Positions 1 to 64,000 of a DNA stretch of 64,000 bases are shown here, piece after piece. Source of the stretch: Ilyonectria destructans (taxonomy: Eukaryota > Ascomycota > Sordariomycetes > Hypocreales > Nectriaceae); assembly GCA_020740775.1 (NCBI GenBank), contig JAHEWK010000013.1, positions 248,001-312,000 on the forward strand. Direction: 5' to 3'. Under the pieces are notes generated by a model. It had not been told where the DNA came from. It saw only the letters and a list, made by a program, of their open reading frames with translations, and did no database searches. A program made the translations under genes and the position numbers. Numbering within the stretch: position 1 is the first letter of the stretch; each line of letters begins with the position of its first letter.

Positions 1-647
1 AAGTAGGGCGGCCGTGGTTCGTAGTAACTTACAGCACAACCCGTTACGGTCCCCATGTTACCCCACACCCCACTCGTCTGGGGGAATAGGGAATCTGGAG
101 ACCCCAACCCCACCGTAAGGTTTTGTGCAAAGCGTCCGAGGAGTCTTTCAGTAACTATTTGGTGATTTCGGTGGGGGAACTTCGCGTGTCACTTGTATCG
201 CGGTATCGGGTTTCAAAGGCTATTGCGGAAGTGAAGCTTCTCGCACATATGATCATTTTCATCTGCTAGATGCAATACCGCGGCACTCATGAGGACCCAC
301 TGAATATCCAATTGACAATCTCGGCGAGACGCAAGAAGAGACTCGTTCTAGATCCTAACAAGCTGTTCGTTAAAGTCAAGGACCTTGGAATAATTGACAA
401 GTGTTCCAGGGCACATATAACCCTGAAGAGGAGTTAGTAGTAGTAGCCCAACAGGCTTATTTTAATGATACATTTATCAATTGGCAATTTCGGTGAGTGT
501 AGCGTTGGCGATAACCTCAATGCAATGGTTGTGTTAGTTGTTGCTATTCTGAATTCCAGTTTTATATTTGACAATCATACAATTTTGATCAAAATTTGCT
601 GTATCATGCCTCGAGAGTATCTACAAAGGACAACAACCTATTCGTCG
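1..647. other. Intergenic, left edge
   Basis: No convincing gene. The first 180 bases carry several CCCCAC/GTGGGG-like words (for example TTACCCCACACCCCAC at about 58-73, and GGTGGGGGAA at about 170). These resemble the motif found in front of the catabolic genes further right, so the promoter of a gene off the left edge is possible. The rest is ordinary sequence without coding signal. Confidence 0.5.
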
Positions 648-1949
648 TTACTCCGCCTTGATTCCCATTGTCGCAATCTTACTTCGCATGTCCGTAACCC
701 ATCGTTCCTTGTACATCTTTTGGGACAAGGCTGTTGAGTCGATTGCAGGGTTCCTCAACATGCGCATAAATCCATCCTCGCGTTCAACGTCGACGGGGTT
801 ACCCTGAAGGCGTGTTTTATTTTGCGTCGTCATCGGATCCACGAAGTAGGCAAAGACCTCTCTGCGGACGTCTGCGTAGACATCTAGCACCAGCTCTGGA
901 TAACCCTCATTGAGAACCATGATCAGAGAATCTGCCAAAGCCTCGGCATCAAGCAGACCTGTAGAGAGTCCCATCGCACCCAGGGGCTGTGCATATGGGA
1001 AGTCAGCAGAGGTTGCTTGGGGACATGTTCGATACAACGTACGGAGTTCAGATGAGCAGCATCCCCAACTAGGAGACATCTACCTCTTTTCATGGTCGAG
1101 GCGAGGCGTTGATGAATGTGATACACCGTCTTCTGCTCAACCTTGTACTCCAGCGGTCTCTTTCCTACCATGATCTTCTCGTAGAAAGAGTCAAGATTCT
1201 CTGGCGCCAGAAGCTCTTCGTCGGTACGAGGATCTTGGCTGTCAACTGCAACCGCATATCTCCAGTGCGATGTTTGTCCCAACTTGGGAGGCGACAACGG
1301 AATTACCACGGCCCAATTGACAGGGTCGATGATAAAATGCGGTGCGACATGCGGCATTTCATCATTCACCCGGGTTACGTTGGTCGTAATGACGCGCTCT
1401 GGCCAAGTATGGCCTGGGAAGGGTATCTTGAGGAGCGACCGAATAGTGGACCTTCCACCATCACTTCCCACTAGGTAAACTCCCTTGAACTTCTCCATGT
1501 CTCCGGATCCAAGGTTCTTGACATTGAGGGTCACACTGTTCTCGACCTCCTCGATTGCGGTTGCTTCTGCCTGGTAGTGGACAGTGACATTTCCTGTGCG
1601 AACGGCTGCCTTCTTAATGATCGCAGCTAATTTAGACTGAGGCAGCATGAGCTGCTTGTCTTGAATATGTCCAAGTTGCTTGCCAAATGTCTTGCCGCCG
1701 TTGCCGTTGTCGACTGGGGGGGAGCGAAATAAGAGGCCGTTTTCCCTCATATCCTTCGATGGACACGGCGTCCCAGAGTCCAGATTCTTTAAGCAGGGTT
1801 AAGATAGGGCCATAGTACCCAGAGGCTCGCGGTGACTGGTCTGGTTCTGTTAATTTCTCAAACACGTCAACCTTGACGCCTCGCTGTCCAAGTCTCAAAG
1901 CTGTAAACAGGCCAACTGGCCCAGCCCCGACAATCAAGACATTCGACAT
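648..1949 (-). pseudogene. FAD-dependent aromatic monooxygenase (PHBH/phenol hydroxylase type), frameshifted
   Basis: Group A flavoprotein monooxygenase of about 415 residues, expected to hydroxylate an aromatic ring in the cytosol with NAD(P)H and FAD. The N-terminus has the FAD dinucleotide fold (GAGPVGLFTALRLG, residues 8-21), then a DG-type motif (GSDGGRS) and the GD motif (LLVGDAAH). The start at 1947-1949 puts the GxGxxG motif at the usual place. One intron fits well: 987-1042, 56 bp, donor GTACGT, branch CTGAC, acceptor CACAG. It restores GDAAHLNS-PLGAMGLSTG. The first about 66 codons and the rest are in different frames. The frame changes at about 1745-1752, between ...SIEGY and MRENGLLF..., with no room for an intron, so a 1-nt indel (real or a sequencing error) breaks the gene. 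It is divergent from the dienelactone hydrolase at 2471. In this context a protocatechuate or hydroxybenzoate hydroxylase producing hydroxyquinol is attractive, but substrate cannot be read from sequence. Confidence 0.8.
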
Positions 1950-2151
1950 TGTGTGGAATTGATACTTTAGCTGAATTTAGGAATGGTTTTCGTGCCTTAA
2001 TGTTGAACGGAAAATACAATGTTCTTGTTTTCTGGCAATTGAAAACTTGCTCTGCCAATAAGCGAGCCCCAAAGGCAGCACATACTCTTATTGTAGAAGC
2101 GGAGAACCGCTTGCTAAACTTGCTAAACTAAACCAGGCCTATCGATACTGA

Positions 2152-2281
2152 CCCCACCGATAGCGGCGGGGGCTCGAAATGAGATTAGCACAGCTTCTCC
2201 TCACCCCATTGTCCACATGGTGCAGAGCCGCCCGAGGGAGCGAGTCAGTTTGGGTGGGGAGCTAGAGAGCTCTGGTGGGGA
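2152..2281. promoter_or_regulatory. Divergent promoter with GTGGGG-type sites
   Basis: Between the divergent monooxygenase and dienelactone hydrolase lie CCCCACCG (2152-2159), CACCCCATT (about 2202-2210), GGTGGGGA (2253-2260) and GGTGGGGA (2274-2281). The last two are direct repeats 21 bp apart, or two helical turns. GTGGGG fits the CreA/Mig1 consensus SYGGRG, and it also matches the words found before the dioxygenase, TAXI and decarboxylase genes. Binding by CreA or by the local C2H2 regulator is inference. Confidence 0.45.
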
Positions 2282-2470
2282 GCGTCCACCAAACTAACCT
2301 AGTGCAACAGTAGCTCTTGGGAGCTTTCTATTCACGCTGCGAAAGGTTTTTGTAACCCGTTGCCCGCTCGTCCAAGTTCATGTTTAACATTTTCCGTCAT
2401 CGCAACTCATCCCAGCTCTACTGTCCCTCAAAACATATTCTTTGTTCATTCTTGATAGAGCATTCAAATC

Positions 2471-3398
2471 ATGACATCTCACAGTCTGGGACCCTGCTGC
2501 TTCCAGGGCGTCAAACATGAAGGTGAAGTTCATGGACGGTTCGAAACGATTGGCGACTTCGAAGCCTATGTCACCGAACCAGCATCCCCAAACGGGTGTG
2601 GCATACTCTAGTACTGTCTTCACCGCCACCATCATTAGAGGTTTGCCTAACAGACAACCAGTCTCACGGATATAGTAGGATACAAATTTAACAATGCCAA
2701 GCTAGTTGCAGACCAATACGCGGCAAACGGGTACAGCAAATGTGTCATCATTGCAAAGCATCGGGCTAACACCCTCTGCAGATATCTCGTCGTGATGCCT
2801 GACCTGTTCTATGGCGACCCGGTCCCCTTGAATGCCGACATGGCGACTTTCAACCTCCCGAACTGGATGCAAGGCCAACTAGGAGCGAAGAAAATTCCTC
2901 ACACACCCCAGACGGTGGACCCGATTGTCGAACAATCGCTCCAAACTCTTCGCGACAAGTACAAGTGCAAGGTCAGAAAACTCACGACCCGTGGCATCAT
3001 TACCAGTCAGCAGCACTAACAGCGTATCACAGACAATCGCAGTCGCGGGGTATTGCTTCGGCGCCAAATACGCGGTGCGAGCTCTTGCCTCAAGCAATAT
3101 CGATGCTGTCTTTATTGCTCACCCTGCCATGATTTCCAAGGAGGAACTGGAAAATATAAAGGGCCCTCTGGCTATAGCAGCCGCAGAAATTGATGCCATT
3201 TTCCCTGCTAGTGAGCGGCACGAGTCGGAAGAGACTTTGAAGAAGCTCGGAACTCCTTTTCAGATCAATCTTTACTCGGGGGTTCACCATGGATTCGCGG
3301 TGAGATGTGACCTGAGCGACAGAGTGCAGAGACTTGCGAAGGAGTCTGCTTTCCTCTTGGCACTTCAGTGGTTTGAGGCTTATGCTTTGAAGAAGTAG
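2471..3398 (+). CDS. Dienelactone hydrolase family protein
   Basis: Alpha/beta hydrolase of the dienelactone hydrolase family, 254 aa. Such enzymes open lactones formed after intradiol ring cleavage, or hydrolyse related esters, in the cytosol. Exons 2471-2610, 2662-2730, 2782-2971 and 3033-3398 (sum divisible by three). Introns are 51, 51 and 61 bp with CTAAC branch points. The N-terminal signature PCCFQGVKHEG (residues 8-18) supports the start. The triad is complete: nucleophile C141 in GYCFG, D187 (AEIDAIFP) and H219 (GVHHGF). PDLFYGDPVPLN (76-87) is typical of the fungal members. It is divergently transcribed from the FAD monooxygenase and next to an intradiol dioxygenase, which suggests a ring-cleavage pathway. 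The exact substrate is inference. Confidence 0.9.
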
Positions 3399-3862
3399 AT
3401 GCCTGCTCATCTTGTTAGAAAAATAAACGTCTTTCCAACTTCGCATTTGGGATGATTGTTCGAATCCTACCAAGTCTCTTACTAACTATTGAACGAGCTG
3501 CCCGCTCCACCAAGAGTAAGTTACCGGCACAAAGACCAAAAACCCCAGTTTTCCCCATCACACACCGAGACAGCTACGATGACTTTCACCCGAGCCCTCA
3601 TCGGCGCGCCCGACCTATTGAACGAGGCTGCGATCACCTCTCAAGTCGAATATCACATCTCCCGCCCCTTACTAACATACCAATAACCCTCCACCTTGCG
3701 GCAATTGAGAGGGAAAACGCAGTGTCTATTCATGCATCACGGAGCGGCGCTCCAAGAGTTGACGAACATAACTTGTTTCTAGCAAGTGTTGAAAGCATTC
3801 CATTCGAGATAGGCAATTCAATTGATTGTAGCTTAAGGTTATGAGAGCTTGTCATTTGCTAT
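3399..3862. other. Convergent intergenic spacer
   Basis: Spacer between the 3' ends of the dienelactone hydrolase (+) and the dioxygenase (-). Short open frames here lack protein-like composition. It probably holds both 3' UTRs and terminators. Confidence 0.5.
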
Positions 3863-4968
3863 TCAGTCGACATCGGGAATTGGCATCCCATTCCATAGTT
3901 TATACTCAAAGCCTGCAGCGCCAAACGCCTCCTGCGTCTTCTCATCTCTCAATTTGGCCGACTCTTGTTCAGTCACAAGCACGAAGTCGCGCCTCAAGAC
4001 CTTACTCTGTGCCGAGACTCCGTATTTTTGTGCCGTATCACCGTCAATTTGGTCAAGGTCGACAAGAAGGGATTTCTTCACCCCAAACACCGGGTCACTG
4101 CTTTCGAAGGGGTCTCCGCGGAGGTATAATGCTCTAGAGGTGCACGCAGTCAGAAACCTGATCAATATGTCATACAGGAGGATACCCACGTGATGAGGTG
4201 ATCGAACTTATCCTTTTGAAACATGAAATGCATATGGCTCGGCCTATAAGCATGTCGACTTAGCAGCTTCAGAAGCTTTCCGACAGGTCCGTCATGCGGA
4301 ATCGGATACGGAACAGGTGTTATCGCCTTGAACCAGAAGGCTCCGTTCTTGTCGCTTTTGATGACGCATCTCCCATCTGCAGCCTTTCGGTCTGCGTATT
4401 GCGTGTCGTAAAGGCCAGTCGAATCCGTCTCCCAGATATCGACATTGACACCCTCAATCGGCCTACCGGAGGTGTCTTTTATGGTGCAGAGCACTAGAAG
4501 CGGCTCGCCGTTAGGGTCATGCGACATCAATTCTCCGTTGTTCAAGTCCGGAGCATCATGAGTATGAAATGGTCCCAAAAGTGTGCCTTCGGTCGAATGC
4601 GGTGGTTTCGGGTGATCGATTGAATCCACCACGAGGGAAAGACCCAGAATATCTGACAGTAGGATGAATTCCTGTCTCGTCAGAAACAAGTGCTAGCAGC
4701 GATGCGACCATATGCCTCTTACCTGTCGCAGTTCTGTACATGTCTGGCCGGTTTCCGTCAGAAACTTCAACCCCATCATCCACTCTTCCGAACTCAGTCT
4801 GGTCTCTCGCGCGAAGTCATGAAGATGAGTGACCAGCCGTTCAATCACCCATTTCAAACGGGGATCAGGGCAGAGGGAATTGATTGTGTGGACATTCTGC
4901 GTGATGTTATCTGCCGAAAGATCCATCATTGGTGGTATCTGGCGCTTGATTTTGATTGCGTCGTCCAT
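3863..4968 (-). CDS. Intradiol ring-cleavage dioxygenase (hydroxyquinol/catechol 1,2-dioxygenase type)
   Basis: Non-haem Fe(III) dioxygenase, 332 aa, cleaving a catechol or hydroxyquinol between the two hydroxyls. Exons 4968-4723, 4671-4190 and 4133-3863 (sum divisible by three). Introns are 51 bp (donor GTAAGA) and 56 bp (donor GTGGGT). Residues 1-about 100 form the helical dimerisation domain typical of fungal and bacterial catechol/hydroxyquinol dioxygenases. The catalytic beta domain follows, with VDIWETDSTGLYD and AYRPSHMHF. The four iron ligands are all visible: Y170, Y204 (VPYPIPHDG), H228 and H230. Length and the N-terminal domain fit hydroxyquinol 1,2-dioxygenase rather than extracellular short intradiol enzymes, and no signal peptide is seen. 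With the monooxygenase and decarboxylase homologues nearby, hydroxyquinol to maleylacetate is the favoured reaction (inference). Confidence 0.9.
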
Positions 4969-5180
4969 ATTTTCACAGGCTCGGCAAGAAACCTCTAAAT
5001 AACACGTTCAGCTTTCGCTGCTAGGGACGTTCGAAGGAATTGGTTACAGTGGACAATTTTTGAATGTAGCTTCCCCAGTTGAGATCCAGGGACCAGGACT
5101 AAATGAGATAAACACGCACCTCGGGTTAAGATATATCTACAACCAGCCCAGCCTCATCGTATTCTGTCTTCTTCGAGTAG

Positions 5181-5255
5181 ATGGGGTAAGTAACTACCTA
5201 CAGTATACACGCTGCAGGTGGGGTAAGATAAACCAAGGCAAACGACATACCCCAC
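5181..5255. promoter_or_regulatory. Inverted GTGGGGTA/TACCCCAC pair upstream of dioxygenase
   Basis: GTGGGGTA at 5218-5225 and its exact reverse complement TACCCCAC at 5248-5255 are separated by 22 bp. A related ATGGGGTAAG lies at 5181-5190. The pair is 250-290 bp upstream of the dioxygenase start (4968) and downstream of the regulator's stop (5432). It resembles the pair before the TAXI-type gene. Confidence 0.5.
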
Positions 5256-5431
5256 GTGTAATGTTGGCAGGAGAATCAGGGATGGAGTACAGACCAATGA
5301 TTACGGAGGGATACAATCGGGCACCTAATCATTAATCGGATGATGAGGAGTGTAATGCTTATTCATCAAGGTCATTTTCATGTTCCTCGTCCAGTCCGAT
5401 GAGAGTTGTATCATCAATACTTGATTAAGAA

Positions 5432-7908
5432 CTAACAAGCCGCCAGCTTTTGACTTTCAGCGTAGTTTTTCAACGCATTAGCCAGTGTCGTTTGGATACC
5501 CCACACTGCAGAAGATTCCAATACTAATGCCCAGGCATATATCAATTGTGTCGAGTGAGGCTTTTGTTTGTTCGATTGCCCAATGTCTACCTCCGCAAGA
5601 ATCTCTGCCACTAGTTCCATACAATCTTTTTCGTCACTTGTTCGCTTATATTCAGGGCGGGACGAGACCTCTCTCATCCACGCGCTAGCGAAGAGACCTT
5701 GCATGCGAACATTAGAGCCATGTTATAATAGCATGCGGGGAGACTCACAGCATTCTATTGAGACAAGGTGTAGCTGTAGGCTGTGTGGTAGCACCCTGCC
5801 TGGAGTCTTCAGCGCCATGCCTAGCCTGATTCTTGTTCGAAGTGACTGCAGAGCATGTACAGCAGTCCTCAGTGTCGAGTTGGAACTATCGATCTTTATG
5901 GAGAGCTCCTTCATGCTCTGTGAAATTTTCATTGCGTCTAGGGAGACTATCGCAGATCGAACCGACGAAAAGTCTGTGTGAAGTCTCATGTGCGCCAATC
6001 GAAGCAGTGCAGCTGCGTTCGATGAGACAGCACCATGGGGGTTGCGAGACGACAGTGAACATTCCGAATCTTCTTCCCAGAAGGCTTGCCACTTTTGAAT
6101 GGCCAAACTTGATGCCTGGAAACTGGATGCCTCAAAAACTGACGCCTGGAAGAAATCCCACGTATTGCCTCGGGTCCAGATTTCGGGTTGCAATCTCCAC
6201 ATCCGTTGCACGATCGCATGTAGCATTACATAGGCCCCAAAGCTGCTGATCCTGTTGGACTGGGGCTGTGAAGATGAGAGAAGACCGCCTAGGGCCTCAT
6301 TGAGGCGAGCTTCATTGCCCTGGATTTGCTTTCTGCCTTCCAACCAAGTCGCAGGTGTGGTAGCTGCCCAGTCGCTCTCGCAGCAGGGGAGTGGAGCGTC
6401 ACCCATTTCACAGTTGAGTAGAGGTGGAGCTACATTATAGCAGATACTGAGATTGTTCAAAATGACGAAGCCAGCGCATTTTGTTCTAGAGCCCTTGTTA
6501 CTGAACCGTCTCCAAGGTGGATGTTATAACTTACCGTACGGATGTCTCGCATTCGATCCAATTCTTCCACAGAGTGAAAGTGTCTTCGTTAGGGCTAAAG
6601 TCATTAAAGTCGGGAGCCTTCTGATGGCGCAAGATCTGAAAGGGTTAAATTCCGTCCAACGCGGGTCAAGAAGAGCGTACAGTTGCTAATAGAGACGCCC
6701 ACGACAAAGCCTCGTCAAGCGGTTTGCGCTTTCCATCGGCTATGCCGTAAGCTATGAGAATCACGATCGATTGTATCAACCACCCAGGTTGCTCCTCCAT
6801 TGGCAAAGCAAAATCAGAATCAATCTGTCACTTCTCAGTCTCGTTGATCATCGTCCGAGGGCGCAGGGAGGTTCACTTACATGCTTAATGACCGATACTC
6901 GGCCGGCTCGATACAAAGCCTGGGCAGTGATGCTGTCTCCGTTGTAACAGGCACTTAGCGAGGCCATGGCGATCAAAAGGGTAGGATGAGCAGACTCCGC
7001 CCTCCAGGTTGGAACGTGGACGAAGGGCAGGTAAGTCAGGAGGAACTCAAAACAATTGTTGAGGAGCCTCTCAAACGCGAGACACGAAGGGAGTCTCAGG
7101 CTGTCCATCTCATTGCTCTGCGTCAATTTTAGTCATGTTGGGACAGTATATGGGCGGCAAGGATTCTTCAACGTCCTACCTGAGCAAACACGGCTCGAAC
7201 TTCTTTTTCCAGGTCATTACGCTTGTCGATGGAGATCTCACAGGACCCTCTCCAATCCTGTTGGCTAAGTTTGGTCGAGAGGCTGGAAGACGGGGAGTAC
7301 GTGGGATTGAGGAGGGTGCTGTCTCTTTGGTCCAAACGTTCACCGAAGGTCTCACCTCCGAGCAGTGTGTCGTCGGATACAAATGGAAAATCCCTGCCGT
7401 CAAGAAAGTAGTCGATTTGGTCAATGGAGCTCATGGACGGTTGAGACATGAAATGGAGCACAGCAGAGTCATCTGGAAAGGCCTCCATTTGAACGGCACT
7501 GGTTGTCTCTGGCACCTCTTGTGCCGACTGATCCTCTGGTTGTGCTGGGAGGGAGCTTTCTTCCACGGCGGGTGCCGCCGTATCCACAGCAGCATCTAGT
7601 GCTAGATTCATTATTGAGTCGACTCTAGACAAGGCAGAATGGTAGCGTAAGTGATGGCGTTTGATGACATCTTTACGGGAAAATGTACTCTCGCAATGGT
7701 TGCACTTGAAGGGCTTTTCGTTTCGGTCTGGGTGCGAAGTCAGCATAAGAAGGCAGCTAAAATCCCAAGGGTATTAGGGATGCTTGTGGGGATGCTTGCG
7801 GGAACGCTCGTGCCTGGTGAGGTGCTCGGCGCGTGCGAAGGACCTTTGACAGTAAGAACATCTAAGCTGGGCCCTCGTCTGGTTCCGCCTTCCGCTGCCG
7901 GCAAGCAT
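5432..7908 (-). CDS. C2H2 zinc-finger / fungal-specific transcription factor
   Basis: Putative nuclear regulator, 713 aa, probably controlling the surrounding catabolic genes. Exons 7908-7800, 7727-7180, 7117-6881, 6824-6681, 6635-6535, 6485-5749 and 5697-5432 (sum divisible by three). Two tandem C2H2 fingers sit at the N-terminus: C17-C20-H33-H37 and C45-C48-H61-H66, joined by a classical linker ending NEKPFKC. The first intron is best read as GC-AG (donor GCAAGC at 7799). The alternative GT donor 6 nt upstream stays in frame but destroys the H-x3-H spacing of finger 1. After a Ser/Gln-rich linker, residues about 260 onward (FLLTYLPFVHVPTW; then ETSVRTKCAGFVILN) match the fungal-specific transcription factor regulatory domain. 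Introns are mostly 45-72 bp. The position between enzyme genes suggests a pathway-specific activator, which is inference. Confidence 0.85.
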
Positions 7909-9460
7909 ACTCGGGGTCGGATTCGGGCCGTTGCCCCAAAAGATCAAGATTTGTTTAGTCGTAAGGCCCCTAGAAGGTCAGAGGAGCCATGGTAGTTTGG
8001 CTGATTGCACCTGCGACTCTATTCAGCTCTTGTCAGGCTTGGTCCTTCTTTCGCCTCGCAGTTAATCACAATATCCCTGCTGGTTGAGACGGCGATTGGC
8101 AGCTGTGCAACGGAAGGTAGTCGGCTTCAATCGCAGAGGAAGAGGGGGCGGCTGGCATGCACCGCGACTTCGTGAGGTCCGAGGGATCCACCTCCCCTGG
8201 AGTAATAATTGTTAGTGTCTTACAAAACAAGGTGGACCAGTTGTGACATCAACGATACGTCATGGTGAAGGTCCCATATCGAAATTGAGGCTTTTTTTAG
8301 ATACAAATTGGCCCTGCACACTTGTCTTGATACTCCGACCGTCCCTTCCAGGCTTAGCTACGGCCGATCGTCCCAAATGCAGATGTATCGAAATAACAAT
8401 TATTACCTCGAGGGAGGCGTAAATAAATCCGGGGTTGCCGTGCAAGGCGCTAACACCCCGCTTCTCCGCAAAGCTTTGAAGCGTGGACCAGGATGTAACT
8501 TACATGGGTGACTAGACTAGACCTATTTGGACAGTCATGATGATTGTGCCCTGAGCGACTGATTGATTTATGCTATGAAAGAAGTCGCCAAGTCGGCATA
8601 CCCTGCTCGCCCCGTACCTAGAACATACTCTCGGGCCACCGTTCATTGACAAAACATCACACTTGGAGGCTCATATGATTCAAATACCCCGAGTTCATTC
8701 GAGTAACGGCCATGTCTTATGCTCACCATTACGTGAATCGTCATTGGGTCAAGCTAGAGAAGATTGGAGACTAAAAAGCGTTGGAACCCGGGGTATACCG
8801 GACTTCTTCCCCTCCTTTTAGCGTCGGACATACACAAGACTCCGGGGCCGCTGAGTAACTACCAGCTAGATACCATTTGGTGCTCCTCGGGCCGTCTTCG
8901 GGTGGTCTTCAAGTCGCGAGGAGTGATCGATTCCACCGACCGAGGCTGTGTAGAGCAACGAAAATATGGCCGAGTATGGAAATACAGTTCTCATAAAGTT
9001 AATTTTTAGTAAAAGATGTTTCGCCGGGCATGGTACAATCAGAGCAAGGGGGAGAAGAGACGCCGGGTGGCATCCTCTCAGGTGAGTTTAGTTCAAATTC
9101 TCGTATACATAGTTACTCGGCGAGACTTCGCTATATCCTCAGCGACTTGGAGGCCTTTACGATGATTCGTGTCCACTTCAGCCATATCAGACTCCATGTC
9201 TTTGCCCCAATTCCATCTGCACATGGTCTACTTTTCCGAGGGTCCGATGCGGCTCCTACTGCGCGTATTGTAAACGGTGGGGTAGGCAGCGACCACCACA
9301 GATCGCACTACCCCACCGGCTTGATTGACACCGATGGATGCCTTTGCTCTCTTGCTCTAGATTCTGGGTCATGGAGCTTGTTGACCTCAGGGCCATATAT
9401 ACCCCGAGGCGAGAATAGTCAATCGAGAATGTCACCAAATACAAACAGTACCAGTTCAAA
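7909..9460. other. Intergenic, divergent promoters of regulator and TAXI-type gene
   Basis: About 1.5 kb with no supported gene. The open frames at 8308-8511, 8764-9009 and 9030-9536 look random, and the last overlaps the start of the TAXI-type gene in another frame. The region holds the upstream sequence of the regulator on the left and of the TAXI-type gene on the right. Confidence 0.5.
9275..9318. promoter_or_regulatory. Perfect 11-bp inverted repeat CGGTGGGGTAG ... CTACCCCACCG
   Basis: Left arm 9275-9285, right arm 9308-9318, exact reverse complements with a 22-bp spacer, ending 142 bp upstream of the TAXI-type start codon. The core equals the pair before the dioxygenase gene. It looks like a site for a dimeric or paired zinc-finger regulator. 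Confidence 0.55.
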
Positions 9461-10525
9461 ATGTCCATCCCCATCGCAACTGCTGTGGATTACAAAGGCA
9501 GAAACCGTCCGTCCGAAGGACCTGTCGCAACTCTAGTCGCCAAAGATGACCCTACCATCGACCGCAGTGTGACTCTCCGCTGCATTGGTGACTGGGGACA
9601 CGCCAATTTCCATCGGGTCATGGCATTCATCACCCAAGAATTGACTGAACGCTGCGGCCCAACCAGCAGGACCTGCATTTGGAGCGTGGCTGGTGGTGGT
9701 ATGGAAATTACGGATTCTATCTCTTCAGGGTTCGCCGACATTGCCATCAACACGCCTGTCAAGTTGATCAAGAATGCCTTGACCGGAACAGGCCCTTGGG
9801 AATCACGAGGCCCCGCGCCACATTTGAGAGGCCTAGCGACGATTCCTCAAGATGATCGAATGCTCTTTGCAATTGATCCGTCTCTGGGTTGCAAGTCTTT
9901 TGCAGATATTCGACAAAAGAAACCCAAGCTCAAGATCATATTGGGGCCAGACGGGGAGAGCCCCATTGGCTATGTCTGCCATCGCTACCTGGAGGCACAT
10001 GGAGTCTCGGTCGACACCATCAAGTCTTGGGGCGGCGAGGTGGTGTATGCTAACAGGCCTGAGGAGTGTCTCGTTCCGTGCCAGGATCCAAGCCTTGGCT
10101 TCAATGCCGTTATCAACGAGGCCTTGATGACAGACTGGTGGGTCCAGTTGATTGATGGCCCTCGGGGTTTTCTTCCGATGCCTGCCGAACCCGAAGCATT
10201 GACGATCATCGAGAAGACGACTCCCGGACTACCAGGGTCGACAATTCCTGCCGGGTACTGGAAGAGTCTCAAGGAGGAAATTCCAGCCCTCGAGTTCCTC
10301 GACTTCATCCTCATGTGTCGTGAAGACTTGCCGGAGGATGTGGCCTACCTCATCACTTGGATTTTGGTCGAGAAGAAGGCCAAGATCGAGGTCCAGTTTC
10401 ACAGCTTCCCGGGAAACAAGGCGCCGATCTGTTGGCCCATGGACCCAAGAGAGATGGCCAAAACGGTCTTTCCATTGCATCCCGGAGCTGAGAGATTCTA
10501 CCGCGAGCATGGATATTTGGATTGA
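9461..10525 (+). CDS. TAXI-family / periplasmic-binding-fold protein, cytosolic
   Basis: Intronless 354-aa protein. Its body resembles TRAP-transporter solute receptors of the TAXI family: GGGMEITDSISSGFADIAIN (residues 77-96), then a PBP-type second domain. Bacterial TAXI proteins are exported binding proteins. Here the N-terminus is polar (MSIPIATAVDYKGRNRPSEG), with no signal peptide and no TRAP membrane partner nearby, so a cytosolic enzyme or sensor role is more likely. The downstream neighbour belongs to the 4,5-dihydroxyphthalate decarboxylase family, which uses the same fold. This protein may therefore be a second decarboxylase or a binding accessory for the same substrates (inference). 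The fold assignment is fairly safe; the function is unknown. Confidence 0.75.
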   Translation: MSIPIATAVDYKGRNRPSEGPVATLVAKDDPTIDRSVTLRCIGDWGHANFHRVMAFITQELTERCGPTSRTCIWSVAGGGMEITDSISSGFADIAINTPVKLIKNALTGTGPWESRGPAPHLRGLATIPQDDRMLFAIDPSLGCKSFADIRQKKPKLKIILGPDGESPIGYVCHRYLEAHGVSVDTIKSWGGEVVYANRPEECLVPCQDPSLGFNAVINEALMTDWWVQLIDGPRGFLPMPAEPEALTIIEKTTPGLPGSTIPAGYWKSLKEEIPALEFLDFILMCREDLPEDVAYLITWILVEKKAKIEVQFHSFPGNKAPICWPMDPREMAKTVFPLHPGAERFYREHGYLD

Positions 10526-11453
10526 GGGCGCTCAGAAGGTGGACAGGTAGAGGGGATGCATGCATTGCATGGTATTCGGTCTGCGTCTGCCAAGCACCGT
10601 TAGCTTCCCGGACATTACTTCACCAAAAATGTTGACAATTACGACATCCAAGATTCCTGAATAGGTTGGGGCTGGGGAACGTGTTAGTAGCTATCAAGTC
10701 TGTCGTTATATCATATTGCTTGTTTGCTCATCTTGTGGAACGTTCTGTAAACACTACTATTTAGAAAACAACATTCTCTGAATTAGCTTTTCATCCCCAA
10801 AAAGCCTTAGGTCCAAGGGAACTAAGCAATCCTTATAAGCTTTTTATAAATACTTAGTCTTACAGTCGACCTTTCATCGCCGTCTAGTCATACCTAGTTT
10901 TCCTAAAGAGATCACACTTAGTTCTAGTGATAGTATTTTTATTAGGCAGTCTTACAAATACTAATAGTAATTCGTAGCTATAACAAAGGACTAGATAGAG
11001 AGCGGTCTAGGGTGTGGTAGCAGTTAGTGCCTTTACTTTCGTAACAAAGGGCTATTCGGGTCGGGTTGGACCTAGTTCGTGTAGGAGTACGTTTTCCAAG
11101 AGGCATTTGAACTCGCCACAGGGCCGCCATCTCCTCCTGTATGCACCCATCGGCGCTGGAAGGCAGCTCACGTGAACTTTGTCCCGAATTAATGCCCTAA
11201 CAAAAGCCGAAAGCCGAAGGTTGAAAACTTTCGATGCTAATAACTTCAGTGCCGGTGGGGTTTCACCTACAAAGGCTGCCCGCACCACAGATGGGGTAGT
11301 CGGACTCTTCGGACTTCTCGGTCTTCCGGTCCCTAGGGGCGAATTCAGCCGATTTACTGCCTTACCGTGTACTATATGTATTCTGGTAGAGCAGTTCGCG
11401 AACTTCTGACAGGTTCAAAGGAATTTCAGACAGGAAATACCCCAATCCACAAA
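10526..11453. other. Intergenic with probable repeat remnant and decarboxylase promoter
   Basis: Contains AT-richer sequence at about 10,620-11,050 without coding signal, possibly an old repeat remnant. The last 200 bp carry CGGTGGGGT (11253-11261) and ATGGGGTAG (11291-11299), both like the cluster motif, upstream of the decarboxylase start. Confidence 0.45.
11253..11299. promoter_or_regulatory. Two GGGGT-type motif copies upstream of decarboxylase
   Basis: CGGTGGGGT at 11253-11261 and ATGGGGTAG at 11291-11299 lie in direct orientation, about 155-200 bp before the start codon at 11454. The same words occur at the dioxygenase and TAXI promoters, there as inverted pairs. Confidence 0.4.
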
Positions 11454-12582
11454 ATGGTGCTTCGCCTTTCGTTTGCCTGCTGGGATTATGACCGAGTGAA
11501 GGCCATTGAAGATGGAAGAGTTCGTCCCGAAGGAATAGAACTTACCTTCTTGAATTATCGTGTCGAGGAAACGTAAGAGGCTTCGAATGTCGTTGCGGCC
11601 GTTTGATTCGACCAGCTAATACCCTACCCTACACCAGCTTCTTTCGTCAACTGCGATTTCAAGAATTCGATGTCTCGGAACTCTCGTTGTCATCGTATGT
11701 GATGACACTGGCTCAAAAGAACCCACCATTTATCGCGCTGCCTGTGTTCCCCTCGAGATTCTTCCGCCACCAGTCCATCTATGTCAACAAGAATGCCGGA
11801 ATCTCGACGCCGAAGGACCTGAGAGGGAAAAGGATTGGCATTCCCGAGTATCAGAGTTCGTCTTCAGTCTCCTAAAATGGCACATCGCCCCCTTTAAAAT
11901 AAATTTTCTGACTTTATCCACAGTGACAGCAGCGGTGTGGCAGCGCGGGATTTTGGAAGAGGACTTTGGTGTACCGTTGAGCAGTGTGCATTTCTTCGTG
12001 GGGGCCATAGAGCCATCCGCGCAGCCACGGATTAGCAAAATCTCTCACAGCTTGCCAGAAGACATCAAGGTCACCCCCATTGGTGCGGGCCAGAATCTTT
12101 CCGAAATGCTCGCCAGCAACCAAATCGATGCCATTTTCAGTGCTAGCAAGCCTTCGTCAATGGACACGTCGCCTAACGTTGGACGTCTCTTCAATAACTT
12201 TAAAGAGGTTGAGTCTCAGTACTTCAAAGATAAGGGCATTTTCCCCATAATGCATGTCATAGCGCTCAAACGGAGTGTATACGAGTCGAATCCCTGGATT
12301 GCGAAGTCTTTAACCAAGGCTTTTGCGCAGGCGCTGGACTTTGCCTACGACGCAGTCTTAAACCGCGCTGCATTACGATATATTTTGCCTTGGTTAGAAG
12401 ATCATGTTGAGGAAACGCAGAGGCTGATGGGACGTGAGAAATGGTGGAATGACGGGTTTGAGGAGAATGCGCATGTTATTGATAAGTTTCTGGAATATCA
12501 TTATAAGCAAGGTCTTTCACCTCGCCGTCTTCAGCCGTCGGAGATTTTTGCACCAAATACATTAGAAACTTTTGTTATTTAA
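11454..12582 (+). CDS. 4,5-dihydroxyphthalate decarboxylase homologue
   Basis: 331-aa protein of the 4,5-dihydroxyphthalate decarboxylase family, bacterial members of which turn 4,5-dihydroxyphthalate into protocatechuate. Exons 11454-11572, 11638-11855 and 11924-12582 (sum divisible by three). Introns are 65 and 68 bp. Start MVLRLSFACWDYDRV and the motifs FDVSELSLSSYV and GKRIGIPEYQMTAAVW are characteristic, and the last two span correctly spliced junctions. The family has the periplasmic-binding-protein fold but lacks a signal peptide, as here. It is downstream of the TAXI-type gene on the same strand. A fungal ortho-phthalate or hydroxylated phthalate pathway feeding the dioxygenase is a reasonable hypothesis. 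Substrate specificity is not visible. Confidence 0.85.
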
Positions 12583-13448
12583 TAAATATTATTAGTTATA
12601 TAGCTTAATATCCTTCAATAAGGGAACCCAATGTTCGAATTTAATGTATCTTTATTATATATTAAAAAGTTACGAACTAATAGTTTCTATAGAGGCTGTT
12701 GTTAAGTAGTACAAATTAGCACTTAATTACTAGAAACTATGAGTTAGTATATTGGACCACAGTGGCAATCGGGGCACTGTGACTGGGACCTAGCCTAGCT
12801 GGAGCTGCGAGACATATAAGAGCTTGATCCCTCGCAGTCATCAAGGGACGACATCACTTTTCCAGTCTCGCACGTTTATCTTAGATTTTGGGCCCCAGTG
12901 CCAGTAATCTCTACGGCCAGCAATTCTTATTCTTTTCTCTCCAACATTTGATGTTTCCTATTAATAGGGATATAATCACACTCTCCAAGATGCAGCTGTT
13001 CCTGCAGCTTATTGAGGTATTGGGAAAGATAACCAGTTGGACTAGAAACCTTAGTCTGTTTGAGTAACTGTTAACCTTTGAATGGACTGGGTATATAGTC
13101 TGTATTGTTGATACTATTGTTGGTGTTTTTTTTTTTACTGTTGAGCTTCTAGCCCCCCCTCTGGGTATGTGTGTACTAGGGCACCCTAACCTCTTGATAG
13201 TCACACTCTCTTATATTTTATCTTAATTTTAGTAAGTCAGGTTGTTGGGTAATTCCTGTCGGAAGACCAGATTTTAGTTGGGTTATGATAAGCTGTTACC
13301 CTAGCTACCCTATAAACCTGTGCGGGTGGGTGTGGTTATTTTGGTCCAGAAGGCAAGTTCCCCCTTTTTGTAAGTATTTCTTTTAGTTCATATTATACAA
13401 GGTACTATATTTTAACTTGCTGTTAGATTGCAAATACAGTACCCAATG
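12583..13448. repeat. AT-rich spacer with solitary, weakly mutated transposon end
   Basis: 12,966-13,199 is a copy of the repeat unit seen at 32,767-33,100 and, inverted, at 31,711-32,035. It ends in the same ACTAGGGCACCCTAACCTCTT. This copy keeps C and G where the others have T and A, so it is the least RIP-altered. 12,612-12,660 resembles the AT-rich sequence around 62,430 in the same way. An open frame on the minus strand (12,911-13,204) lies inside the repeat and is not a gene. Confidence 0.65.
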
Positions 13449-14960
13449 TTAGTATATATCCTCCCAGATATACCAAGCTTTGAAACCGGTCTCAACCCCA
13501 GATCCCTTAAACACCGCTTTGAATTCCCGTCTCCTCTCATCCCAAATCTTTGAAACCTCATCCAAAAGGAGATTACCCTGGTAATCGTCCCAACCGTTAC
13601 TGCAAGGCATCTGCGCACGAGTAGGAAAATGAACCTGCACGCGCTGTAGCCCGGGAAAATCTCCAGCCATGGCTCGTTCCCCGATATGCAAGAGATCCTG
13701 CCAACACTCGTGCCATCTCTTCTCGCCAGAAACCATAGTGAAGGCGCTCATCTCGAAGCCTCGAATGGTCAAGTGGCGAACGGTAAGTGGAAGTAGTTCA
13801 GTCAAACATATCTTCTGCTCGAATGAGCCCCCCATCTTGTCGCGTCCAAAGAGGTGCCGGCAAAAGCATGAAATGTCGAGCTCGAGAGTCTGAAGGCTAG
13901 CGAATCTCCTCATCTGCTGTGTCGATATCATCATCAGGGCTGGATACTGATAGCCGCTGGCGGTTACCTTGCGTCCAAAGTCGAGACTCAAGTACTGGAG
14001 TGTGCCTTGTCGGGGCTTGAGGATTTCGATGAAGCGTGTAGGCGGCATATGATGACGTCTGACTTGAGAGTCGCCCCACGTGCCGTCACTGTCCGTGGAA
14101 AATGTGAAGGCTTTCAGGTTCGGAGCCAGCGCAATCATCTGGCTGAGGGTGTGGGTGTCGCTGTCTCCCCCGTGAAAAGACCACCCCGTCACTTGAAACG
14201 TGGTCAGGCTCTGCAGTGCAGGGCGGCAACTTTCCAGGTCGAATCCCTTGTCCAAGTCAGGCAATCTGTGTCCTTCTGTGCCTTTGAGAACCAGGGTTTC
14301 CAAGAGGGGGGTTTCGCGGAGAAAAAGAGATAGCTCCCTGCTGGCAACGCTGAAGCGATTGCACCCGCTTGAGTTGATCTCTAGGAATCGAAGCTTTGAA
14401 AACCCCGAGGCCTCTGCCAAATGCTTCAAGTGGCGGCGGAGAAAACCAAAGGTCGTCTTTTGCTTCTTCCCCTCGTCATCGGTGATATGTATCTCCAGAT
14501 GCTCGACTTTCGGACACAGAGACATTAGCAAGTCAGTCTCTAAATCCTTCTGAAGATTGCGCGGTTCGTCAACAGAGCCAATATTCACCGATAACTTCTC
14601 AGCCATTCGCTCCAAAAGAGGAAGGTTCTTGGGCTCCGCCGTCGAGGACGTAGGCAGATACAGCACCTTTACACACTGCGCCAGATCCGGTTGACGGTCG
14701 AGGGCTTGCAGAAGTGCATAGTATTGGACGTGAGAAGTCGGGTTGTGGAAGAGAATAGGTAGTGCGACGGAGCGGAAGCTTGTACTGACGTGAGTCAAGG
14801 CCTTGAGGGCTTTCACGTCGTCTCTCTGGTCGCTGATGGGGAACGTGCTCAAGGGCCCTAGGCAGCAGTGATGGCAGAAATGAGAGAAGATGACGCGGAG
14901 AATTTCAACGGGGAGGTCCTCAACGGATGTGGTGGATTTGTCATTCCTCATAGCGGCCAT
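13449..14960 (-). CDS. F-box protein
   Basis: Intronless 503-aa protein. Residues about 11-60 form an F-box (SVEDLPVEILRVIFSHF, then ALTHVSTSFRSVALPILFHN), the domain that binds Skp1 in SCF ubiquitin ligases. The remainder has the irregular leucine-rich pattern of fungal F-box/LRR-like proteins (HLEIHITDDEG, LETLVLKGTEG, LQTLELDISCF), probably the substrate-binding part. The target is unknown. It shares a short AT-rich 3' flank with the repeat to its left and shows no functional link to the catabolic cluster. Confidence 0.8.
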   Translation of the reverse strand: MAAMRNDKSTTSVEDLPVEILRVIFSHFCHHCCLGPLSTFPISDQRDDVKALKALTHVSTSFRSVALPILFHNPTSHVQYYALLQALDRQPDLAQCVKVLYLPTSSTAEPKNLPLLERMAEKLSVNIGSVDEPRNLQKDLETDLLMSLCPKVEHLEIHITDDEGKKQKTTFGFLRRHLKHLAEASGFSKLRFLEINSSGCNRFSVASRELSLFLRETPLLETLVLKGTEGHRLPDLDKGFDLESCRPALQSLTTFQVTGWSFHGGDSDTHTLSQMIALAPNLKAFTFSTDSDGTWGDSQVRRHHMPPTRFIEILKPRQGTLQYLSLDFGRKVTASGYQYPALMMISTQQMRRFASLQTLELDISCFCRHLFGRDKMGGSFEQKICLTELLPLTVRHLTIRGFEMSAFTMVSGEKRWHECWQDLLHIGERAMAGDFPGLQRVQVHFPTRAQMPCSNGWDDYQGNLLLDEVSKIWDERRREFKAVFKGSGVETGFKAWYIWEDIY

Positions 14961-15615
14961 GATAAACCGTGGTGTATTACAACAAGTTTGTCTGAGGCGA
15001 TTGCGGGGTTTTTATGTCACGTCTGACCTTAGGCAACAGTGGCCAAGAGTCGGGCGGCCAGTAGGAGGTAGTTGCAGGCGAGACGCATCAATCTGCACCT
15101 CATTTATTTGTCTGCTGACTGTTTTCTTAGAGATATCCTTGCAGCCTGCCTTTATTATCGCTGCCTTGACGATGAAAGTGCCCGCATTCCTATACGCAGG
15201 ATTTATTTGCCACCCTACAATTGTCAATAAACACTAGAACTTTAAATCACGATACGAAAAACTTACCCGTCGTCCTCTGCAGTCGCTCATCTTAGTGAGG
15301 GATATGTTGCACTGCTAACGTTAACATGTCTACCTCGGCAGCTATCTTAACGGAACTAACCACGATCTTTGTGAGACCATTTCCAGCAGTATGAAGTCAG
15401 AGGGACGGGCTGAGGTAATTTGAGAACGGTTGTCTATGGCGAACGAGCTGTGACGGGGAGGGAACAGGTCATGTTGCGTACGGTCTGCTCGGCTACATCA
15501 TCTCCCACGAGCTTTCTATTAGACCTATGTTTGACTTTAAGCCTGGTCTTGAGCAAATAAATACGAAGAGCGTATATTTCAAGTGATTTCCAGAGCCGAC
15601 CAGCTGTAAATTAGG
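14961..15615. other. Intergenic
   Basis: Upstream sequence of the F-box gene and downstream sequence of the chimeric bZIP gene. No feature identified. Confidence 0.5.
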
Positions 15616-18600
15616 CTAAATCAGGTTATGGACAAAATCGGGGCCAACGATATCTTCAACGCCTTCCGAGTTGAAGTCTATATAATAATCGAAGGCAGAA
15701 GCAGATGCGCCATAGTCATCGTCCTCTCCAGCGTTCTCCTCGTTCCGAATTGTTTGCCTATAGGATTCGTCAATACCAAATCGATGATTGTTGTCAGTAA
15801 TAGAGGCCATGGTGATGATGCTTTCTAGAGATGTGGGGCCCTGCTGGGCCTCGTTCAGTGCATCACTTTGCTGGACTCTATCCGTGCTCCTGGAGTCTGA
15901 GGAACCATATCCTCCCAGTTCGCAGGACAGCTCCTGGCTCCTTAATACCACGCCACTATCTGCCAACGAGCTCACAGGTGTCTCATGTCGGGTTGGTTGA
16001 GTCCTTCCAGAATTGGGTGATGCAGAACGGGCAGAGGGAGTGGTAGTTGAGAGCCACTCTTGGTAGAGTCTGTTGAGCCCCCGGCTAAGTATTTCATGCA
16101 GACTCGATGTCACGTCTTCATCCGCAAAGGAGGAGATTCTGCTAGTGCGCAATTCTTCAACCAAGGTGGCTGGGCCATGCCTTTGGGAGAACTCCCGAAA
16201 CCGACAAAGGTCCTCGGATAAGTCGGGATCCATATAGGCCGAAGCGGGTGGTGGCTGATTGGGAAATACAATGCTCCAGATGCGGAACCAATTCTCAGAC
16301 TCCGAGAGATTAGGCTTCGACTTATGAGTTAGTTCTCGATGTTGCTCATGTGATATTCCATCTAGTTTCATGGATGAGTCCCAGGTGCAGTGGCTGTGTC
16401 TGATGTGTCTCTGGTGGCTCTGCTTGTCGGAGAAAATAACCAAGCAACGCTCGCAGTAAAAGGCAGGTGTATGTTTTCTAGCCATGTGTTGTTTGACGCG
16501 TGAGATTTTGCCAAGTTTGGCCTTGAAGCAATCATTGTGCTTAGAGGGATTACGTTTCCAGAACGGGCAGGCTAGTAACAATGGACGACTTTCGCCTTGG
16601 TCCGGCCTTGCTCTTTTCGGTTGTCGTTGGCCATCCCCATCATTCTCGTCATCATTACCCCCAGGATTGTTTCTCTTTCTGAGAGTCCTCTGGTTACTTT
16701 CCGCAGTTGCGGTGGGGGCATTGTCCGTGGTTAGCGATCCCCCGCTGCTGCTGCTTGCATGGTGAGTGTTAACAGGCCGGTTGAGAATCCCAAATGCCTC
16801 CCATGAGCCTATCTCAGATATGGTGGACTTTGAGGTGCTTGTGCTTCGATATTCTGACAATAGGCGATGCACCGCCATGTCGATAATTGGGTTCAAAGCA
16901 GCTGCGGGACTGGGCGGCTTGATGGATGTGTCCTCTGAGGTATCTGATATTGAAAGCATGTCGGAATCAAGAGATGCGTCTTGGGGTCCAGTAACTGTAG
17001 CAGATGGCGACATGGAGTTCTCCAACGAGTCTATCGCAAGAAATGAAGCTTCTTCAGCACAGCTATGAGTGACACTTGGCACATGGTTGTCAAGTAGACT
17101 TCCAGCGCCGGCGCATGGTTGGACGATGTGGCGAACGTGCCAAAGGTCGTTTAGATTGATAGGGCGTAAGACTGCGCTAATATCTCTCGGCGACTGATGA
17201 AGGGTACAGGAACTGGCGCTATTGAGGGAGCCAAGAACGTGCCAAACTAGCATCTCATCTGTGTACTTGACTAACCCAAGCGCATGGTTAGACCCTTGGA
17301 GAAGAAAGCGTCCATCATCAGTCTTCAGGCGCGGTGCACCGACGAGATCAAATAGAATCTCTGGGGACACTTCAATCCCGGAGCAGAGGTCTGGGCGACG
17401 ACGTGTCGGAAATCCTCGAACGATAACGGACTTGGCGACCTCACCATCTAAGTGTAGGCTCGACATCAAATTCCCGCCCTGTGATTCATTGTGAAATCCG
17501 ATTTCCCAATGTTGGTTGCATACAAGACTCGATGAAGGATGTTGGGTCGCCAAAACGATATAAGGCGTACTGTGAACCACAAAATTTGTGTATGAGGGCT
17601 GCAAGGCAGTCCCCAGCCAGCTCAACTGCTCACCGCACTCCGCCACGGTGTGGGCAGACCCGTTGACTGTGACAACCAAAAAGTCCTCATCCAAGGTACA
17701 TAGAATGGTTGTTTTGTCCAATTGCGTAACTAGAAGTGTGTTAGGATACGAATAAAGTTATTGAACTGCGTGGACTGAAATCCTCTTACCATAAGGAATA
17801 TTCACGTGTGAACCATCAACTGCTACTTGAACGGCGTTCAAAAGCTCTGTCCCACCAGAGACCCATATCTGGTCAAAATATTGCTTGACTGTGGTTGCTT
17901 GAACTTGGTCTGAAGACGAGCTCGTCAAGACAACAAACGAAGAGATTGGCAGCTTTGGCGATGCCCGCCGTTTGAGCTGCTCCTCCTTGATCCGCATCTG
18001 GAGTGGGCTCCATGGAAGCTGGAATGTGACTCTGTAAGTGTTAGGATCTTTCCGCTTACTGATTCTGTTCTTTGGCAGTTTCGCCAGGATTGTTTGCCGG
18101 ACTTTATCAACCATTACGCGTGGCTCCAACTCATCCCAATGGAACTGCGACTCCTTTAAGAGGCTGCCGATTAGCCAATCGTATGCCGGGCTGGAAACTA
18201 TGGCCTCGCTATATGCCAGCAAATCATGCCAATTGTCGTCATCATCGTTTTCTTCCACTCCCTCGAAAAGGTCAGACGTGTCAACTTTTCGAGGATCGTC
18301 ATTTGATTTCCTTCCCCACATGCTCATTTTATCATGAAGAGACATGGCATCCGAGGCGGGTATGTGAACTTCAGAACCATCATCATTCGCATGGCAGAAC
18401 ATAAATTGCAGGTGCAAAGCTATTTCCCTAGGCGATGTTGTTAGTTAAGCCAGAGGGAAGGCCTTCAGGTCTCAGTGATCCTAATAAACTCACTGGTGAT
18501 TCTTGTGAACAAAATGCATGATGTGTCGACTCAAGTCATCCGTAGCGCCAGTGCTGAGTCTGATGGCAAATGCCTTGATAAGACCAGGAATGGTCTTAGA

Positions 18601-20211
18601 CATAGATGTCCAATTCTTGTCGGTCACATGTTGTCCAATTTTGGCAAAGATGTCTCTACAGACGTCCGATATGGACTGCCGAGTGAAGTTAGGGATGACC
18701 ATGGTGGCTGCTGAGTATACCGTTCTCGTATCATCCCCATGTGTGTTCGTCATGGAAAGAGAGGCAGCATCTCGCTGCTTGTCGAAAATTTCCCGAGCCT
18801 TTGCAATAAGGTCGGGATTTAGTGCGGATGCATATCCAGAATCTGTGAACGGCACGTTGTCCGCAACTAGTGACCGGCCTTGTCCCAGTTCCACCTTTTG
18901 ATGTGGTGCCGCCACATGCCAATCTTCCTGCAATTGACCCATTGGATATTGCTGGAGCTCTTCATCGGGCTTGGATACCGGGGCGTTGACGAATGCGGCA
19001 GCTTGCCCTCCCATCAGCTCTTGTCTCACGTGTTGCCGCTGGAGAGCAGGTTGGACAATGATGGCCCGAGAAGGTTTTGCCTTAGACACACAGTAGTTAG
19101 CGGCGAATCAATTGAAGTATCGTGCACCTAGAGTCAAACTCACTAGCTCGGGCCTATCGGGTTGCTGTTGCCAAGTCGGATTCGAGGGCAGTGGAGACAT
19201 GTCACCCTTGAGGACAGGCTGCGTCACATTGTCCGCGTCCATGGACTTCTTCCCAGCCTGGATGGGTTTCTCCTTCCTCAACCTCCTATTCCAGTTGACA
19301 GCATTCCTGAGTTCACTCAGAGTCTCGAAATCGCCGTCGGCCTTCCGTTTTCTTATTTGGTTCTCGTTCTGGGACAGCAGAGTCTGCCAACCCGATCAGC
19401 ATCGAAAATCTCTGGGGGGCTGCCAGGGCCGAGTGGCTGGTGTAACTTACATGAGGGTTAGACTGGTGGTCGTAGGGGCTTACAGCATTGAGGTCCATAC
19501 TGGGCATGAAGCTATCGGGCATGTACGGGTTCAGGCCGTTGTCACTCGGGGATGAGCCCCTCTTAACGGCATTGCTGAAGTGGGTCATTGAGGGGAGTGT
19601 CATGTCGACAGCAGAGGCAGAGAGGTAGTTGTAGGGCTGTGCTGTGCCATAAAGGGGAAGGGACATCTCATCAGGAGCTGGATAGGCTGAGTAGGAGAAG
19701 AGAGGAGGAGTATGAGAGCGTTCCCGGTTATCATAGGAGGCAGGAGAGAAAAAGTCCTCCTGCTTTATAGAAGGTGTGTACCGGCCCTGAGTGGGAAGAG
19801 TCTTGGTGGAGGTGGTAGGTTGAGTTTTATAAGACTTAGAGGAGGAGTACGTTGCATTGGTAGAGGAGGTCTGGGATTGATCTTTGGAGTCGGCGTTGTC
19901 AGAGGAGCGAGCACGGCGCTCGAGGTCTTCGAGACGGCGCTTAAGCTTCTTGCCTGAATTGCGAAAGACGTGTCAGTTCGCCTGTCACCTGGGGAGGCGG
20001 AGTTAAGCGGAGACAACTTACGGTAGTTGCGCTGGGCAATGCGGTTCTGTATCCTTCTGCGCTCGGCAAGATCGGAGATCTTGGTCCAGTCCTCGTCGGG
20101 GTTGGCAGAGCTGCTGAAGGCGCTGCTGGTGCCGTGACCGGAGTACTGGCGAGGAGCTTGAGGAGCGGCCGCGCAGGCGTAGTGAGGTTGTGACATGGTG
20201 AATATGGACAT
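15616..20211 (-). CDS. Chimeric bZIP plus C2H2-like domain protein, 1,423 aa
   Basis: One spliced frame runs through six exons: 20211-20022, 19953-19451, 19383-19144, 19080-18494, 18427-17790 and 17729-15616 (sum divisible by three). Introns are 60-68 bp with GTAAGT/GTGAGT-type donors. The N-terminus is a fungal bZIP basic region (AERRRIQNRIAQRNYRKKLK, residues about 49-68) with only a short following helix, as in that fungal subgroup. The middle has a Ser/Thr-rich stretch with the DSGYAS and TRTVYSA motifs common in fungal C2H2 proteins, then an AECGEQLSWLG segment. Residues about 1105-1165 hold a C2H2-like cysteine/histidine cluster (LACPFWKRNPSKH, RVKQHMARKH, YCERCLVIF). The junction intron (19081-19143) has donor GTGAGT and a perfect GCTAAC branch. 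The second half has no ATG at its start. Alternatively, these are two adjacent genes. A start at 20304 or 20196 is also possible. Confidence 0.65.
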
Positions 20212-21507
20212 GGTTGTTAATGATGACGTGCGATGTGAGAATGGAGAGAGCGGGAGAAAGAGATGGCTGGAGAGCTGGAGAGCTAGAACTGCCGTGTTTC
20301 TCAAGTCTCTTTCTATCTGTTATGCACTGCTCCCACTGTTGTATTGTGCTCGATAGGCAGGCAGCAACGAAGGAAGGAGGAGGACAGAGGAGGGAGGCGT
20401 GTTGTTATAGTAGACTAGATGGTGAGAAGAAAATATAAGCCTGAGACGAGCTAGGGCCTAAGACTAGGGCCCGTAGTCTCGCGCTCGCGTCCCATCTCAG
20501 GTCTATTGAGCTGAAAGCGACCAGTTCAAGGTGTTGATGCTTGTCTTTCGAACCGGATTTGGCAATGCGACATTTCAATTTTTGCTCAGGCAGAAAACGA
20601 GAGGAAATGTATTCAACCAGCCTGCTTGGGCACACTAAGCTGACAACACAATTGTGCCTTTGTGTCTCATTGGTCGGGATGGCCACCAGCATGTGTGCAA
20701 GCTTGGCCAATAGCATCAAAAGGCACGACCGTGCCAAGATGCAATTTCGACGTATTTGTGCATAGCAGCACCTTGATCAAAAGCTTAGTGAAATCTCAAT
20801 GTGTCGATGGCCCTTTGATGCGAGGACATTGCGTAAAAAAGAATGTGTTCTTCGCATCGCTGTGTCGATAAACTCAGTAGAATGTGGCTTGGCTCGGATA
20901 TAAGTGCCCCAAAAACCAGCCGTTCAGGGGTAGCTTTAAACTCGCAGATAAAAGTACAAGATTGATTGACTAACAATAAGTTACCATACATTCGCAAATA
21001 TCCATTCCAGGGAAAGAAAAACAAGCTGCAGAATCAGTGACTAATGCCAGATTTCACTATGTCTAATATATTAAACCCCCCAGCAGCGGATAGTAATATG
21101 TACATGCAAGTAAAGCGAAAAAGGAGAAAGTCTCGGCTGATATTCAATGCTGACACTATTGTGTGAGGACCCAGAAAATATATCCACCCCGCGCGTTGTA
21201 TATATACGCATACGAAGGACCTGGATGACTCGGGACGCCTTGCCAGGAGACTTGAATTGCCCGAGACTAAGATATCCCGATCATCCTCTTGATTGTTGCG
21301 TTGGGAGTATCAGTCAGAGGTTTCGTCGTCACCCGCCTGTCGTCGCTTGTCAGTTCAAAGTTGAGAGCCCAACGAGTTTCTCTATTCTCTCAAGCAAGAG
21401 AGACAATTACCCACCCACCCACGCATAGAAACAGAGTCACATAAATAGAGAGGGAAAGGCAGAGCCTAACCCACTAAGGCTTCTCGAGAAAACACAAAAC
21501 TCCGTAA

Positions 21508-21792
21508 ATGGACTCACACACAATACACTCTCACCGCAGAAAGCCGTCGATCACTCCGAACTCGGATGGACACGGCCAGGCCATCCCTCACGCTCACCAT
21601 CCGCGACATCTACATCCCCTAATGGAAATCATCACCTCCCAAGACAACCAGAACAATGCCCGCAAGCGCAAGACGCGCTGCGTGACCAACGACGGTGACG
21701 GCGACTGCGTCCACTCCCAGCTCCGGGCCTTGACGCGCGTGACCTCGCCGGCGCGGTCCGACAAGGGGATGAGTCTGACGGCTTTCATTTGA
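21508..21792 (+). CDS. Small hypothetical ORF, 94 aa
   Basis: Unrecognised. The second half (residues about 45-90) shows C/G in nearly every third codon position, like real genes of this window, and encodes a basic, Asp/Gly-containing segment (ARKRKTRCVTNDGDGDC). The first half is His-rich. No signal peptide or membrane segment. It could be a small gene, a remnant of one, or a chance ORF in a GC-rich leader. An open frame on the opposite strand (21594-21968) is less codon-biased. Confidence 0.3.
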   Translation: MDSHTIHSHRRKPSITPNSDGHGQAIPHAHHPRHLHPLMEIITSQDNQNNARKRKTRCVTNDGDGDCVHSQLRALTRVTSPARSDKGMSLTAFI

Positions 21793-22627
21793 GTCATTGT
21801 GGGAGCCAGTTTGAGGGCTGATTCGGGTGGATGAATGGACGCTTGCGAGTGATGGGAGATGCGTGTGAACAAGGTTACTTGGTTGTTTGAATCGGCGTCA
21901 AGAGGGCAAAGGGGGCAACCTTTATGCACAATTGAGAGTGAAAGCAATTCTACTTTGCCAGACAACAATTAGAGACTCTGGAGGTACTCCTCCATACATT
22001 GAATAGGTGGCCATTAGCCCTGCGGGGAGGGCTGACTGGAGCCGTTGGTTGCGTCTAACACCTCCGCAAACAATCGACAGATCCGTGGTGCGGACTTGAG
22101 GTACTGCCGGCTCGTCGTGCCGAGATGGTCGCCGGGATGGGTACTGCCGGCAGCGACACAACAAGTAGAAAGCCCTGCCAAGTCTCAATACCAAGGCCGT
22201 CCCCTATTAATACAGTTCAGTAATTGCTATTTCCACTACTATAAACACCTAATTAAAACCTAGAAATTTTAGAGTTGGGGTGATGGATCAAGGTTCTGTA
22301 TGGCTCAATGCTGTGATTGTGCTCTGTATCAACTTCTTGTATGGGCGAGGCTTGGGAGCTCGTAGGGAGGCCATGAGCTGCGGTTTAAGAAAGACAAGAA
22401 GGCTGGAAAACGACAACGAGTTGGAGTTTTGGGAGCAAGGTTGTTCGTGACAGAATCAAAGCCCCGCACTATGTCGATACCCCCCCTCAAACAAAATTAG
22501 CGCGACTAGCTTAGGAGGTTCGGCGTTGATGCATCAATCCGGCATCAACTTGGATCTTGACATGACCAATGGCATACATAGTCCGCAGCTAGACTGTGTG
22601 AGCCGTGACCAATTATGGCACCGTGAA

Positions 22628-22703
22628 AGGTGGAGCGAGAAGTCCGTGGAGCGAGAATGTCCGTGGAGCGAAAATGTCCGTGGAGCGAAAACGTCCGTGG
22701 AGC
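22628..22703 (+). repeat. 17-bp tandem repeat
   Basis: Units TCCGTGGAGCGAGAATG (22643-22659), TCCGTGGAGCGAAAATG (22660-22676) and TCCGTGGAGCGAAAACG (22677-22693), flanked by partial units. They differ by single transitions. Confidence 0.85.
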
Positions 22704-23650
22704 TTGGCAATCGCCCGGAAAGATTGAATATCCGAAACTTGCTCTGAGACTCGTCTTCAACCAACAGGTTCTTGATGAATAGGTCGAGGGACGACAGACA
22801 GTCATACTGCACATCTTGTTTCAGAGCAGGGCATGGATATTCGAAAAGGGCGTAAATATCCCCGTTACCTTGTCAAAGCTGGACCGCTTACCCTCTCTCC
22901 AAGGGATAAAAGAATGAGGCATCACGGGCAGTTTACACTCATGAGTCTGGTATACCCTATACCTCTGTTAAAAGAGCCTCAACTCCGCATCGGGGTGGTT
23001 CAAAACTTCACCGCCACGTTTCGATGCCACGATCACCCGCAGTGAAGCCATTCGGCATGCCAAGCCACGGCCCAACAGCTGATTCTCCGCTCCCCATGCC
23101 GTCTTGATTACTATTTTGATTACTATTCTTGCTATTGCTAGCGGCACACCCGCCTAGAATGCGTTTAGCTCTACAACACACTAGTACGTATCAGAGTACA
23201 ACCCTCGGCTTGATTATATAATAGCGCCCGCGTATCAGGCCGTTAGTGGAAATCGGGATGAAGCCGTCTATCTCTTCTGCATCAATTAAAATCCGATCAC
23301 AACTGGAAAGCTTTCCACTACCGCGTTGAACTCAAACTTTGGGTGCGGAGTTGCGGGGTTGCAGAGTTATTGCCGTGAGGGAGAGGCTATAAGGAACAAA
23401 TCGAAACTGCTCATTGCCAAGAATGAAGTCACCTTTCCAAGGATTTCAGGAAATTACGACTTATAGCAACTTAGCAGGAGGCTTTACACTTTAGTTAACA
23501 GCCTAAGCTGGATTAAACTGCAAGTTTACAATATCTATTTCGTTTCCTTTCTCTTTTCCCTTTCTTGCAGTCTTGTAGCTTTTTCCTTACCCCTGCATAA
23601 CTCTGCCTATCTATTCAAATAAGAGATAGAAGTCAATACAGAATATTTTC

Positions 23651-24595
23651 CTACTCGCCCAACAGCGTCTTGAGAACTTGAGCAGGGGTGCGTTTCGGTG
23701 CGGCTATCTCAAGGACCTCCTTGCTCGTCGTGTCAATTCCGCACTTGCCCTCCCAGGCGGTTTCCGCAGCGTGCCTGATGGACAGGATAACATTCGAAGA
23801 CTCCTTACTTTGGGCCGCCATATACTCAACAAACGAGGCATCCTTGAAGCTAACATCCTCAACCTTGGTGCCAATATACTCCTCAGTCAGAGCGACGATC
23901 TGACGGCCAGAGATATTCTCCGGTCCGTTCATGACGTACTTGGCCTTGTTGTGCGGGGTGACGTCCTCGGCGACCAAGAGGTGAGCTGCGAAAATGCCTA
24001 CGTCGTTGGAGTCGATGATGCCGACAGCCGCATCCTCGGAAGACATCATCCTCAGGGTCTCCTGCTTGCCGGTCTCGCGGAACTTCTTGATTAAGTTGGC
24101 GGCAGGCATGAGGATAAACTGTGTAAAGACATTGGGCTGCAGTGAGGTCCAGTGCAGACGGTCGAATTCCGGCGAGCTCAGCAGGGCCTCGATTGCCCAG
24201 TGCGTGCGAGGGTAGTAGGCCGGGCAGTCCGGGCGAACGTTGGCGGCCGTGGTGGAGATACGCACGACGTACTCGACGCCGGCGTGGAGCGCGGCGAGAT
24301 GGAACGTCGACTCCTCGGCGAAGTGGTTGGGCTCGTTGTGCGAGGCAATAAAGGTCCGGACGACGTTGTTTTCGCGGAGCCAGTCGGCCGTGATCTCGAC
24401 CCACGTCTTCTCGGCGACCTCGACACCGGGCAGTTGGGCCAGCTTCTGGGCTGCCGCGCCGCTCGAGGAACGCGTGAGGGCAAGGATACGGTAGCCAGCA
24501 AAGGCAGTGCTGGTCTTGAGAAGCTCTGACAGGGTCTCAACCACGGCGCGGCCGGTGTTGCCAGTGGCGCCGGCGATGAGGAATGTAGGAGCCAT
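23651..24595 (-). CDS. NmrA-like NAD(P)-binding protein
   Basis: Intronless 314-aa atypical SDR of the NmrA/isoflavone-reductase-like group. The glycine-rich nucleotide motif GATGNTGRAVVETL sits at residues 8-21, and the rest follows the family pattern (RISTTAANVR, HWTSLQPNVF, YVMNGPENISGRQIVAL). Members act as NAD(P)H-dependent reductases or as redox-sensing regulators. No classical YxxxK active site can be pointed to, so catalysis is uncertain. Third positions are strongly G/C-rich. Neighbours give no pathway clue. Confidence 0.85.
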   Translation of the reverse strand: MAPTFLIAGATGNTGRAVVETLSELLKTSTAFAGYRILALTRSSSGAAAQKLAQLPGVEVAEKTWVEITADWLRENNVVRTFIASHNEPNHFAEESTFHLAALHAGVEYVVRISTTAANVRPDCPAYYPRTHWAIEALLSSPEFDRLHWTSLQPNVFTQFILMPAANLIKKFRETGKQETLRMMSSEDAAVGIIDSNDVGIFAAHLLVAEDVTPHNKAKYVMNGPENISGRQIVALTEEYIGTKVEDVSFKDASFVEYMAAQSKESSNVILSIRHAAETAWEGKCGIDTTSKEVLEIAAPKRTPAQVLKTLLGE

Positions 24596-26054
24596 GGCTG
24601 CAGGTGGTTGGATATTGATGAGATAATGGTGGTTTGATGGTGCTGGATGAAGTAGTTTGTGTCCAAGGGTGCGAGAGGGCTGCTCTACTTATACCAGCGT
24701 CACCGCAGCACCACTTACAGCTGAGCACCACTTACAATATGAGGTTCCGGCGCGGGACTGGTGACTAATTGTCCTCTCACTTATCTCGACGAGTTTTTAG
24801 TGGCGTCAAAAGTCGGCCGGAGTTTATTCAAGAGGGTCAATACACAGACGCCTCGGTGCCTGAATAAAGTGAAGCATCCACTCAGACGCTTATAAATAAT
24901 TTGTAGTGCTCCGCACAATGCGTCGCTTCAGGGGCTATTAGGTCTCCGCTTTGAGTTCCGAGTACTGCCTGCCCCCCAGCTTTTTTCCTTTTTCCGATTT
25001 CGCTTTCATTCACCTTGGTTTTCGCTACCGGATGTTTCTTTTCCTCCACCTTTCAGTCACGTCATCTCCTTGAGTGTGCTAGGGTACATGAGATGGTCAG
25101 TACTTTAGGTTACATGCACAGCTGGTTAATCACTCTAGCCATATAATTCTCCCCTCAATTAACCTGCGATTAGACATCTCTGAGGTCTGGGTTAATGAGA
25201 AGCTAGGTACGCCACTGGCTGTTTAGATTATACCTACATAGTAGTATCCCGCCGTTGCCGATCTAGCTATTTGAAAGCCAGAGTCCACAGAGTTCTAGAT
25301 TGTTAAATCTTTGTTATTCTTTTAATCAGGACGGCTGCATCCGGCGCATTAGCGCAGTAGTTCAAGTTGATACCCATTACTTAAACTCAAGGTGCATCGA
25401 GGCTCTGTAACGGATCCAACAATTTGTCAAAGATGCAAGATAGGGTTCGTCATCAGTGAGCTTACATACAACCCATTTGAAGTCAAATCATAGGGATATA
25501 TGCCGGTAAGACGCCAAGAATATCAGGCAGATGGTCGTTGCAATTCCAACCGTTGCAGTAGATCAGGCCGGGTTACGAGGATGGATATTACCGTCGCCGA
25601 CCATAATAGGAAGGTATCGACAATCTCCGAGAGGGAGGCTCTAAGACTGGATCTAAGTCAATAGCCACAAGAACAGGTGAGGGCTGGTCAGATTCGGTCA
25701 GACTAGAGGCTTGTTCCGAGGCGGATGTATCGTGGGTAGCTGATGGTCCGTTGAGTGGATTCAGATTCCAAGAGACATTCAGGGATTCTCAGTACGGCTG
25801 AGATGGGGGTTCAGTCAACCCCGCGCCTCTAGTTGGGCCGATCAACAATAGACTGATGAACCCCGCACCCAACAGACGATCCTGCTGGAGCTGCCGAGGC
25901 ACGGCTTCTTGTGAGGCTATGGGGTATCGCATGTACCAATGATGGGCATTCATTTTTAATAACCCCTCTTTGAAGCGATCGCAGTATGCACTTCTTATCC
26001 AAACATCCACCAAATTCCGATCATTCCATTCGAAAATCTACGAAATCTGGCGAA
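24596..26054. other. Intergenic
   Basis: Divergent region between the NmrA-like gene and the class II aldolase gene. No additional gene or repeat recognised. An open frame at 25,789-26,013 (minus) lacks protein-like features. Confidence 0.5.
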
Positions 26055-27107
26055 ATGGCCCCGTCGCTCACTGCATCCGGTCTTGAAGGCATTATCAAGG
26101 ACGAAACTGGCACCAGTTACGACATCAACGATGCCACGGCCATGCCAGCGGCCTCGACTGGGTTTCGTCCGCCTAAGTTTACGGACCCCCTTGAGGAGCG
26201 CCAGTATCTGAAGGGCAGATTGGCCTTGGCCTTCCGAATCTTTGCCAAGCTCGGATTTGATGAAGGGTGAGTTCTTCTTTGGGGGGGGAGGGAGACCCCG
26301 GGTTGGCCTGGTTAACAAGTGAATGACATAGAGTGGCTGGACACATTACCGTTCGAGTATGACCCCCATTCTTGCCATTGAGACCTAGGCTAACGTTCTA
26401 GCTAGGACCCTGTCGAGCCAACAAGCTTCTGGGTCAATCCATTCGGCGTGGCTTGGCCTATACTGAAGGCTTCTGACCTTATTCGGGTGAATTCCGAGGG
26501 CAAGATTGTCGAGGGCGGCCCAGTTAAGTTGCTCAATGCTGCGGGTTAGTCTGCATATTCCGATTTTCCAGTACTAGCTAGTCCCTGGAACTAACGCGGT
26601 TCATCAGCATATATGATTCATCATGCTATTCATGAGGCTCGACCAGACGTGAATTGCGTTGCGCATTCTCACTCTGTTCACGGGAGAGCGTTCTCCACAC
26701 TCGGCCGTTCACTCGATATCATCTCCCAAGACTCCTGCGCATTCTACAATGACCTAGCATTCTATGATTCCTTCGGTGGAATAGTCCTCGGGGAGAGCGA
26801 AGGTCGCCACATCGCAGAACTGCTGGGCAACAAAAAGGCGGCCATTTTAGCCAACCACGGCCTTCTCACGACCGGCAAGTCTATCGAATCTACAGTATTC
26901 TGGTTTATGAGTCTCGAAACTTGCTGTCGAGTACAGCTCCTCGCAGATGCTGCAGCAGCTGGAAGGGGTGGAGAGGTAGTTAAGATTGCCGATAAAGAGG
27001 CTGCTTTCACTTACGCTACTGTTGGCACTGAACTTGCCGGATGGTTTTCTGCTAAGCCTACTTTTCAAATGATGGAGAGGGAGGCTGGAAAAGAGTACGC
27101 CTTGTAA
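26055..27107 (+). CDS. Class II aldolase/adducin-family protein
   Basis: 291-aa member of the AraD/FucA class II aldolase fold. Exons 26055-26266, 26332-26356, 26406-26544 and 26608-27107 (sum divisible by three), including a 25-nt micro-exon. Introns are 65, 49 and 63 bp. The Zn-binding histidines are present: H145 and H147 in VAHSHSVHG, and H209 in LANHGLLTTG. VAGHITVRDP is the typical early motif, and it is assembled across two splice junctions. The family includes sugar-phosphate aldolases, ribulose-phosphate epimerases and a few aromatic decarboxylases (3,4-dihydroxyphthalate decarboxylase). Fungal homologues are mostly uncharacterised. Given a dihydroxyphthalate decarboxylase homologue 14 kb away, a decarboxylase role is conceivable but unproven. 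Confidence 0.85.
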
Positions 27108-28000
27108 ACAGTGTGGTTTAAAGGTTTTAGTAGCGAATCAGATCCGGCTTACTCTATTAGATTAAGTATATATACGACTCTTATTCTACGTCAAATATGA
27201 CGGAGCCTGTTTTGTCTCGAAATTAATGACTAGGCACTTAGGAGTCGTTTGACCTAGCGAGAGCTACATTAATGTGTCTCTAAAGAGGCAGCAAGTAAAA
27301 AAGTCTGGCAGACATTGGGACCCTTTTACCAAAGTCTGCAGTCAAGGAACAGGTGTAAGTTGACGCATATGGGAGACGGTGTGTTCGCTAGCTCGTGAGA
27401 AGTATGGGGCTGATAGTGTACGCTTCTTCATTTAGAGAGTATGTTTCCTCCATGAATTAATGAACTCGTCGTATTCTGCCGCGGAAGGTGGTGTTGTTAG
27501 GTCATTTGTTCTTATCTCTCATGCTTAGGAAGAACCAGGAACAGAGATCGTGGAGTTGAAACTCAATACAAGTCGAATATTAAAACTGAATGTACCGATA
27601 CTTTCCAATCATTATCTTGCACTACTCAACTCTCCATTCTTCATCCCCTCTTTTTCTATTATGTCACGGTCCGACTTGATACCCTCCATACCCGTGTCGT
27701 TATTCCATTTCGTCTTGCATGTATCCCTGTTCAGGGTGGTGCGCCTCGCATGGGCCGAAAATATATACGGCCTCGCCATATAAACACATATAAGATCGAT
27801 AAGGCAAGGGAGCGACTTCTCTTCAAGCCGGTCTTGAATCATGATGAGCAACTGGTGCAGTCAACAAAATGGGATGCTGCGCCACCGCGAGACGTTGAAG
27901 TGAATAATTGGGAGGCAGTAGCAGAATGGGAGCATAAGATTGCGGTGTGACAGCACGCAACTATCAGATTGCCTCACCATTCGACGAATACAACTTCCTC
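27108..28000. other. Convergent intergenic spacer
   Basis: Between the 3' ends of the class II aldolase gene and the AAA ATPase gene. The short open frames are not protein-like. Confidence 0.5.
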
Positions 28001-30378
28001 TCACCGTACACCCTTGATTTTGAGTACATCCTGCACATAGCTGAGAGTAAGTATACTCTTTTCACTAAGTGCTAATGACCTTGCCGTCTTAATCACATTC
28101 TTGATCTGACGTCCATTAAGCTCCACTTCAGCAAGTTCCTCAAGATCATCATCAGAAAGGCCATTAAGATCTCGCTTCGCAAAAGTCTTCCAAATCTGTA
28201 GCCTAATTGTAGAATCCAGCTTAGGGTAGTTGATAGTCAGATGAATGCGGGATTCAAATGCCGGATCGAAGGATGAAACTCTGTTAGTTGTCAAGAACAT
28301 GACACCTTCGTAGTACTCGAGAAGTCGTAAGAAAATTGAGACTAGCTAATTGCTTTGGAGGCCTGACACTGATGATCGACGCTCCAGAAACACATCGCAT
28401 TCGTCCAGGAGAAGTACAGCCCCCCATCTTGCCGATAACTCGAGTACACGGTGTAAATTTTGTTCGACTTCGCTTGCGTCATCACCCAATTCTCCTGCGC
28501 TCATGCCATACAGCGGTTTGCGCATGGTCTCGGCAACTATCGGTCTGTTAGCAAGGCAAGATATGCTAGGGGGAGCAATGGTGAAGACCTGATTCAGAAG
28601 TGAGTGTTTTTCCAGTCCCAGGCTCGCCACTTAGAAGCATAATCATGCCCCTTCCTTCCTAGTGGGTTAGTCTTTGAGGTCTTTTAACTGACACTGATTG
28701 TTCTAACCTTTGCCTTTGATCACGTCATCAAAGTCGTCTAATCCAGACATTTGTACTTCCACGAAAGCCTTGATAACTCGCTTGTAGTTGCCCTGCAATA
28801 CGAGCCGATCAAAAGCTGTCACGTTCCACGATATATCTCGGATCGATTCGACCTCGAGATAAGCTAGGCCAACAGTAAGTAAATGGACATACAGAAAGGT
28901 ATAACAAAAATATGCCTACCCCATTTCTTTGCCTCGAGACAGAACCCTCTAACAAAATTGGTGCAAAGTGCGTAGTGTTTCCCTGAAAGATTGTGGCCGC
29001 TCAAAGCTGTTTTCTCGTTATTAAATTGTACCACATCATGTACTCAATAGACAATGAACCGGGGCAACAGTGGGAGAATGGTAACACACCTTTTGGCCTG
29101 GCCGGTCTTACAGTTTCCTTTCCTCTAGCGACCATTACCATCTGATCTATAATGCGTTGAGACAACAGATACGAAATGGGAATTGGGGTCCCAGAATAGC
29201 CATGATCGCCAATATTTTCAAGCGATCTGTCATCAGCAAGCGGGCTGAGTGCTTGAGTATGATCGTCGTTATACTCGGAGAACGAGCGGCTGTCGATAAC
29301 AATTCTTTCGTCATCGGCCTTTTGACGAACATGTAAGCAGGCATTTGTTGACGTTGGATCAGAAATTTTAACCGACATGTTGTTTTCGTGGAGCTCCGAA
29401 TATGGGTTTTGCCAATTGATAGGCTCCAGAGTACGCCTTGTGATGAATCCCGTTGAGTTTTTCAAAATTACGACCCCTCTCAGTCAGCCGATTCCGAATG
29501 GCATCCATACCAGGATGAAGGTGACTGGGAATGACGTCAAGGTCCAGCATTGATTTCACATTCTGAAAACTATCAATGACTAGGGTTGCTTTCTTCCAGC
29601 CGAACGCTTCTCCATCGGCATCGATAAAGCGACAGCTGAGGTGGTATGACTTAGCTCCTTCATGCTCGATATAGCGGCCGTGATCTAGCAGATACAAACG
29701 GCTTAGACCATTCGACTCGGTGTAAACCTCGGCGCCAGGCTCAAACAGGGCCCAAACATAGTCAAAGGAGATGACCTGGTTTCTCAGCAAGTCCACTACT
29801 TGGTCGATATTATCCCTGATTTCGGTAGAGATGATATCAGCTAGTAGTTTGTAGTGCAACTTCTCAACGCCGTTGTCTTCTCCTGGATTGGCCTTTTCAA
29901 ACTTTTCCCATCTGTAAAAGAACTCTCGAAATGGGGCTCGAAATTCGAGCGCTTTGAGGTTAGTATTGATGCCTCTATAGCCAGAGAACACTGGCTCTAG
30001 CTGTCTTTTGATCAATGGGCTTTGCACTTTGGTGGAATGCAAAGCGAGGACAGGCTCGTTAGTACCTCCAGGAACTTTCTCTCGTCGTACAATGAGAGAA
30101 AATCTTGCTGAATCCGGTGTTGACTTGGAGTTGATGCCTACGTCAGCGGGGGCCCATTCTTGCCAGGGTTCACCTTGACTTTCTCTGTATAGGTCCTTCG
30201 TTATGGTAGTCATTCCCACTTGGATAGCTTCTTCAACTTTCTTCCCATCAGGTTCATGCTCGTCATCTTCAGATTACGTGGAAGCTGAAGTGGTCTCGGA
30301 GGCGGAGTTTGTGGGCCAAACAGCTTGGGGCTCTGGAACTAGAGCAAAGTGATCGAGAGATGCAGATTCAGAACCCAT
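28001..30378 (-). pseudogene. AAA ATPase (fungal BCS1-like/DUF7025 type) with in-frame stops
   Basis: Reads as a fungal AAA ATPase with an N-terminal DUF7025-like region (FEPGAEVYTES, YLLDHGRYIEHEGAKSY) and a C-terminal AAA module: P-loop GEPGTGKT, Walker B AVLLLDECD, and second-region MFLTTNR. Introns can be placed around 28,930-29,100, between VEVQ...GKGK and GRGMIM (53 bp), and inside SES-VAETMRKPL (52 bp). Two stops interrupt the frame. TAA at 30274-30276 lies within an N-terminal segment starting MGSESASL at 30378. TAG at 28346-28348 lies just before the conserved LVSIFLRLLEYY and is not removable by any adequate intron. Both fit CAA/CAG to TAA/TAG transitions. If translation starts at 30213 the first stop is irrelevant, but the second still truncates the AAA domain. 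The splice around 29,320-29,380 is uncertain. Confidence 0.7.
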
Positions 30379-30955
30379 GTTCCTTTTGATAGATGGCTAG
30401 AATCTCCGGTGGATTGATCGAGGAGATTGAGACTTACAGCTATCCAGGGCGACCTAGGATATTAAGAGAAATGATGAGGTGCTAGTCCGCGTGAAAACCG
30501 ATAAGAGATGTGGAGAGCCAGGCCTAACGCGTCGCACAACCTACGAGCTGTAAATGCGAGAGAAAAAAATTGCAGCAGCCTTCCAAGGGTTTTTTTTCAG
30601 GCAGCGTCCTCAAAGCATAGCCGAAGTACGCTGTAGCGTTTCACAATTGCATTTTCGCGCCCGGTTTCTTAGCATATAATCGGACTTATCCACTACTCAA
30701 GCAGATGCAGTCATGCTGACATCAATATTTTATCATGGCAGCTAAGCTGTGATCATAGCTTTCACATTAGTGCCCAATATCTTCCAACAGCTGTAGGGAG
30801 AACTAATGGGGTCCATGTGGCACTTGCGGCTACACTTTTATGCCTTAGCATCCTAGTCGGCCTGTTAGGGCCACGCGCGCATATATAGTGGCACTCAATA
30901 TTCAACGCCTTAATTAGGCACCCGTGGTAAACCTGAATTAGTAGTTCTATAGTTA
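30379..30955. other. Intergenic flank of AT-rich island
   Basis: Promoter side of the AAA ATPase gene, grading into repeat sequence. No gene seen. Confidence 0.45.
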
Positions 30956-30956
30956 A

Positions 30957-32766
30957 ACCGTTATTGTTAAAATCACCGTTCCGACTACTGTTTCAAATTC
31001 TGTACAGTCATGTGCTTGCATAAGTGTGACGAGGGACTTAGTCTATTGATTGTGAGTCTAATTACAGTCTTTTGCCTCTTTTATATCAGTCTGCTGACTC
31101 TGGGAAAGACCACTAAGTATATAACCTCCTCTATAATATCTCTCTATAATTTAGTTCCCTTAGGTTCTTATAGTTATTAATTCTTTAGCTATAAGTTAAT
31201 TAATACTATATTATAGATTAGCTATATAATCTATACTATATAGCTAGAGCTATATAAGCTATTTAAGAATGTTTTTTCAGCTGGAGAAATTATCTTACTT
31301 TTATAGTTCTAAATTATTATTTTAAGATAGTTTATTTTAGTAGTAATTTAGAGTTCTAAAGCTATATTTAGTCCGGCTAGCTTTTAAATGATATAATAGC
31401 TAAATATAAGTAACTATATTAAATATAGTTTACTAGGTAGATTAATTTATATTCTTCTAATATCTTTAAATCTGGACTTTTTTAGTTGCAATTTATAGCT
31501 TTAAAATAAAAATTAAATTACTTTAAATTAAATAGTATAAATTAAAATAGAAGCTATAAGTATAGCTATACTTAGAAGATACTATATCAGTCTAAAGAAT
31601 AAAATAGAAAGTAAATATCTTTAGCTAGTTAAATAGTTAGTTAAGTAGTTAGTTAAGGTATATATAAGAATAAAAAGATAATTAGAATAAAAAAGATAAG
31701 GCTTATAAAGCTTTTATTAAGAGGTTAAAATACCCTAGTATATATATACTTATAGAGAGAACTAAAAGCTTAATAGTAAAAAAAGAAATACTAATAATAG
31801 TATTAATAATATAGACTATATACTCAGTCTATTTAAAGGTTAATAATTTACTTAGATAGACTAAAATTTCTAATCTAACTAGTTACCTGTTTTAATACCT
31901 TAATAAGCTATAGAAATAGCTATATCTTAAAAAAGCTAGATCTATTAAAAAAGCTAAATCTACTAAAAAAGCTAGATCTACTAAAAAAGCTAGATCTTAA
32001 AAAAGGCAAAATTATAATAGATATAAAAGCTCTATAAGCCTTATCTTTTATATTCTAATTATCCTTCTATTTTTATATATATCTTAACTAACTACTTAAC
32101 TAACTACTTAACTAACTACTTAACTAACTACTTAACTAACTAAAGATATCTACTTTCTGCCCTATACTATAGACTGATATAGTCTTTTCTAATTATCAGT
32201 ATACTTATAGCTTCTCTTTTAATCTCTATTATTTAATTTTAAGTAATTCAACCCTTATTTTAAGGCTATAAATTACAGCTAAAAAATTAGAATTTAAAAA
32301 TATTATAGAAATCCAAATTAACTAATCTAATAAGCTTTATTTAATATAGCTAATAGTCTTTAGCTATTATATAATTTAAAAGCTAGCAAATTAAAATATA
32401 GCTTTATAACTTTAAGTTACTATAGAGCTAATCTATTTTAAGGCTTTAATTTAAAAATACTAAAGGTATATACTTTCTCCAGCAGAAAGAGTATTTATTA
32501 ATAGCTTATATAGTACTATATAGTCTATATAGCTAATAAATAATATAGTATTAATTAACTTATAGCTAAAGAATTAATAACTATAAGAACCTAAGGGAAC
32601 TAAATAATAAAGAGATATTATAGAGGAGGTTATATATTTAGTAGTTAGAAGAGGTAAAAAACTGTAATTAGATTTATAATTAATAGATTAAATTTCTTAT
32701 TATATTTATATAAGTATATAATATATAATTTAAAATAGTAGTTAGAATAGTAATTTTAATAATAAT
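30957..32766. repeat. Large imperfect inverted repeat, RIP-altered
   Basis: The sequence 30,957-31,710 reappears reverse-complemented at about 32,036-32,766. Examples are GTTCCCTTAGGTTCTTATAG near 31,152 against its complement near 32,600, and TTGTTAAAATCACCGTTCC near 30,963 against an A/T-converted version near 32,745. Differences are mainly C-to-T and G-to-A. The outer left arm is little changed, while its partner is heavily converted. A 12-bp tandem (TTAACTAACTAC, about five copies, 32,085-32,140) and a 17-19-bp AAAAAAGCTAGATCTACT tandem (31,930-32,000) lie within. Confidence 0.7.
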
Positions 32767-33100
32767 AAAGCTTTTATATCTATTATAATTTTACCTTTTT
32801 TAAGATTTAATTTTTCCAGTAGATATAACTTTTTCAGTAGATTTAGCTTTCTTAAGATTTAGCTTTTTTAGTAGATTTAGCTTTTTTAAGATATAGCTAT
32901 TCCTACAGTCTATTAAGGTATTAAAAAAGATAATCAGTTAGATTAGAAATCTTAATCTATTTAAGTAACTATTAACCTTTAAATAGACTGAATATATAGT
33001 CTGTATTATTAATACTATTATTGGTATTTTCTTTTACTGTTAAGCTTCTAGTCCCCCCTCTGGGTATATATATACTAGGGCACCCTAACCTCTTAATACT
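31711..33100. mobile_element. Degenerate transposon-like element with ~330-bp terminal inverted repeats
   Basis: The left end (ATTAAGAGGTTAAAATACCCTAGTA, 31,711 on) and right end (TACTAGGGCACCCTAACCTCTTAAT, to 33,100) are inverted copies of one unit of about 330 bp enclosing about 0.7 kb of AT-rich sequence. No coding potential remains. The termini begin TATTAAGAGG, so a TA target duplication (Tc1/mariner-like) is possible but cannot be proven. A solitary copy of the unit at 12,966-13,199 and further degraded copies in the 60-64 kb block show that this is a dispersed family. Confidence 0.55.
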
Positions 33101-33339
33101 TAAACTGTATTCCAGTGACCGATGTATGCCAGGGACATAAGTATCCGCACCGGTATGTTATACCACGCCTGTGGTTGGACCAGTACGTTCTTTCGTCAAT
33201 ATGGCAGTGCCCAGCGTTGTGTTGCTCAACGAAGTGAATTGAAGTATAACCTTGATGTATAATAACCCCCCCCCCCAAAACCTTCGCCTTCAGTCAACCT
33301 TCCACCCAGAAACCGTCTGCCCCCGGATGACTTATGCAG

Positions 33340-34029
33340 CCTGACGCTAAGCCTCCTCACGCCGAGCCTTCTCCAGCAGCCCCAGCAGCTCTCCCACGCC
33401 AGGGTGGCATTTATGTGTCACAGAGGACACCGCATCCTCGTTTCCCTTCCACTTTCGACAGACTCAGAGTCTGAGTTGTTGCAACTATCAAGCGTTTTGA
33501 GGAGACCAAAATTCACCTCAACGATGGTACCGTTCTCGACGATATTGATACTGTAATATTCGCAACTGGCTATTTCTACTAGCATCTCTTTCTCGTAAAT
33601 GTTCGACATTCCCCTAAGTCCCAAGGCTATCATGTAGAAGGCCTGTATCAATATGTCTTCGACATCCACAATTCCAGGCAGATTGCTTTCGTAGGTATTG
33701 TCAATTTGTCATTGACATGGCTTACATGGGAAAAGTCAGCATTTCTGGTCGCGCTCCTTAGGTCTGGAAGGATCAAACTCCCTGCGAGACAAATACAGAA
33801 AGATTGGGGAGCTGCACGTCGTGCAGACAAGGGTGAGAGGCTGTTCCATGGACTAGAGCACCCGCATGAGCGAGTCCTATTCCTTGACGAGCTCAATGAG
33901 TTGGCAGCCGAGTATTTGCAAGATGAGAAGGCAGATGACGTCTTACTCCGAAGATTTCCTTTTAAATGGATTGTTTATTTGTTAGCTGCAAGACAGTGGA
34001 AGCTAAAGAAGTTTGGGATTAGTGCCTAA
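33340..34029 (+). pseudogene. Flavin-containing monooxygenase remnant
   Basis: One plus-strand frame from about 33,370 to 34,029 matches the C-terminal half of fungal FMO-like proteins: GGIYVSQRTPHP, TIHL-like DGTVLDDIDTVIFATGYFY, YVFDIHN, IAFVG, and SLTWLTWEKSAFLVALL. It is interrupted by TGA at 33472-33474 and TAG at 33580-33582. The second falls where the family has Trp after GYFY. Both are explicable as RIP-type transitions. The N-terminal FAD and NADPH motifs are missing; the AT-rich element ends just upstream. Non-functional relic. Confidence 0.7.
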
Positions 34030-34156
34030 GATTATAATAGGCCTGCTTGACTTGTTGCAATCGAAGCACCGGTGGAAAAGTCCAGCAACGCCATCAATAC
34101 CCACTGCTTCATTTAATACAAGGACGAAATTACAAGCCAAGATCTTTTCAACACTA

Positions 34157-35436
34157 CTAACCATGCGAGCCCTGCATGTTACTGTCTAGATTGTATAGTG
34201 CAGAATTTTGGATAGCTTGCTCAACGTCTGCACCCAGGAAGGCCGGGCCAGATCCAAGACAAATCCCGCTTTTCGAAATATGATGTAATAGCCGTAGCTT
34301 TGAAACCCGAATTGTAATCATGGCTTCTGGATCGGAGGGGTGGGTTGTGGATTGCGCCAGTGGCAATCGCATTCCCGAAAGACGTGCAACATCGCTCGTC
34401 GGCCAGAAGCCGACATTCACCACAACATCCAAGGAATCGCTATTAACCCCACGAGTCCTTTGCCGCAGTATCATAGCAACCTCATCAGCGTTATACAGTC
34501 GCTTATTCGCTAGCCTCTCTTTTGCTTGTAAGAAGATATCTGGCTGCATAAAGGTGGCGGTGGCGAGCCCGTCCAGCTGAGCGTAACCAGGCCCAAGATG
34601 CCAGTGCAAATTGCGGAGGATCTCTTGTCTCGTGTGGAGCTTCAGCTGAGAACCGAGTGCACGGAATACTGCACCATCTGTTGGGCTAGTGGTGGCTGTC
34701 AAGAGGTGTTCCGCATGCTGAATCGCCAGATGGGTAATTCGCAAGCTGAAGGGATTGTCGAGTCGGCATCGGCTAGAGGTTAGTGGTTGCGAGGCAATGG
34801 GGGCTGGGACGCCGATGTTGAGAATCAAGTTTTGCCGGATCTCCGGGTCGTTACAATCACCCGGCAGAGGTGATTTTTCAAGCTCGGGAGGCTGGGTGCT
34901 GGGGGTTTCCGATGGCGGTGATGGCCCATCTGAATCTCCTTGGGATGATTGACCCTCAAACCATGAAGTGCTATCAGTATCTGCAATGGTTTGATCGAAA
35001 TCCTCTCGCTGTAATGCATCAAAAGAACCCCTCTCAGGAGATTGCTGCGTCAAAGACAAGACGTTTTGTACTGAAACTCGTAGGTCGTTCATCAATGTTG
35101 TGTCTCGATTCGCCAACTCGGAGAGTAGAACCCGGTCGGTTAAAGACAGAAACACAGTCATGATATGATCGAAATTGCTCTCCCGGTTTATGCGCTCCTG
35201 TCTCTGCGCTTCTTTATCGGCGTGATGGCGCAGACGATACAATTTCTGGGCTGAACGGTTCTTCTCTCTCCGTACCTGCAACAAATGAGCTATCAAAGAC
35301 CTGGGTAGCGCATATTGAGCGGGTCAATAAGTCAGCAAGAGCCACATACGTTCAATCTGTGATCGTCGGAAATGTTCTTGCGCGGTCGGCCGCGAGGTCT
35401 GGAAGCCGCTTTTGCTTGACTCTTGTCACCGTTCAT
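34157..35436 (-). CDS. AT-hook / bZIP-type transcription factor
   Basis: 401 aa. Exons 35436-35350 and 35275-34157 (sum divisible by three), with a 74-bp intron, donor GTATGT, acceptor TTGCAG. Residues about 13-19 form an AT-hook (PRGRPRK). Across the splice follows a basic region RREKNRSAQKLYRLRHHADK, characteristic of fungal bZIP proteins. The C-terminal 250 residues resemble the uncharacterised domain often found after fungal bZIPs (PFSLRITHLAIQHAEHLL, LGPGYAQLDG, ILRQRTRGV). Expected in the nucleus. It sits between a dead FMO and an AT-rich block, so its targets cannot be inferred. A second protein with the same element types lies at 54,824. Confidence 0.8.
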
Positions 35437-36190
35437 AACGTATATTGCCAAGCTCGTGGGGGGAGGGGAAATGTAAGCTGGCTTGGAGAAGTGCGGCGAG
35501 CTCTTATAAATAAAATAAATCACGATCCGACGACCGACGGAGAGATCGGTAATCATCAATCCCCCCCACCGGCCCCCTTATGTAAGTAGGAAATATTAGT
35601 GGGGATTAGACTGTTAGACCCCAGTTTACCCGCTGACTTAATTTACACCTAAATCATAAGGTAATAGCTGATAGTTTAGGGTTTTTTTATCTGGAAGTTA
35701 GAGTATATTATTATAGCTAATAGAAGGGTTTTCTTATTAGTATATATAAACTCTAAAAGGTAAGAGGGATTAAATTAACTAATAGAAATACAATTAAATT
35801 AGATTAAAACTGCAGGCTTTATATATTTTAAAATAAACCTCTAGCTTAGTAAATATATATAATTATATATATAAACTAGAACACCTTTTACTTTTTTCTT
35901 TTCTATAAAAGCCTTTTAAGTTAATCTTACTGTCTATTATTAAGATAGAATATTAATATATTAGAGGGTTATTTCTAGCTGGACTATAATCTAGTACCTA
36001 AAGAGTCAATTTAATACTTATTTATTTATTATTTATAATTAGTCCATTAGATAGTAAGAGTCCCTTATTTAATTTTCATACTACTGCCACTTAGCACCGC
36101 TTTTATTCCTATTTTATAGGGACTAGGTTTAATTCCATATTATTCCTAAACACTACCTAAACTAAGATTCCAACATTCCGTCATCACTGC
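35437..36190. repeat. AT-rich RIP-like block
   Basis: From about 35,600 to 36,180 the sequence is strongly AT-rich, without open frames of note, abutting the broken amidase. Probably an old repeat altered by RIP, but no intact ends were recognised. Confidence 0.5.
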
Positions 36191-36197
36191 ACCTACG

Positions 36198-37688
36198 TCA
36201 AAAGTAGATTATATTCGGCTCATCACTAAGAAGCGGGCCCATTGCAATTCCCGCATCCCAGTTGAGTGGCACCTTCCAACGACTATCACGTCAAGAGCCC
36301 ATCAAAATGCCAACGTCTCTGCATCTGATCTGTTTGAAGAAACTGATCTGCTCTCCGACAAGAAGCGCGCTATCACTGAGAACCATAACGTTACTTCGCT
36401 TCTTCGCCTGTTGGCCGATGGAGAGATCTCCTGACTTGAACTTATAACGGCATTTTAAAAGCGAGCTGCTATCGCCTATTGTGATGGTGCTGACAGGCAC
36501 TCCGGAGTTTAATAACAGTGGATCTAGCCTACTGGACTAGATACTACTTAAAGGATAAGCTCGGCCTCTACTAGAAAGGGCACACTTTTTCCTCTTTCCC
36601 AATTCAATTTTTCGAGACAGCCTTTGTTGTTGCTTTGCTATTTGAACAGCTATCGTAGCAGCTCTTATCCCTTTATTTATATTCCTTCTTATCTCATTAC
36701 GTTCAGAAGCATCTGATTAAGTGCTTACCCTTTTTGTCCACCAGATCCTTCACTGGTCTTAGCTGCAGGACCTCCTTTCGACCCAGGCTCTAGGGTATCT
36801 CAGACTCTTGCTGTCGCGGGCCCTGTCCGCACTAAGTGCATCTCCCACTAACAAACCATCAGTTGGTGTGCCGTCAAAAAGGTTAATTTTCTGAGATCCG
36901 CACCTAACTTGCGATAGACCAACTGCTTGACCGAGATCTTCTTCGACAAAGCTCTTGAACAAGCCAGAATATGTGATGCGTACCTGGCTCTCGAAGGCAG
37001 GCCCATGGGCGTCTTCAATGGCCTACAAATCAGTCTGAAAGTGAGTCCCATGGTATTTTAAGTTTTTACAAAGTTCCGCTCCAACATACGTGTGGTTGTT
37101 GCGTGCTTAAGAAAATCAGGATTCTTTTATGGTAAAAGGAGAGCACGCTACAATGGGATTCGCGTCATACCTAACCAAGCCGGCCGCGGAACATGACTCT
37201 GTCCTCGTTGACCTGCTTCGGAGAAAGGGGTCTATTTTCTGCTGCAAAACTAGTGAGTGTCCCTCAAGGCCTGCTCGTGAGTTACGACATCAGACAACCC
37301 ATGCCGATCGTGACGAGCCCAGTTAACGTCTCAGAGCATAGAATCGAAGAACGCTGCGTTTGGGTGCACTCTGAATCCTCATAACCCGAGTGTGTCGCCT
37401 TCAGGAAGTAGCTCTGGTGAGGCCGCCCTCATTGCACTCCATGGATCGCCTCTGGGGGTTGGCACAGACGTTGGTGGCTCTATACGTAGCCCAGCACTGT
37501 GCACCGGCCTCTTTGGCTTTAAGCCATCGTCGAACCGTCTGCCGTACGCCGGACAGCAGGCACTTTTCCCTAAAGGGTATCCCGGTGAAGTCCCACCAGT
37601 GGGTCCTCTGGCTCAGAGCGCGAGACATCTCACGCTGTTCTGCAAGGCCATCGTCAACAGCGACTGCTGGAAAAGTGATGTGCCATGA
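36198..37688 (+). pseudogene. Amidase (amidase-signature family), decayed
   Basis: Pieces of a fungal acetamidase-like protein occur in order on the plus strand. The N-terminus is at 36,198-36,480 (KKRAHCNSRIPVEWHLP, LLRLLADGEIS, TAF, KRAAIAY), broken by TGA at 36432-36434 and TAA at 36456-36458. Next comes LTEIFFDKALEQARICDAYL (about 36,925-36,985). Then VKGEHATMGFASYLTKPA and KGSIFCCKT (37,130-37,250), and after frame changes NPHNPSVSPSGSSSGEAALIA with GVGTDVGGSIRSPA (37,350-37,688). The Ser-cisSer-Lys signature region is recognisable. About 430 bp between the first two pieces is either an enlarged intron or an insertion. The C-terminal half after 37,688 is lost. Confidence 0.75.
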
Positions 37689-38006
37689 TACTGTATGGAG
37701 CTGTCTTTCCCAATATACCGTCGTTGCTCTATCACCCTACGCCACTTTCTGGGTTATAAAACTAGTTAATTGGTCTCTAGAGTTATTCAGTCAAGATATC
37801 ATTCTGTCGGGTTGCTTTGATCGCCCCTAAGGGCGTTTAAAAGCCTGTCATTAACGTGTTAGTTACTAGAAGTAGTTCACATCATGAGGTAATAATAATA
37901 TCAGATCTCCTTAAACAATCTCATCAGTATTGATTCTATACGCAACTACTACTACCTAAGGACACTTCCCCACCCGTCATGCGTAGCAATCATGGACCCA
38001 GCTCAA
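37689..38006. other. Intergenic
   Basis: Between the truncated amidase and the 3' end of the Nor-1-like SDR. Nothing recognised. Confidence 0.5.
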
Positions 38007-38774
38007 TCACCACGGCAGCGGCGTTCCATCCACATTCTGGAAGGTCCCTCCATGCTTTTCACGGTTTGCGGAGTCAATTAGTTTCAGCAAGCCGGCCACG
38101 CTCGCCTCCACGCTAAGAGCCCCAAAAGCAGCCGGATCCGCACCAGCAGGTAGCATCCCGCTTCCCATGTCAGTCAGGACCAAACCGGGGTGTACAACAA
38201 AAGCAGTAATCCATGACTCCTCCCGATGAATGCGGTGAACGATCCAGTTCAGAGCTATCTTGCTAGCACCGTACGGACTCATGACAGGTGGGACCTGGGA
38301 GAGATAGTCCTGGCCGCCGATGCTGCCGAAGATGGTGGAGATTGGGAGAAAGATGGGGTTTCCGTTCTGGTTGGCCTTGAGAAGAGGAGAGACTGCCTGG
38401 AAAAGGGTGACTGGTCCAATTGTGTTTGTGTTGATGTGGTCCCGGATGGCATCAGGATTCGTATTGGAGACAGTGGTTCCCGAGTGCGCGATGCCAGCGT
38501 TAGCGATGACCACATCTAGGGATGTGATACCATGTTCCCCCCGAAGCTGGGCAACAGCAGCTGCAGCATCCGTATCCACCTGCGAATCTATCTTGACTAG
38601 GACCAACCTGCTGCCTTCCCCTTTAGGCAGGCTGGTCAATGAGGAGGCGGCCTTTGAGGTGTCCCTTACAGCGGCCACGACTGTAATACCAGACCGGAGA
38701 AGAAGATTGGCGGTGAGTTCCTTTCCAATGCCGCGATTGGCACCCGTGATCAGGTACGTCTTTGAAGATGACAT
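38007..38774 (-). CDS. Short-chain dehydrogenase/reductase (norsolorinic-acid-ketoreductase-like)
   Basis: Intronless SDR of 255 aa from the ATG at 38774. An in-frame ATG at 38840 would add 22 hydrophobic residues and is less likely, because the fold begins at KTYLITGANRGIGKEL. The TGxxxGxG cofactor motif (residues 10-17), the NAG motif (VVIANAGIA) and the YGASK active site are present. The pattern VVAAVRDTSK, VKIDSQVDTDA and LFQAVSPLL is typical of fungal Nor-1-like ketoreductases, enzymes seen in polyketide and other secondary pathways. No polyketide synthase is in the window, so a generic carbonyl reductase role is all that can be claimed. Confidence 0.85.
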   Translation of the reverse strand: MSSSKTYLITGANRGIGKELTANLLLRSGITVVAAVRDTSKAASSLTSLPKGEGSRLVLVKIDSQVDTDAAAAVAQLRGEHGITSLDVVIANAGIAHSGTTVSNTNPDAIRDHINTNTIGPVTLFQAVSPLLKANQNGNPIFLPISTIFGSIGGQDYLSQVPPVMSPYGASKIALNWIVHRIHREESWITAFVVHPGLVLTDMGSGMLPAGADPAAFGALSVEASVAGLLKLIDSANREKHGGTFQNVDGTPLPW

Positions 38775-39590
38775 GATGAGATTGGAGCAAGTGTATGTCT
38801 TGATGATGAGTAAGGTCAAACTGAGTGCGATCAAGGGCAACGGTCATCGCTGTCTCAAATCAGGGAACATATAGTGAAGCACGCACTGGCAGGATATGCA
38901 TAGTCCCATTCGATGCCATTTCATAATCCACTTGAGTTTTCGGCAGATAGCACGAGAGCTCAAGGGCCCAAGCTTCTCATTTACCTTACAAATCAGGGAT
39001 GAGAAAGCGGTGATGTTATATTATATAATTCATTCCGATGCGGGTTAAGAGAAAGCCAATCCTAACCCTTAACGGGTCTTATCGCCAGCTGCCCTCGCCA
39101 GGTTAGCCCTGTCGCACGATGATCCGTTCATAAAGTGACTGCTACTGCGAACTGAAAAGTTAATCTCGGGGTGTTTAGTAATACGAGGTTAGCTTCTCGC
39201 GCCCTTTCAGCTCGTAGGGCGTAATTAACGGAAGCACATCGGAAGTCGTCCATCTTAGAAACTCGCTAAAAGGTTGCAATCACGCTATATCAAGAGTTCC
39301 GAGTCTCACCAATGACGCATTCAGAGCTTAGAGTTGATCACTAATCCAGGGGCATGTAAGGGCCAGGCTGCATTTGATCGCGCGGTACTATCACTCACGT
39401 CATTTGTAAGCTCTTAATACAGGAATGTTGCGGTTGTATTATTATGTGTCTTGTACACTTGTAATATCTTGAAATGTCAGTACAGTACTCGACCGGAGGC
39501 TACTACCCACCTCTGCTTCTGACCTATATTTCTACTTCATCACTCTTATCAGATATACCCCAGCATTGAATTCTATTCCAGAACACTATC
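38775..39590. other. Divergent intergenic region
   Basis: Shared upstream region of the SDR (-) and the NmrA-like gene (+). No repeat or regulatory element identified with confidence. Confidence 0.5.
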
Positions 39591-40709
39591 ATGACATCTC
39601 TCAAAAAAATCTTTATTGTCGGCGGCACTGGGGCTCAGGGCATTCCCGTAGTTCGAGCTTTGGCCCCCGCCTATGCCCTCCGCATCCTCACCCGGGACCC
39701 ATCTTCAGTCCGCGCACAACAGCTGCTTGCCTACGCCCCTTCCGGCCAGATCGAACTTGTCAAAGGAACATTCGAGTCCCTGTCTGATCTCCGTCATGGG
39801 TTGGATGGTTGCTGGGGCGCCTTTATAAATCTGGACGGTTTTACTGTCGGTGAAAAAGGCGAAACATTCTGGACTACACGCGCATACGAACTCGCCGTCG
39901 AACTTGGCCTCAAAGCATTCGTGTTCGGAAACCTCGACTATTACTACAAGAAGTCCGGTTACCGCGACGAGTTCAGGGTGGGACATGCCGACGGAAAGGG
40001 GAGAATGGGCGAGTGGATTCTTGACCAACACAAGCACAACCGAAAAGACTTGGCAGGCTACGAAATGAAAGTCTCTCTATTTACAACTGGCGTATATCTT
40101 GACATGGCCATTTCCGCGGCCGGCCCAATAGTACCTAAGGTTGAAGCTGACGAGGTCACGGGTGAGGAGATCCTCACCTGGCGAGTGCCGCTCACACCCG
40201 ACGGAGCAGTTGTCCACGTTGCGCTGGATGACTGTGGGTTCTACGTCCGTTGGCTGTTCGACAATCCCGACGAGGCAGATGGTCGAGATCTCGAAGTAGC
40301 CCTTGACCACGTGCATTATCACGATCTCGCCAAGGCATTCGAAAGAGTTACAGGGCACAAGGCGCGATTTGTGGATGTGGATTTTGAGACCTACTGGAGA
40401 GAGGGATCCCTCTCCCATATCGCTGACAAACCAGCCGGGGCTGCGGCCGGTGGAGCGGATGTTGCGAACATGACTGTCAAGCAGAACTTCACAGGATGGT
40501 GGAACACGTGGCGGGCGTCTGGTTACAACAAAGGGGTTATCAAGAGAGACTATGATCTTCTGGACAAAATCTTCCCTGGAAGAATCCGAACTGCGGAGCA
40601 GTTCTTAAGAAAGATTGATGAGGAGGAGCGTAAACGTGGAGGTTCGCTCTGGGAAAAGATGCTGAATAATAAGCCTGTTCTTAAGATTCAGGAAGACGCT
40701 CTTAGGTAG
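39591..40709 (+). CDS. NmrA-like family protein
   Basis: Intronless 372-aa protein. GGTGAQGIPVVRALA (residues 11-25) is the NAD(P)-binding motif of NmrA-like atypical SDRs. WGAFINLDGF, KAFVFGNLDYYYKKSGY and YEMKVSLFTTGVYLD follow the family's substrate-side elements. The C-terminus ends in a charged helix (KIDEEERKRGG). Probable cytosolic NAD(P)H-dependent reductase or regulator. It is divergent from the Nor-1-like SDR, so the two may be co-expressed. Confidence 0.85.
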   Translation: MTSLKKIFIVGGTGAQGIPVVRALAPAYALRILTRDPSSVRAQQLLAYAPSGQIELVKGTFESLSDLRHGLDGCWGAFINLDGFTVGEKGETFWTTRAYELAVELGLKAFVFGNLDYYYKKSGYRDEFRVGHADGKGRMGEWILDQHKHNRKDLAGYEMKVSLFTTGVYLDMAISAAGPIVPKVEADEVTGEEILTWRVPLTPDGAVVHVALDDCGFYVRWLFDNPDEADGRDLEVALDHVHYHDLAKAFERVTGHKARFVDVDFETYWREGSLSHIADKPAGAAAGGADVANMTVKQNFTGWWNTWRASGYNKGVIKRDYDLLDKIFPGRIRTAEQFLRKIDEEERKRGGSLWEKMLNNKPVLKIQEDALR

Positions 40710-41435
40710 TTAGATTAGTATAGTCTGCGATTAGAATTAGAGAGGTTATTCATAGAAGCGGATATCAACCTTACTGTCCATAGTCTTGACACTCAGCGCC
40801 GCCGACGACAGCCACCAAAAATCATGTCAGTCCAATCACCAAAGGTCTTGCAAAAGCTGGAAGTAATAGTTCTTTCACATCGCGGAGCACAGAAGCGCCA
40901 GGGTAGAGCAAGACTCAGCAGAGTTCGGGCGCCCGACTAGCTGATTGTCTTTAATACCGTGCCGTGTATGCGATCGACGCTGGCATAGGGCTCAGGGTAA
41001 CCACGAGCCAGATAGGTCACGGTAGCGATAACACCTCCATCGCTATCGACGCCGAAGCAGTTTGATCAGGGGCTGCATTGCAGATATCTTTCATTGGCAC
41101 AGGCCTTTACCGTCGGAATCATCGCCGCACTCTTCGAATTCCGCTTGCCGCACGGACATAGATATATTGGGAAGTCACGTCCACCATGCTGAGATAATGT
41201 AGTTATGGATTTGACACTTTTAGGACATGAGTGGTAGACTTAAGGAAGACGCTCATGAAATATCTCTTGGGCCTGGGGATGGTAATACGCTGGGCTAACT
41301 GGCTGTTCAGCGCACATGTTGGCCTTCTTCTGTGTGTAAACTTCGCCTCCGTCTCGGTGGGCATGACAAGGCTTTTCGGAAAGCCCGCTCAGCTGAAATG
41401 CAGAATCCAATAGTTTTCATGTCCTGGAGAACTCG
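40710..41435. other. Intergenic
   Basis: No convincing gene. The open frame 41,231-41,413 may belong to the decayed locus that follows. Confidence 0.4.
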
Positions 41436-43161
41436 TTGTCCCTGCCTCCCGAACAAAACGACATCATCGACGGCAAGCTCGACAGCATCACGCAAAAGAT
41501 TGATGATTTGAGCAAGAAGGTCGATGAAGTGGTCTATCTGCCTAGAGTCGTCGAGAAACTGGATCGTCTCCAGCATGTCAACTCTAAGATCAACGCGTGG
41601 AGTAAGATGCTTCTGAAGGCAAAGGATCCAAAGGTTGGTCGGTCCTCGCACATCGCGACCGGATGGATACTCAATTTTGTGTACGGTATAACGACGTCGA
41701 GGCATTTAGAAAGACAATGGGCGCCATTGGCGCAAGCACGGGCGACGGGATAGTTCAAACGATAGAGCAGATTCATTCGTACCTGCATGACGACGATTCA
41801 CCCGTTGTTGACATGGAAGACGGCATGCGTCTAAACGGCCTTGTTCTTAAACATGTTACGAGACATGCTGGATCGTCGTTGACGTCGACTACGTGGTACC
41901 TCATGTACGACATCGCCACGCACCGTCGCCAAATAGATCTGTGGACCCAATACACGTCAGGCATTCAGGCGAAAGGGACTGCCCTCGCTATCATGTACCA
42001 GGCTTTCGTCTGGTGGGAGTTGACGAATCAGCCTCCACCTACGAAGATTTAAAACCGAGGGTGGCTACAGAAACCAACCACTTGAGCAATGAGTACAGGA
42101 ACCGCGTTCAGACTTACACGGACATACTCCCCGGCGGTGTGCTCGCGTATCCGTTGGCGCGGATCCTGCTGCAAGAGGTGGATATTAACCTTGCTGTCCA
42201 AAGTCCGACGCTCCACACTTTGCGAGTGGAGGCTCCCAAGGATGCCACCGATACCGAGACTACCGAGGTTACCAGAACTCAGTTCCTGCGGATTGAAACG
42301 GATACGCTATAGTTTTGTGTGTGGGCAGTTGACAAACATCACAACTTTTGTGCAAGCCTTTGCGTTTGTGCGCGATGCTTCTACCAAGACCTGGGCTCTG
42401 CACGGGTCGAGGTTTGACTCTCATCCCGAGGGCCCGGACACGCCCCTGGTATGTCGTAACGAAAAGGGCAATTGGGCTTGTGGATGACACAGCGAGTTGC
42501 AAGTTTCTCACGCGATACTTGCGGCAAGTGAATAACCAGGTTGCAGACCAGCTGCCTTTAAGATCATCCCGGAATACTCCGAAGCAGGAGCTGACCCGCG
42601 CATGATTCTCGCCCTGCTCGACAACGATCGCAGTGTCTTTCAGAATAGTTGGACAGTTGCTCTGGAGTAACAGGGTAATCTCATCTCGAGGTATACCTAC
42701 TACTTCTCATGCGATCCCGCTAGCCAACGGGAAGAGGTAGCTTCGAGGCAGGCTAATGCGAACTTTGCCTCAAATAACCGCATCATGTTCACTCACCATT
42801 AAGAACGAGGCAGCGAGAAATGCCGTGTTTCTACTAGAGGACGTTCGCGCAAAATTCAAGTCTGACAGCCGGATCTGGGTTCCTAGGCTGCACGCTATGG
42901 CTGAAGGGACAGGAGGGCTCCCTGCCCCTCGGCATGCCTCTCTTTGGACATGATAGCACCGATATGGTCATCAAGCTCCGTGCTTATACGCTGGCGCCTG
43001 AAATTCGAGCAGCAGAGCGCAGCGATATTGAGCCTCTCTTGTTGTTCCACGACCCCGTCACGGGCAGGATCACGCTACGCTCCATCCCAGGTAAGGTGTT
43101 CCACCAGGTCGATGCTCATATCAGGGTGTGGGCACCCTCGGGTGATTTCTGCTACAACTGA
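41436..43161 (+). pseudogene. Unrecognised decayed protein-coding locus
   Basis: Several plus-strand frames look protein-like but are not joined by acceptable introns. 41,436-41,640 is a charged heptad-like helix (LDSITQKIDDLSKKVDEVV). 41,663-42,052 contains IEQIHSYLHDDDSPVVDMED and TTWYLMYDIATHRRQID. 42,040-42,312 contains TDILPGGVLAYPLARILLQE. 42,924-43,161 contains IEPLLLFHDPVTGRITLRS. Codon use is gene-like in each piece. Most likely this is one old gene of several hundred residues broken by indels and stops. No family was recognised. Confidence 0.45.
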
Positions 43162-43657
43162 GTTAGCATAGTTGCAGCTCTACCCGGTGCCTACCAGCTA
43201 AGTCCAAACGTGGGCGATATGACGTCCGGCTGGTTAGAAGATAAGCCGAACAGCGCTTCAGTCAGTCACAATAAGAGCGTAGAGCACGACGGGCTACGGT
43301 ATAGGATCTCGGGTATGGATCGGCCAGACTGCACGGTGAGATATCTGTGTTGCTTTGCTGCACCTTCAAGGGCCGCATGCCTCCACATTGAATATGAGCA
43401 CTGATTTAAACCTTTTTCTAGCATCTTAGCTGCACGGTGAGCATGGGACATTGAGGACATGTAGAGTTTTAGGTTAAAAGAATGATTATATGATAAAGAC
43501 CTCGTCTCCTCGAAAACCAGCATGGAGTTTCGCATAATAGCTGCTTCAGTGTAGTATTTAAGGGCAAAGCTGTGAACCCATAAATTCTTTACTGTCTGCA
43601 TAGATTACTGGAGGGACATCGCGCGTGCACTCTCTAGAATCCTAAACTTATAAAAAG
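43162..43657. other. Intergenic
   Basis: Between the decayed locus and the 3' end of the extended SDR. Nothing recognised. Confidence 0.5.
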
Positions 43658-44903
43658 CTAAGTGTTCTCAACACCAGGCTCCTCTGCTTCTAGAAGCTCT
43701 AAATAGTGCTCTACCACACTCTGAACTTGGTCCTCAAATCCCGCAAACTTCCATCCAAATGCTTCTTCCGTTTCGGATGCATCAAGACGGAGTGGTCTCG
43801 TGGGGAATGTCCCGTCGAGGGTGAGCACGCCGTCGGCCACCGACTTGCTGAAGCGCCGTCTTGCAATGCCCTTAGCATCATCCCACGTGGTTCCTTGCAA
43901 CCCACCTGACGAACAAATGAGGTTTCGGTTCCCAGGAATTGAGGGATTCAGCGCGTCGATATGAGCCCTCGCGACGTCGTTGAGGTGGACTGAGGCTCCA
44001 AGCGTCGGTATCTCAGACTTACTTCCAAGCAAAGGACCCATGACGCTATTATTAGTGCCACTTGCGACCTCTTCTTTTCTGATATTCAGCTCGTTTCTCC
44101 CAATCACCATGCTCGGCAGTAAGTTGATAACATCAAAGTGCGGCTTTTCCTCCTCAATAAACTTTTCCGTAGCCGCTAGAGCTAACGCCTTTGCAACTCC
44201 ATAAGCCTGAATAGGTAAGTCAAAGTGTATGTCGGTTCCCTGCGGAATGTATGTATCCAGAGCTGGTTACAGATTGCATATTAGAATGTTTACGGTTCGG
44301 AGTTTCAAGATATTTACATACAAGTGAAGACCTTGGTGATATCATCTGAAACGATATAGTCCCAGGTGAGCATTGTGGCGATTGAAGAGGTAATAATAAC
44401 TCTCTTGATAGATGGGACTTTGGCGGCCGACTTGAGAATATTGACTGTAGCTATAACAGCTGGATCGATTATATCCCGCTTAGGGTTGTCGCTCTGAACG
44501 GGTCCTGCCTTTAGTATTTAATTGACTGAGTCACCACCAGTTAAGAACTTACAGCTTGCGCGAGAGGGGATGCAACATGAATAATTCCACTTGCCCCATC
44601 AAGGACACCGTCAAATGTGCCTGGCACAAGTAGGTCTGGAACAACGGTCATCTCCAATTGTTCTAAGAAAGGTTGGATGGATTTGGATCCTTTGATAAGC
44701 TCCGACTGGTCGGCTCTGCGAATGATTGCCCGAACAGAATACCTCCGCGTGAGGGCCTCCACAAGAACACGGAAACCCACATGGCCAGAGACTCCGGTAA
44801 TCTACAGGATGTCAGCGTACACGTGGATGAATCTGCCGAATTTGCGTGATCAACACCGCTGGGCATAAAGGGCTATGCTTACGACGAGCAGTTGTGTCGA
44901 CAT
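43658..44903 (-). CDS. Extended SDR (dihydroflavonol/cinnamoyl-CoA reductase-like)
   Basis: 353 aa. Exons 44903-44883 (only 7 codons), 44801-44553, 44508-44322 and 44262-43658 (sum divisible by three). Introns are 81, 44 and 59 bp. The first intron falls inside the Rossmann motif, giving LLVITGVSGHVGF (TGxxGxxG). The active-site YGVAK follows FDLPIQA, and IIHVASPLA and VIITSSIATML are typical of the dihydroflavonol-4-reductase/GRE2-like extended SDRs, which reduce aldehydes or ketones with NADPH. The C-terminal part (VHLNDVARAHIDAL) carries the usual substrate-domain signature. Cytosolic. Substrate unknown. Confidence 0.88.
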
Positions 44904-45455
44904 GTTGTTAAGACTGTCCTTGATTGCGTTCTTGAGGATGATTTTGTATTCTTGTATTCATTTGAGAAGAGAAGATACTGCTAGAGGAAAACCCGAAATA
45001 CTTGTGCCTATCAGTTAGCTTTAAATAATAGACAAATGTTAACGAAATAAGTTAGATTTTTATTATATAATTATCGGGATAATTAGTAAGTCTTCATGTT
45101 ATTTATAATACTAATATAATTCGTCCGTAACTCGGAACATAACTCCCGTCGGCAAATCCGGCTATGATGCACTAATGAAACCTTTTTTCATTAGTCAGAT
45201 TCACAACTGGGATACATCACGCTGCCGATAACCTTGGCATACCTAACGCCGTCCAGCCGATTTACGAGAACTCTAATGCCCTGTCTCGCTAGAGTATGCC
45301 GAAGAGGATGGTGCTGTAGTTCATTTAGTCAATAAGTATAAGCCAATGTCAGACAATGCCTACGAACGGAACATATTTCTAGTAGCCATCGTGCTTCCAG
45401 TGTATTTATTTCAACCAGGTAGACTAGACTTTTATTACCGGGTTTAACGGCCATA
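44904..45455. other. Intergenic, partly AT-rich
   Basis: Divergent from the SDR. 45,030-45,120 is AT-rich. No gene seen. Confidence 0.5.
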
Positions 45456-45815
45456 TTGCCTCTAGCCATCATAGGATTCATCGTCCTCGCTGTTCTCGCG
45501 GCCGACCGCCGACTGGGTCGAAAGACGACAACGCTACTGTCTGGTTCTCCCGGACTGCCGCTTCACGGCAACTGGCGGGAGGTGCGAGGGAAAGTGACAT
45601 GTCTTATCCTGACGCGATGGAACGAGCTCTACCGGGGTTTCTTTTCGTATTGCGTGGGCTCGAGCCCAAATCTCGTAGTCGGCAGGTGTGAAGAATCCAG
45701 AGAGGTTTTAAACGAACACGGGTCCCTCTGCAATAGGAGGCCATTAACCTGGAAGCAGTGGCGCTACGTCACCGATGATTCTCGCGACGTGGCGCTGCCC
45801 TACGGTGAGGCCTGA
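45456..45815 (+). pseudogene. Cytochrome P450 N-terminal fragment
   Basis: A 119-residue frame begins with a hydrophobic anchor (LAIIGFIVLAVLAA), followed by the proline-rich hinge-like SGSPGLPLHGNW, then CVGSSPNLVVGRCEESREVL, NRRPLTWK and VALPYGE, the order found in fungal microsomal P450s. It stops directly after the LPYGE-like motif. No I-helix, ExxR or haem-binding cysteine follows in any frame, so this is a truncated relic rather than a gene. Confidence 0.55.
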
Positions 45816-46085
45816 AGAGTATTTGATGCCGGTCAATGCCTTGGACGTCAGCTCCGGTGCGTCCGCAGTCCAAATGGCTCCTATAGAACCGAAGAAGAGT
45901 CCTCCAGATCCGCTTAAGTGAACGCTAATGTCTTCCTCCCGTATCATGACTCCGAGGCCAAAGTGTTTCTGGTGGACTTGCGGAAACGACCCAGAACCTT
46001 TTACTGGGAAATGATCAGGTACTTGAGTAGTGTCACTTCCTGTATGCTGTAGGCCAACAGTATTACGTAACTTGAACCTATCCAT
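45744..46085 (-). other. Unrecognised protein-like fragment
   Basis: Open frame of 113 residues antisense to the end of the P450 fragment, with a segment KHFGLGVMIREEDISVHLSG followed by a Gly/Ser-rich stretch. It has some look of a serine-hydrolase C-terminus but no catalytic motif. Could be a gene fragment or chance. Confidence 0.25.
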
Positions 46086-46435
46086 CTCACTAAGGCAAGC
46101 TGTCCCCGTCTTTCAAAGCGGGGTTGTTAGCTTGATTCCTTATAGGGAAACGGGATCAGCCCGCTATTAATAATCATCGGTCAGTCGAAATATAAGAACT
46201 CCGACTCAAGGGTTAAGTAGTGGCCGCTTGAAATTTAGTCGGAAATCAGTGCCCGAAGCCTCCGGGTTCGATAATACCGTTCAGAGAATAAATAACCTTA
46301 GGAGAATTAGTTAATGTTCTATAAAATCAGCGATAGATACCAGCCATTGGGAACTTGACGAAGAGGGTATACAGTCCTAAAGCTCTACACCTTTTCATCT
46401 ATTATTTCAGCCTTGTTCTCTCCCTTCACTAGCCC
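46086..46435. other. Intergenic
   Basis: Upstream region of the epoxide-hydrolase-type gene. No feature recognised. Confidence 0.5.
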
Positions 46436-47885
46436 ATGATGTTAGGTCTCGTAGCGGGTACTTGCCTGCTTTCGAGCCTTTGGATTTCCATTGCACAGTC
46501 AGCCTCCATCACGGTACGAGTTCTCGTGTTAGCTAATCCGCTTGAGACCCGTTAACTAATATCCTTTTCCAAGCCTCACTGTTACCCAAATGTAGAGCTC
46601 AACACGGTAACTACTTCTGTTCTCCTGAGTCCAGATGTATTCCCTGCTGATGTCTCCTAGTCCGATATTGAGAACACTACCTACGTGAACTTGGTGAGGA
46701 CTATGAAGATCCCTTCTGGCACCACATATCGATACGTGTTCTCGGCCCCCTTCGACGCCGAAAAACCATATCTATTGTTCCTGCACGGATTCCCAGAAAC
46801 TTCCTACGAATGGCACCATCAGATCACCTACTTCAATGAGCAGGGCTATGGAGTCATTGCCCCCGACTTACTAGGCTATGGTGGTACTGACAACCCCTCC
46901 GACTTGCAAGCCTTTAACTTCAAAAACATGGTCACAGAACTGGTTCAACTGCTCGACTGTGAAGGCGTAGAGAAAGTCGTTGGCATTTCGCATGATTTGT
47001 AAGTTACCAATGATATCCGTAAGTATTTGTCCAGAATTGCTAGCTCACAACCTCGCAGCGCATCGCCACTGCTCTCTCGTTTCATCACCTATCAACCTTC
47101 GCGACTCGCAGCAGTTGCATTCTTAGGCAATGGATACGTCCCCCCGCAAGGAAAGCTTGACGCACAAACTGTCGATCTGGTTAATAACGCAACATTGGCT
47201 CACTTCGGATATCAACAATATGGCTACTGGTTAACAAACAATGACGAGGATGCAGGCGCACTGATAGACCAACATGTAAGTTGTTGCGAGCCGATACTTT
47301 CTCAACCGTTACTTCGGCACTAACTACTTGGCTTAGTTGGAATCCTTCTATACACTCCAATATACACGCAATACGTCGTCCTGGACGGAGCACTTCTTAC
47401 CGGTTGGGGCATTCAGACAGTGGCTTATGCAGAACAGGACTGCGTCTGACATGTTCGTCAGCCTCGTAAATATGGAGCAGTGGAAAGTCATCATAAGGGC
47501 CCAGGGAGGACTTGATGGTCCGTTAAAGTGGTACAAGGCAATGATGAGGGGCATCAACAACCCTGATATTTCCGGTAAGGACCCTTTGATCACGTTTGGA
47601 GATTTTCTGACGATGAGATTAGACCAGAATTCATCTGGCACTATTTCGCAACCACTTCTCTTGGTCTTGGCCGAAAGAGACCCGATCGCCATCCCGTCTC
47701 TACAGCTCAATGCCACTGTGCCCTATGCGAGCAACCTTCGAGTTAGGTCTGTGAATGCCGGCCACTTTATTCAGACCGAAGCACCCTATGAGGTCAACAG
47801 ACACCTGGAACTCTTCATTCGGGACGTTATGAAAATCCCTGATTCGAACACTGCCTCCATTGCCGTCTGTTTTGACGGGTGCTAG
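46436..47885 (+). CDS. Alpha/beta hydrolase, epoxide-hydrolase type, probably secreted
   Basis: 404 aa. Exons 46436-46513, 46574-46606, 46661-46998, 47059-47275 and 47337-47885 (sum divisible by three), including a 33-nt exon. Introns are 54-61 bp. Residues 1-about 22 form a signal peptide (LVAGTCLLSSLWISIAQS). The oxyanion motif HGFPET (79-84), nucleophile D149 (VVGISHDF), acid D337 (LAERDPIAIP) and base H365 (NAGHFIQTEAP) form the Asp-Asp-His triad of epoxide hydrolases and haloalkane-dehalogenase-like enzymes. The cap lies between. Predicted to hydrolyse an epoxide or similar small molecule in the secretory pathway or outside the cell. The first ATG of the ATGATG pair was used. Confidence 0.88.
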
Positions 47886-48951
47886 CAGGTAAGCAGAGAA
47901 GTACCAGTGGACATAGTAGGAGGAATGGAAGCGAACAGAATGTAACACTTGTGTCAGACAGAAAGGTCTAATAAGTTGGTTTTACTAGTCCTGGGTTCCT
48001 ATTCTGCCGGTCTCAAGGACCCGGATTCCTAGTCTGCCGGTCTCAAGAGCTCGGATCCCTAGGAATCCGGTCTCAAGACCGGTGTCTCCAGCGTCTCAAG
48101 GAAGTCATCACAACCTAGATAAATAGCTGGTCTTCCACCTACCTAGATAGCAAGACAAGACATTATATTACCAACTAAACTGTTCCAACCAATCCATTCT
48201 GTTTGATAGCTTGAAAAGGAGATCAAGATCTATTGCTCCCGGTGATATAGGGGAAGTAGCCATAAGTCCGAATCTGTGTCTTATCTATCTCTTACAAGGA
48301 TGAGCTCAATGAACACGGGGTCGGGGCAACCAAGGCTGGCTGCACCTTTAAATAAACTCCCTTCCCGTTAGGCCCAAATGAAGCACTTAGGATTGGCCTC
48401 TAAATGCATCGAACAACACATGGGAGAGGAAGGGTGATGTTGGGATTACTTGATTCAAGAGCTTTGTAGAGAGCTGTCTGCATTTATTCACTCCCGATTT
48501 TCAGTTCCCATAAAAGCAAACCCTTGCTTAGATTAGTGGTGTGTAGAGGGCAAGAGTTAAGGTGTCATTTAAGGCTTAGTGAAATTGAATTATTAGCTAA
48601 AACAGCTAACTAAAACTTGTAAAAATCCTGCTATAACTAAAGATAAAATAAAAATCAGACTAGGTAATAATTTAAAGTATTATTAACTCAATAACTAGTA
48701 GGAAAATAATATTTTATCTTTATTTAGTTATTTAAATTAGGGAATTAATAGGGGGCCATAATGTTTTTAATATAGGGGTATAACCTTACGGGGGTATGAC
48801 TTTTTACAACACCCTATTAGCTGATTTTTCCTCAACCTAAAAATACTTTCTCGCAAAGGCAGTATAACTAGCTGTCTTAACAGCACCTTTTTCTTACTTG
48901 AAATCTTCCTGACCCTCTGGGTCTTAACGTATCGGGGCATATCAAGAGGTC
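47886..48951. other. Gene-poor, partly AT-rich spacer
   Basis: Holds the short tandem repeat at about 47,988-48,085 and an AT-rich stretch at 48,560-48,760. No gene supported. Confidence 0.5.
47988..48085 (+). repeat. Imperfect ~32-bp tandem repeat
   Basis: Three diverged copies of a unit containing CCTAGTCTGCCGGTCTCAAG followed by GGACCCGGAT-like sequence, the last ending CCGGTCTCAAGACC. Confidence 0.6.
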
Positions 48952-49455
48952 TTACTTTCGACGGTAAGATGAACGCTCTATTGCTCGCTCGTAGGAAAAC
49001 ATCCGACACTCTATTCTAACCACTATCGAAGGAAGAATATCCTCGTCACTGTTAACTAGCTCCCATTGACTCCTCGTCCTCCGGATGCTGGGCTGCATCC
49101 TCTGACCGCTGGCACGCACCCTTATTATTCTTCCAGATCCGAGAGTGGCTAATTGACTACATATCTGGCGCTGGGTTGATATGCTAACCTGACTACTGGC
49201 CTGCGTGTTACTCGGTTGGCTTGCTTCCAGCGCAAGCTTGGCGAGTGTAGGTTTATTTCGAATTCCAGCTGGCTGACTTCGCGTACGCCCTGTTAGCTGG
49301 CTTGCTGGCCTGTTGGGAAGCCGACTGGCGGCTTGGCTGCTACCGCTGATTGTCAGCCTTGCAGGCACAGGCTGCACGGTATTTTTTAGCCTGCCACGCA
49401 GGGCAGTAGCAATCTTAGGGTTGAGGATGCGTCGGTATGGATCTCGAGACGACAA
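48952..49455 (-). CDS. Hypothetical low-complexity ORF
   Basis: Open frame of 167 residues, rich in Ser, Gln, Arg and Ala (SGSSQAASRLPNRPASQL). No domain recognised. It sits in repeat-rich DNA between AT-rich stretches and may be a relic of a repetitive gene or a chance frame. Confidence 0.2.
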   Translation of the reverse strand: MSSRDPYRRILNPKIATALRGRLKNTVQPVPARLTISGSSQAASRLPNRPASQLTGRTRSQPAGIRNKPTLAKLALEASQPSNTQASSQVSISTQRQICSQLATLGSGRIIRVRASGQRMQPSIRRTRSQWELVNSDEDILPSIVVRIECRMFSYERAIERSSYRRK

Positions 49456-50988
49456 TTCTTATTGTTGCCAGCGTAGATAAACCTCCCATTTAGTAAGAAA
49501 TATCGCATATCCCAACTTTGAGTAGATCTTATAATAATAAGAGTCCTCAAGCTTAATGGAAACTGAGCAGTTATTATTATATTCAGGGAGAGAATATAAA
49601 AAGGGATTCTTATTAGTAGGTATTACCTTATAGGCAATATAGTATTACTTATTAATTAACTTAAAACCTTTTAATAAAATTACTATTTACATTAGCAGTA
49701 ATACTTCAAACTATGTTGATCGCCGGATCCTATATAAACAAGTATAGATAAGGATTCCCACTGTAGTATTTGTTAACCGAACAAGTGGAAGCTAAAGGCT
49801 CGAAACAAAGTGAGCAGCTATGAAAGTTAACATCTTAAGTAAGAGCTGGGATGGAATGGGGACGACGTGCATAAGAATTGAAGCAATATTTCTGGACTGT
49901 ATACACTAGGTGCAGAGTTTCCAAAGGCCGCTATCCGTAGCTGGTTTATCGGATGCTTTAACCAGTAGCTCGGTAGTATCGCAATACCGCTACGGCAAAA
50001 GGGAATGATCACTCCTTTTGTCGGTAGCGTTATTATAGTCTATATCTCCGTCTGACATACCCCCCCAGATTGGCGATTTATAGAGACTATCTGATAGTGA
50101 CGGTGCTCTAATAGTGTGGCGAGATCCGATTTTTAGCTGCTTTTGACGAGCCTGATTCTGCGGTGTGTGCCAGCGTGCTGATGTGGGGTTCGAACTGTTG
50201 ACCTGGTTGGATAGGGTTTGCTAAATATGGATGCGATAGTAATTTCAGTGGAAGTTACAGGCGATGAAACCTCCCGGGCTCATAACTATCGCAATACCGC
50301 TACGGCAAAAGGGAATGATCACTCCTTTTGTCGGTAGTGTTATTGTAGTCCATATCTCCGTCTGACAGATAGAGTTATTCATTCCCAATAATTAACGGAA
50401 CTTTTAATAAGGTAAGAGCTATTCCCGACTGTATCACTAATCATAGATATACCAAGATCCTAGTTGCGTAAGAAGACGTGGGATTTATTAGGAGTGACTT
50501 ATTAAGCTTAGAGGTAGCTATTACGTTAGTTAACTCGCGTCCTAGTTAATTCATCATCTGAAAGGTATCATCTTCGGCAATATGGAAGTGCGAATCTCGA
50601 GGCGCTTGGTGGGTGATTATATGAATTACGTAAAAGAGCCGTTTTTAGTCATCTGAAAGGAGATGAAGGGGATGTGGAAGGACGGCCACCCCGATTACTG
50701 AAACTTCACGATGAGTTTAGATAGTTTTACCCAACGTGGTAGGCTATCTTGTCGATCCCTTGAAAGAGACCCACATCGGCCTTTGCGACGACATGCCGGT
50801 GAGATTGTAACAGGTTCATTAAGTAATGATCCCGGCGGAATATTCCACAATTAGTAACCGCCTTCCAGCCAGCGATGGCCAAGGTGACGGACCGAAGGAT
50901 AGCCCAACTTGCAGGGGCAACAAATCGAAAACGCAGGACAGGCCCTTTTAAAGTTAGTGTCAAGGAATCTACTAGTACATGAGCCAAA
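49456..50988. other. Repeat-rich intergenic region
   Basis: AT-rich at 49,490-49,700, then the 81-bp direct repeats (separate entry). 50,580-50,988 is the upstream region of the MFS gene. No gene supported. Confidence 0.5.
49977..50367 (+). repeat. 81-bp direct repeat pair enclosing 229 bp
   Basis: 49,977-50,057 and 50,287-50,367 are identical except for three transitions. Each repeat contains an imperfect hairpin around TGATCA (CGCTACGGCAAAAGGG ... TCCTTTTGTCGGTAGCG) and ends TCTGACA. The layout is that of a miniature element with terminal direct repeats (TRIM-like) or a duplicated small repeat. Terminal TG...CA and a primer-binding site are not convincing. Confidence 0.75.
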
Positions 50989-52755
50989 ATGTTGAAACCA
51001 ACACAGCAGGGTGATTACGGCCATTGCTCTGCGGCAGCTGTCGAAGGGAAAGACATGGCACTGACTACGGAGGTCCAAGACCTCACAAATGAAGGCGACT
51101 CAAAGAAAGCCCGGACAGGTTACCGCCATACGTTGACCTCGGCGCCAATCATCCTATGCCAGTTTGTTCAGGTATCGTATCCATCATTTTGAGTCTCTAC
51201 ATGCGTTCACTCATGTCACCAGATGATCCCTTTCGGGGCTGGAATCAATAGCAGCTTGCCCATAGCCGAGAGCCTGGGTGCTACCCCGGAGGAGGCCATT
51301 TGGCTCGTGGCTTCCTATCCGTATGTTTTCATACCCTCCAGCCTCATTTAATTGTTGCACCGCTAACACTTCGTGACCAGTCTAACTCAGGGAACCTTCG
51401 TCCTGATGGGTTGCCGTATCGGGGCTGTCCACGGCCACAAGAACGCCGTCATTGTAGCTGGTATATGGTGGATTGTGTTCCACCTCATCTCAGCGTTCAT
51501 GCGTAGCATTGTCTCCCTGAGCCTCACGCGCGCGCTAAGGAGTATCGGGGCTGCATTTATCCTGCCGAACGCTATCGCTCTGCTCACCACCACGTTTCCT
51601 CCGCGCAAAGCACCCAACATTTCCGTCGGTCTGTTCGGAGCCATGGCGCCCATAGGTGCTGCAGGCGGAAGCATCTTCTCTGGCATCTTCGGCCAACTTG
51701 CACCTTGGTGGTGGTTGTTCATTTTCCTGTGAGTTTCGGATAGGTTTATTTAGCCAACCGACGTGCTAACAACGCTTGCTATAGGGCCATCCTTGGAACT
51801 GCCATCTTTGCTTTGTTTTTCTTTGCGGTGCCTGCTGAGAGTCAGGTGTTGGACCCTAGCGGAAAGATCGACTATATTGGGGCGTATTTCGGCGTTGCGG
51901 GCTTGTTTCTCTTCAACTTTGTCTGGACTTAAGTTATCCTGTCCGATCCAAAAGTGGTACTGTTCTTAGGGCCGTCTAACCATCCGCAGCCAAGCTGCCA
52001 TCATTGGCTGGACGGTTCCCTACATCTATGCCCTCCTGATTGTGTCTATTCTACACTTCATTGCCTTCGCAGTCTGGGAATCCAAGTTCGCCTCCCGACC
52101 TATTATGCCTATGAGCATTTGGACATCACCATCCTTTAGTATGATGGTTCTGTCCGCCTTCGTCTCATTTATGGCATTTGGTCTGTGCCTCTGGTATTTG
52201 AACGTCTGGCAAATACACATTAGGCGTTACAGCGTGTTTCTTAACGCGGGCACGTATGTCCCTTTGGCTATTGGGGGCGCCGGCGCAGCCATCCTCAGCG
52301 CAAAGCTGGTCCGATACCTAGATGCGCAGTACATCCTTGCCATTGGGTCCACTGTGACCCTAATTGCTCTCCTGCTTGTCGCTACAATGCCGGAACAGCA
52401 GACATACTGGGCACAGGTATTCCCCTCGATTCTCGTTGGATCCATGGGCCCAGACTTCCTCTTTACGGCGGCTCAACTCATTGCGAGTGGCACTGTTAAG
52501 AGGTCCCGGCAGGGTGTGGCCGGATCGCTAATCGGAACCGTCTTGGCGTACGGAATGGCCACCGGCTTGGGCTTTGCGGGGACGGTAGAGTATTACACGA
52601 ATGACGGCGGTCGAGACCTGGTAGAAGGGTACAGGAACGGCCTCTACCTCGGCATTGGCATGGCCGTGCTAGCGATGGTTCTATCTCTAGTCTTCGTCAG
52701 GATTCCGAAGGACCGAAGGGAAGGCTGGGATCAAGACAATCAGTCGGTAGAGTGA
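50989..52755 (+). pseudogene. MFS drug/H+ antiporter-type transporter with mutated splice donor
   Basis: Major facilitator of about 512 aa, probably exporting or importing small molecules across the plasma membrane. Exons 50989-51171, 51223-51320, 51381-51728, 51785-51928 and 51990-52755 sum to a multiple of three. Hydrophobic helices run throughout, with TQGTFVLMGCRIGAVHG, the DHA1-like PNAIALLTTTFPPRKAPN, GLFGAMAPIGAAGGSIFSG and LDPSGKIDYIGAY. The fourth intron (51929-51989) has branch CTAAC and acceptor CCGCAG. Its donor reads TTAAGT instead of GTAAGT. Without splicing, the frame meets TAA at 51930-51932, right after FNFVWT. A single G-to-T change at 51929 would therefore truncate the protein after about 258 residues. 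A sequencing error or an unusual donor would rescue it. Confidence 0.75.
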
Positions 52756-53166
52756 GTGATGCTGTCGGGCCGGTGCAAGACACGATGTTGTGGCGATGGT
52801 GGACGGAGGAGGAATGTGATTAGGGTTACAGGCGATATGCTGTTGCCTCGTCCTGAATATCTATTTCACATGGATATCATTGCGTCCCCCTCAATTCTAC
52901 CCTCTCGAATACGACGACGCCTCGATATCAAGATCCGGACTCTTTCAACATCATCTTAGGACTATAGCAAGGAGTACGAGGCGATCTACAATTGGGCACT
53001 TGTCAATATCCAGCAGAGTTTGATAGAACCTTCAACAGGGTGGGCTATTACCGTGTATTGGCCTAGGTAGCTTTTTCCTCTGTCGATTTAGCGTGTGTCA
53101 TATGCCGTATATCTTCTGGGGTGTTTAAGAATCTCCAACCCCACCTCCTCAGACCATGTTCAAGAC
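52756..53166. other. Convergent intergenic spacer
   Basis: Between the 3' ends of the transporter and the aldo-keto reductase. Nothing recognised. Confidence 0.5.
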
Positions 53167-54190
53167 TCAACGCTTGCCCATCACCTCAAAGTTGTCCAAC
53201 GCAGCCTCGGCCTTGACACTCTCCCAAATCTCGTCTATCCGCCTGACAGTCCCCTCACTCAAAGGCCCATTCTTGATCGCCTCGACCGTCTCCCTCAATT
53301 GCTGGTCCTTTCTCGCGCCCACGATCACAGCATCCCCTAGGTCGCCCCGCAGCTTGGAGTGGTACACCACCCAGCGGTATGCCAGCTCCGCCTTAGTGAC
53401 GCGCTCGTCTTTGGCAATCTGCTCCCAGACGTCGAGCGCGGCCATAAAGCTGGGTCGGTTGTACATGGCGTTGTAGATGTTAGCGAAAGGGTTGTCCTTG
53501 CTGAATCGGCCCTCCGTGTCAGTCAACGCAGCCTTGGACTTGGAGAGAAATCCGCCAGCAATGGGGCTGTACGCGTAAAATGAGATGTTATGTTTGCGAA
53601 GGGTGGGGAAGATCTCCTCATCTGCGCGGCGTGCCACTGCCGAGTAGTTTCCTTGATAGACCGAGGGAACCACAAAATTTTTCTCCTTGGCAACCTGAAT
53701 AATTTCTTCTACCTCCTGCCCGAGGAAGTTGGAAAGCCCGAGGCGCTTGAAGGCGCCTTGCTGGTGGAGCTCATCGAGACCGCTGAGAGTCTCTTTCCAA
53801 GGGACTCTCCGATCCGGGGCATGAAGATAGTACACGTCGACCTTGACACCGTTGTCAGAGAAGACACATTCCTCTACCATCAGCGTTGGAGGTGCTGTCG
53901 CTTACATTATCGGTCTTGAGCTTCTGCAGACTCTCCTTGCAGGAGTTGATGACAAGGTCCTTGGTAGAGGGCTGTGGACCGAAACCACTTGGGAGCTTGG
54001 TGTCGATGGTGAATTTTAAAGCGGCGCCGGTATTGCCCAACGTCTCTTCAGACGCGCCGTAGGCCTGTGCTGTGTCAATGACCTTGATGCCGACCTCCTC
54101 AAGGGTCTTCAGCCACTCAACAACATCATCAGCGGAGCTGCCGAAGAAAGCCCCACCTCCGAAGACGATCTTGATTCCGTTTGCAGACAT
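53167..54190 (-). CDS. Aldo-keto reductase (AKR7-like, aflatoxin-aldehyde-reductase type)
   Basis: 319 aa. Exons 54190-53906 and 53841-53167 (sum divisible by three), with a 64-bp intron, donor GTAAGC. The catalytic tetrad is visible: D39 and Y44 (VIDTAQAYGASEE), K65 (IDTKLPSG) and H102 (VYYLHAPDRR). The TIM-barrel pattern continues with LGLSNFLGQEVEEI and SPIAGGFLSKS, and ends VEAIKNGPLSEG. Cytosolic NADPH-dependent reduction of aldehydes or ketones is expected. Starting at the upstream ATG (54244) would add 18 residues not typical of the family. Confidence 0.88.
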
Positions 54191-54823
54191 CGTATAAGCA
54201 CCAGTGAAACTTGATTCAGTGATAGTATTAAATGCCACAGTCAAGACTCAGGAGAGCAGGCCTAAGTCCTAGGGGAGGTATCTCTTTTATATTCCATTTA
54301 TAGGAGCCTATACTTATGGGCATGGCTATAAGTAACCCGATTTCCTTCCGGAGGGACCACATATGTCGGCTGACACCTTTCCGGGCTCGGCATGTTGTTG
54401 TCACTCTGTAATGTCAATTTGTCACTAGCCTCTGTTGCCCACGCCCGTAGCAAGACAGTTCGGAGGCTTTCTGGTCTTTGGTCGATGCGACATCCCGCGG
54501 CTGCGCGAGAGGTTGCTTGGTCATCCTCTGGATTTCAGCTCACAGCTGAGGGATCACTAATCGACTGTGTCCGTTAACGGACCCATCCAGCCAGTCGTTC
54601 CCCAGTCGGAGTTCTTATGTCACAATCCAGCGATTATTAAAAAGCGGGACTGATTTGTATTTCCTTTGAGTAATCAGACCGGTGGCCCAGCTTTGGAAAG
54701 ATGCCAGCAACACACCGCAATGAGATGTCTAAGATACCTCTCCAGTGGGTCGATTTGCCTATTTACCAAGGGAAATTGGTATACGTGACATTCTGAGCCA
54801 GTACCTTATCCTTTTATCCATGC
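54191..54823. other. Divergent intergenic region
   Basis: Between the aldo-keto reductase (-) and the bZIP gene (+). No element recognised. Confidence 0.5.
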
Positions 54824-55629
54824 GTGGTCAAGTCCCAGTCGGTTAATTCCCTACCCTGCAACCTAGATCCTGACAGGATGGATGGTGAATCTCAGGATCG
54901 CAATCCTTTCTTCAGACGGGGTGCACTTCTTCTTGACAGTTCCAACATCTTCGAAAGCATAACAAGAGCCTCAAGATGCAGCGAGCAACCAGGAGTAGTG
55001 CTAAATCTCTTAAAGGTACGCGCCATGATTTCAGCAGTCCTACTCGTCTTCGCCCATTCCCTTTTAGATAAGCCGGATTAATCACAACAATCCCGAGGCT
55101 ACCTGAGCTTTGTGCTCACTCACTCACTCACTACTTCCAGACGCGTCGAGAGCGAAACCGTCAGGCCCAGCATGACTTTCGGCTGCGTCAACGAGCCGCG
55201 AATGAAGCACAACAGCATCGAACACGGCATCTCGAGAATACAATTGAAGAGTTGACCAACGTGCTCATTGGCTTTTACGATGAAATGCTCCGCACGGAAG
55301 AGATTGCGGCGGAGCCAAGCTTGATGGCTCGAATCCGGCGCTCCACGAAGCAGGTCCTAACTCTAGCGAAGTCTGTTTCGAATATGGGCGAAAAGGACAC
55401 GGCTGAGGAACAAGACGACGGTGGAGACAAACGGTACAATAAAAGAAAGAAAGGGGAGCATCCGAAAGGGCGGCCAAAACGGAAGGCTGTGGACTATGCC
55501 TTGCGTCCGCCATCCCCGTCCCAAGTCCCCTCGTCCGTTGTGGCCACCGACACCGACGCGGCTGCTACCTTTAGCATTAATTCAGAAGACTCAAATAATG
55601 TCGAGATTCACCTGGACCAGCCGGTCTGA
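54824..55629 (+). CDS. Small bZIP / AT-hook-like transcription factor
   Basis: 226 aa. Exons 54824-55015 and 55141-55629 (sum divisible by three). The 125-bp intron has donor GTACGC, acceptor TTCCAG and a TCAC microsatellite before the acceptor. The basic region RRERNRQAQHDFRLRQRAAN starts right after the splice, as in the bZIP at 34,157, followed by a leucine-containing helix. Residues near the C-terminus (HPKGRPKRKA) form a GRP-core AT-hook-like motif. The first exon is not conserved-looking, so the start is provisional. Nuclear regulator; targets unknown. Confidence 0.65.
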
Positions 55630-56547
55630 GGCGGCAGAATGTTAACCATATATCCTTCCCTGAACTTTTCTTTCTTGGCCCCTCTGGCGGCGGCGATGGT
55701 TCCAATAGACTGCGCATTTCCTGGACGTGCCGCTTCCAGTCTTCCCTCCTCTCCTGGTCAATAAACAGAGAATGGATCCAGATATTGTTAATTCCCAACC
55801 TTGCGGTGAATTCGATTTATTCTAGAATAGTTTCGGTGCAAAGCATCAATCAGGACGCCCTCCTCGAGATTCTGTATATCTGTTCATTTTTATGTGACGG
55901 CTATTTTCAAGTACTAATCGTTTCAATCTTATCTTCGTCTTTGTTAAATTCGATATATGTAAATCCGGGGCTTTGAGAATTGTGTCCCTCGAGAGGATGG
56001 TTGTCGGTAGCAGTTGCTGGGCGGTTTTAAGGCACTTAGGCAAAAAATTGGTGTCCCATTCGCCGAGACATGCTATGTATGCGGAGGATTAAATCCATCG
56101 GTTAGTGGCAGGCGGACAACTCAAGTAAGGCGGCACACCGAACCATACAGCTACCTGCCACGTCATAGAGACTGATAGGAAGGCTGACCGTAAGGCTAAT
56201 TGGGGTGCAGTAACCTATTGCTGCCTGATGCTCAAACCTACAGCAACACCAAAAGAGTCATGCACTTTGTGGAGTAGAGTGTCTTTGGGACGGGACTACT
56301 GGCGTGGGCTCGTTAGCCTGAGCTAAATGCCTTGGCGCCACAGAGCTTGCTGACCATTAAACGCCACTGACGTTGGGGATTGTAATTCCAACAATTGTAA
56401 ATTCCAACCATTTTAATTTGAAATTTCAGATTTTATTACGTATGAACATAATCCCTCCTCTTTTTGTCACTGCCACGACTACTTTTCGACACCTCAAATT
56501 TCCCGCCCCTGGTACTGTAAATCTTTGTGCGTTATCTGCCAACCAAG
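55630..56547. other. Intergenic
   Basis: No gene supported. 56,380-56,440 is AT-rich and precedes the next gene, and may be its core promoter. Confidence 0.5.
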
Positions 56548-57864
56548 ATGAAGACTTCGATCGACGAGCCATGTGTCTCTCCGGAGGATACGAGCACGAT
56601 TACCTCAAGCCTGCTCACGCCGGTCATGACACCTAGCGAGCGAAGCTATACCGACGGCCCTGGGTCGGATGGTTCTGATATCTCGGCCACGGAATCCCCA
56701 ACTCCTGGAAATTCGGAACCTCAGACTTCGGCATCAGGTCGGGTAAGTTCCCGGTTGTATCGGGCATGCATCAACCCCCGTAATCGGCGACAACCTCCTG
56801 TTTCACACCATAAACTCTGTTTCTTGATCTTTCTGCCCATGATCGTATTCCTCGCTGTCGCAACAATTGGCTGGCGGATGGGATGCTGGGAGAACCCACC
56901 TACATCGCCCGGACCCAACCCGATGGACGATTTTGTAGCATCCCAAGAAGACTGGGTCGCCGTCAATGAAATATTCACGGAGTATGACTATCTCCCGCAG
57001 CAGATTAAAAGTGGCGAGACAGCGATGACGGATTTGATGATCGCTATCAAGTACTCGGACCTCCGTGGACGCCACCGTCTAACCAGGGAAATGCAAGAGT
57101 TTTCGGCCACTGCGGAGAAGGTTGCTGACAATTTAATGGACTGGAATAGTCTGGCTGGAGCTACAGTGGACAGAATCCAGAATATGAACTACCATGCTCT
57201 ACTGGGATATCAGAGTTTGCAGAGGATGGCTTCATGGACCGTCATTTCGGCTCCTGCTGCTGGAGATGTTGGATTATTTCCCACGCTACAGCACTTCGGT
57301 CGCCTTATTTCAGTTGCCATGGTTGGAGACAAGGAACAGAGGGCGATACAATTGCACCAGCTGTTCATTCAAGAAGCCGCCAAGGCTGGCAGCCAGCTGA
57401 ATCACCTCAAGATCCAGGGAACTGCTCTGGCCAGCGACTTCCGCAAAATTGCCTACCACCTACAGAATATTGCAGAGATTTCGCGGTCTGAGGAGGCCCA
57501 ACTAAAGGCCGAAGTGAGAGAGCTACTGTCTGGCATTTGGGGCTGGCTCGGGTTCAACGACTACGCAGCCAAAGATTTGAGTACCCAGGCACTAGTGCTC
57601 CATATTATGGCTGATGGAATGATGGAGGGCCACAAGATGATCAACAACGCTATGATAAAAATAAGAAAGTTGGACAAGGATTTTGGGAGGTTATACACGG
57701 CACTCGCGGAAAGTAAATGGGAGGAGGCTGGTGCGATGCCAATGCGCTTAGACACGATCCAAGCTGCGGTGAACAGGTTGGATAGTGTGAGGAAGTCTTC
57801 TAGAGCCAGGCTTCAGTCGCAAAATTATGACAACGAACGACATATAATAGGAGGTACAAAGTAG
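56548..57864 (+). CDS. Single-pass membrane protein with long helical C-terminus, unknown function
   Basis: Intronless, 438 aa from ATG 56548. The open frame extends seven codons upstream only to a GTG. Residues 1-87 are polar, Ser/Thr/Pro-rich and likely cytosolic. One hydrophobic helix (KLCFLIFLPMIVFLAVATIG, about 89-108) anchors the protein. The remaining 330 residues are almost entirely amphipathic helix (MTDLMIAIKYSDLRGRHRL, AALAESKWEEAG-like), suggesting coiled-coil bundles. No signal peptide, so a type II-like anchor is likely. This architecture recurs as hypothetical proteins in filamentous fungi. No enzymatic motif seen. Confidence 0.75.
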   Translation: MKTSIDEPCVSPEDTSTITSSLLTPVMTPSERSYTDGPGSDGSDISATESPTPGNSEPQTSASGRVSSRLYRACINPRNRRQPPVSHHKLCFLIFLPMIVFLAVATIGWRMGCWENPPTSPGPNPMDDFVASQEDWVAVNEIFTEYDYLPQQIKSGETAMTDLMIAIKYSDLRGRHRLTREMQEFSATAEKVADNLMDWNSLAGATVDRIQNMNYHALLGYQSLQRMASWTVISAPAAGDVGLFPTLQHFGRLISVAMVGDKEQRAIQLHQLFIQEAAKAGSQLNHLKIQGTALASDFRKIAYHLQNIAEISRSEEAQLKAEVRELLSGIWGWLGFNDYAAKDLSTQALVLHIMADGMMEGHKMINNAMIKIRKLDKDFGRLYTALAESKWEEAGAMPMRLDTIQAAVNRLDSVRKSSRARLQSQNYDNERHIIGGTK

Positions 57865-58007
57865 CCTATCAAAGTAGTCTTAATTCAAAGGCAGATTGAC
57901 AGAGCGGCGCCCAAGCTATGGCTAGACTTGTGACTCCTCTATCTCGTCAGACCCAGAGCGTCACTCCTACTACATCCCCAGCCCTAATGCCTGATACTGC
58001 TGTACTG

Positions 58008-58408
58008 CTAAGACGACCGTGTTAAGACCAGGCTTCCACCGGCACCGAAGGTGGCAAGGGCGGAATAGTTCAGCGATGCGCCCGCGGCGATGGAGAACAG
58101 GGCGCCGCCGGGGCACGGCGGTTTCATCTTCTTGACGACCTGGCTGTTGATAACGCCGATGAGGAAGGTGGGTAGCGAGTCGGTGACGAATCTGTGGGAG
58201 GCGTCAGCACCACCGGGATAAGTTGGGAGCGAGAGGTCACTCAACCGAAGCAATTGAGCGAGAAGCGCTCGAGGTGGTATATATTCCATCCAATCTCGTT
58301 GATGGCATTGTGGCATATGTCAGCCATGTCTTGGTTCTGTTGTTTAGGAAGAGGAGGGGGAAGAAGAAGAAGAAGAAGACAGTGTAATACTTGATTCAGG
58401 AGGCGCAT
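58008..58408 (-). CDS. Possible small hypothetical gene
   Basis: Short exons can be chained. MRLLNQ (58408-58391) joins by a GT-AG intron of 54 bp to NQDMADICHNAINEIGWN... (58336 on). A later frame, FVTDSLPTFLIGVINSQVV... to 58008, has gene-like codon use. Joining the last two needs a donor reading TTGAGT instead of GTGAGT near 58,242. The alternative GT donor one base upstream leads to a stop. No family recognised. The gene model is uncertain, and the locus may be dead. Confidence 0.25.
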
Positions 58409-59063
58409 CTTAGCCGTGAGGGCAGAATTGGCATTGCTATACTCTATGAGGTTGCTGCGCGCAATATGTTCAAGGCCGGGTTTCTCAGATTTCTTTTTGT
58501 GCTCAATCCCCCTGGGGGCTCTTAGGTGCCGTTGTTGATGCGGTCTATGGTTACCAGTAGTTCAGGGGAAGGGGGATGCAGTGCAAGACTTCGGTGTGTC
58601 GGGCCACTGGGAACCAGTGGTGGGAGTTTGTGTGCGTAAGAGTGCGTCAAGAGCTCCTCCAAAAGAGGATACTTCAAGCTGTTTAAATGCTGTCGTCAAG
58701 GTCACAAACTCTCATGATCTGGTGTTCGGGCTTATCCGCGACCTTGGCTAAGTATAGAACAGTCTAAGTACCTGGGGTTAGTGAATCTGAAGTTCATCAC
58801 CCGCATCCAAGATCCAAGTAGTCGAGAGACACACTCTCCGTCCTACGCACACCGATGATGGACTCTCCACGATATAGAGCCAAAACGAGTAACGCGCGCA
58901 CCGTGACCATGGACTGGGCCAGTCGGCGGGTCATCCGTGTCCACGGATAAGGAGAGACATTCGGAGAAGCGCATCCAAGGGTTAGATGCTTCTTACGGGC
59001 CTGCCGCATGAGGCGTGTTGGTGGCGCATTAATTGGTTCGCTGTGGAATGACGGCAACCTATA
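58409..59063. other. Intergenic
   Basis: No supported gene. A GAAGAAGAA microsatellite lies just left of it at about 58,360-58,380, inside the possible intron of the small hypothetical gene. Confidence 0.5.
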
Positions 59064-59918
59064 TCAATACAGCCACTTAATGCCATCACTCTGCTCTCTA
59101 ACCAAATTAGACCGGCCGTTCACCCCCAGCACTTTTCCCGTTACATAAGATGAGGAATCGGAAAGAAAAAATGCGACGACCTGCGCGGCCTCATCTGGTT
59201 GGCCCATCCGCCCAAGTGGGAGCCTCACCAGCGCCTCCTGAACCGCAGGTTCCTTAGCCGCCTCCAACATCGGAGGCGTTGCAATAGGACCAAAGGCAAC
59301 AGCATTGACGCGGATATTATCAGGAGCCCGGACTACGGCAGTATGACGAGTCAAGGATTCGACACCAGCTTTGGAGGCGGCGTAGGCGGGACGGGTGAGC
59401 TGCGAACCATACGCAGCCGTAGAGGAGATGTTCACGATTCTCCCCTTGCCCTGCTTAAGGGAATGGGGAAGACTATGCTTCGTTGACAAGGCATAGCCAG
59501 TAAGATTGACTTGAAGGGTACGATGCCAAACATCGGTGTCCATATCGTCAATACGGACATCTCGTCCCATAGTCTCGGGTCGGAGGTCGGCGCCCATATT
59601 CACAAGTCCGTCGAGACCGCCAAGCTTCTTAGCACCGGCGTCCATGAGGTTCTTCATCGTGTCCTCTTTAGACAAGTCGAAATAGAAGGCCTCGGCAAAG
59701 TCTCCCTGAGCCACGATGTCGTCGGCAACAGCTTGAGCTCTTTTGATGTTAACATCACCAATCACCAACTTAGGGCCTTGCTTTGCGAGGAGTTGCGAAA
59801 GCGCTTTCCCTACTCCTGACGCGCCGCCGGCAACAATGATACAGAGACCAGACACTCCAGACATAGTCGGGGACAGTGGTGTGGTTTGTAGTTGATAGGT
59901 TGTGGTTATAGAAGACAT
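59064..59918 (-). CDS. Classical short-chain dehydrogenase/reductase
   Basis: Intronless, 284 aa (266 aa if the ATG at 59864 is used, directly before the Rossmann fold). Cofactor motif GGASGVGKAL, LVNMGAD at the NNAG position, RIVNISSTAAYG with the catalytic Ser, and YAASK with the Tyr and Lys. The C-terminus carries SSYVTGKVLGVNG, as in classical SDRs of the FabG type. NAD(P)-dependent oxidoreductase, cytosolic, substrate unknown. It is the last gene before the AT-rich block. Confidence 0.88.
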   Translation of the reverse strand: MSSITTTYQLQTTPLSPTMSGVSGLCIIVAGGASGVGKALSQLLAKQGPKLVIGDVNIKRAQAVADDIVAQGDFAEAFYFDLSKEDTMKNLMDAGAKKLGGLDGLVNMGADLRPETMGRDVRIDDMDTDVWHRTLQVNLTGYALSTKHSLPHSLKQGKGRIVNISSTAAYGSQLTRPAYAASKAGVESLTRHTAVVRAPDNIRVNAVAFGPIATPPMLEAAKEPAVQEALVRLPLGRMGQPDEAAQVVAFFLSDSSSYVTGKVLGVNGRSNLVREQSDGIKWLY

Positions 59919-60079
59919 AAAGGGGATGGAATGTCTATTCGATAGAACAAAAAGAAGGAGAACTGTATTTATAAACTCCTGCCGTCGCCCGACCGCACGT
60001 CGCGTCCATACTAACTTCCCTTTATCTAGTTACGACTACCTAGAGGCATAGTTTCCGCGTATAGGAGACTCGGGTTCGG

Positions 60080-63000
60080 GGTTTCGGGATAAAACTAGAT
60101 CCCGTATCCCCGTTGTATTGCGAGATATTGATACGGAGTTTAATGCGGAGTTTAATGTAGGGTTTAATGTTAAATTTGATGCTCTGGGTTTATATAGTAA
60201 TATAGTATAGATTTATTAAGAGATAATAAACTTATTTATAAAATAAAAGATATATATTATTGGGTCTCTTAGTTCGGATTTATATGATATTTTTCAGTTT
60301 AGATTTTTAAGTGTAACTTATAGCTTTATAATAAGAGCTAAGTTAATCTCTATTAACTTTTTTAAATTAAATTAAAAGCTATAGATATAGTAATAATTAG
60401 AATAGGCTTTATTAATTTATACTATAAGATAGAAAGAGAGAGATATCTTATTTTATTTAAATAGCAGTTAGTAAAGATATATAAGAATATAAGAATAGTT
60501 AGAATATAAAAGGTAAGACTTATAGAGCTTTTATATCTATTAGAATTTTAGTTTTTTTAAGATTTAGCTTTTTTTAGTAAATTTAGTTTTTTTAAGATTT
60601 TACTTTTTAATAAATTTAGCTTTTTTAAGATATAGCTATTTTTATAGCTTATTAAGGTATTTAAAAAGATAATTAATTAAATTAAAAACTTGAATTTATT
60701 TAAGTAACTATTAATCTTTAAATAAACTGAGTATATAATTTATATTATTAATTTTATTATTAGTATTTTTCTTTTATTATTAAGCTTTTAATTTCTCTTT
60801 TAAATATATTTAGCTTTTTTTAACTTTACTTAATATTATTAAATAAATTAAAATTATATAGTGTTATTAAATAGTATAAATAAATAGTAAATACTATATT
60901 TAGTATTAGAAGAAATAATAGCTAAAGAATAAGGTTATTATATATTAATTTCTATTTAAAATTTTAATATAATTCTTCTAATTTTAACTTTACTATTTAT
61001 AGATAATAAAATTAGTTAATAACTTTATTATCTATAGTTAATAATCTTACTATTTATATTTAATAATTATACTATTTATAGTTAATAATCTTAAGATAGA
61101 AATCTTATTTTAAGTAATAAAATATAAAAGAAATTAATATTTTTTATATTATAGCTTAAGTTATAATCTGTATTTAATTAAGCAGTTAGAAATAGAAAAA
61201 TTAAAAGTATAGACTAATTATATATAGATTACTTAAAATTACTATAGAGTATAAATAAGCTATTAGTAAGCTAGCTTTAAATTAATTAAAATTATAATAT
61301 ATCTATTATAAGCCTTAATAATTCACTTAATATATAGTAATTTAAAAAGTATATATTTAGTAATAAGCAGCTTTTTAGCTATTAATATAACTTAATTATA
61401 TTAAGAACTATTTACTTTACTATTATTAGATATAATTAATTTATTTATTTTTAATATATTTAATTTTCTATTATATAGATTAATTAAAATTAGCTTATTT
61501 TAAACTTATAAGTATAGTATAATATACTAATTATTATATTTTATTATTAAAAAATTATTCTTTCTTTTAATAATTATTTTATTTTAATAACTTTTATTAT
61601 ATTAATTATTATTTATAAAGCTCTTATTAAAAAAAACTTTATATATTAAAAATATAGATTTAAATTTTAATATTATATTAAATTTCTTTAGAATTTATAA
61701 GATAAAATAAAAAGAAATAAATTAAATACCTATTAAAAGTCCCTTTAGAAAGATATTCTATTTAGCCTTTTATTATTTTATTTAAAATATCTATATATAA
61801 GCTAATAAATTATATTAGCTCTTTTTAAATAAAGCTTATTTTTTAATAATAGAAATAAGATTAATTTATAAAATAATTTAGTTATTAATATTAATATTAA
61901 CTATATTTAAAAAGAGAAAGCTATATTATATAATTTAGCTAAAGATATTAAAAATAGTAATAATAAAAAAGGCTAAAACTTTATTAAGGAAATTAGCAGT
62001 AAGATATATATATTTTAATTTTAAAAGCTATTAGATTATATAAAGTTAGTATAAATACTAACTATTTAAAATATTAATTAAAAAGTGAATTTAAATAGCT
62101 TAAATAGATTATTATATATATTAGGAATTTTAAGGTATTTTAAAAGTTAAGTTATAAAATTTATAAATTTATTAAAATTAAATTAAATTAAGAGAATTAA
62201 AAGAATTCTAATAGAAAAAAGAAATAGCTTAAAATTTAAATTTAAGTTTTAATAACTATAATATATATATTAAAAATACAGTAAATTAATATATTAAATT
62301 TCCTTATTAATTCTATAGTATTAAAAGGTTAAAATACTGTAATATATATATATTTAAAAAGGGAATTAAAGGCTTAATAGTAAAAGAAAATACTAATAAT
62401 AGTATTAATAATATAAATTATCCCTTAATAAGGAAATCTAATATTTAAATTTACTGTATTTTTATTATATATATTATAGTTACTAAAGTTTAAATTTAAG
62501 TTTTAAGCTGCTTTTTTTCTTTTTCTACTGAAATTCTATTTAACTTTTTTAACCTATTTTAACCTTAATATCTAAAGTAACTAATAAATTTTATAACTTA
62601 ACCTTTAGAATACCTTAAGATTTTTAATATCTATAATAACTTAAGTTATTTAAATTTACTTTCTTACTTTAAATAGTTAGTATTTATACCAGCTTAATAT
62701 AACCTAATAGCTTTTAAAATTAGAGCTTATATATCTTACTATTAATTTTCTTAATAAACTTTTAGCCTTTTTTATTATTACTATTTTTAATATCTTTAGC
62801 TAAATTATATAATATAGCCTTCTCTCTTTAAATATAGATAATATTAATTCTAATAATTAAATTTCTTTATAAATTAATTCTATTTCTATTATTAAGAAAT
62901 AAGCTATATTTAAAAATAGCTAATATAATTAATTAGCTTATATTTAGGTATTTTAAATAGTATAGTAAGAGGCTAAATAAGCTATTTTTCTAGAGGAATT

Positions 63001-64000
63001 TTCAGTAGGTATTTAATTTATCTCTTTTTATTTTATCTTATAGATTCTAAAGGAATTTAATATTATATTAAAATCCAGTTTTATATTTTTAATATATAGA
63101 GTTATTATTAATAAAAGCTTTATAAATAATAGTAGTTAATATAATAAAAGTTATTAAGATAGAATAATTATTAAAAGGGAAGTTAATTTCTTAATAATAA
63201 AAGATATTAGTTTTTTTTATATTTTATTATTTAAAATAAGATTTCTATTTTAAGATTATTAACTATAGATAGTAAGATTATTAATTATAGATAATAAAGT
63301 TATTAACTAACTTTATTATTTATAAATAGTAAAGTTAAAGTTAGAAGAGTTAAATTAAAGCTTAAGATAAAAACTAATATATAATAATCTTATTATTTAG
63401 CTACTATATCTACTAGTATTAGGTATAATACTTACTATTTATTTTTACTATTTAAGAATATTATATAGCTTTAATTTATTTAATAATATTAAGTAAAGCT
63501 AAAAAAAAAACTAAATAATATAAATTATATATTTAATTTATTAAAAGGTTAATAGTTACTTAAATAAATTAAGATTCTTAATTTAATTAATTATTCTTTT
63601 TAATATTTTAATAAGCTATAAAAATAGTTATATTTTAAAAAAGTTAAATTTTAAAAAGAGTAAAATTCTAATAGATATAAAAGCTTTATAAACTCTTTTA
63701 TATTCTAATTACTTTTATATTCTTATATATCTTAACTAATTAATATTTTAATAAAATAAAATACCTTTTTATTTTATTTTATAATATAAATTAATAAAAA
63801 CTTTATATATAAGATTAAGATTATTAAGATCTCTACAGTCTCTTAACTAAATTTCAATTTAATATCAGAATTAAAATCAGCATAAAAATTCACTCAGGCA
63901 ATAATACTATAGTAGCAGCTATAGAATACTGCTAAGATAGTAGAGCTAATAGCAGTAAATTTAGATTAGGCTAGCCTTAAAAGTAGTAGCTTCCACCCTA
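60080..64000. repeat. AT-rich RIP block with multi-kilobase inverted repeat
   Basis: From about 60,080 the sequence is almost pure A/T with no coding capacity. A left arm from about 60,390 to 62,312 is mirrored by a right arm from about 62,427 to 63,810. The inner ends read TTAAATTTCCTTATTAA against TTAATAAGGAAATCTAAT. The blocks at 60,900-61,120 and 63,200-63,420 are clear complements. The left arm is longer by several hundred bases near 61,150-61,550. Pieces of the 330-bp transposon unit occur at 60,540-60,800 and, inverted, at 62,320-62,410 and 63,540-63,660. Interpreted as head-to-head repeat copies destroyed by RIP. The block runs off the right edge. Confidence 0.7.

Follow-up and report, generated by a model that had tools for sequence, protein, structure and literature searches.

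Does a group of six genes in Ilyonectria destructans serve the breakdown of an aromatic acid, and if so, of which one? The genes lie within positions 648-12582 of the window (the whole stretch of 64,000 nucleotides that was analysed). The initial annotation had described a decarboxylase homologue, an FAD enzyme, a dioxygenase, a dienelactone hydrolase (DLH) and a regulator as lying together, and this grouping was borne out by spliced gene models and profile matches. It had passed over a second gene with a solute-binding fold, DEC1, so that two of the six proteins of the cluster (DEC1 and the decarboxylase homologue, DEC2) have this fold. The features are as follows.

648..1949, reverse strand: FAD-dependent aromatic hydroxylase (FAD_binding_3, PnpA/MhpA-like; PF01494, E 2.2e-36); intron 987-1042.
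2471..3398, forward strand: DLH family protein, 254 aa (PF01738, E 4.7e-36); introns 2611-2661, 2731-2781 and 2972-3032.
3863..4968, reverse strand: hydroxyquinol 1,2-dioxygenase-type intradiol dioxygenase, 332 aa (PF00775 and PF04444); introns 4134-4189 and 4672-4722.
5432..7908, reverse strand: C2H2 zinc-finger regulator (PF00096, E 7.7e-07, with the N-terminal exons joined); several introns.
9461..10525, forward strand: DEC1, TAXI/NMT1_3-fold protein (PF16868), a presumed cytosolic aromatic-acid enzyme, 354 aa, single exon.
11454..12582, forward strand: DEC2, 4,5-dihydroxyphthalate decarboxylase (DHPD) family protein, 331 aa; introns 11573-11637 and 11856-11923.

Just outside the window, on its upstream side, a P450 gene (L033:8312-9943) runs in the same direction as the FAD gene.

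The dioxygenase matched the PDB entries 8r2v (E 2.4e-86) and 8r2w, a hydroxyquinol 1,2-dioxygenase (E 1.2e-82), as against E 2.8e-29 for the best catechol dioxygenase and about E 1e-8 for protocatechuate dioxygenase. In NCBIfam, only catechol/chlorocatechol matches were obtained, all under the cut-off. All four Fe ligands of the family motif (two tyrosines, Y170 and Y204, and two histidines, H228 and H230) are present. Judged from its sequence, the protein clearly belongs to the hydroxyquinol-type family, as had been proposed, and the DLH assignment likewise held for the spliced model. The regulator, which is transcribed divergently from DEC1, does carry a C2H2 finger; for the fungal-TF domain claimed along with it (fungal_trans), Pfam gave no match in those pieces that were scanned. 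Its first intron is apparently GC-AG (from 7799), and the middle of the exon model is incomplete.

The FAD gene was complete except for a single break of the reading frame near 1745, located by tblastn against a Fusarium relative. An intron was rejected as the cause of the shift, since no GT-AG pair in the right phase was seen by eye and the relative aligned without gaps on either side of the break. Either this copy of the gene is damaged or the assembly is wrong at this point; intact relatives of the gene are present elsewhere. The protein is 88% identical to one of Fusarium solani-melongenae, and its nearest two solved relatives are PnpA (6ain, E 1e-41, the best PDB match) and HspB. The family first named for this aromatic monooxygenase stands. 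PnpA and HspB put a hydroxyl group in place of a ring substituent (ipso chemistry). By analogy with these two, a decarboxylating hydroxylase that replaces a ring carboxyl by OH would suit the conversion of protocatechuate into hydroxyquinol.

DEC2 aligned over its full length (residues 3-330) with 9jp7, an entry named 4,5-dihydroxyphthalate decarboxylase (E 8.2e-78), and on this alignment it groups with the DHPDs, confirming the homology first noticed. It occurs in one copy in this genome and is 98% identical to a protein of Ilyonectria robusta. A clustered fungal version had been thought notable. We observed that 48 of 120 relatives among the matches listed were fungus-named, which rules out rarity in fungi, and an Aspergillus niger gene of this kind had already been noted in 2007 (PMC2375020). 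Since such genes are common in fungi, the DEC2 part is not new. The trees were drawn from 71 and 60 selected rows, a subset of the matches.

The bacterial relatives of DEC2 bear on the substrate. Sphingomonad proteins with 51-54% identity lie in phthalate-4,5-type operons (with a Rieske oxygenase, a Gfo/Idh dehydrogenase and a QPRTase), and phthalate/protocatechuate operons surround relatives on Novosphingobium, Sphingobium and Phaeobacter plasmids, as seen in a few of 196 plasmid records. A LigK equivalog, which indicates protocatechuate 4,5-cleavage, was found in two of four actinobacterial loci, where LigXa_C was also present. These contexts, together with the DEC2 homology and the kinship of the FAD enzyme to PnpA and HspB, favour the exact route first proposed, in which phthalates are the natural substrate and DEC2, the FAD enzyme and the dioxygenase act in sequence via protocatechuate and hydroxyquinol. 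Against it, a search of the genome for a phthalate-type Rieske oxygenase gave only partial matches of 25-29% (best E 8e-6), so that phthalate as a substrate is unproven. No Fe-ADH/maleylacetate reductase was matched within the cluster; a dioxygenase/Fe-ADH pair lies elsewhere in the genome (C1:6848550-6850282). There are exceptions to the bacterial context as well, namely locus L141 and a 43.6% relative of DEC2 among non-phthalate genes in Cupriavidus, and the route gives DEC1 no role. We therefore regard it, in this exact form, as rather unlikely. The sequence from dihydroxyphthalate through protocatechuate and hydroxyquinol to maleylacetate keeps partial support from the DHPD homology, the PnpA/HspB kinship and the dioxygenase type; phthalate as its start and its completeness within the cluster do not.

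We then turn to DEC1, the new part of the cluster. It has the TAXI fold by its fold matches, although NCBIfam TRAP_TAXI remained under the cut-off (54 vs 84 bits); 9jp7 was absent among the best 50 fold matches listed, though the two may well share a fold beyond that list. Many PF16868 and DHPD-family proteins carry labels of transporter parts. For comparison, bacterial loci were scanned with the patterns DWGxANFH and R-x-D-[LM]-P-[DE]-D-x-A, and the best 80 of 134 confirmed places gave 78 loci, of which 77 were counted (L102, a broken copy, was excluded from the permease and marker counts). Loci at E 1e-49 or better and at least 32% were called near, a split set after the locus scan; tblastn over the same loci had shown some catabolic matches before the permeases were counted.

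A TRAP permease lay near 0 of 55 near loci and 15 of 22 distant ones (Fisher p 4.8e-11, the loci not being independent); as the sole query was one fused permease, split permeases might be missed. None was found among the six fungal cluster genes. A crude hydropathy test detected no signal-peptide-like stretch in DEC1, nor in any of the 55 near bacterial proteins or the 25 first-listed ones (12 fungus-named), as compared to 11 of 19 distant proteins (L097, L112 and L120 being left out of this set). Across 74 near sequences, residues T98, Q130, D132, R133, E220 and W227 were near-invariant, which they were not across 11 TAXI proteins; this comparison drew on 11 of the 22 distant loci, on P0149 and on 17 of the first-listed 25 proteins. 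The polar ones among them occupy cleft positions. In a set independent of the patterns, D132 was kept in 53/53 sequences, and E220 and W227 in 54/54 each. The conservation of the motif D44-W45-G46-A48-N49-H51, and that of R287, D289 and A295 in the distant set, is partly circular, since these residues fall within the scan patterns.

An ordinary transport protein was rejected on three grounds: no permease nearby, no signal-like stretch and different cleft residues. A TAXI-TRAP transporter has been reported to import phthalate in denitrifiers (PMC13040137). The conserved cleft could still only bind a ligand. DEC1 might be a co-inducer sensor, or a protein that binds or carries its solute inside the cell without a permease; we hold such a non-enzymatic DEC1 to be improbable.

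The company kept by DEC1 is conserved. Ring-catabolism markers were found in 33/55 near and 2/22 distant loci, the other 22 near loci having none within the locus DNA covered. A ferredoxin-reductase query, which did not count as such a marker, matched one distant locus. DLH was present in 13/55 near loci and DEC2/DHPD in 5/55, as against 0/22 distant loci for each. At one locus (L048), DEC1 occurs together with a maleylacetate reductase (matching 3w5s at E 6e-106) and a dioxygenase of the hydroxyquinol type (E 9e-97 to PDB 8r2x, against 7e-37 for the catechol type), and another locus (L044) combines DEC1 with an Fe-ADH, a DLH and a Rieske oxygenase. The paralogues of DEC1 in this genome adjoin DLH and class II aldolase.

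Elsewhere, FAD and DEC1 relatives shared a contig in five cases and DEC1 and DEC2 relatives in two (one contig meaning an identical size in bp). The former are F. solani-melongenae (3159391 bp, FAD 88%), Cadophora DSE1049 (93645 bp, 40%) and contigs of 3418229 bp (65%), 45906 bp (58%) and 32313 bp (58%); the latter are the same Cadophora contig and one of Aspergillus californicus (106563 bp). This evidence of linkage covers FAD, DEC1 and DEC2. The locus numbers of the F. solani-melongenae FAD and DEC1 genes differ by 60, so the cluster is perhaps not tight there, and no DEC1 or FAD relative named as I. robusta appeared among the matches listed. Of the 21 places with a dioxygenase in this genome, among them the one in the window and a weak fragment, 5 had an FAD relative at 10 kb or less, where about 0.8% per place is expected.

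The grouping looks above chance. The six genes might instead be unrelated neighbours, some of them decaying; the frame break in the FAD gene, the large DLH and dioxygenase families of this genome and the AT-richer spacers 3' of DEC1 and of DEC2 would fit this. The spacer at 10600-11440 has itself as its sole genome match, which does not by itself prove rarity. However, the reading frames of DEC1, DEC2, DLH and the dioxygenase are intact in the gene models, the FAD-DEC1 and DEC1-DEC2 linkages recur on other contigs, and bacterial DEC1 adjoins DLH, DEC2 and hydroxyquinol genes. We consider chance neighbours very unlikely.

Together, a role of the cluster in aromatic-acid catabolism is well supported. 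As a whole, the locus is best explained as a regulated gene cluster with which the fungus breaks down a hydroxylated aromatic carboxylic acid, with DEC1 as one of its enzymes, and we think this probable, if by no wide measure. The cluster genes would be partly of bacterial origin. DEC2 would carry out an oxygen-independent decarboxylation to a protocatechuate-like acid; the FAD enzyme may replace a ring carboxyl (or another para substituent) by OH, yielding hydroxyquinol; the dioxygenase, whose family is well supported, would open the ring to maleylacetate; and the DLH may hydrolyse a lactone or ester intermediate. DEC1, cytosolic and TAXI-derived, is most likely an enzyme for aromatic acids of this same class and may be a second decarboxylase. 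The target is probably a carboxylated plant or pollutant aromatic.

More tentatively, at slightly less than an even chance, DEC1 represents the fungal branch of unrecognised TAXI-derived cytosolic aromatic-acid enzymes of bacteria and fungi (perhaps cofactor-free decarboxylases), recruited separately from DHPD, the two lineages travelling together in catabolic clusters and having crossed from bacteria to fungi. Should the near relatives of DEC1 prove to be enzymes, a family named for transport would conceal a set of enzymes with which bacteria and fungi of the soil catabolise aromatic acids, and the annotation of pollutant and lignin degradation would need correcting. Two different binding-protein lineages would then have taken on catalysis of related steps and passed from one domain of life to another. 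No cytosolic TAXI-like enzyme, and no fungal phthalate cluster of such make-up, appeared among the open-licence papers listed; the words 'phthalate' and 'decarboxylase' are absent from the main text of PMC13094099.

Among known systems, the Scedosporium hydroxyquinol cluster (PMC8283699) likewise has a hydroxyquinol 1,2-dioxygenase inside a catabolic gene group; unlike there, no maleylacetate reductase adjoins here, and DEC1, DEC2, DLH, the FAD hydroxylase and the C2H2 regulator are additional. Bacterial DHPD/phthalate operons share the full-length DEC2 alignment, with 58 invariant columns across 17 fungal and bacterial sequences, but DEC2 is eukaryotic and intron-bearing, and its cluster is without a Rieske dioxygenase and a dihydrodiol dehydrogenase. 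The TAXI TRAP solute-binding proteins (PDB 8u79 and 8s4j; 4ddd and 1us4 under other names) share the fold of DEC1, which differs in having no signal-like stretch or permease, in its replaced cleft residues and in its place within catabolic clusters. Thi5/NMT1 (HMP synthase), which turns up among the fold matches of DEC1, is a solute-binding-protein fold that works as a cytosolic enzyme; it serves thiamin pyrimidine synthesis, and its lineage and chemistry are unlike those of DEC1.

We observed that the catabolic cluster proposed by the initial annotation at 648..12582 is real. Its gene families, reading frames and conserved company are shown, as are the fold of DEC1 and, by a crude test, the absence of an export signal from it. 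Profile matches (PF01494, PF01738, PF00775/PF04444, PF16868, PF09084) were obtained across the cluster. The assembly is fungal (71.7 Mb, 74 contigs), with the window at C5:248001-312000.

Features of the cluster, its flank and the related clusters of the same genome (G000)
648-1949: FAD hydroxylase; a single intron, and a reading frame that breaks once, near 1745
2471-3398: dienelactone hydrolase (DLH); spliced model, frame intact
3863-4968: hydroxyquinol-type dioxygenase; spliced model, frame intact
7908 down to 5432: C2H2 regulator; middle exons of the model incomplete
9461-10525: DEC1, a TAXI-fold protein; single exon, frame intact
11454-12582: DEC2, a homologue of 4,5-dihydroxyphthalate decarboxylase (DHPD); spliced model, frame intact
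C5:246312-247943 (L033:8312-9943), minus strand as the FAD gene: cytochrome P450, immediately upstream of the window
C4:1812-1823 kb (L034, L035) and C11:213-222 kb (L036, L037): duplicated, mirrored DEC1-paralogue cluster

The initial annotation had named most of the parts correctly and had overlooked DEC1. The FAD hydroxylase was matched end to end, in three alignment blocks, by a Fusarium solani-melongenae protein. In the regulator, a probable GC-AG intron near 7799, read by eye, was required to rebuild the zinc-finger linker. The P450 may be a member of the cluster; its closest solved structures are animal P450s, uninformative on substrate. Farther upstream, an FAD_binding_3 piece is present, as is a fungal_trans factor. 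Just 3' of DEC2 is a short dispersed repeat (12986-13200, ~214 bp) with at least ~40 other copies genome-wide, most at 90-98% identity, and a PF00596 class II aldolase/adducin piece (26595-27104) lies 14 kb off the cluster.

We also evaluated linkage in other fungi. FAD and DEC1 relatives share a contig in at least five cases (3159391, 3418229, 93645, 45906 and 32313 bp; FAD identities 88, 65, 40, 58 and 58%), and DEC1 and DEC2 relatives in at least two (93645 and 106563 bp). A shared contig was taken from identical bp size between searches, with species agreement additionally in two of the five FAD-DEC1 cases; the search table holds only the longest contig per cluster, so these counts are lower bounds and more cases may be hidden. 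DEC1 is 94% identical to an F. solani-melongenae protein; the FAD and DEC1 locus numbers are 60 apart there, and the pair is thus possibly distant.

DEC2, present as one copy in this genome, matched the solved DHPD 9jp7 over nearly its full length (E 8e-78). It is 98% identical to an Ilyonectria robusta protein, which, with the 94% DEC1 match in F. solani-melongenae, points to a probable nectriaceous host close to Ilyonectria. Among the matches listed, fungal relatives spanned Ascomycota and Mycena-type Basidiomycota. Since a fungus is named in at least 48 relatives (48 of the 120 listed, of 7525 matches), a clustered fungal DHPD is less notable than had been claimed. A tree was built from 71 selected rows, with L141-L144 (actinobacterial loci) left out; in it the fungi form one clade that includes two environmental rows (support 100/97) and adjoins a clade containing the named actinobacteria (94/93). 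Bacteria-to-fungi transfer is the simplest reading, although its direction depends on a midpoint root.

When we examined bacterial neighbourhoods, DEC2 relatives (51-54% identity) on Novosphingobium pCAR3 and Sphingobium pAS1 stood beside Rieske oxygenase, Gfo/Idh dehydrogenase and QPRTase genes, and near a Phaeobacter relative lie a Rieske oxygenase gene and two genes annotated as a TAXI/TRAP pair. The protein query P0088 was matched at E 1e-90 in 4 of 394 genomes of one actinobacterial class. At the four loci inspected, an Amidohydro_2 gene adjoins DEC2 in three (L142-L144), a LigK equivalog scored above cut-off in two (L143, L144), and a LigXa_C/Rieske-type oxygenase gene occurs in two (L142, L144). 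L141 differs in carrying gentisate-type genes; a 43.6% Cupriavidus relative lies amid homogentisate-type genes, and a Microbacterium relative, flanked by class II aldolases, lies inside a dioxygenase operon. Given these exceptions, the family is linked mostly, not exclusively, to phthalate/protocatechuate, as far as these few loci show.

DEC1 has two paralogues in this genome, on C4 and C11, the latter carrying two in-frame TAG. Each adjoins a class II aldolase, a DLH and an NmrA-like gene, in mirrored order; questin-oxidase-like and Zn2Cys6 genes are profile-confirmed at C4, and the C11 counterparts are alike by eye only. Among bacterial DEC1 loci, the families of L048:14028-14681 and 14681-15256 were present in 16/55 and 15/55 loci near to DEC1 in similarity and in 0/22 of the distant loci; both lack a Pfam match and are possibly an undescribed enzyme pair. 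Another protein without a Pfam match, unk362 (L047:10920-12005), was found in 13/55 near and 0/22 distant loci, co-occurring with an alcohol dehydrogenase in the same near loci.

We infer each chemical step of the route as follows. DHPD takes one carboxyl off 4,5-dihydroxyphthalate to give protocatechuate, and DEC2 would do the same by family chemistry. As PnpA/HspB-type ipso-hydroxylases exchange a ring substituent for OH, the FAD hydroxylase could convert protocatechuate to hydroxyquinol in this way. The dioxygenase would then form maleylacetate, the known product of hydroxyquinol dioxygenases, which might be reduced by an Fe-ADH encoded elsewhere in the genome; a dioxygenase/Fe-ADH pair lies outside the cluster (C1:6848550-6850282). 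The bacterial phthalate entry enzyme, a phthalate-type Rieske oxygenase, was not found in the genome search, so the dicarboxylic substrate would need another source, which might, speculatively, be a methoxylated phthalate O-demethylated by the neighbouring P450. DEC1, we propose, may act on a related carboxylated ring.

DEC1 is a stronger lead than the clustered fungal DHPD, and the tentative reading that it represents a novel family of enzymes descended from TAXI proteins is slightly short of evenly balanced.
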